Part shown: piece by piece, positions 1-35,954 of the stretch
Position numbering within the stretch: position 1 is the first letter of the stretch
Layout of the letters: each line of letters opens with the position of its first letter
Assembly: GCA_003022925.1 (NCBI GenBank)
Contig: PXRY01000124.1
Location: 1-35,954, forward strand
Source: Halobacteriales archaeon QS_8_65_32
Lineage (GTDB): Archaea > Halobacteriota > Halobacteria > Halobacteriales > Halococcaceae
Length of the DNA stretch: 35,954 nt
Direction of reading: 5' to 3'
Notes under the pieces: model-generated
What the model was told of the DNA's origin: nothing
What the model saw: only the letters and a program-made list of their open reading frames with translations
Database searches by the model: none
Program-made: the position numbers and the translations under genes

Positions 1-1910
1 TCGACGAGCGTACCCCGGTCGGCACCGTCCCCGTCGTCGAGGTCGCGCATCGTGTCCATCACTGCCTCGCCGATGTCGATGTCCTCGCTAACTCCAGTGT
101 CGTCGTCGTCCTCCGCTGCGGTCGTCCCTTCGCTCTCGGTAGCGCCGCCCTCGTCAGCCAGTTCGTCGTTGGCCGCAGGTTCGGCTTCGCTCCCGTCGAT
201 AGCTGGCTCTCCGGCCGTTTCGGTGTCGCCGACGTCGACTCCTTTGTCGACTGGACCGCCGCTCGATTCGTCGTCGTTCGCCGGTTCGCCGGTCCTCGGC
301 GGTTCATCGTCACCGTCAGACGCGAGAGTTGCCGGTTCCGTTCCCGGTTCGAGTTCCGCTTCGGGTTCGACGTCCGTCCCGACGCCGGTGTCAGCCTCGA
401 CGGCCGGTGCATCCGTCTCCGTGTTCGTGTCCGCGTTGGCCGCCGGACTCACTCGCTCCGTATCCGCCGTTAGCTCGTCGTCCGCGTCGAAGTCGCTCGC
501 CGCCGGGTCCTCAGCCGAAGGTTCGTCGGCCTCTTCGTCCACCGGCGGCGCAGTCGGCTCGATGTCGGCTTCGCCCGGGTCGTCGACCTCCGTCCCGGTG
601 GCGAAGTCCGTCCCGTACTCGGCTTCGATCTCCTCGCGTTCGGCGTCGCTGAGGTCGAACTCGCCGTCGAACTCCTCGATGTCGTCTCCGGCGTCGACGC
701 CGTCGCCGCTCGCGTCGGTCCCATCATCGTCGTCGATGCCGCTGCCGCCGATATTACTGTCATCGACGCCACCGATCCCGTCCGATTCCTCGCCGTCGCT
801 ATCATTCATACCGTCAATGCCAGCATCGCCGAGGTCCTCGTCGTCGAAAGTGCCGCCTCGATCGCCGTCGTCCTCGGCGGCGGGCGTCCCGGCCGTCTCG
901 ACCGCTTCGCCCTCGGTCTCGTCGCTCGCCTCGGAGCCGGCTGCGAGCGGATCGTCCGCGGCTGCGGCGGTCTCCTCCGCTTCCACGTCCGTGCTCGCCT
1001 CGCCGGACGGTTCGACGCCCGGCGACGCTGCGGCGTCGGTCGCGGTCGGACCGCTGCGATCGGTCTCGGTCTCGGGTTCGAGTTCGCCGGGCTCAGGTCC
1101 AGGTCCGGACTCGGACTCAGCCGATACTGTCGTCCGCTCGTCGTCCTCGTCGTCGCCGATGAGCGTCGAGACGGTGACTCCGCCGAGGGGGTTGCTCGCG
1201 AGCGCGGCGAGGTCCGCGTCGCCGTCGGCGTTCGGCGTGCGATCGAGTGAGCCGACTTCCTCGATGTCGCCGGCAACGAGCCGCGCCGCGTCGAGCGCCA
1301 TTTCACGCACCGCCGCGAGGTAGGCCGGCGTCGTTCCGTAGTGCTCGCGGGCGAGTGCGATTCCCGACTGCGGACTACTGGCTCCGTTCGGGGTGTCGCC
1401 TGCGGCTCCGTCCTCGGCAAGCGCCGCGGCGAACTCGCTCACACGATCGATGGTTCGGCCGGCGGTTTCGGTGATCCAGCGGTCCCTGGTGGTCGCGTCG
1501 ATCTCGCTGATGGTCTCCGGCCGGACCGAGGTGAACACGCGATCGGAGTCTTCGGGCTCGAAGGTCCGGGCCTTGCCGGTGACGGCGACGAACGCCGGCG
1601 GGGAGAGGCGTTCTAAGGCCGCGAGCGCGTCGGGCTGGTACTGGCCGGCGTAGACGACGAAGGCCCCGGTCGGATCGACGATCCGCGCGCGCAACTGACC
1701 GTCCAAGTCGTCGAGTTCGGTCAGTACGCCCGCGACGAACAGCCGGTTCGCCCGCGCGCCCGTCGGCGTCGCGACGTAGTTCGGCGCGCGCTCCTCGTCG
1801 CTCTCGGAGTACGACAGGCTCGCGTCGTCGAACTCGGCGGCGAACATTCGGTGAGCGATCTCGCGGCGCGGGCGCTCCTCGTCCACTGTCCCGGCCGACT
1901 CCGAACTCAT
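1..1910 (-). CDS. rpap1: RPA-associated protein (COG3390-like), partial; C-terminus runs off the left edge
   Basis: Minus-frame reading from ATG at 1910-1908 (MSSESAGTVDEERPRREIAHRMFAAEFDDASLSYSESDEERAPNYVATPTGARANRLFVAGVLTELDDLDGQLRARIVDPTGAFVVYAGQYQPDALAALERLSPPAFVAVTGKA...) stays open to the edge. ATG overlaps the RPA stop (ATGA). Long acidic linker, then ...VMDTMRDLDDGDGADRGTLV at the edge. Absent from the ORF track because it has no stop inside the window. Confidence 0.88.
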   Translation of the reverse strand, partial: MSSESAGTVDEERPRREIAHRMFAAEFDDASLSYSESDEERAPNYVATPTGARANRLFVAGVLTELDDLDGQLRARIVDPTGAFVVYAGQYQPDALAALERLSPPAFVAVTGKARTFEPEDSDRVFTSVRPETISEIDATTRDRWITETAGRTIDRVSEFAAALAEDGAAGDTPNGASSPQSGIALAREHYGTTPAYLAAVREMALDAARLVAGDIEEVGSLDRTPNADGDADLAALASNPLGGVTVSTLIGDDEDDERTTVSAESESGPGPEPGELEPETETDRSGPTATDAAASPGVEPSGEASTDVEAEETAAAADDPLAAGSEASDETEGEAVETAGTPAAEDDGDRGGTFDDEDLGDAGIDGMNDSDGEESDGIGGVDDSNIGGSGIDDDDGTDASGDGVDAGDDIEEFDGEFDLSDAEREEIEAEYGTDFATGTEVDDPGEADIEPTAPPVDEEADEPSAEDPAASDFDADDELTADTERVSPAANADTNTETDAPAVEADTGVGTDVEPEAELEPGTEPATLASDGDDEPPRTGEPANDDESSGGPVDKGVDVGDTETAGEPAIDGSEAEPAANDELADEGGATESEGTTAAEDDDDTGVSEDIDIGEAVMDTMRDLDDGDGADRGTLV

Positions 1911-3292
1911 ACCGACCCCTCCATCGCGATCCCGTCGTCATCGCTTTCCCCGCCCTCGGTGCCGTCCTCGCCGGTGCTGTTGCTATCGTCGCCGTCGTCG
2001 CCCCCACCGGCACTGGCACTGCTGTTCGCTACCCGGTCGAGCAGCGCCCGAGCGCGGTCTTCCGGCTCGTCGTCGCTTTCGGCGAACGCCGACACATTGA
2101 GGTTCGCGCCGTACTCGTCGACGCTCAGGCTGCCGCGGACCCGGACCTCACGACCGACGATTTTCGTACTTATATCCTCGGCGACGACGGTCTGGTCCAT
2201 CGCCTTGCGAGCCTGTTCGCGAGCCGCCTCGATCCCGCCGCCGTAGATCTCGGCGGTGATGTCGGTACCCAAAATCGCCGTCACGGCGTCGGTCCCGTCG
2301 TCGAGGATCGCCTTGGTCCTGAGGTCGTCGCGGCCCTCGACCGAGCCGTGGGCGCGACACTGGCCCTTCTGGACCATGCGCCCGCAGTTGGGACAGCGCT
2401 GGATCAACCCCGAGCCGTCACGAACCGCTAAGACGTTCGCGACCACCTCCACGTCGAACACCCCGCCCGAGGAGATCGCGTCGGCGATCGTGCGTCGCGG
2501 TGCGCCCGCGCCGGCGTCTATCTCTCGGTCGCTTTTTTCGACGACGGAGAACTCGGAGACGTTCACCGAGGGCGCGCCGCGGAACTCGCGCACGTAGGCG
2601 TTCTCGATCCTGATCGATTCGCCCTCGCGGATCGCCTCGTGGGGAGCCCAGTCGGTAAAGGGTAGGCGGGCGCTCTCGTCGGCGAGCACGCCACTGAGGA
2701 TCTCGGTCTCGCCGTCGCGGCCGTCGATGACCTTCGATTCGACCTCGCTCACCTTCACCTCGATCGCAACGCCGCGATCGCCGGGCTGGAGGTCGTCGAG
2801 CGAGGCGTCGCCGCCGATCTCGTAGGGCACATCCAGGGTCTCTTCTTCCTTCTCGATCGTCGTGTTCGACCCGAGGTTGAGTTCCGGGCTGCCCTCCCAC
2901 TCGCGCACGCCGGCACCGATTACGGTGATCGTATCGCCGGCAGCGAGATCGAAGTCCTCCCAAGCGGTGTAGGGAATCGTGCCGCTTTCGTCGGCGAGTT
3001 CGCCCTCGAAGATCTCCTGGTCGCGCCCTTGATACCGGATCGAGCGCTTGCCAACGGTGAGCACCCGGGCGGTGACCGTCACCGCGGCGTCCGCCGGCGA
3101 GATCTCCTCGATCGTCGCGGGTTCGGGTTCGCCGCTTCCCTGGCTCCCGTCGCCGTACTTCCGGCGGAGGCTCGATTTGGCCTCCTCGACGGGGACACTG
3201 TACTGCACGAGGTTCTCCAAGTCGTCTTTGACCTCCTGTTTGTCAACGCCGAGAGCGGAGGCGAGTTCTTCGGCGTGATCGTCGAAACTCAT
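1907..3292 (-). CDS. rpa1: Replication protein A (single-stranded DNA-binding, OB folds plus C-terminal zinc finger)
   Basis: 461 aa; repeated OB-fold-like segments (VTARVLTVGKRSIRYQGRDQEIFEGELADESGTIPYTAWEDF) and zinc finger CPNCGRMVQKGQCRAHG; operon with RPA-associated protein. Confidence 0.93.
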   Translation of the reverse strand: MSFDDHAEELASALGVDKQEVKDDLENLVQYSVPVEEAKSSLRRKYGDGSQGSGEPEPATIEEISPADAAVTVTARVLTVGKRSIRYQGRDQEIFEGELADESGTIPYTAWEDFDLAAGDTITVIGAGVREWEGSPELNLGSNTTIEKEEETLDVPYEIGGDASLDDLQPGDRGVAIEVKVSEVESKVIDGRDGETEILSGVLADESARLPFTDWAPHEAIREGESIRIENAYVREFRGAPSVNVSEFSVVEKSDREIDAGAGAPRRTIADAISSGGVFDVEVVANVLAVRDGSGLIQRCPNCGRMVQKGQCRAHGSVEGRDDLRTKAILDDGTDAVTAILGTDITAEIYGGGIEAAREQARKAMDQTVVAEDISTKIVGREVRVRGSLSVDEYGANLNVSAFAESDDEPEDRARALLDRVANSSASAGGGDDGDDSNSTGEDGTEGGESDDDGIAMEGSV

Positions 3293-3464
3293 CGTTTCCC
3301 CTACGTTCGCCGCCGGTATAAATGCGTTCGTGGACGGTTGGAATCCGGCGAGACGGCCCCGATCGTCGGCATTGACCCTGCTCGCTACCGCGGTTCACGA
3401 CTCTGTTAATGCGGTAGTGTTATCTTAGGAAATTCATCGAGGTGAGTCAGTAGTAGACGGCCCG

Positions 3465-3589
3465 AAAGCCCCTCCCGCTCGACCGGCCGCGGCTCGCTGT
3501 GCTCCTCAACTCGCTCACTGCGTTCGCTCGCTTCCGGTGCTTACTTCGCCGAAGCCGGACCGAGCGGTCGGCCCCTTTCAGTCCCGCCC
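3465..3589 (-). repeat. Dispersed intergenic hairpin element, copy A
   Basis: On minus strand begins GGGCGGGACTGAAAGGGG (3572-3589), contains GCGAAGTAAGCACCGGAAGCGAGCGAACGCAGTGAGCGAG, ends GGGGCTTTC (3465-3473). Ends shared with copies at 29125-29296 and 30229-30534. Confidence 0.75.
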
Positions 3590-3689
3590 ATAGCGGTTGT
3601 TCGGCAGACAATTGCGTAACTCAACACTGCCCCCGACGCAGATAGGATGGATTGAGCTAAAACGACTCGACACGTGGCGGCCCGATCGC

Positions 3690-4633
3690 TCACCCCTCTC
3701 GGTTTCCGTTCCCGTCCCCGGCCGTCGCCGCGAACGTGTAGACCCCGGTAACCATATCAATCGCGAAGGCGAGGCCACGAGCCGGGTTGTAGGCCATCCC
3801 CCACGCCATCGGCGCGTCGAGCCCGGAAAACCCCGGGCCGGCACTCGTCCCGGTACGCTGCCGTCTTCGGGGCTGCCGTTTCCGGCACCGTCGTCTCCGG
3901 CGCGGTCGTCGGTCGGGTACCGATTGACCGGTATCGGATCGGTCGGATCGCCGACGTCGTAGAGAACTGCGCCCTCGTGATAGTCGGCGCTCACGAGCAA
4001 GGTAGTCGATGCCCGTGGGATTACGTCGAAGTTGTGGCCCGTCCAGTCGAGTCGCTCGGCGAGCAGGTCGTTCTGGACCGCGGCGTTCGGCGAGAGGGTG
4101 TAGCCGATCGGTACCTCGGGATCGGGGAAGGCGGCGACGTTGTGGGTGTGGCCAATGTCGATCCGCGCGACGATCTCGGGGTTTCCCGGCGACCCGACCC
4201 CGTAACCGTAGTCGATTACCTCGACGCCACCGTGGCCGTTCGCGGTGTTCGGCTCCTGCGTGCGGTAGTACAGCCCGTCGCGCGGGTCGAACGCCACGTC
4301 GGCGTTGCGAGTGGCCGGACCGGAGGGGACGCGGTGGACCTCCGTCGGGTTCGTTGGATCGGCGAGATCGACCAGAAAGGATCCGCCTCGCCCGAAGTAG
4401 CTCCCGACGACGCCGTACCGTCCGTCGGAACGGACGTCCGCCTCGGTGTACTCGCCGGCGGGGTTCGACAGGGGCGGGAAGCCGCGCTTCCGGAGCCGAC
4501 CGCTCGGGCGCTCGTCTCCCGGGAGCCGTGCGCCCGCCGTGGCGACGCCGCCGAGAAGGGCCGCCGATCCCAGCGCCTTCAGTACGGACCGTCGATCGGC
4601 GTTCACCGTCATCGTTCTCAGAGAACTCCTCAT
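3690..4633 (-). pseudogene. LVIVD-repeat / beta-propeller-like secreted protein with Tat-type signal, interrupted by a 1-nt frameshift
   Basis: N-terminal frame (3578..4633): DRRSVLKALGSAALLGG Tat motif and propeller-like repeats. After about 3845 the plausible continuation GPGFSGLDAPMAWGMAYNPARGLAFAIDMVTGVYTFAATAGDGNGNREG* is in the neighbouring frame (ORF 3690..4649). Could be a real mutation or a sequencing error. Confidence 0.75.
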
Positions 4634-4759
4634 AGCTACTTCGTCTCACGGAGGAATAGCGGTTGTGACGAGCCCCCGGAGTTCATGGAGGTGCTGTTCG
4701 TCGGATGGAGTCGTCGCCGTCGCGAAACCGGTTTGCCCGCTCCGTTATAGGTCCAAGGC

Positions 4760-5434
4760 ATGTACGTCACGGTCAACGCCGCGATGAGCAGCGATGGAAA
4801 GCTCTCCTCGCGGCGGCGCGACCAGGTAGCGATCAGCGGGCCCGAGGACTTCGCGCGCGTCGATCGTCTGCGTGCCGACAGCGACGCCGTTCTCGTGGGC
4901 GTCGGTACCGTTCTCGCCGACGATCCCTCCCTCACCGTCAAGGACGCGGACCTCGTCGCTACCCGCCAGCAGCGCGGCGACCCTCCCCACCCCGCACGGG
5001 TCGTCGCCGACTCACGGGCCCGGACCCCGACCGACGCGGCGGTGCTCGACGACCGGGCCGAAACCTACGTACTCGTGAGCGAGGCCGCCCCTGCCGACCG
5101 GCGCGACGCCCTCGAAGCCGCCGGAGCCGGCGTACACCCGATCGTCGCCGGCGGGACTCGTGTGGACCTCCCTGGAGCGTTCGACACGGTTGAAGCGGCG
5201 GGCATCGAGCGCCTGATGGTCGAAGGCGGCGGCGAGGTGATCTTCTCGCTATTCGAAGCCGGGCTCGTCGACGAACTCTCGGTCTTCGTCGGCCCACTGG
5301 TGATCGGCGGCCGCGAGTCGCCAACGCTCGCCGACGGAGCGGGCTTTCCCGACCAGTTCCCGGCACTCGTATTGGAGGACGTCGAACGCCTCGACGACGG
5401 CGTGGTGCTCTCCTGGGTTGTCGACGAGCCATAA
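4760..5434 (+). CDS. 2,5-diamino-6-(ribosylamino)-4(3H)-pyrimidinone 5'-phosphate reductase (RibD C-terminal family, archaeal riboflavin pathway)
   Basis: 224 aa; MYVTVNAAMSSDGKLSSRRRDQVAISGPEDFARVDRLRADSDAVLVGVGTVLADDPSLTVK...MVEGGGEVIFSLFEAGLVDELSVFVGPLVIGG. Confidence 0.92.
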   Translation: MYVTVNAAMSSDGKLSSRRRDQVAISGPEDFARVDRLRADSDAVLVGVGTVLADDPSLTVKDADLVATRQQRGDPPHPARVVADSRARTPTDAAVLDDRAETYVLVSEAAPADRRDALEAAGAGVHPIVAGGTRVDLPGAFDTVEAAGIERLMVEGGGEVIFSLFEAGLVDELSVFVGPLVIGGRESPTLADGAGFPDQFPALVLEDVERLDDGVVLSWVVDEP

Positions 5435-5548
5435 TCGAGAGCTGACTATCGACGGCCGGTTTCCGGACGGCGACTATCGACAGAAACCGTCCGTTGACCA
5501 CCCGGTAATATCACTTGATTTATTAGCTGCGGTGCGGTAGCCCGGGCT

Positions 5549-6907
5549 ATGAGTACGCGTTTCACGGCCGGGCGGATCGGGCGGCTTCGCGGGTCGCTGG
5601 GGCCGGCGTGGCTCGCCGGGGCGATCGCCGCGGGGCCGGCGACGATGGCGAGTTTGGTGACCGCGGGGGCGTCATTCGGCTACGCGCTGCTGTGGGTCGT
5701 CGTCCTATCGGCGATCGCGGGCGCGTTCACCCAGTACCTCTCGGCGCGCCTCGGGCTCGGTACCGGCGAGGGGATCGTCGCGTCGGTCGAGAAGCGACTC
5801 GGCGAGCGGTGGGCGTGGGTGCTCGTTTGCGACGGCGTGCTCGCGGCCGGACTCGCCCAGCTCGTCATCATGAAGACCCTCGCTGACGTGAGCGAGACGG
5901 TTACCGGCATCGACGCTCGCGTCTGGGGAGTCTGCTGGGCGGTCGTGCTGGCGATCGGCCTCGCGGGCGGGGGCTACCGGCTGGCCGAAATCGGTGCCAA
6001 AGTCCTCGTATCGGGGATCGTCCTCGCCTTTCTCGCCTCCCTTCTCGTCGTCCCGATCGATCCGAGCGCCGCGGTCGGCGGGTTGGTACCTCGAATCCCG
6101 GCCGGTGTAGACGGCGCGCTCGTCGCCGCCGGCGTTCTGGGTGGGGCGGTCCACGTCACGCTCGTCACGATGCATACCTACACCGTTTGCGCCCGCGGGT
6201 GGACCGACGACGACCGGGACCTGGCGACGACCGACGTGCTGGCCTCGATGCTCGTCGCCTTCGGCGCGTATAGCCTCGCGATCTTCCTGGTGACCGCGAG
6301 CGTGCTCCGGGGTCCGGGTATCGACCCGTCGAGCCTGACAGCCACCAGTGCAGCCCAGGCGCTCGGCCCGCTCGTCGGCCCCGCCGCCGAGTGGCTATTT
6401 TTACTCGGGTTGTGGGGCGCGGCGGTCTCGACGCTCGGCGGGAATACGATCGTTCCGCCCTATCTCCTCGCGGACAAACTCGGCTATGGAACGACGATCG
6501 ACGACCGGCGCTACCGGGCGCTGCTCGCCGGGACGGCACTCGCCTCCGCCGCCGGGGCCTTCCTTGGGGGAGCGTTCTTCCCGCTGTTGGTGCTCGTCCT
6601 CGCCTTCGGTCTTGTCGGGACGCCCTTCGCGCTCGTCGTCGTGCTCTACTTGCTCAACGATCCCGGAGCCGTACCCGAGACGTCAGGTACTGTGGTGAAC
6701 GGGGGCGGACTCGCGCTCGTCGCCGTCACCGCGATCACGGCTGGCGCGTTCGTTCGCGAGCAGGTCGTGACGTTCGATCCGGTCGGCGATCCCGTCGGCG
6801 CGTTCGTCGTGGCCTTCGCGGTCGTCATGAGCGGAGCGACGCTGCTGTTGCTCGCACGATTTGTCCGCCGGGCCATTATCGGCGAGCCGACCGCGAGCGG
6901 CCGCTGA
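5549..6907 (+). CDS. NRAMP-family divalent metal transporter
   Basis: 452 aa polytopic membrane protein; LGPAWLAGAIAAGPATMASLVTAGASFGYALLWVVVLS near the N-terminus, and an NRAMP-like TM pattern. Confidence 0.85.
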   Translation: MSTRFTAGRIGRLRGSLGPAWLAGAIAAGPATMASLVTAGASFGYALLWVVVLSAIAGAFTQYLSARLGLGTGEGIVASVEKRLGERWAWVLVCDGVLAAGLAQLVIMKTLADVSETVTGIDARVWGVCWAVVLAIGLAGGGYRLAEIGAKVLVSGIVLAFLASLLVVPIDPSAAVGGLVPRIPAGVDGALVAAGVLGGAVHVTLVTMHTYTVCARGWTDDDRDLATTDVLASMLVAFGAYSLAIFLVTASVLRGPGIDPSSLTATSAAQALGPLVGPAAEWLFLLGLWGAAVSTLGGNTIVPPYLLADKLGYGTTIDDRRYRALLAGTALASAAGAFLGGAFFPLLVLVLAFGLVGTPFALVVVLYLLNDPGAVPETSGTVVNGGGLALVAVTAITAGAFVREQVVTFDPVGDPVGAFVVAFAVVMSGATLLLLARFVRRAIIGEPTASGR

Positions 6908-6973
6908 CGGCACCTATCAGGGCAACGGACCGACGAGACGCGAGCCAGTAACGGCTGACAAGAGAAACGAGAT

Positions 6974-8785
6974 TCATTCGAGCTGGTGGTAATCGAGTTC
7001 GTAACCGGCGTCGAGCGCTTCCTGGACTGCGGGACTCGGCTCGCCGGGCGTCTTCGTCGCTAGTTCCATACCGTCGAACGAACGCTCGTAGCGGAGGTTT
7101 CGCCGCCACTCCTCGCGCGTTCCCTCGACGTCGGTTCGGAAGTGTGCGCCCCGGGACTCGCGGCGCTCGCGAGCGCCCCGGAGCACGGCTTCGGCGACCG
7201 TCAGCGAGAACCCGAGATCGACCGCGTACTCGAACGATCGGTTCGTCCGCTCGCCGCCCGCGAGGTCGCCGGCACGCTCGCGCAGGTCGGCCAGCGCATC
7301 GAGCCCCTCGGTGAGTCCTTCTTCGTCGCGGAGGATGCCGGCGTGGGATTCGAGCAGGTCGCCGAGCTCCTCGAGCAGGGCCTTGGGGTCCTCGCTGCCC
7401 TCGCTGCCCGCGCCGGCCATCGCGTCGAGACCCGCGAAGTGCTCGCGGGCGAGTCGCTGCTGGGACGCGGGCAGAACCGGCAGGTCGGCGACCGATCGAT
7501 CGGCGGCGTGTTCGGCGAGGCCATCGCCGACGATCTTCCCGAGCGCAACGGTCTCGGCTAAGGAGTTGCCGCCGAGACGGTTCGCGCCGTGGACTCCGGC
7601 GGTACTCTCGCCGACCGCATACAGGTTCTCGACGGCCGTTGCGCCCGTCTCGAAGTCGATCTCGACGCCGCCCATCGAGTAATGCGCGGTCGGGGCCACC
7701 TCGACCGACTCTTCAGCTAAGTCCACCCCGAGATCCGCGAAGCGCTCGTACATGCTCGGCAGGCGGTCTTCGATGAACGACCGATCGCGGTGGGAGATGT
7801 CGAGGTAGACCCCGCCGTTCTCGGTGCCCCGACCTTCGGCGATCTCGCGGGCGATCGCCCGGGCGACGACGTCCCTGGCGTCGAGTTCCATCTGGTCGGG
7901 CGAGTATCGCTCCATGAACCGCTTGCCATCCGCGTTGAGCAGGCGGCCCCCCTCGCCGCGAACCGCTTCGGTCACTAAGCGGCCTTCCCACTGTTCGCCG
8001 TAGCGTTCGGCGACCATACCTGTTGGATGGAACTGGACGAACTCGGCGTCCATCAGCCGAGCGCCCGCGTCGTAGGCGAGCGCCGGCCCGTCGCCGTTGT
8101 TCTCGTCGTCGCGCGAGGAGTGACGACTGTAGACGGCCGAGTACCCCCCGGCCGCGAGCACGACGGCGTGAGCGCGAACGAGGACGAGCGAGCCGTTATC
8201 CATGTCGTAGCCGAGCGCGCCATACACCTGCTCGCCGTTCGAAAGCAGTTTCGTGATCTGGACGTTCTCGCGGTAGGCGATGTCCAGGTCCTGGGCCTTG
8301 CCGATCAGCGTTTCGAGCATCGCCTCGCCCGTCCGGTCGCCGACGAAACACGTCCGGCGAAAGGACTGTGCGCCGAAGTAGCGCTGTTGCACGTCGCCGC
8401 TGTCGGTCTCGCTGAACGGCGTTCCCCATTCCTGTAGCTCGCGGATCCGATCGGGCATGGCCCGCGCGACGGTTTCTACCCCGTCAGGGTCGTTGATCAG
8501 ATGCCCCTCGTTCAGTGTGTCGGCTGCGTGGATCGCCGGCGAGTCCTCCGGGTCGCGGCTGCCGAGCGAGGCGTTGATGCCGCCGGCCGCCCACGTGGTG
8601 TGTGCGTCGCCGTGGCCGCGCTTGCCGAGCACGAGACAGTCGATGTCGCTCTCGGCAAGCGAGATCGCCGTCCGAGCGCCGGCCGCCCCGGCCCCGATCA
8701 CGAGCACCGGCGTCTCGACGGTCTCGTACTCGACGTCGCCGTCGGCACGCCCCTCGTCGCTCCGCATGGATCGGTTGCTCGTCAT
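6974..8785 (-). CDS. FAD-binding succinate dehydrogenase/fumarate reductase/L-aspartate oxidase-family flavoprotein
   Basis: 603 aa; VLVIGAGAAGARTAISLAESDIDCLVLGKRGHGDAHTTWAAGGINASLG; HPTGM; HYSMGGVEIDFETGATAVENLYAVGESTAGVHGANRLGGNSLAETVALGK. Confidence 0.9.
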   Translation of the reverse strand: MTSNRSMRSDEGRADGDVEYETVETPVLVIGAGAAGARTAISLAESDIDCLVLGKRGHGDAHTTWAAGGINASLGSRDPEDSPAIHAADTLNEGHLINDPDGVETVARAMPDRIRELQEWGTPFSETDSGDVQQRYFGAQSFRRTCFVGDRTGEAMLETLIGKAQDLDIAYRENVQITKLLSNGEQVYGALGYDMDNGSLVLVRAHAVVLAAGGYSAVYSRHSSRDDENNGDGPALAYDAGARLMDAEFVQFHPTGMVAERYGEQWEGRLVTEAVRGEGGRLLNADGKRFMERYSPDQMELDARDVVARAIAREIAEGRGTENGGVYLDISHRDRSFIEDRLPSMYERFADLGVDLAEESVEVAPTAHYSMGGVEIDFETGATAVENLYAVGESTAGVHGANRLGGNSLAETVALGKIVGDGLAEHAADRSVADLPVLPASQQRLAREHFAGLDAMAGAGSEGSEDPKALLEELGDLLESHAGILRDEEGLTEGLDALADLRERAGDLAGGERTNRSFEYAVDLGFSLTVAEAVLRGARERRESRGAHFRTDVEGTREEWRRNLRYERSFDGMELATKTPGEPSPAVQEALDAGYELDYHQLE

Positions 8786-8888
8786 AGTTTCTCTACAGCT
8801 ATAGGTACGGATCGAACCCTTTTGAGGGTGTCGTAGCCGCTTCGTACAGCGATTCCGTCCGAGAATGTCAATCGGAACCCGATGTAAT

Positions 8889-8904
8889 TAACAGATAACT
8901 GTTA
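8889..8904. promoter_or_regulatory. Perfect 6-bp-arm palindrome upstream of the flavoprotein gene; possible operator
   Basis: TAACAG-ATAA-CTGTTA, about 105 bp upstream of the 8785 start codon in an AT-rich stretch. Confidence 0.3.
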
Positions 8905-8927
8905 TTCTGAGCCGTCCGTGTCGTCGC

Positions 8928-8956
8928 GTACTGAGAGCGCTGGCGGGCGCTCAGTA
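8928..8956. terminator. Stem-loop between trxB and the flavoprotein gene; possible terminator or structured element
   Basis: TACTGAGAGCGC-TGGCGG-GCGCTCAGTA, imperfect inverted repeat downstream of the trxB stop (minus strand). Confidence 0.25.
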
Positions 8957-9117
8957 GCGAAGCGAGCAGACAAAGCGAACAGTGCGACAAATCGGGCAGT
9001 GAGACGAAACGAGTGGGGAGGCAACCGGACTGCCGAGTAGGTTGATGGATCGATCGGCCGAATCCCGAACTCCGGTAGTATCGGTCCCTGATTCGACGAC
9101 GCGCCGTCGATCCTGGT

Positions 9118-10182
9118 TCAGTCGTCCGACGCCGTGGCGGCGGGTTCGGCTTCGGGTTCGCGTTCGATCGCGTCGAGGTAGGCGTCGGCGTCCATCGCGG
9201 CCTGACAGCCCATTCCGCCCGCGGTGATCGCCTGCTGGTAGTGGTGATCGACCACGTCGCCCGCCGCGAAGATTCCGGGAACCCCGGTCTCGGTTTGCCC
9301 GCCGTCGCGGCCGCCCTTCGTATAAACGTAGCCCACGTCGTCGGTCTCGATATCCGTCCCCTCGAAATATCCCGTGTTCGGCGTGTGACCGATCGCAATG
9401 AAGACCCCGTCGACATCGAAATCGAATTTTTCGGTGCGATCGTCGTCGAGCCTGTCGGTTGGATGGCCCTCGGGATTGGTGACGAGCGTGGTGTGACTGA
9501 TACCTTCCTCCGGCGAGCCGTGGATCTCGGTGAGTTCGGTGTTGCGCCTGATCTCGACCTCGCCGCTTTCGACCTTCCGTTCGATCTCATCGATCCAGTA
9601 CGCCTCCGCGCGAAACTCCTCGCGGCGGTGGATCAGGTGCACGGTCGAGGCGAACTTCGTGAGGAAGTGTGCCTCTTCCATCGCGGCGTCGCCCCCGCCG
9701 ATAACGGCGAGTTCCTGATCGCGGAAGAAAGCGCCGTCACAGGTCGCACACGTCGAGACGCCGTAGCCCATCAGGTCGTCCTCGCCGGGGATCTCCAAGG
9801 TTCGGGCGCTTGCGCCGCTGGCGGCGACGAAGGCGTCGGTAGCGATGCGGTCGCCGTTCGAGAGCGTAATGCGGTGTGGTGCTCCGCGGGATTCACCCGG
9901 TTCGATCCGTTCTGCAACGCCGTGTCTGATCTCCGCGCCGAACTGCTCGGCTTGTTCTTTCATGCGATCGACGAGGTCCGGCCCGGAGATGCCCTCGGGA
10001 AAGCCCGGGTAGTTCGCGACGTCGGTGGTGAGCGTGAGCTGGCCGCCCGGTTCCCGGCCTTCGAGCACTAACGGATCGTTGCCCGCCCGCGCGGCGTAGA
10101 TCGCCGCTGTCAGTCCGGAAATCCCCGTGCCGGCGATCACCAGCCGCCGGCGCCCGGGGTCGGTGGAGTCGGTGTCGGTCAT
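9118..10182 (-). CDS. trxB: Thioredoxin-disulfide reductase
   Basis: Start chosen at MTDTDSTDPGRRRLVIAGTGISGLTAAIYAARAG; redox CATC motif (STCATCDGAFF); VIGGGDAAMEEAHFLTKFAS; IFAAGDVVDHHYQQAITAGGMGCQAAMDADAYL. Confidence 0.95.
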   Translation of the reverse strand: MTDTDSTDPGRRRLVIAGTGISGLTAAIYAARAGNDPLVLEGREPGGQLTLTTDVANYPGFPEGISGPDLVDRMKEQAEQFGAEIRHGVAERIEPGESRGAPHRITLSNGDRIATDAFVAASGASARTLEIPGEDDLMGYGVSTCATCDGAFFRDQELAVIGGGDAAMEEAHFLTKFASTVHLIHRREEFRAEAYWIDEIERKVESGEVEIRRNTELTEIHGSPEEGISHTTLVTNPEGHPTDRLDDDRTEKFDFDVDGVFIAIGHTPNTGYFEGTDIETDDVGYVYTKGGRDGGQTETGVPGIFAAGDVVDHHYQQAITAGGMGCQAAMDADAYLDAIEREPEAEPAATASDD

Positions 10183-10297
10183 CGGTGGTTCTTGACTGTC
10201 GTCTCGTTTGTACGTTGCGCCCGAACGGGTCGTGGCGTACAACGTAGAAGTTCGCTTGAAGAGGGCTAATGAGTCTGTTTAGTAAGTCCCAGAGCTA

Positions 10298-10344
10298 ACG
10301 GGCGCTGCGCGCCCGTGAACGCCCGACCCCTTCCAATCCCACCC
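10298..10344 (-). repeat. Short or degenerate member of the GGGCGGGACTGRAAGGGG element family
   Basis: Minus strand GGGTGGGATTGGAAGGGG (10327-10344), followed by perfect hairpin ACGGGCGC-gca-GCGCCCGT (10298-10316). Confidence 0.5.
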
Positions 10345-10496
10345 GAACGGTTTCGATCGGCTTCTTCGTTCTCGATCGAACACTGTCGGGCAAACGAGAC
10401 GCCGGTGATTCGCAATCATGACCTCCAGTTACCGGACCGGTCGCCGATGCCGAGCGCCGTCCGAAGCGTTTTCGCTGCCCGTCCCGCCTTCTCAAT

Positions 10497-10778
10497 ATGG
10501 CTGCCGACCTGGACGAGAAGACCGACCGGTACTGCCGATTGCTCGCCGACGCGCTCGACGCAGCCGAGGTCGCCCCGCCCGCCGATACCCCGATGGCCGC
10601 CGCGGCCGCCGAATACCGGGAGATGGCCGAGGCCTACCTCGACGACGCCCGATATTTCCGCGAGAAAGGCGACTGCGTAAACGCGCTCGCGGCGTCCTCG
10701 TATGGACACGGCTGGCTCGACGCCGGCGCTCGCCTCGGCTTGTTTCGCATTCCCGAGGGACACCTCTTCGCAGTCTGA
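10497..10778 (+). CDS. DUF357 family protein
   Basis: 93 aa; EKTDRYCRLLADALDAAEVAPPADTPMAAAAAEYREMAEAYLDDARYFREKGDCVNALAASSYGHGWLDAGARLGLF. Confidence 0.87.
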   Translation: MAADLDEKTDRYCRLLADALDAAEVAPPADTPMAAAAAEYREMAEAYLDDARYFREKGDCVNALAASSYGHGWLDAGARLGLFRIPEGHLFAV

Positions 10779-10841
10779 CCGCTCGATCCTGCGAGGCCCG
10801 GGCCGGTGTATTTACGTGAGTCCGCTTCGACCGTCCGACCG

Positions 10842-11123
10842 ATGGAGGCGGTCCTCTGGTACGTGCTCACCGGTACTCGTGGCGGCGCGAACCGGGTGCG
10901 TATCCTCCGTGCGCTCGACGACCGCCCCCAGAACGCGAATCAACTCGCCGAAGCCTTAGAGCTCGATTACAAGACCGTTCGCCACCATCTGGACGTCCTG
11001 CGCGACAACGACGTTATCACCGATAGCGGCGACGACTACGGCGCGATCTACCTCCCGACGGACCAGGCACGCCACCACTGGGGAACGATCGAGCGGATCA
11101 TCGAGGAGGTCGACGTCGAGTGA
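10842..11123 (+). CDS. Winged-helix (ArsR-like) transcriptional regulator
   Basis: MEAVLWYVLTGTRGGANRVRILRALDDRPQNANQLAEALELDYKTVRHHLDVLRDNDVITDSGDDYGAIYLPT; start at 10842 preferred over 10806. Confidence 0.88.
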   Translation: MEAVLWYVLTGTRGGANRVRILRALDDRPQNANQLAEALELDYKTVRHHLDVLRDNDVITDSGDDYGAIYLPTDQARHHWGTIERIIEEVDVE

Positions 11124-11139
11124 TTTTGGTCCGATTTGG

Positions 11140-11154
11140 GAAAGAGTATAAAAC
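11140..11154 (+). promoter_or_regulatory. Archaeal BRE/TATA-like promoter upstream of the 11205 gene
   Basis: GAAAGAGTATAAAAC in GC-rich context, about 50 nt upstream of the start codon. Confidence 0.5.
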
Positions 11155-11204
11155 AGTGTACAGGATAGGGAAAGTCGGATGATAGGAGAGTCGAGGACAC
11201 GAAA

Positions 11205-11516
11205 ATGTCGCTGGCCATAGACGTCTTCCGCGCATTCAGTGTGCTCAACGTGTTCTTAGTGATGGGTCTCGGCTACGTCTGGGGCCGCAACTACCTCCAG
11301 TTCCGCTCGAAACACACCCTCGGCCTGTTCGTCTTCGCGGCGTTTTTCCTGTTCGAGAACCTCTTTGCGGTGTATTTCTTCGTCTTCGAGCCGACGCTCT
11401 CGGTGTGGATCGCCACCCCCGACCTCGTCCCGCCGATCGCCCAGTTCGCCATGACCTCGTTGCGCGTGCTCGAGTTCGGCGGCCTCGCCTTTCTCACCTG
11501 GATCACCTGGGACTAA
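11205..11516 (+). CDS. Small haloarchaeal membrane protein (about 3 TM), unknown function
   Basis: 103 aa; hydrophobic segments VLNVFLVMGLGYVWG, TLGLFVFAAFFLFENLFAVYFFVF, LRVLEFGGLAFLTWITW; good upstream TATA. Confidence 0.78.
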   Translation: MSLAIDVFRAFSVLNVFLVMGLGYVWGRNYLQFRSKHTLGLFVFAAFFLFENLFAVYFFVFEPTLSVWIATPDLVPPIAQFAMTSLRVLEFGGLAFLTWITWD

Positions 11517-11794
11517 TCGGCCGGCGTCGCCCGCTTGCCAGTGTTCCGGGTTCGCCCCGTCCCCTCCGCCCCGCTCTATCCTGTCCTGTCTCCGTCCGTT
11601 CAGTGCTCGTCCGACCCGGCGTACGTCCGACCCAGCATCGGTCCGGACTGCTGCCTGCTCGCGGTAGTGTCGTTGAGCCGAACGCGGCGTCAGGGAAAAG
11701 ACTATAACCTAATACGAATAACTCGGAGTTAGTAGCGGCTGGCGCGTGGGTTTAATCGTTTCGTATCCGGCAGCACGCTGTCAGCACACCTATC

Positions 11795-12835
11795 ATGAGC
11801 GATACGACACACGACGGCGATGACGAGCGGCGAGCGACCAGTACCGAACGCGTTCGCGAGCGCCCCGTCGCGACCGAGACCGAAGCTGAACACGAAGGCG
11901 AAGGCGAAGGTGAAGGCGAGCAAAGCGAGAACGAGCGGACGATCTGTCCGGAGTGCAGCGGCCGCCTCGTCCACGACACCGAACACGGCGAGACGGTCTG
12001 TGCCGAATGTGGACTCGTCGTCGCTGACGACGGGATCGACCGAGGTCCGGAGTGGCGCGCGTTCGATTCGGCCGAACGCGACCGCAAGTCCCGGGTGGGC
12101 GCGCCGACCACCGAGATGATGCACGACAAGGGGTTGTCGACGACCATCGGCTGGCAGGACTGCGACGCCTACGGCAAGTCGCTGAATTCACGCCAACGCC
12201 GTCGCATGCAGCGCTTGCGAACCTGGGACGAGCGTTTTCGCACCCGGAACTCGAAGGAGCGAAACCTCAAGCAGGCCCTCGGCGAGATCGACCGGATGGC
12301 CTCGGCGTTAGGGCTGCCCGACAACGTTCGCGAGACCGCGAGCGTGATCTACCGCCGGGCGCTCTCGGAGGGCCTTCTCCCGGGCCGGTCGATCGAGGGC
12401 GTCGCGTGTGCAGCGCTGTACGCCGCGGCTCGCCAGGCCGGCGTTCCCCGCAGTCTCGACGAGTTCGAGCGCGTTGCCCGCGTCGAGAAGACCGAACTCA
12501 CCCGCACCTATCGCTATGTCGTCCGCGAACTCGGTCTCGAAATCAGGCCCGCCGACCCCGAGAGCTACGTCCCCCGGTTCGCCTCCGAACTCGGTCTCTC
12601 CGAGGAAACCGAAGCCCGCGCCCGGAAGCTGCTACGCAGCGCCAAAGAACAGGGCATTCACAGCGGCAAGAGTCCCGTGGGACTCGCTGCGGCGTCGATC
12701 TACGCCGGGGCGTTGCTAACCAACGAAGGGGTTACCCAGAGCGAAGTGAGCGAGGTTGCGAACATCTCGGAGGTCACGATCCGCAATCGTTACCACGAAC
12801 TCATCGAAGCTGAAGGCGACCCGCTCGCGGCCTGA
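11795..12835 (+). CDS. tfb: Transcription initiation factor IIB (TFB)
   Basis: 346 aa; zinc ribbon CPECSGRLVHDTEHGETVCAECGLVVADDGIDRGPEWRAF and two cyclin-like repeats; acidic N-terminal extension EAEHEGEGEGEGEQSENE. Confidence 0.95.
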   Translation: MSDTTHDGDDERRATSTERVRERPVATETEAEHEGEGEGEGEQSENERTICPECSGRLVHDTEHGETVCAECGLVVADDGIDRGPEWRAFDSAERDRKSRVGAPTTEMMHDKGLSTTIGWQDCDAYGKSLNSRQRRRMQRLRTWDERFRTRNSKERNLKQALGEIDRMASALGLPDNVRETASVIYRRALSEGLLPGRSIEGVACAALYAAARQAGVPRSLDEFERVARVEKTELTRTYRYVVRELGLEIRPADPESYVPRFASELGLSEETEARARKLLRSAKEQGIHSGKSPVGLAAASIYAGALLTNEGVTQSEVSEVANISEVTIRNRYHELIEAEGDPLAA

Positions 12836-13021
12836 CCGTCGCGGCTCGACCACCGGAGCCGGTCCCCGCTTTCCGACTCTTGACCCCTGTTCTCGTCACT
12901 CCGCGATCTGGTCGTCCGGTCCCCTGATTGGCAGCGACGCCAAGCGACGGACGGCCGGTCGGTTCTCAGTGCCTGAGTGTAACGGGGTAACACTTTTCAT
13001 TCGGTGGTCCTCGGAAGGCGT

Positions 13022-13201
13022 ATGAACGAGACCCGTGTTCGGTTGCGCTGTCCCGAGTGCGGCAAGCAGTGGGAAACGCCGCCCCGTGACCTCCCTACTC
13101 CGGAACGGACGTTTCACTGCCCGAACTGTCACGCGAGCCGTCGGCTCGCGGAGTTCGCCCGGACGGGCCACGATCTCTCGGTTCTCAAACAACTCGGGTG
13201 A
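13022..13201 (+). CDS. Small double zinc-ribbon protein (haloarchaeal DUF7836-like)
   Basis: 59 aa; CPECGKQWETPPRDLPTPERTFHCPNCHASRRLAEFARTGHDLSVLKQLG. Confidence 0.8.
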   Translation: MNETRVRLRCPECGKQWETPPRDLPTPERTFHCPNCHASRRLAEFARTGHDLSVLKQLG

Positions 13202-13677
13202 GGGCCGCTCGCCGGTTCGCCCCTGCGAACTCCCCGGTGCTGGCTCCCCGCCGCCGTCGGTAGCGCTGCACTCGCCACCGGTAGACACGACCAGGGTCGG
13301 CCGGCCCGACTCGACGACGCCACGACCGCTTTCGAGCGCCGCCTTCGCGCCGCGACCATACCCGCGTACCACGGGTTTCCCTGGGACGCTACGGCCACCC
13401 TCGAACGCCGCGACCGATTCCTCGGCGTTGCGCCTAACCCCCGGGCAGGACCGGGCGGATTCGCACGAGGGCGGCCGCCGTCGACGCCCGGACACGGCCG
13501 CCGGACGGTCCGACCACACACCTACCGTATCGATTACATGACTGGATCACGATCGATCATCGACGTCGTCGGCACGAACCGGGCACAGACGGGCCCGAGC
13601 GACCGTCTCGACGCCACAGTGTGGTACTGGTACTCAGGATAGTTCTATAACCCTCCGGTCGCTAGAGCAAACCGGTT

Positions 13678-13914
13678 ATGAAGAAGCAGGAACTGATCCA
13701 CTTGCACGGCCTTCTCGCAGAGGTATGCAATCACCACGAGCAACGAACGGGAGCACCCGTCGAGCGCGAGGAGTACGAGACCCTCGGCGTCCGACCGACA
13801 TCGATTCACAAGTCGAAGACCGACCACAAGGCCGCCGTGTTCGCCCTGACCGACGGAATCACGACGGCGATGGCCGGCGAGGAGGCCGAACCCGTCTCCG
13901 CCGCCGCCGACTGA
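13678..13914 (+). CDS. UPF0058 family protein
   Basis: 78 aa; MKKQELIHLHGLLAEVCNHHEQRTGAPVEREEYETLGVRPTSIHKSKTDHKAAVFALTDGITTAM. Confidence 0.88.
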   Translation: MKKQELIHLHGLLAEVCNHHEQRTGAPVEREEYETLGVRPTSIHKSKTDHKAAVFALTDGITTAMAGEEAEPVSAAAD

Positions 13915-14117
13915 ACGGACGCCTCTACTACGAGTTCCCCTCCCGTCCGGCAGCCACCGGTATTTCCTTACAGCAGCGCTGCCGACGAGCGGCGAGCCTC
14001 GGTTCCCGACTTCAGTAGTACCGATCGATCCAGCCGACCGGCCGATAGGCCGGAGGTTGACGGATACCAGACAGCGATCGGTTGCGACGACCATGGAGGC
14101 GACGTCCGTCCCCCGTT

Positions 14118-14783
14118 TCACTCGTCGAGGAGGTCCTCGAACTCCGGAAGCACGTCGTCCGTATCGTTGCCGTCATTATCCGTATCGCTGCCGTCATCGG
14201 TACTGCTTCCGGCCTCGTCGATCCTACCGTCGCCGCCGTCACCGGTGTCGTCCGCCCGGGCGTCCGTTGCCCCGTCAGTCCCTCCCTCGCCGTTCCCGTC
14301 TTCCCTGCCGTCCCCACCGTCCCCGTCGTCACCGCTGCTCCTGCCGTTCCCGCTGTCCCGGCTGTTCGCGCTGTCGTTGTCGTCGTTACCGTCGTTCGCT
14401 TCGTTCCCGCTATTCCCGCCTTCTTCGGGTTCGTCGTCATCGTTCCCTTCGTCGACGACGCTCACATCGAGAACGTCGAGCGGGATATCGTGCATTCGCT
14501 GGCCGATCTCCTTTCTCGCGATCCGGGCGGCGTGTTCGGTGCGCTGGACGTTGAAGACGGTCATCTCGAGTTCGAGCGCGACGAGCGCCTCGTCGGCGAC
14601 GACGAAGGCCGGTTCGAGGGCCTCGCCCGCGGGTGACGTCCGGGAACCGACGTTGATCTCGACGTAGCTAAGATCGGGGTTCAACATCCCGCCGGTCTTC
14701 GAGATGGCGATCCGAACCGCCTCGTCCGCGGTCCCGACGTCGTACACCGGCACGGCGGCCTCGACGACGACCCGGCAATCCAT
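14118..14783 (-). CDS. UPF0212 family protein with long acidic low-complexity insertion
   Basis: 221 aa; MDCRVVVEAAVPVYDVGTADEAVRIAISKTGGMLNPDLSYVEINVG core; D/G/N-rich tract; terminal PEFEDLLDE. Confidence 0.88.
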   Translation of the reverse strand: MDCRVVVEAAVPVYDVGTADEAVRIAISKTGGMLNPDLSYVEINVGSRTSPAGEALEPAFVVADEALVALELEMTVFNVQRTEHAARIARKEIGQRMHDIPLDVLDVSVVDEGNDDDEPEEGGNSGNEANDGNDDNDSANSRDSGNGRSSGDDGDGGDGREDGNGEGGTDGATDARADDTGDGGDGRIDEAGSSTDDGSDTDNDGNDTDDVLPEFEDLLDE

Positions 14784-15025
14784 ACCGGTCTCACACCCTC
14801 CAGTAGCAAGTAGTTTGGCCCAGCAGGAGTCAGTAGCATCCGACGTAGCGGTTTCACGGAGACGGGCCGACGACCCTGCTCGAAATCCCTCGGACGGCCC
14901 CGCTCGAAGCGATCAGCTGTCGGTTCTCGTCGACCGAGTGAAAAATCGTCGGTAGCCGGTCCGGGGCGACGACCCGCCGATCGGCCGATCGGGGGCTTCA
15001 TTGAACCCTCGCCCCTCAAGCAGGC

Positions 15026-16336
15026 ATGGACGATTCGCTCATCGACGACGATACGCTCTCGCTTTCGCGGAAATCGGTGCTGCCGGGCGAGGGCTTCTTT
15101 TACCCGGACTCGCTCGACGAACAGCGCGCCGAACAGGAGGTACGGACGGCGCTCGCCGGTGCCGACATCGCGGTCGTTGCCGACCCGGACGCCGACGGCC
15201 TGGCATGTGTAGCGCTCATCGAGGCTGCCGTCGGCGGACGGACGGACGGGCAGGGAAGGACGAACGAGCGAGGAGTCGAGACCGGCGAGCAGGCGAGCGC
15301 ACCCCTCGGCGAGAGCGACGAGCGCACGAGTACGAGCGCCAGCGCGAGCGCGCGGGACGACGAAGCTGAGATCCGGCGCGAGGGCGGGGACCGGAGCGAC
15401 GCGGGCGGAACGGACGGTGGCGTTGCGCTGATCGGTGCCGGCCCCTACGACCTGCCCGACGCGCTCGCGCGGGTCGGCGCGCACGCCGAACCGGGCACCC
15501 AGGTGTACGTCTGTGATCTGTGTCCCGACGACGAGTCGGACTTGGTCGCGCTCGAAACGCTCGTCGAACGCGGCGCGGTGCGCTGGTTCGACCACCACCA
15601 GTGGGACGACGGGGTAGCCGAGGCGGTCCGGGAATCGGGCGTCGATCTCGTCGTCGGCGATTCCGAGGCCGAGTGTTCGGCGGACGTGACGCTTCGCTCG
15701 CTCGACGTCGAGTTCGACGAGCGCTACGAGGAGTTGGCAGCTGTCACCCGGGATCACGACCTCTGGCTGCGCGAGGATTCCCGCAGCGACGATCTCGCCG
15801 ACCTCGCCTACTGGCTCGACGCCGACGAGTACGTCGAGGTAGTGCTCGAACACGGCGCGGACCTCCCCGCCGAAGCGACCGACTACCTCGCCGAACGGCG
15901 CGTCGAGAAGGCGGCGCTGATCGAGCGTGCGACCGAGCGCGCGGAGTTCACCGACGTCGGCCCCTGGACGGTAGGGGTAACGTACGGTCGGTGTTCGCAA
16001 AACGAGGTCGCACAGAACTTACGCGAGCAGGGGGCTGACGCCTCGGTGATAATCAAGCCCGCCGGCAGCGCGAGCATCCGGGGTACCGACGCCTTCGCGC
16101 GCTGTCACGAGGTCGCCAGGCAGGTGTCGGGCGGGGGCCACCCCAAAGCCGCGGGCTGCAAACCCGATATCTACGACGACATGCTCGATTACGCTCACCA
16201 CTGGAGCACGCAGGGCGCGGCCACCAAACGGGTGATCCTCGCGGCGTTCGAGCGGTTGGTTAACGAAGCGGATGGCGGGGGCAACGAAGCGAACGACGAA
16301 GGCGACGAAACGAGCGGCGAAGCGACCCGGACGTAG
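15026..16336 (+). CDS. DHH-family phosphoesterase (RecJ-like / DHHA1), with acidic insertion
   Basis: 436 aa; VVADPDADGLACVALIEAA, VRWFDHHQWDDG, SGGGHPKAAGCKP motifs. Confidence 0.92.
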   Translation: MDDSLIDDDTLSLSRKSVLPGEGFFYPDSLDEQRAEQEVRTALAGADIAVVADPDADGLACVALIEAAVGGRTDGQGRTNERGVETGEQASAPLGESDERTSTSASASARDDEAEIRREGGDRSDAGGTDGGVALIGAGPYDLPDALARVGAHAEPGTQVYVCDLCPDDESDLVALETLVERGAVRWFDHHQWDDGVAEAVRESGVDLVVGDSEAECSADVTLRSLDVEFDERYEELAAVTRDHDLWLREDSRSDDLADLAYWLDADEYVEVVLEHGADLPAEATDYLAERRVEKAALIERATERAEFTDVGPWTVGVTYGRCSQNEVAQNLREQGADASVIIKPAGSASIRGTDAFARCHEVARQVSGGGHPKAAGCKPDIYDDMLDYAHHWSTQGAATKRVILAAFERLVNEADGGGNEANDEGDETSGEATRT

Positions 16337-16545
16337 CGAGACGGGACCGGGCGAAACGGAGCAGGAACGAGAACCCGGGGATCGGTGACGGCGCGAGCCT
16401 CCCTGCGGCGCTTTTTCGCTCGACCGACGGCCGCCGAACGTGCTCGGCGGAGACAGCCTCCTGTTTCGCGCCCGCTCGGCCGTCACGTCGCCCTCGATCC
16501 GTCCCGTGGGGAGGGTTTTTCTCCTGTGAACGTTTCCCTCCGGCC

Positions 16546-18054
16546 GTGACCAGCCTGGTCGTCTGCGTCGATCGGGACGGTGCCGTCACGAGCGCCGCCG
16601 ACGCTTCGGGTCCGGTGACCGGCTGGGACGCAGTGCGCGACCTCGTAACCGAGATCGGCCTCGACGACCCTGAAGACAGCCGCGTTAACTGCCTGTTGGA
16701 AGCGCTACGTGTTACTCGAGACCTCCGTGCGGAGGGCGAGGAGAGCGTCGTCGCCGTCGTCACCGGCACGGACCCCGGCGCGAAAGAGAGCGGCGAGAGC
16801 GACCGGACCAACGGAAGCGATGGAACCGGTGGGACCGACGGTATCGACACCGACGGCGGTACGCGATCGGGACGAGCCCTCAGTGAGGCGGTCGACACCG
16901 TCGAAACCGACGCCGACGCTGGGACCGACGCCGATACTGCGGCCGACATCGAAGCCGGCACCGACCCGATGGTCGCCGACCCGGAACCCGGCTCCGACGA
17001 GAGCGTAGAAGCCGACAGGCGGGCCGAAGCCGGTTCGAGAACGGCCGTCGAGCCGGTCGGGTCGGGCGACGCGGGCGACGCCGGAGGGGGAGGCGTCGGG
17101 CCCGATCGGGTTGTCGCCCGGCAGGTCGACGCCCTCATCGCGCGCTACGAGCCGGTCTCTGCGGTCGTCGTCGTCGGAAGCGCCGAGGACGAACGGCTCG
17201 TCCCGATCGTCGAAAGCCGGGTCCGGGTCGACGCTGTCGATCGCGTGGTCGTCCGTCAGGCCCGGGACATCGAATCGACGTACTACCTAATGAAACAGTT
17301 CCTCGCCGACGAGGAACTCCGGGGAACGGTATTAGTACCGATCGGGTTCGGGTTACTGGTCTTCCCGCTATTGGTGGCGCTCACCGATCGATTCGCGAGC
17401 GCGCTCGCGGCGATCGCCGGCGTTACCGGTTTCTTCCTCCTGTACAAGGGCCTCGGGTTCGACGAGCGCGCGGCCCGCGCTGCGGGTGAACTCCGCGAGG
17501 CGCTGTACTCCGGCCAGGTGTCGATCGTCACGTACGTCGTCGCCGCCGGACTGGCGCTCGTCGGCGTGTTCGCGGGCGGAATCGCCGCCTCAGCGACGGC
17601 CGGCACTGGCACCGGGGCCGGTGTCGGAACGGGGATCGGTGCCGGGTCCGGGTCGGGAAGCGCGCTGCTCCTGCTGGCGATGCGATTCGCCTTCGAGGGG
17701 GTGCCGTGGTTCGCGGCGGCGGCGCTCGTCGCCAGCGCCGGTCGGTTGCTCGACGACCTCATCCGCACCGACCGCGCGCGCAGCTCGTCGCTCAACCTAC
17801 CGTTCGGCGTTCTCGCGGTGGGGTTCGTGCTCCGGGGGTTCGCGGCGTACTTCCTCGAACGCGCCGGCGCGATCGGGTCGATCGCGATCCCCTCGCTCCG
17901 ACTCGGGGCGGTGTCGGTGCGCGGGTTCGCGCTCGCGCCGGGCACCCGACTCGCGGTCTTCGTGATCTGTGGAGTGATCGTGAGCCTCGTCGGCGTTCAG
18001 GTAGCCGTCCGCGCCGATACCGACGATTCGGGGAGCGACGGACTGTTCGAGTGA
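16546..18054 (+). CDS. DUF373 family membrane protein (GTG start), with acidic insertion
   Basis: 502 aa; LVVCVDRDGAVTSAAD...PVTGWDAVRDLVTEIGLDDPEDSRVNCLLEALRVTRDL; VRQARDIESTYYLMKQFLADEELRGTVLVPIGFGLLVFP; multiple TMs. Confidence 0.88.
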   Translation: MTSLVVCVDRDGAVTSAADASGPVTGWDAVRDLVTEIGLDDPEDSRVNCLLEALRVTRDLRAEGEESVVAVVTGTDPGAKESGESDRTNGSDGTGGTDGIDTDGGTRSGRALSEAVDTVETDADAGTDADTAADIEAGTDPMVADPEPGSDESVEADRRAEAGSRTAVEPVGSGDAGDAGGGGVGPDRVVARQVDALIARYEPVSAVVVVGSAEDERLVPIVESRVRVDAVDRVVVRQARDIESTYYLMKQFLADEELRGTVLVPIGFGLLVFPLLVALTDRFASALAAIAGVTGFFLLYKGLGFDERAARAAGELREALYSGQVSIVTYVVAAGLALVGVFAGGIAASATAGTGTGAGVGTGIGAGSGSGSALLLLAMRFAFEGVPWFAAAALVASAGRLLDDLIRTDRARSSSLNLPFGVLAVGFVLRGFAAYFLERAGAIGSIAIPSLRLGAVSVRGFALAPGTRLAVFVICGVIVSLVGVQVAVRADTDDSGSDGLFE

Positions 18055-18138
18055 GAAGCCGGACCGGTCGGTGCCATCGACCGAGGTGTCCTGCCGTCCA
18101 CCGGCGAGGTTTTCCCTCGATGGCCCGGTAGTCCGCTC

Positions 18139-18972
18139 ATGACCGGGTCGGCGAACGGTGAGGAAGACGGGACGAACGCGGCGGATGCGACGGACGGAAC
18201 GAATACGGCGGATACGTCGAAGACGGCGGATGCGACAGCCCCCCAAGGGTCGAGAACCTGGGTGAGCCTGTTTTCGGGCGGGAAGGACTCCTCGTGGGCG
18301 CTCTACCGGGCGCTCGAAGACGGCCTCCCGATCTCGCGGCTCGTGACCGTCCACCCCTCGGCGGACTCGTACATGTATCACGTCCCCGCAACGGAGCTGG
18401 CGAGCCTCGCCGCTCGGAGCATCGGCATCCCGCTGGTCGAGGTTGAGGCCGACGATCTCGGGGCCGACAGCGCCGCGGCGGCCGCCGACGCCGGCGCGCA
18501 GGGCGATCGGGAACTCCGGATGCTCGAAACCGCTTTATCGGACGTAGACGCCGCGTCGCCGCTTGCGGGCGTGATCGCCGGCGCGGTCGAAAGCGAGTTT
18601 CAGACCTCGCGCATCGAGGCGATGTGCAACCGACTGGGAATCGAGTTGTTCGCGCCGCTGTGGCAGCGCGACCCCCGCGACCTCGCCGACGCAATGCTTG
18701 AAGCGGGCTTCGAGATCATCGTCACACAGGTCGCCGCCTACGGACTGGACGAATCCTGGCTCGGACGGACGCTCGGTCACAACGCGTTCGACGAGTTAGA
18801 GCGACTCAACAGTGAGTACGGCGTCCATCTCCTAGGAGAGGGCGGGGAGTTCGAGACGCTCGTCACCGATGGCCCGCATATGACCCGACCGATCGAACTC
18901 GAATACGAGATCCAGTGGACCGGGACCCGAGGACGGCTGCAGATTGTGAACGCCCGGCTAAGCGAACGATAG
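18139..18972 (+). CDS. Diphthine--ammonia ligase-like ATP pyrophosphatase (MJ0570/Dph6 family)
   Basis: 277 aa; SLFSGGKDSSWALYRALEDGLPISRLVTVHPSADSYMYH PP-loop; AAYGLDESWLGRTLG; HLLGEGGEFETLVTDGPHM. Confidence 0.92.
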   Translation: MTGSANGEEDGTNAADATDGTNTADTSKTADATAPQGSRTWVSLFSGGKDSSWALYRALEDGLPISRLVTVHPSADSYMYHVPATELASLAARSIGIPLVEVEADDLGADSAAAAADAGAQGDRELRMLETALSDVDAASPLAGVIAGAVESEFQTSRIEAMCNRLGIELFAPLWQRDPRDLADAMLEAGFEIIVTQVAAYGLDESWLGRTLGHNAFDELERLNSEYGVHLLGEGGEFETLVTDGPHMTRPIELEYEIQWTGTRGRLQIVNARLSER

Positions 18973-19061
18973 CGCGATCGAGACGGCGTTAATAATATGT
19001 TAAGTCAGGTCTTACGCGGTACACGATCGAGATAGGACGAGTAGGCAAAGCGAACGCCGCG

Positions 19062-19412
19062 TTGATTATCGGGACGCTCCTCGTCGCAGTAGGGCTCGCC
19101 GCGTACGGAACGCTCGGACCCTGTACGATGCGTCAGTGCGGCGTCTACACCGGCTACCGGGTTACCAGCGTCTCGCCTACGACGATCGGCTTCTACGATG
19201 GCTGTAACTGGTGTTCGGTGTCGAGCTCGATCGTCTCGGCTCCGATCGGTGGGGCAGTTCCTTCTCGGGGCAGCGTCCAAATCCTATCGGAAGACGCTCT
19301 CGGAGCGATGAGAGAGGCGGTGTCTACTCACGAATCAACAGCCGTACGGCGTCTGCCATCGCGTTCACCCGCGCGGCGTGTTCGTATGATTCCTCACGGA
19401 TGCCGTTCGTGA
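19062..19412 (+). CDS. Possible small membrane-anchored Cys-containing protein (low confidence)
   Basis: TTG-start ORF LIIGTLLVAVGLAAYGTLGPCTMRQCGVYTGYRVTSVSPTTIGFYDGCNWCS; AT-rich TATA-like GTTAATAATATGTTAAG at about 18988-19004 upstream; 3' part overlaps the opposite CDS. Confidence 0.3.
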   Translation: MIIGTLLVAVGLAAYGTLGPCTMRQCGVYTGYRVTSVSPTTIGFYDGCNWCSVSSSIVSAPIGGAVPSRGSVQILSEDALGAMREAVSTHESTAVRRLPSRSPARRVRMIPHGCRS

Positions 19413-20463
19413 CGTACGCGAAGCCGATCGACTCTTCAGGGTCGCCCCAGGCGAAAACGCTACCGAGTCCCGCATGGCCGAACACCCGCTCGGGGCTGAC
19501 AGTGCCGAACATGTCGTTTGCCAGCCCGCCGGTCAAAAACCCCAGTCCGTAACGCGCCGGCCGGCTAAGGGTGCCGTCGGAATCGGTCTCGGCGTGGGTG
19601 CTGGTCGCCTCGGCGACAGTCGCTTCCTCGACGAGCCGCGCGCCGCCGAGTTCGCCGCCCTTTGCGATACAGGCGTAAAACCGAGCCATGTCCCGCGCGG
19701 TTCCGATTCCGTTCGCCGCGGGGATCGTCGCCCGACGGATCGCCTCGTCGTTGAACGTCGCCGCCGAGTCGGCCGCAGGTGTGCCGAGTCCCTCCTCGGG
19801 GTCTCGACACCGGTCGAACTCACCGAAGCCGGCGAGGGTCGCGACGTCGTCGCGTTCCTCACTACCGAGGCCGATCGAGGTGTGGTCCATCCCGAGCGGT
19901 TCGAAGACGTTCTCGGCGGCGTACGCTTCGATGCGCCTGCCGCTTGCCCGCCGGACGAGTTCGCCGACGAGCCAGCCGTAGTTGAGCGCGTGATAGGCCG
20001 GCTGCTCGCCCGGCGGGAAGACCGGCTCGATCGCCTCCATTGCCCGGACGACCGCCTCCCAGTCGTCCCACTTCCCGGCTTGCTCGTCGAACTCGCCGAA
20101 GGGGATCCCCGCCGTGTGGCTCAGGACCTGCCGGACGGTGATGTTCGCCTTCTCGCTTCCGTCGTCGGCGAACTCGGGCCAGAACTCGACGAGTCGGTCG
20201 TCGTACGCGAGGTCACCGTTCTCCGCGAGCTGGTGGACACAGACGCCGGCGTACGGCTTGGTACAGGAAAACAGCAGGAATCGCGTCTCAGGGGTCGTCG
20301 CCGCCGCGTCCGGGTCGGGTCCCGTCGAACCGCCGGCGAGATCGATCGCCAGATCGCCGTCGATATAGACGGCGAGTTGTGCGCCGTGGTGCAAGCCGAC
20401 GTCGAGGTGCCTGTCGAAGACCGCTTCGAGCCGTCTCTCGTCCTCGTCGGTAGGCCGTGCCAT
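19324..20463 (-). CDS. Serine hydrolase, beta-lactamase class C/penicillin-binding-like
   Basis: 379 aa; RFLLFSCTKPYAGVCVHQL (SxxK), YHALNYGWLVGELVRRASG, GHAGLGSVFAWGDPEESIGFAYVTNG. Confidence 0.92.
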   Translation of the reverse strand: MARPTDEDERRLEAVFDRHLDVGLHHGAQLAVYIDGDLAIDLAGGSTGPDPDAAATTPETRFLLFSCTKPYAGVCVHQLAENGDLAYDDRLVEFWPEFADDGSEKANITVRQVLSHTAGIPFGEFDEQAGKWDDWEAVVRAMEAIEPVFPPGEQPAYHALNYGWLVGELVRRASGRRIEAYAAENVFEPLGMDHTSIGLGSEERDDVATLAGFGEFDRCRDPEEGLGTPAADSAATFNDEAIRRATIPAANGIGTARDMARFYACIAKGGELGGARLVEEATVAEATSTHAETDSDGTLSRPARYGLGFLTGGLANDMFGTVSPERVFGHAGLGSVFAWGDPEESIGFAYVTNGIREESYEHAARVNAMADAVRLLIRE

Positions 20464-20686
20464 GAACCTACCTCACCGGAAACGCTCATAACCGTTCGGG
20501 AGTGGGCCTGCTCATCGATCGCCAGCAAACCATCGACAGTTGAGGTGCTCTCAGTTCCTCCTCCTGGTTAGAACGAGTATCGCTGTCAGGGATGGTGGTC
20601 CGATCCGTTGAAAACGAAACTATACTCCGGATGTGTCCCACGTATAATGGTTTTTGATGCAGATTTTTGTCGCAGTCCCTAAATCG

Positions 20687-20830
20687 TTCGAGAGAGCTTC
20701 GGTCTCTCGAACCACGAGCGAACGAGAGCTCGAAAGGCGGGCGCGGCGATTCTTTCGTAGAACCCCGGTGACGCAAGCACCGAAGAGCGCAGCGAACCGC
20801 GAGAGACGAGCATGTCGGGGACTTCCGAAA
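20687..20830 (+). repeat. Partial member of the hairpin-rich intergenic element family
   Basis: Perfect hairpin TTCGAGAGA-gcttcgg-TCTCTCGAA (20687-20711) matching the GGTTCGAGAGAGCTTCGCTCTC module of copy D; also GTGACGCAAGCACCGAAGAGCGCAGCGAACCG and terminal GGGGACTTCCGAAACGG. Confidence 0.5.
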
Positions 20831-20945
20831 CGGTTTCAGCTAAACACTACCCGACCGACGGGACGGCGACAGCGACTGTCAGGTTAGAAGCAGGATCGAC
20901 CGCCGGGACCGCGAACGCTTAGTGAATCGCTCTCGCAGACGGGAC

Positions 20946-21554
20946 ATGGCAGACACCGAGGGAATCGACGTCGTCGACTGCACACGCTGTCCGGAACTCA
21001 CGGAGTCTCGGTCACAAATCGTCAACGGTACCGGCACGCCGGACGCGGCGGTGGTCTTCGTCGGCGAGGCACCCGGCGGCGACGAGGACAGGGAAGGCGA
21101 ACCCTTCGTCGGGCGCAGCGGCGGCGTTTTGGACGAGAAACTCGCCGAACGAAACCTCGACCGCGAGGGCGTCCGGATCACGAACTGCGTCCGGTGTCGC
21201 CCGCCCGAGAACCGCGACCCCAAGACGGAGGAACTCGCGAACTGCCGGGACTTTCTCGATCACGAGATCCGGGACATCGACCCGGCATTGATCGTCACGC
21301 TCGGGAAGGTGCCCTCCGAACACCTCCTCGATCGGAGCGTCGCGGTCACGAACGAATCCGGCGACGTAGCGGAAACCCGGATCGACGATCGGAGCTATCG
21401 AGTGTTGATCTGTGTTCACCCGGCGGCGACGTTTTACGACAACAGTCAGGAAGCGACCCTGGATAGCGCGCTCGATACAGCCGCCGAACTGGCGGGCGTC
21501 GATCCCGACGAGGGCGGCGGGGGAAGTGGCCAGTCCAGACTCGGCGAGTACTGA
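20946..21554 (+). CDS. Uracil-DNA glycosylase (family 4-like, Fe-S cysteines)
   Basis: [66 protein letters not shown]...[23 protein letters not shown]...VCVHPAATF-type motif ([13 protein letters not shown]). Confidence 0.94.
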
Positions 21555-21663
21555 AGCCAACGCCGCCGATCGCACTGCGCGGCGACCGATCCGGGCCCCC
21601 GGCATTGGTGGCGGAATCCGCCCGAACCGAAAGCGCTCCGATGGTCGCTCCGGTAGTGGCGGT

Positions 21664-22368
21664 ATGAGCGAGACAGGGGCGACACGACACGAGGGCAACG
21701 ATGAAGCCGAAGCCGGAGACGAGAACCCGGCGACTGATGGGGCGACCGCCGAGGTGGTCGTCCTCGACTACGGCCTCGGGAACCTCCGCAGTGTCACGCG
21801 CGGGCTCGAACGCGCGGGTGCGGCGATTACGGTCACCGACGACCCCGGGTTCGGGCGCGCGGACGGGGTCGTGCTCCCCGGCGTCGGGGCCTTCCGCGAG
21901 GGCGTCGAGAACGCCGGGCCATACCGACGGGAACTGATCGACGCCGCCGAGTCGGGTACTCCGGTGTTCGGCATCTGTCTCGGGATGCAGATGTTGCTGA
22001 CTACGAGCGAGGAGGCAGATACCGCCGGCCAGGGCGACGTCACGGGCCTCGATCTCGTCCCCGGGAGAAACGTCCGCTTTCGAGGCGAGCGCAAGGTGCC
22101 CCACATGGGCTGGAACGAGCTGTCGATCGAGCGCGATCACCCCCTCGTCGAGGGAGTGGGCGGCGAGTACGCCTACTTCGTTCACTCCTATTACGCAGAC
22201 CCCGACGACGACCGAGCCGTCGTCGCGACGACGGAGTACGGGCCCTCCTTCGCGAGCGTGATCGCGAATTCCGAGGGGACCGTCTTCGGCACACAGTTTC
22301 ATCCCGAGAAATCCGGCGAGACGGGGCTGCGAATCCTGCGGAACTTCGTGTCGATCTGTGCGGAGTGA
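21664..22368 (+). CDS. hisH: Imidazole glycerol phosphate synthase subunit HisH
   Basis: VVVLDYGLGNLRSVTRGLERAGAAITVTDDPGFGRADGVVLPGVGAFREG; FGICLGMQMLL; VPHMGWNEL; YFVHSYYADP; GTQFHPEKSGETGLRILRNF. Confidence 0.95.
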   Translation: MSETGATRHEGNDEAEAGDENPATDGATAEVVVLDYGLGNLRSVTRGLERAGAAITVTDDPGFGRADGVVLPGVGAFREGVENAGPYRRELIDAAESGTPVFGICLGMQMLLTTSEEADTAGQGDVTGLDLVPGRNVRFRGERKVPHMGWNELSIERDHPLVEGVGGEYAYFVHSYYADPDDDRAVVATTEYGPSFASVIANSEGTVFGTQFHPEKSGETGLRILRNFVSICAE

Positions 22369-22401
22369 CGTGCTGAGCGATCGGCCCGTGGTGTCGGGCG
22401 A

Positions 22402-22866
22402 TCAGCTCGACAGGCGCTCCACGCCCGGCAGTACGATGTCGAAAAGCATCGCAGCGCGCGCCTCGACTCGGTCGTGGATCACGACGCGGATCGTCGACAG
22501 CACATCTCGGTAGTCGTCGGGACACTCAACGTCGATTGGGTCCCCGGCATCGGGAGGCGGATAGAAGTGAGCGCGGTCGCTGTGCGGGTTTCGCTGGCGG
22601 TCCCACCGGCACTGCCAGATCCCACCGTTAGCGTGTGTCTCGACGTGATGAAAATTGAACCCGTCGTTTCGGTACCACTGTACGTCGAGACGGGCGTTTC
22701 CCACGCGATCGGGGTAATGCTCGGGATCGAACGTGATCGTTAGTCCCTGGTGACCGTCGATGTCGCCGAGCGCCAACTCGACCGCCGAGACGCTCTCGTC
22801 CGTTCGGTATCGTTTGGCGATCGATTCGAGGACTACGGTGTCGATCGGCGCGTACTCGTCGACCAT
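22402..22866 (-). CDS. Haloarchaeal conserved protein; candidate toxin-like (TumE/DUF6516-reminiscent) partner of the adjacent winged-helix gene
   Basis: 154 aa; LTITFDPEHYPDRVGNARLDVQWYRNDGFNFHHVETHANGGIWQCRWDRQRNPHSDRAHFYPPPDAGDP; begins 7 bp after the stop of the upstream gene. Confidence 0.8.
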   Translation of the reverse strand: MVDEYAPIDTVVLESIAKRYRTDESVSAVELALGDIDGHQGLTITFDPEHYPDRVGNARLDVQWYRNDGFNFHHVETHANGGIWQCRWDRQRNPHSDRAHFYPPPDAGDPIDVECPDDYRDVLSTIRVVIHDRVEARAAMLFDIVLPGVERLSS

Positions 22867-22873
22867 CCGACGT

Positions 22874-23409
22874 TCACGCCGGCGCAGGGCGATCGCGCCA
22901 GAGCCGTCGTGCCTGTTCTGTGACTCGGATCTCCGCCCGAACGCTCAGCCAGTCGTTGACTTCCGTGTGGGCGGCCTCGACCTTCTCGTGATCGCTGAGG
23001 TCGGCGTGATCGAGAACGCTCACATCTCCGGGGTCGGGGATCGCGTAACGCTCCTGGTAGGTGCGGTCGCGTTCGATCAACGCGTCGAGGCGCTCGGTGA
23101 GTTCCGCAGCGGAGCACTCGCCTCGGAGCCGGTTCGCTCGCTTCCACTCGAAATAGGCATCGTTGCGCCGGTAGCGCGCGGGCTGGCCGTCCCCGACCCG
23201 TCCGACGATCCCGATTTCGGCGAACCAGCGGAGGTGCCGGCGAGCGGATTCGGTTGCACAGTCGGTTCGCTCGCCGCGCAGCGTCAGCGCCGTCTCGTAG
23301 AGCCGTTCCCTGACGGTTTTCCTTCGTCCCAGCGTTCGCGCTCGCGTTCGACCTCGTCGGTGGGCGGCAAACCGCTTGCCGGTATCCCATCGATGGCGTA
23401 CTCGTCCAT
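22874..23409 (-). pseudogene. DUF7342-like winged-helix protein, split by a 1-nt frameshift at an A4 run
   Basis: ATG at 23409: MDEYAIDGIPASGLPPTDEVERERERWDEGK, then frame change at GGAAAACC (plus 23317-23320 tttt) to TVRERLYETALTLRGERTDCATESARRHLRWFAEIGIVGRVGDGQPARYRRNDAYFEWKRANRL... Confidence 0.8.
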
Positions 23410-23589
23410 ACCGTTTATTTCGAAGCCAGCGCGTAAATATCTGAGATCTAGACGACGGTGGACGAGCGGCTACCCGGCACCTCGCTACCGAACGCACGCT
23501 CGCCCGTTCCCCTCGTCCACTGTACAGGAGTACGAGAAGTCACCGGGTCGTGTTCCCCGTCTCCGTTCTCCACGTTTTATTCATGAACT

Positions 23590-24426
23590 TCAACGGAGCA
23601 CGTTCGAGCCGAGTTTGTAGGCCTTATCGCGCATCCGGTCGGGGACGAAGCGGCCGACCTCGCTCGCGCGCGCGACCGACCCGACCTGGTACCGCGAGGC
23701 CGGATTCGGAACGTTCGCCGCCGTGAGAATCGAGTCGGCGACGACGCGCGGGGAGACCGCGACCGGGCTGTCGGGCCCGAGCGAGCGGGTGTCGCGGTAC
23801 AGTTCGTAGTAGGTGTCGTACGCGCCCGAGGGTTCGAGTCCGTCGAGTTCGGCGGCGGCGCGCTCGTCGAAGGCGGAATCCACAGGCCCGGGTTCGATCA
23901 ACACGACGTCGATGCCGTACTCCTCGACTTCCGGACGGAGCGCGTCGGTCATGCCTTCGAGCGCGAACTTCGAGCCGTTATAAATGCCCATCCCGGGTGT
24001 CGAGACGCGTCCGGCGGCGCTCGATACGTTGATGATCCGCCCGCGCCCGCGATCGCGCATGTAAGGCAGGACTGCCCGTGTGAGTCGGTGGGGGCCGTAG
24101 ACGTTGACCTCGAACTGCTCGTGGACTCGCTCCGCAGGGACGTCCTCGATGGGGCCGAACTGGCCGTAGCCGGCGTTGTTGACGAGACAGTCGAGCCGGC
24201 CGGCCTCCTCGACGACGCGGGAGACGACTTCGTTCACCGCTTCGTCGTTCGTGACGTCGAGACTCGCCGTTTCACAGCCCGCATCGACCAACCCGCCGAG
24301 ATCGTCCTCGTCGCGTGCGGTCGCGTACACCCGCCACTCGTCCTCCAAGAAGGCCCGCGCGCTCGCCCGACCGATGCCCGACGAACACCCGGTGATAAGA
24401 ACCGTCTTCGAGCCTGCAACTGACAT
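23590..24426 (-). CDS. Short-chain dehydrogenase/reductase family oxidoreductase
   Basis: 278 aa; VLITGCSSGIGRASARAF; LVNNAGYGQFG; INVSSAAGRVSTPGMGIYNGSKFALEGMTDALRPE. Confidence 0.95.
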   Translation of the reverse strand: MSVAGSKTVLITGCSSGIGRASARAFLEDEWRVYATARDEDDLGGLVDAGCETASLDVTNDEAVNEVVSRVVEEAGRLDCLVNNAGYGQFGPIEDVPAERVHEQFEVNVYGPHRLTRAVLPYMRDRGRGRIINVSSAAGRVSTPGMGIYNGSKFALEGMTDALRPEVEEYGIDVVLIEPGPVDSAFDERAAAELDGLEPSGAYDTYYELYRDTRSLGPDSPVAVSPRVVADSILTAANVPNPASRYQVGSVARASEVGRFVPDRMRDKAYKLGSNVLR

Positions 24427-24581
24427 ACTTGGTCGTCGCCCCCGCCGTAGATAAATACGGAGGGTTCAAACGCCAGGCGACGAGTCGCTGCCGGTCCTGC
24501 TGATCCTACTCCTACTGGCCGTCGCCCACCGATCACCCGGAGGGGCTAAACGGCCGGCGCTCGAAACCATACTATCAGTAC

Positions 24582-25349
24582 ATGGCTACCGATTCCCCCG
24601 CTACCGCCGACCGCACGGCTCGAAGCGCCATCCGCGCCTTTCTCGGTGCGGTCGGCGTCGCATTCGGTGCACTCGTGTTAGGGAGCGTTCTCGTCGCCGT
24701 CTCGGCGGTCGCCCTCTCCGCGTTCGGTATCGCGTTGCTTTCGAACCCGTCGTTACAGATCCTCGTCAGCGTCGTCGGCGTTCAAGGTGTGGCCTTCGGC
24801 GGGACGGCACTGCTCTATCTCCGATACCGCGGTCGTGGCCTGTCCTTTCTCCGGGCCCGGTTCCCGACGCTCCGCGACGTCGGATGGATGCTCGGCGGCT
24901 TCTTGCTCTTGTTCGGGTTGCTCGTCGTCGTCGGTCGCCTGTTCACGGCCCTCGGCATCGAGTCCGCACAGAACCAAGTCGTCGCGCTCGGCAGCAGCGA
25001 TCCGACAGTGTTCCTGCTCATGATCCCGTTGTCCTTCCTGCTGGTCGGTCCCGGCGAGGAACTCCTTTTCAGAGGACTCGTCCAGGGCCGACTCGCCGAA
25101 GCCTTCAGCCCGGCCCGGGCGATCGTCCTTGCCAGTGCGATCTTCGCTGTGGTGCATTACACCTCACTCGCCGGCTCGGGGCGATTCGCGTACATCGGGG
25201 TCGTCTTCGCGCTCGCGCTCGTCCTCGGAGTAGTCTACGAGCGTACCGATAACCTGGTCGTGCCGGCGCTGATCCACGGCGCGTACAACGCCGTCCAGTT
25301 CGCTATCCAGTACCTCGCAGCGACCGGCGGCCTCCCGCCGGTCTCGTAA
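24582..25349 (+). CDS. CPBP-family intramembrane glutamic protease (Abi/CAAX)
   Basis: 255 aa; GPGEELLFRGLVQGRLAEAFSPARAIVLASAIFAVVHYTSL; NLVVPALIHGAYNAVQF. Confidence 0.92.
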   Translation: MATDSPATADRTARSAIRAFLGAVGVAFGALVLGSVLVAVSAVALSAFGIALLSNPSLQILVSVVGVQGVAFGGTALLYLRYRGRGLSFLRARFPTLRDVGWMLGGFLLLFGLLVVVGRLFTALGIESAQNQVVALGSSDPTVFLLMIPLSFLLVGPGEELLFRGLVQGRLAEAFSPARAIVLASAIFAVVHYTSLAGSGRFAYIGVVFALALVLGVVYERTDNLVVPALIHGAYNAVQFAIQYLAATGGLPPVS

Positions 25350-25518
25350 CCCTGTGGGAACGCAATCCCGACGCGTTTCGCGTCCCCGGCATCCTGGCAT
25401 GGACCGTCCGCCGTGCGACGGAGGCCGCCGGTCCCGGGACGTCGCCTCGCGGTCGGCGTGCGAACGAGCGCGGCGTCGAAGCGGGACTGAAAAGACGGTC
25501 GGGGCCGTTTTCGGTCGT

Positions 25519-26025
25519 ATGCGACGATCGGCGGAACCGAAGCCAAGGCCGGAATCGGAGTCGGTGCCAGAGCTAGAATCGGGGCCGAAGCCGGAGTCGG
25601 CATTGCGACCGGCGTGGTCGCCGGCGTTCGGGGCCACCCCAGGACTCGCGTTCGCCGCTGGTTCCGGGAGCATCGGCCTCTCGTCGCTTCCGGCGGACAT
25701 GGCAGCGCTCATGGCCGGACTGATCCTCGCGTTTCTCGGGCCGATCGCCATCGCCGCGCTCGTCCTCGGCGACGATCGAGTTCTCGGCGAGCGCGCAACA
25801 GCCGGGAAGACCACGAACACCACCAATACCGCTAATACCACGAACACGACCGACGGGATCGCGACCGAGGCGGACACCGACGGGGCGCGACCCACGCTCG
25901 GCGAACGGTCCGGATCCGGGGGCCGGTCGACGGCGCGGGAGCAACCGACCGCGGGACATGCCGATCGGTCGACCGGCGCGCACAACGAGGGGAGATCGGG
26001 ACGTCCCAAGGGGACCGACCGATGA
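25519..26025 (+). CDS. Single-TM haloarchaeal protein with low-complexity flanks, unknown function
   Basis: MRRSAEPKPRPESES... then PADMAALMAGLILAFLGPIAIAALVLGDDRVLGER TM segment; stop overlaps the next start (ATGA at 26022). Start could be later, e.g. near the TM segment. Confidence 0.6.
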   Translation: MRRSAEPKPRPESESVPELESGPKPESALRPAWSPAFGATPGLAFAAGSGSIGLSSLPADMAALMAGLILAFLGPIAIAALVLGDDRVLGERATAGKTTNTTNTANTTNTTDGIATEADTDGARPTLGERSGSGGRSTAREQPTAGHADRSTGAHNEGRSGRPKGTDR

Positions 26026-26408
26026 GCGACACGAGTAACGAGCGGGACGACGGTGAGCACGGCGACGGCGGCGAGTACGGGACGGGAAGTCGGGACGACG
26101 ACGGACACAACGAACGCGACGGATACGGCCGACGTAAAGAACCCGCACGCTCTGGACGGAGATTGTTACTGGTCGTGTTCGTCGGCGCGCTCTCGCTTGC
26201 GGGTGGTTTCGGCTATCTGATCGGAAGCATCGGTCCCCAGGCGCTCGGGGCGGTGGGGGTCTTCGGCGTGACGCTCTTTCAGCCGACGCCGGTCGGGATG
26301 GCGCTGTACGGAGCGACGATCACCGGCTTCGTTCTCGGCGTGATCGCCCTCGGCGCCCGGGTTGCTGTGAATTGGGAGAGACACTCCTCGAAAACCCAAA
26401 ATAAATGA
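26022..26408 (+). CDS. DUF7520-like haloarchaeal membrane protein (2 TM)
   Basis: 128 aa; acidic N-terminus then RRLLLVVFVGALSLAGGFGYLIGSIGPQALGAVGVFGVTLFQPTPVGMALYGATITGFVLGVIALGARVAV. Confidence 0.75.
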   Translation: MSDTSNERDDGEHGDGGEYGTGSRDDDGHNERDGYGRRKEPARSGRRLLLVVFVGALSLAGGFGYLIGSIGPQALGAVGVFGVTLFQPTPVGMALYGATITGFVLGVIALGARVAVNWERHSSKTQNK

Positions 26409-26502
26409 TAAGACACAGCACATTTCTCCACCCGAGAACCGGACAATGACCCGCCCGATCGCGCTCTATTCCGAGCTTTAGTCCGTCGTAGCCCGGTGTC
26501 CC

Positions 26503-27084
26503 GTCTTCTTCCTCCCCGATCACGGCGCGATGACAGGCGACCACTGGATGATTCGGAAGGGCCCTTTCCAGTTCGAGGGGCTGTTCCGCGTGCCGATAAT
26601 TTGGAGTTACCCCAAAGGAATTCGCCGCAGGAGAACACGTCGAGACCGTCTGTCGCCACGAAGACTTCCTCCCGACGATGCTCGAGTGCTGTGACGTTTC
26701 CTCGCCACACGCCGCCTACGAGCCGTCCTACCGGGGGACACCCTCCTCGTGGTCCGGGCGCTCGCTTGCCGGGCTACTGACCGACGACCCCGACGACCGA
26801 ACGGATGCCGAAGCCAGAGCAGGGCAGTCGCCGTTGAGGACGACGAAGACTACTTCCGCCTGCACGCCCGGACGCTCGTCACCGATGAGCACGAACTCAC
26901 CGTCTACCCCGAGGCCAAGGGGGATCGCGGCAAGCGCTTCGACCTCGACGCCGATCCCGGGGAACTCCACAATCGCTGGCACGACGAGGAGTACGCCGGT
27001 CTCAAGGAACGACTCTGTCGGGGGCTAGCAGAACGCCTCGTCTCCCAAGAGGGGGCCGTCCCCAGTCGGCGCAACGTCGCCTGA
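26503..27084 (+). pseudogene. Sulfatase/arylsulfatase remnant, truncated at the 5' end with at least two frameshifts
   Basis: Three successive frames give contiguous sulfatase-like sequence: VFFLPDHGAMTGDHWMIRKGPFQFEGLFRVPIIWSYPKG / EFAAGEHVETVCRHEDFLPTMLECCDVSSPHAAYEPSYRGTPSSWSGRSLAGLLTDDPDD / AVEDDEDYFRLHARTLVTDEHELTVYP...RFDLDADPGELHNRWHDEEYAGLKERLCRGLAERLVSQEGAVPSRRNVA*. Confidence 0.85.
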
Positions 27085-27212
27085 ACGGCGGGTCACTCGC
27101 GTTGCGCGATCGTCCGCGTCGTGTTTCTCGGCATCGCGATTGCTCGTACCCGGAGTTCGGCTGCGGGTCCGATCGGAGGGCCAGCCTCGATCCCGTCGGG
27201 AGCCCATCGGTC

Positions 27213-28025
27213 TCACTCGATCTCCCGTTTGGCCTCGTCGGCGTCGGCGTCGGCACGACGGGTCGGTTCGGGGAGTTTGTACTCGTCAGTGAGCGCGAGC
27301 ACGCAGTCGGCGGCGGTTTCGGCGCTCACGCGGTGGCCCGGACTCACAAAAAGCGGGTTGATGTATCGATTGCCGGCGAACTGCTTGGTCTGGACGGCGT
27401 AGCCGATCACGGTGCCCGGCGGCGCGGCAACGTCCTCGTTCGCCTCGATCGCGATTCGCTCGCCGGCTTCGCGGTCGTCCGTGTTCGCCCGGGGGGTGCC
27501 ACACAGCAGGCTCTTCGCGACGCCGATCGCCGGTACGTCGAGCGTCAGGCCGACGTGGGTCGCGAGGCCGGCCTCCCGGAAGTGGATCCGGCCGCTACCG
27601 TCGAATAGAACGAGATCGGGGACCGAATCGAGTTCGGAAAAGGCCGCGAGGATCGGGTCACCCTCGCGAAAGGAGAGCAGACCCGGGATGTAGGGGAACT
27701 CCAGGGGTGTCACGGCGTGGACGCGTTCGACCGTTTCGTTTCCGCGCATGCAGACGATCGCGCTCACCACCCGGTCGTCGAGAAAAGCCTGATCGACGCC
27801 GGCTATCAGCGGTTCGGCCGTCTCGGCGGCTCCGTCGGTGCCGTCGCCCGAGGAGCCGTCGTCGCTCGAAGGAAGGGACTCGTCCGTCCGGAGCGATATC
27901 CGTCGGGGATCGAAGTCGAGGTCGTCGGCGAAGGCTGCACGCGTCGCGATCCCGCGCTGGAGGGACTGCATGTCCTCACGTGAGTCGGTCGAATCAGGGA
28001 CGAACTTCGGGTGTTTGGGTTCCAT
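27213..28025 (-). CDS. nfi: Endonuclease V
   Basis: 270 aa; PLIAGVDQAFLDDRVVSAIV; FPYIPGLLSFREGDPIL; LVLFDGSGRIHFREAGLATHVGLTLDVPAIGVAKSLLCG; YINPLFVSPGHRVS. Confidence 0.95.
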   Translation of the reverse strand: MEPKHPKFVPDSTDSREDMQSLQRGIATRAAFADDLDFDPRRISLRTDESLPSSDDGSSGDGTDGAAETAEPLIAGVDQAFLDDRVVSAIVCMRGNETVERVHAVTPLEFPYIPGLLSFREGDPILAAFSELDSVPDLVLFDGSGRIHFREAGLATHVGLTLDVPAIGVAKSLLCGTPRANTDDREAGERIAIEANEDVAAPPGTVIGYAVQTKQFAGNRYINPLFVSPGHRVSAETAADCVLALTDEYKLPEPTRRADADADEAKREIE

Positions 28026-28092
28026 CGGTCAGGTGCTGTAACCGGAATCGGAAAGCGCAACCGGACGCTGCGCCACGATCGAATGGGACCGA

Positions 28093-29034
28093 TCAGAAGC
28101 GACCGCGGCCGGGACCCATTCCGCCGCGACCGCCGCCGAACTGGAGCTGTTCGGGCATGTCGGTGCCCGACCGGCGGAGGCGCTCGCCGTACGCGAGCCC
28201 GATCACGAGCCCCGCGAGGTGGGCAACCTGAGCAACGCCGCCGGCTCCCGTCCCTCCGGTTCCGATCGCGACAACGGAGAAGCCCGCGACGCCGATTGTG
28301 AGCAGCCACAGCGGCACCGGGATCAGGAAATAGAGATACACCCGGAGACCGGGATTGAGCACGGTGAGTACGCCCAAAATCGCGAGCGCCGCGCCGCTCG
28401 CGCCCAAGACGGCACTCGCACTGCCGAGCGCGAGCGAGACGCCGACCTGCGAAAGGCCGGCGACCGCGCCGCCGAGAACGAACAGCGCGGCGAAGGCCCT
28501 CGAACCGGCTCGCCGCTCGACGAGCGGGCCGAAGAAGTAGATCACGATCCCGTTGAAGAAGATGTGGAAGATACCGCCGTGGGCGAACACGGACGTGAAC
28601 CACGTCCAGACGTACAGCGGGTGAGCCGACGAGAGCGTAAAGGCCCCGCTCCAGAGAGCCGATCTGGGGCCGTATCCGAGCACCGGAAAGACGATGAACT
28701 GGAGCCCGAACGTGATGAACATGAGCCCTAAGAAGACGTAAGTCATGTTGCCGCGGAAGTACCCGAACGGGCCGCCAGTGCTCGTGTCGGGCTTCAGCCG
28801 GTCGAACGTCGATCCCGCGCCCGTGCCCGTTCGCGAACCCGCGCTTGTCCGGCCGGGGTTGTCGACGCCGTCGTCGAAGCCGCTGTCGAACACGCCCGAG
28901 GGATCGTCCCAGTCTTCGAGACCCATGCAGTCGTGGTTCTCGGGGAGGCGGTGTTCCGCACAGTAGGCGTTCCCGCACCGCCGACAGGTGTACGGCATGT
29001 TCTCGTCTTTCCCACAGAGGGTACACCGCGCCAT
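28093..29034 (-). CDS. Rhomboid-family intramembrane serine protease with N-terminal AN1-type zinc finger
   Basis: Start at MARCTLCGKDENMPYTCRRCGNAYCAEHRLPENHDC; FFNGIVIYFFGPLVERRAGS; LGASGAALAILG (catalytic Ser); VAHLAGLVIGLAYG (catalytic His). Confidence 0.93.
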   Translation of the reverse strand: MARCTLCGKDENMPYTCRRCGNAYCAEHRLPENHDCMGLEDWDDPSGVFDSGFDDGVDNPGRTSAGSRTGTGAGSTFDRLKPDTSTGGPFGYFRGNMTYVFLGLMFITFGLQFIVFPVLGYGPRSALWSGAFTLSSAHPLYVWTWFTSVFAHGGIFHIFFNGIVIYFFGPLVERRAGSRAFAALFVLGGAVAGLSQVGVSLALGSASAVLGASGAALAILGVLTVLNPGLRVYLYFLIPVPLWLLTIGVAGFSVVAIGTGGTGAGGVAQVAHLAGLVIGLAYGERLRRSGTDMPEQLQFGGGRGGMGPGRGRF

Positions 29035-29124
29035 TGTCCATGATAGGGAATCTGTATTCAAAGCGGTTGGGGTTCGACGTATGGGTTTCTATGCTGGAGG
29101 AGTACGATCGGGAGACGCGATCTC

Positions 29125-29296
29125 GAAAGCCCCTGGCACGCTGGCCTCCCGCGGTTCGCTGTCGTTCAAAGGACTTTGTGATGACGAAAGACGCCGGGGG
29201 CATCTTTCGAACCACGCGCACTCGCTCCCTGACGGTCGCTCGCGTGCTTACTTCACCGGGGTTCGGCCAGCGTGCCAGCCCCTTTCAGTCCCGCCC
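29125..29296 (-). repeat. Dispersed intergenic hairpin element, copy C
   Basis: Minus strand: GGGCGGGACTGAAAGGGG (29279-29296) ... GTGGTTCGAAAGATGCC-CCC-GGCGTCTTTCGTCATCACAAA ... TTTGAACGACAGCGAACC ... GGGGCTTTC (29125-29133). A 14-bp perfect closing stem CTGGCACGCTGGCC (29133-29146)/GGCCAGCGTGCCAG (29265-29278). Confidence 0.8.
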
Positions 29297-29405
29297 GCCG
29301 GGTCGGTTCGATTGTCGATCGTCGAAACGCGAAGCTAATATTAGTTCGATATTTCGAGGCGTGGGACAACAGCTATTTGACGGGTCGCGTCGCAGGTCAT
29401 CGCTC

Positions 29406-30215
29406 ATGTCGTACGAGAACATCGAACTCGAACGCGCGCCGCCGCTCGGCCTCGTGACGATCGATCGACCGGAACGGACCAATGCGCTCGACTACGAGAC
29501 TGGCCAAGAGATGGTAGACGCCTTCGAGCGCATCGACGCCGACGACGATATCGCGGTCGGCGTGTTGACCGGCGCGGCGGGGAACTTCTGTGGCGGTGCC
29601 GATCTGAAGGAGATCGCCGAGGGCGTCGAGATGGAAGGACGAACGTACAGCCTCATGGGGTTCTCCCACGCCGATGTCCGAAAGCCGACGATCGCGGCCA
29701 TCGAAGGGTACTGCATCGCCGGCGGTGTCGAGGTCGCGCTGTGGTGTGACCTGCGGGTCGCCGCGGCCGACGCAACCTTCGGGATGTTCAATCGTCGCTT
29801 CGGCGTACCCTTCGTCGATGGCGGCACCCAACGCCTGCCCCGGATGATCGGTTACAGTCGCGCAATAGATCTCATGCTCACCGGTCGGCCGATCGACGGC
29901 GAAAAAGCCGAGCAGTGGGGCCTCGTCAACCGGATCGCGCCCTCGGGCGGGGCGCTCGACCGCGCGATCGAACTGGCAGAACGGATCGCGAGCTACCCCC
30001 AGGGGACGATCCACACGGACTTGAAGGCGATCCACACGGGGATGGGCACTTCGATCGAACGCGGCCTCGAAATCGAAGCCTGGAACGGACTGCACTCGAT
30101 GCCGATCGCCCGGGAGGGCGCGAGTCGCTTCGCGAGCGGCGAGGGCCGAAGCGGCGCAGGCATCTTGGATGAAGACACCGGCGAGAACGGAAGCGAGCAC
30201 GGGGACGAGGACTGA
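29406..30215 (+). CDS. Enoyl-CoA hydratase/isomerase family protein
   Basis: MSYENIELERAPPLGLVTIDRPERTNALDYETGQEMVDAFERIDADDDIAVGVLTGAAGNFCGGADLKEIAEG...AIEGYCIAGGVEVALWCDLRVAAADATFGMFNRRFGVPFVDGGTQRLPRMIG. Start at 29406 preferred over the 456-aa extension through the repeat element. Confidence 0.93.
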   Translation: MSYENIELERAPPLGLVTIDRPERTNALDYETGQEMVDAFERIDADDDIAVGVLTGAAGNFCGGADLKEIAEGVEMEGRTYSLMGFSHADVRKPTIAAIEGYCIAGGVEVALWCDLRVAAADATFGMFNRRFGVPFVDGGTQRLPRMIGYSRAIDLMLTGRPIDGEKAEQWGLVNRIAPSGGALDRAIELAERIASYPQGTIHTDLKAIHTGMGTSIERGLEIEAWNGLHSMPIAREGASRFASGEGRSGAGILDEDTGENGSEHGDED

Positions 30216-30228
30216 CGAAACCCATCCC

Positions 30229-30534
30229 GGGCGGGACTGGAAGGGGCCGGGCGCGTGGCGGCTTCGCCGTGGTTCGAAAGACGCCCTCGGCGTCTTTCGG
30301 TCATCACAAAAGGCGCGAAGCGCCTTTTAAACGACCACGGTTTCGGAGGTCGGCTCCGCCGACCTCCCGCTCGACGAAGGCGGGCGATGCAAGCACCGCA
30401 GGTGAGTGACCGAAGGGAGCGAGCCGAGGCGCGTGGTTCGAGAGAGCTTCGCTCTCCCGTTATCGCAAAAACCGCGCTTTGCGCGGTCTTTTGAACGACA
30501 GCGAGCCCCCCGAGTCGAGCGTCCGGTGGCTTTC
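30229..30534 (+). repeat. Dispersed intergenic hairpin element, copy D (long, multiple hairpins)
   Basis: GGGCGGGACTGGAAGGGG (30229-30246); hairpins CGAAAGACGCC-ctc-GGCGTCTTTCG (30275-30299), AAAAGGCGC-gaa-GCGCCTTTT (30308-30328), GGAGGTCGGC-tcc-GCCGACCTCC (30345-30367), GAGAG-cttcg-CTCTC and AAACCGCGC-ttt-GCGCGGTCTTTT region; ends GTGGCTTTC (30526-30534). Confidence 0.8.
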
Positions 30535-30631
30535 AAAACGGTTTCAACGGTCTCCTCTCGAAGTTTCTCGGATCCAAACATACGTGTCCGGACCCGTAAG
30601 GGAGAAACCGATCGCACCCTGATACCCACAC

Positions 30632-31066
30632 ATGAAACCGTACGAGCGCGACGGGCTCCTCGAACGGGTCGAACGGGAGGGTGCGACCGTCGGCGCACGC
30701 ATTCCCGACACCATCACGATCCAGAGCCAGGAGATGCGACTCCGCGAGTTCGTCTTCGAGACGCGAAAGAAAGACAGCATCAGCGCGGACCAACGCGACG
30801 CCGTCGAGGAGGCAAAACGCAACCTCCGGCGCGAACGCCTCGCACGAAAGAGCCGTCTGGAGGACGCCGACATGACCGTAGAGGAGGGCGATGCCCTCGC
30901 GAACAGCATCGTCGGCATCGACCGGGCGCTGCACGCACTCGGCGACCTCGGCCCGACCGATCTCGAACGCGAGACCAAAGCACAGGAGACCGCCGACCAG
31001 AAGCGCTGGATGTCCTTTCTCAAGCAGGCGCTCGGCCACGACAGCGGCCGGAGGCACCGCTCGTGA
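30632..31066 (+). CDS. DUF5788 family protein
   Basis: 144 aa; MKPYERDGLLERVEREGATVGARIPDTITIQSQEMRLREFVFETRKKDSISADQRDAVEEAKRNLRRERLARKSRLE...; stop overlaps the GTG of the next gene. Confidence 0.85.
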   Translation: MKPYERDGLLERVEREGATVGARIPDTITIQSQEMRLREFVFETRKKDSISADQRDAVEEAKRNLRRERLARKSRLEDADMTVEEGDALANSIVGIDRALHALGDLGPTDLERETKAQETADQKRWMSFLKQALGHDSGRRHRS

Positions 31067-32820
31067 GCCACAACGACGAGGTAGCTGCGCGCTTCGAGGA
31101 GTTCGCGAGCCTCTTGGAAGCAAAGGACATCGAATATAAACCTCGATCCTATCGCCGGGCCGCCGAGAACGTGCGGGGCTATCCCGAACCGATCGAGAAC
31201 CTCGCGAGCGAGGGCGAGGCGGCCGTACAGGAGATCGAAGGGATCGGCGACGCGATCGCTGCGAAGATCGTCGAATACGTCGAAACCGGCGAGATCGAGG
31301 AGTTAGCAGAACTCCGTGCGGACCTGCCGGTCGACATGGCCGGGCTTACGAACGTCGAGGGTGTCGGCCCGAAGACCGTCGGTACCCTGTATCGGGAACT
31401 CGGCATCGAGGATTTAGATGGCCTCGAAGCCGCCGCCGAGGCGGGCGAGATCGAGGCGTTGTCGGGCTTCGGCGCGAAGACGGAAGCGAACATCCGCTCG
31501 GGAATCGCCTTTGCACGCACGGCCCAACAGCGCCAGCGCCTCGGGGAGGTCCGGCCGCTCGGCGAGGACCTGGTGAGCTATCTCGATGACGTCGAGGCGG
31601 CCAAGCGGTGTGCGCTCGGCGGGTCGTTGCGGCGGTGGCGCGCGACCGTCGGCGATCTCGACGTGCTCTGTGCGAGCGACGATCCCGAGGCGGTCGTCGA
31701 GCGCTTCACTGACTGGGACCGGGCCGACTCGGTCATCGAAAGCGGGAGCGCGAAAGCGAGCGTCCGATCGGATGGAACGAGAATCGACCTCCGAGTCGTT
31801 GCGTCCGCGGAGTTCGGCAGTGCGCTCCAGTACTTCACGGGAAGTCGCGATCACAACATCGGCCTCCGGAACCGCGCGATCGCCCGCGATCTCAAGATCA
31901 ACGAGTACGGCGTCTTCGACGTCTCGAACGTCGAGAACCCCGATAACGGCCAGCGCGTCGGCGAGCGGGTCGCTGGCGAGACCGACGCGAGCGTCTACGA
32001 AGCCGTTTCCCTCCCGCCGATCCCGCCCGAACTGCGCGAGGACCGCGGGGAGATCGCCGCCGCGGCCGACGGTCGGCTGCCCGACCTCGTGGCCGAAGGC
32101 AACGTCCGGGGGGACTTACACGTTCATTCCGCGTGGTCCGACGGCGCGAACACAGTCTCGGAGATGGTCCGCGCCGCGGCCGAGTTCGGCCACGAATACG
32201 TCTGCTGCACCGATCACGCGAGCGGGCCGGGCATCCCTGGCGGAACAGGTCTGAGCGACGAGGAGTTGCGCGAGCAGACCGAGGAGATCGAGGCCGTCCG
32301 CGAGGAGGTCGCGAACGAGGGCATCGATATCGAGGTGCTCCACGGCGTCGAGGCGAACATCGACGCCGACGGGGGAATCTCCGTCGGCGACGACGTTCTC
32401 GCCGATCTCGATCTGGTGGTCGCCTCGCCTCACAGCGGGCTCGACGGCGACGGCACCGACCGGATCGTCGAAGCGATTTCCCATCCCGCAGTTACTATCG
32501 TCGGTCATCCAACCGGCCGGCAGCTCGGTCGTCGGCCGGGCATGGACCTCGACTTCGACGCCGTCGCCGAAGCGGCCGCCGAGCACGGAACGGCGCTCGA
32601 GGTAAACGCCAATCCTCAGCGCCTCGATCTCGGGGGAAGCGCGGTGAAGGCCGCGATCGACGCGGGCGCGACGATCGCGATCGACACCGACGCCCATCAA
32701 CCGGCGAACTTCTCGCTGCTTCGCTACGGCGTCCACACCGCCCGCCGGGGCTGGGTCGAAGCCGAGGACGTGTGTAACGCCTGGCCGTACGACGAGCTCC
32801 GAGCGTTCCTCGACGGATGA
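31063..32820 (+). CDS. polX: DNA polymerase X family protein with C-terminal PHP domain (GTG start)
   Basis: MSHNDEVAARFEEFASLLEAKDIEYKPRSYRRAAENVRGYPEPIENLA; helix-hairpin-helix segments; RRWRATVGDLDVLCAS; PHP motif GDLHVHSAWSDGANTVSEMV, EVLHGVEANI, IDTDAHQP. Confidence 0.93.
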   Translation: MSHNDEVAARFEEFASLLEAKDIEYKPRSYRRAAENVRGYPEPIENLASEGEAAVQEIEGIGDAIAAKIVEYVETGEIEELAELRADLPVDMAGLTNVEGVGPKTVGTLYRELGIEDLDGLEAAAEAGEIEALSGFGAKTEANIRSGIAFARTAQQRQRLGEVRPLGEDLVSYLDDVEAAKRCALGGSLRRWRATVGDLDVLCASDDPEAVVERFTDWDRADSVIESGSAKASVRSDGTRIDLRVVASAEFGSALQYFTGSRDHNIGLRNRAIARDLKINEYGVFDVSNVENPDNGQRVGERVAGETDASVYEAVSLPPIPPELREDRGEIAAAADGRLPDLVAEGNVRGDLHVHSAWSDGANTVSEMVRAAAEFGHEYVCCTDHASGPGIPGGTGLSDEELREQTEEIEAVREEVANEGIDIEVLHGVEANIDADGGISVGDDVLADLDLVVASPHSGLDGDGTDRIVEAISHPAVTIVGHPTGRQLGRRPGMDLDFDAVAEAAAEHGTALEVNANPQRLDLGGSAVKAAIDAGATIAIDTDAHQPANFSLLRYGVHTARRGWVEAEDVCNAWPYDELRAFLDG

Positions 32821-33398
32821 ACGACGGGAGTCTAGATCCAGACCACGACGTCGGTTCCGACCCCACCGACTCCGCCGACGCCACCGTGTCCGCCGAACTC
32901 GAATCCACGACTCACGACACGACCTTTCTGTGTGACGTCATGTGTGGCTCACTCGTCACATACCTGCGGATGTGTGGGTACGACGCGGCGTATGCGCTCG
33001 ATCGCGGCGTCGAGGCCGACGACCGACTACTCGAACTCGCACGCGACGAAAGGCGGGTGTTACTCACGCGCGACCGAGAACTGGCGAGACGAGCGCGGAC
33101 CGACGCCGAGACGGCCGAGAACGACGTTCGAGCCAACGGCCTGCTGCTCGAATCGCGCGAGGTCTCCGGCCAACTGCGCGAACTCCGCGACGCGGGCTAT
33201 GACCTCGCGTTGGCCGAGCGACCGGCGCGCTGCGGTCGGTGTAACGGCCCCGTCGAAGCCATCGGCGGCGAGGAACCGACGCCAGAGTACGCGCCCGACG
33301 CAGGTACGGAAGCCGTCTGGCGGTGTGTCGAGTGCGACCACCACTTCTGGAAGGGGAGCCACTGGGAGTCGGTTGAACGAACCCTCGCTGACCTCTGA
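32817..33398 (+). CDS. Mut7-C RNAse domain (PIN-like plus zinc ribbon) protein
   Basis: FLCDVMCGSLVTYLRMCGYDAAYALDRGVEADDRLLELARDERRVLLTRDRELARRA...RCGRCNGPVEAI...WRCVECDHHFWKGSHWESVERTL; ATGA overlap with polX. Confidence 0.93.
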   Translation: MNDGSLDPDHDVGSDPTDSADATVSAELESTTHDTTFLCDVMCGSLVTYLRMCGYDAAYALDRGVEADDRLLELARDERRVLLTRDRELARRARTDAETAENDVRANGLLLESREVSGQLRELRDAGYDLALAERPARCGRCNGPVEAIGGEEPTPEYAPDAGTEAVWRCVECDHHFWKGSHWESVERTLADL

Positions 33399-33439
33399 AG
33401 CCACGGCTTCCCGGCTTCCTCCCGAGACAGCAACCCGCG

Positions 33440-34783
33440 TTACCGGACCTGGCCCGTCACTGCCTCCCGGTACGCCGGGTAGACCTGGTAGCGCCGTTCG
33501 GCGCGCTCGATCCGATCGGTACCCCGTGCCCCGTCGAAGACGGCCCAGTCGGTCTTCCGGTCCCGGTTGAACCACACCGCCATGTCGACGGCCGCCCGGT
33601 CGAGCGTGTCGAACGCGTCCCGTATCCAGGCGGCTTTGCGTTCGACGTCGTAGCCCGTCCCGGCACGCGACGAGGAGGCGAACTCGGTGATCCCGATCGG
33701 CGTGTCGCCCCCCACGATTCGCCGGACGCGCTCGATCGGTTCGTCGAAGAGTTCGTCGGGCGATCGCCAGCGCGACCACGGCTCGCTGTCGCCCCAATTG
33801 TAGGTGTCGACGCCGGCCCAATCGACGAAGGCGTCACCCGGGTACAACTCCTCCATCACGTAGGGGCCGACGTCGATCCCGTTGATTGCCCACACCCACG
33901 CGAGTTCCGAGCCGTCGCCTCCCGCTTCGCTGCCTCCCAGCCCCGATCGGTCCGTGAGTGCGCCGTTGACACGCGAGCGGACGTACCGCCACGCCTCGAC
34001 GTACTCCCCGGGAGTACCGTCCCCGCCCGCCGGTGCCCAGGGGTACCAGTTGCCGTTCGCCTCGTGAGCGAACCGGACGTACGCGGCTGGCCGGCTCGTT
34101 CGTCCCCACGTGCGACCCGCGTCCGCTTGCCACGTTCCTCGCTCCAATGTTTCGGCCATCCACCCTGCCCACTCGTCGAGGAAGGCGTCGTACTCGCCGG
34201 CCGTGATCCGCCGGAGAACGTCTTCGGGGGTTGGCCCCGAGGAGAGATAGGGCTCGAAGGAAAGCATCGGTGTCCGACCCGCCCCCCAAATCCCCGGCAG
34301 TACGCGGTCGAACAGCTCGTCGAGCTCGTAGCGCCCGTTGTCGAAGGGAACGAAGACGTTCTGGACGTCGAACCGGGAGCCGGCCCACGACTCGATGCGA
34401 TCGGTTCGCCCGATGGCCCCGACGTCCGAACCGGCGTGGATGCCGACCGCCATTCCGCGACCGGACGATCGATCCCCCTCGGCGTCGTGATCGTGGCCGT
34501 GGTCGTCACCGACATCGTTCGCTCGGCCGCCGGCGGGCGAGCGCCTCACGAGCGACCCCACGAGTCCGCCCGCGCCGACGCCCGCGACGGCCCCCAACAC
34601 GCGCCGACGCGACCGTGGCTCCGTGAAGCTATCCGGCGAGCGATCGGAGTCCGAACTCGAACCCGGATCCGAGTCCGGAACCGAACCCGAATTCCCGGTC
34701 CGATCGGCTCGTATCGCCCCGTCGGCGCACCGGCTCGCTGTTCCGTTTCGCCTCCTCCGCTCGCGGTTCCATTCGGCGGCCAT
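33440..34783 (-). CDS. Secreted (Tat) GH26-like glycoside hydrolase
   Basis: 447 aa; SRRRVLGAVAGVGAGGLVGSL Tat-type signal; YVRFAHEANGNWYPWAPA; VDWAGVDTYNWGDSEPWSRWRSPDELFD; IGITEFASSSRAG. Confidence 0.82.
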   Translation of the reverse strand: MAAEWNRERRRRNGTASRCADGAIRADRTGNSGSVPDSDPGSSSDSDRSPDSFTEPRSRRRVLGAVAGVGAGGLVGSLVRRSPAGGRANDVGDDHGHDHDAEGDRSSGRGMAVGIHAGSDVGAIGRTDRIESWAGSRFDVQNVFVPFDNGRYELDELFDRVLPGIWGAGRTPMLSFEPYLSSGPTPEDVLRRITAGEYDAFLDEWAGWMAETLERGTWQADAGRTWGRTSRPAAYVRFAHEANGNWYPWAPAGGDGTPGEYVEAWRYVRSRVNGALTDRSGLGGSEAGGDGSELAWVWAINGIDVGPYVMEELYPGDAFVDWAGVDTYNWGDSEPWSRWRSPDELFDEPIERVRRIVGGDTPIGITEFASSSRAGTGYDVERKAAWIRDAFDTLDRAAVDMAVWFNRDRKTDWAVFDGARGTDRIERAERRYQVYPAYREAVTGQVR

Positions 34784-34826
34784 TCGCTCACGATTTCACT
34801 ACTACTGGTGACTATTGAATTTTTAT

Positions 34827-34834
34827 CTTATAAG
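34827..34834 (-). promoter_or_regulatory. TATA box for the GH26-like gene
   Basis: CTTATAAG in an AT-rich block (ttgaatttttatcttataagtagatatttg), about 44 nt upstream of ATG 34783. Confidence 0.4.
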
Positions 34835-34951
34835 TAGATATTTGTTCGCGGAAACGACACGATACTCACTTTCCCCGCCGGATCGACCCGCTGGGCCGAA
34901 ACCAGGGCACGCGGACTCGGTGGGACGGCGTGGCCGGGACCCGGTTCGGTT

Positions 34952-35596
34952 TCACAGCGAGGTCCGGCCACCTCGTTCGCGCCGTTCGGTTTCGGGGGCG
35001 TCCTCGGACTCCGTACCCCTGTCGACGGCTAGGACGCCCGCGAGCAGCGCGAGAAAGGCGAGCACGGAGCCGACGGCGTACAACGCGACGACCGGAACGG
35101 TGAGATCGAGTGGATCGCCGAGCCAGCGGCCGGGATACGCCCAGGAGAAGGCGGCGACGCCGGCAACCGCGAGCACGAAGCCGATCGTCGCGAGCGCGCT
35201 CAACCGGTGGGACGCAGGCACGAGCGCGAGCGCGCCGACGAACGTGAGCGGCAGCCCTATGCCGGCGAGCATGCGGGCGATCTCGGTGGCTTCGATCGCC
35301 GCGAGTCCGACGGCCGACGCCACGGTGACCGAGGTCGCGAGCACGACCCCGCCGGCGACGAGCACGCTCGAAACGGCGAGCAACCCGACGCCGAGGTACG
35401 GCCGCCGTTGCGTCGTCGTTGTGGCTGCCGCCCGTCTCCTGCCGGTTCGCTCCCCGTCGCCCTTGCTCCGATCACCCTCGTTCTGGCCGCTTCGCTTTGT
35501 GCTATTGCGCCCGCCGGCGTTCCGGCCCTCGTCGCGCCCGCGCCGCCCGCCACCGTCCCCGACCCGGCGGTCGTAGGCGTCGGTGAGGCTAGGCAT
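34952..35596 (-). CDS. Haloarchaeal membrane protein, DUF7139-like, with basic/polar N-terminal insertion
   Basis: MPSLTDAYDRRVGDGG...RRPYLGVGLLAVSSVLVAGGVVLATS...IARMLAGIGLPLTFVGALALVPASHRLSALATIGFVLAVAGVAAFSWAYP...YAVGSVLAFLALLAGVLAV. Confidence 0.7.
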   Translation of the reverse strand: MPSLTDAYDRRVGDGGGRRGRDEGRNAGGRNSTKRSGQNEGDRSKGDGERTGRRRAAATTTTQRRPYLGVGLLAVSSVLVAGGVVLATSVTVASAVGLAAIEATEIARMLAGIGLPLTFVGALALVPASHRLSALATIGFVLAVAGVAAFSWAYPGRWLGDPLDLTVPVVALYAVGSVLAFLALLAGVLAVDRGTESEDAPETERRERGGRTSL

Positions 35597-35640
35597 ACTT
35601 CTCACACTTCCATGCGCACACATAACAGTACCGGACCAAC

Positions 35641-35780
35641 CGGCTTTGTTGCAAAAGTCGGGTCTGTTGGGAAACTCGGCCGCTCGTCGGACTCAGTCGG
35701 CGTACGAGCGCCTCTATTGAGGGAAGATCGACGCTGCGTTGCAAAGGTCAAGTTGATACGGGAGTTCTGCAACAAAACCA
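35641..35780. mobile_element. MITE-like or IS-end remnant bounded by imperfect inverted repeats
   Basis: 35641 CGGCTTTGTTGCAAAAGTCGGGT versus reverse complement of 35758-35780 TGGTTTTGTTGCAGAACTCCCGT; resembles IS6-type termini (GGnnnTGTTGCAAA). No target-site duplication seen. Confidence 0.4.
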
Positions 35781-35954
35781 ATTCTGGCACAAGATATATT
35801 CGCGAGCGTTCTGAAACTATATAGAGAAGTAGGCTAAGTTTAGCGGTAGCAAAGCAAATCAATATCCCAATCCCAAATAGAAGGTCAAATCTTACGCAAA
35901 TTTGAAGAAGCCCTTGAGAAGACAATAGAAGACCACCACGAATACAGTTGGGAA

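Follow-up and report, generated by a model that had tools for sequence, protein, structure and literature searches.

The window, i.e. the whole stretch of 35,954 nucleotides that was analyzed, contains a non-coding repeat unit that is located between an upstream ORF ending at position 30215, which we take to encode an enoyl-CoA hydratase-like protein, and a small ORF at 30632-31066. The left arm of the unit overlaps the final codons and the stop codon (30213-30215) of the hydratase-like ORF. A preliminary description had outlined this unit as a hairpin array at positions 30229-30534. The sequence and the coordinates proved to be correct, with GGGCGGGACTGGAAGGGG at 30229-30246 and GGTGGCTTTC ending at 30534, and the proposed pairings were recovered as well, namely that of the 5' GGAAG with the 3' CTTTC and, further inside, that of CCGGGCGC (30247-30254) with GCGTCCGG (30519-30526), each including one G:U pair. 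Likewise, the linkers were found, for instance TCATCAC at 30301, TTATCGC at 30460 and ACGACCAC at 30331. The reported interval represents only the interior of the element, as arms conserved in the family extend it by approximately 47 nt upstream and 50 nt downstream, where the conservation stops sharply. Moreover, the hairpins and linkers do not form one uniform array but a core and two inserted modules (Table 1).

Table 1. Parts of the window copy and further members of the repeat family in the window
Feature	Position	Strand	Remarks
Mobile unit, whole	~30186-30584	+	Alignment to the family; 30229-30534 is the interior
Left arm	30186..30232	+	Inner part family-like, outer inverted repeat degraded; by-eye alignment, 66-copy consensus GGCGGTGTTTAGTTAAGCGACGAAGACCGACAGGAACCG.TTCGGGT
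Conserved 5' core motif GGGCGGGACTGGAAGGGG	30229..30246	+	Holds the P1 5' strand GGAAG (30239-30243)
P2 outer 5' strand CCGGGCGC	30247..30254	+	Partner at 30519-30526
Hairpin module 1	30255..30370	+	GTGGCGG..., GTGGTTCG-hairpin-TCATCAC-hairpin-ACGACCAC, then GGAGGTCGGC hairpin; inserted within the P2 5' strand, not in aligned uninterrupted copies
Core	30371..30432	+	P2 inner 5' strand TCGAC, P3 5' strand GGCGGGC, conserved GCAAGCACC, variable P4 stem, GAGGCGC
Hairpin module 2	30433..30499	+	GTGGTTCG-hairpin-TTATCGC-hairpin-GAACGAC; inserted between GAGGCGC and AGCGAG
Core 3' part	30500..30534	+	AGCGAGCCCCCC (P3), GAGTCGAGCGTCCGG (P2), GGTGG, CTTTC (P1, 30530-30534)
Right arm	30535..30584	+	Inverted-repeat end degraded, CCAAACATACG; by-eye alignment, 48-copy consensus
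Second family member	29125..29296	-	Alignment, R1 model
Third family member	3464..3589	-	Uninterrupted core, inverted-repeat ends
Fourth family member, shortened	10282..10344	-	
Degraded R1 core copy	20735..20825	+	37.8 bits

On either strand, the interval 30229-30534 folds better than each of 100 dinucleotide shuffles (z = -4.3). Removal of both modules leaves 123 nt, the minimum-energy fold of which is the consensus core with a P2 of 14 bp (z = -3.1). The covariance model of the core domain, designated R1, matches the window copy in two pieces because the modules interrupt the core. The inverted repeats of this copy are degraded, and no target duplication was obtained for it.

The conserved G runs GGG-Y-GGG...GGGG (30229-30246) and GGGGG (30523-30531) face each other across P1/P2, and a quadruplex beside the duplex is conceivable at these runs in a high-potassium cytoplasm.

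A dispersed repeat family

The 5' core motif occurs four times in the window, against an expectation of 0.09 matches, and 257 times in the 3.28-Mb genome to which the window belongs (122 forward and 135 reverse matches), the reversed control pattern giving 0 and 1 matches. Since the motif by far exceeds the expectation in the window and the reversed control in the genome, the element is not a chance palindrome. A BLAST search with the element located 83 places, and the R1 model yielded 108 matches at E <= 0.001 in the own genome, with scores lowered by the module insertions. When one common pattern was applied, 238 motif copies were counted in this genome versus 9, 43 and 6 in three congeners (G001 to G003), which, judging from identical matches, are the Halobacteriales MAGs QS_3_64_16, QH_6_64_20 and QH_8_64_26.

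The comparison with these congeners revealed orthologous sites that are devoid of the element. The site of the copy at 3464-3589 is a short intergenic stretch in G001 and G002, and the copy at 10282-10344 is missing in G001, G002 and G003, with sequence divergence hiding the exact junction in both cases. At the site 29125-29296, orthologous copies differ by a module of the same kind as module 2: the copy at this site in the window carries a 59-nt GTGGTTCG...GAACG module between GCGC and ACAGCGA that is absent from the counterpart in G002. The P2 arm sequences of these two copies differ as well, and both pairs of arms stay complementary. At the locus of the window copy, the element and the hydratase gene are both missing in G001 and G003, and G002 contains the left-hand copy only.

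In the region 29125-30584, the enoyl-CoA hydratase-like gene is flanked by two divergent copies of the element, and it is missing there in all three congeners. This gene was possibly brought in as part of a composite insertion.

Inverted ends and direct repeats

An alignment of the ends, 132 on the left (66 + 66) and 110 on the right (62 + 48), identified terminal inverted repeats of the type GGC[A/G]GTGTT[A/T]A... in the units of the own genus and divided them into two subfamilies. Subfamily one reads GGC[A/G]GTGTTAACTTACGC ... GAAAG / CTTTC ... GCTAAGTTAACAC and subfamily two GGCGGTGTTTAGTTAAGCGA ... GGAAG / CTTCC ... AAACACGACC. The P1 strands covary between them, as GAAAG is combined with CTTTC in 52 copies and GGAAG with CTTCC in 42, with 10 mixed combinations. 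Both ends were found in 46 copies with lengths of 195 to 681 bp. With the ends defined from the arm consensus and a direct repeat counted if at least seven of eight bases were identical, 8-bp direct repeats were present at one fixed register in seven of the 46 copies (null mean 0.87, maximum 2 in 200 permutations); an earlier scan for target duplications with loosely set ends had been suggestive only. The 8-bp direct repeats are best read as target duplications that have decayed in older copies, and the lack of a duplication in most copies is presumably owing to their age.

No transposase and no autonomous copy was found in approximately 0.49 Mb of own-genus loci, and none of the copies found bears a gene. 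Judged by their sequence, the own-genus units fit the MITE kind, being short, non-coding and multi-copy, with inverted ends, 8-bp duplications and presence/absence variation.

Two other origins were considered and rejected. Protein coding was dismissed on account of a frame that is not conserved and a longest open frame of 119 codons within the units, and a phage origin on account of phage records without a match. Additionally, several loci of genome G024 (e.g. L168, L174 and L177) contain tandemly iterated element arms beside the core, with GGTGGCCGGCAC... upstream and GGGGGCTTTCTGGCTGTTG... downstream.

Covariation and distribution of the R1 core

Uninterrupted copies from many lineages can be aligned over approximately 115 nt. 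The R1 core is composed of P1 (GRAAG:CTTYC), a GGG/GGG internal loop, a long variable P2, P3, the conserved GCAAGCACC/GAGGAGCGCAGCGAG region and a variable P4. RNAalifold predicted 29 pairs from 53 copies of many lineages, and compensatory changes were detected in 21 of them. Double-change cells numbered 209, versus 58 +/- 7 in shuffled controls and 24 to 37 with slid partners, the cells not being independent events since copies from the same genome are related. Paired cells amounted to 93.5% in the core versus 32-47% with slid partners. This covariation supports the earlier suggestion that selection acts on structure and not on a protein. A lack of covariation or of further copies, which the preliminary description had named as grounds against it, was not observed. 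Replication slippage might instead have generated random GC-rich palindromes without any selection, and the modules do resemble such products. For the core, this explanation is contradicted by the covariation above both the shuffled and the slid controls, by the conserved unpaired motifs and by the class-wide homology, and we regard it as hardly credible.

The R1 model gave matches in 188 of the 245 genomes of the order, representing 61 of 78 genera, and in many of the matched genomes the number of matches is a lower bound. The haloarchaeal occurrence of such sequences, stated in the preliminary description, was thereby substantiated. In a sample of the phylum, all 26 matching genomes belong to this same order, and the other orders were without a match.

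Rfam 15 contained no family matching the element at either gathering or permissive thresholds, and its assignment to a known RNA family was rejected on this basis. Literature searches with motif strings gave no relevant paper, and topical searches gave only the MITE, PATE and SMR elements of Haloquadratum. The element is neither an artefact nor a member of a known family, in agreement with its initial proposal as an undescribed one. R1 itself appears to represent an undescribed class-wide covarying RNA domain, as far as the searchable literature is concerned.

Signs of RNA-level and DNA-level selection within one element

A G.U combination preserves a pair in RNA and an A.C combination breaks it, whereas in a palindrome of double-stranded DNA the two are one and the same event, read on one strand or on the other. 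Among the core pairs, 60 G.U and 15 A.C combinations were counted overall, and 39 and 13, respectively, among the pairs predicted independently from both strands (p = 4e-4). The same tendency was seen in the P2 arms alone (34 versus 9) and in the own genus alone (19 versus 6), whereas A.C outnumbers G.U in the slid controls. Given this excess of G.U, the core appears to be under selection as RNA, on the strand that reads GGGACTG.

The hairpins of the modules gave a different picture. In 360 hairpins from own-genome elements, single mismatches comprised 35 G.T and 37 A.C, and three-base loops were found alike in both orientations (51 GAA and 45 TTC, 47 TCC and 41 GGA). Since mismatches and loops are strand-symmetric, the modules behave as DNA palindromes, and they look like freely flipping ones. 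The near-perfect hairpins and linkers, originally put forward as evidence for structural selection, consequently do not serve that purpose, as the modules give no sign of selection at the RNA level. The question of whether the structure serves as RNA or in DNA mobility, initially posed as an alternative, is answered with both, according to layer: the core is RNA-like in its covariation and its excess of G.U, and the unit has transposon ends and 8-bp duplications.

In the loci L053, L070, L180 and L209, the entire segment enclosed by the P2 arms has the opposite orientation to that in other copies. Inversion acts on the entire core in these loci, besides acting on single hairpin loops.

These counts bear on the view that the element is nothing but a selfish MITE, with a core that has no RNA function and forms a DNA hairpin or cruciform helping the transposase to pair the ends. 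Such an element would have inverted ends and 8-bp duplications, a core that brings the two ends together, very different copy numbers among congeners and modules of a clearly DNA-palindrome-like nature, as observed. However, a structure in double-stranded DNA should be symmetric, as it is in the modules, and G.U greatly exceeds A.C in the core. The core is furthermore conserved over 61 genera and occurs in flanks without these ends, and on plasmids it terminates a long conserved non-coding stretch. With this evidence on the two sides, we consider the purely selfish element an unlikely one.

Genomic settings of R1

In three other lineages that were sampled in depth, the R1 core is embedded in different conserved flanks without the inverted repeats described above, and the mobile package is therefore not universal. 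In HArc-gm2, 10 of the 23 R1 copies have a divergent partner at a distance of no more than 80 nt. The R1 cores of the HArc-gm2 loci L192, L212, L218, L075 and L080 often form such divergent pairs, a few tens of bases apart, and head-to-head pairs are also present in several other genomes of the order.

With respect to neighbouring genes, orientation around the copies is nearly random (left neighbours 19 versus 18), which speaks against a simple role in cis, for example the termination of an upstream gene; downstream, genes in the same direction are weakly in excess (28 versus 13), and this was not relied on. Transcription terminators or stabilizers of mRNA 3' ends that moved between genes would be expected in the intergenic positions of the copies, which often start no more than tens of bases from a stop codon, and would profit from the strong stem-loop. 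The left neighbours, however, show no same-direction preference, a T-run is missing after the stem, and the internal conservation goes far beyond the needs of a terminator. This reading was rejected, as the orientation bias was not found, and we regard it as quite improbable.

On haloarchaeal plasmids, the R1 core is preceded by a non-coding stretch that is highly conserved and divergent from a gene for an OB-fold, replication factor A-like protein. A 570-nt query from this stretch matched 161 plasmid records, 71 of which contain at least 80% of it. An R1 match was located at the same place in 22 of 22 plasmid loci examined, six of the matches being typical (83-102 bits) and 16 diverged (38-49 bits). 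The stretch of approximately 550 nt, with the R1-type domain at its end (L238:1536-2105 and the plasmid loci L240-L261), is unannotated in nearly all of the records listed and has no Rfam match; it is a candidate for a large RNA or a plasmid control region.

The plasmid loci allow a different derivation of the family, in which a large plasmid RNA has R1 for its 3' domain, and the dispersed copies spread like SINEs, through RNA or by capture within transposon ends, parasitising or sharing the protein partner of that RNA. The 71 records with the nearly complete stretch, the constant position of R1 behind it and the OB-fold nature of the neighbouring gene are in favour of this derivation. On the other hand, the strand test of the long stretch was ambiguous and gave no clear signal, the dispersed copies of the own genus have the ends of a DNA transposon, and the long form was not found in the own genome, where the query was matched only from approximately position 443 on among the matches listed. 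A derivation from the plasmid RNA thus appears doubtful. In a bolder version, which we put forward tentatively and hold to be slightly more plausible, R1 would be a class-wide RNA domain and also the 3' domain of a megaplasmid RNA of approximately 550 nt divergent from the RPA-like ssDNA-binding gene, and the hundreds of chromosomal elements would be its mobile copies, a prokaryotic counterpart of SINEs, derived from a functional RNA inside which DNA-palindrome modules grow.

A probable mobile element with a structured RNA payload

The explanation that we favour, as a probable though by no means certain one, is that the window element is a copy of a non-autonomous MITE-like element carrying the conserved structured RNA domain R1 as its payload. 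The unit consists of an inverted-repeat arm, a G-rich motif, the R1 core and a second inverted-repeat arm. A putative transposase acting in trans on the observed inverted ends would insert it and thereby create the 8-bp target duplication. At the RNA layer, compensatory changes that accept G.U keep the core foldable on one strand, which suggests that the core is transcribed and acts as a folded RNA for the maintenance of the element itself or for the host. At the DNA layer, modules would insert at the few positions where the core helices remain pairable, and their palindromic form and their flipping would be due to processes at the DNA level, for example template switching within hairpins or additional small insertions, and not to RNA selection. 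From the sequence data available, R1 is probably a functional, so far unannotated class-wide RNA.

Most of the sampled haloarchaeal genera contain this covarying domain, the copies often numbering tens to hundreds, and it is without an Rfam entry. If R1 is transcribed, it would be one of the most abundant RNA families of archaea. The element also provides a clean case in which selection at the RNA level and at the DNA level can be separated within one mobile element. Owing to its strain-to-strain variation, the function of R1 is directly testable in tractable haloarchaea.

Comparison with known systems

The BOX, ERIC and REP/BIME elements of bacteria are intergenic palindrome mosaics with conserved linkers, hundreds of copies and a possible RNA structure. 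Compared by description, the present element differs from them in being archaeal and in combining a long conserved core showing compensatory changes with transposon ends. The double-hairpin elements of fungal mitochondria consist of two hairpins in a compact arrangement and insert into intergenic positions as well as into one another. By description, they are similar to the GTGGTTCG-hairpin-TCATCAC-hairpin-CGAACGAC module, although they belong to a different domain of life. Like the structured RNAs collected in Rfam, R1 has a covarying conserved structure and conserved loop motifs, but it is without a match in Rfam 15.

The QMITE2 element of Coxiella is a prokaryotic MITE with direct repeats of 7-9 bp, a predicted folded transcript and size variation (PMC10969869). 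The element described here resembles QMITE2 and other prokaryotic MITEs as a short non-coding multi-copy unit with terminal inverted repeats and direct repeats, which are 8 bp long in this case. Unlike QMITE2, it is GC-rich, has a class-wide covarying RNA interior that is shared with other flanks, and contains nested flippable modules. Haloarchaeal repeats without a transposase have been described in Haloquadratum as MITE, PATE and SMR elements (Dyall-Smith 2011, PMC3119063). Among these, SMR-A of approximately 110 bp inserts into the near-terminal palindromes of other elements (PMC3119063), much as the modules are inserted within another element here. PATEs have neither inverted ends nor target duplications, and SMRs lack target duplications (PMC3119063); the own-genus units have both inverted ends and target duplications and are, by description, set apart from the IS605-derived PATEs. 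The RNA payload and the module system match no described element that was found, and the mobility of the unit fits a known class.
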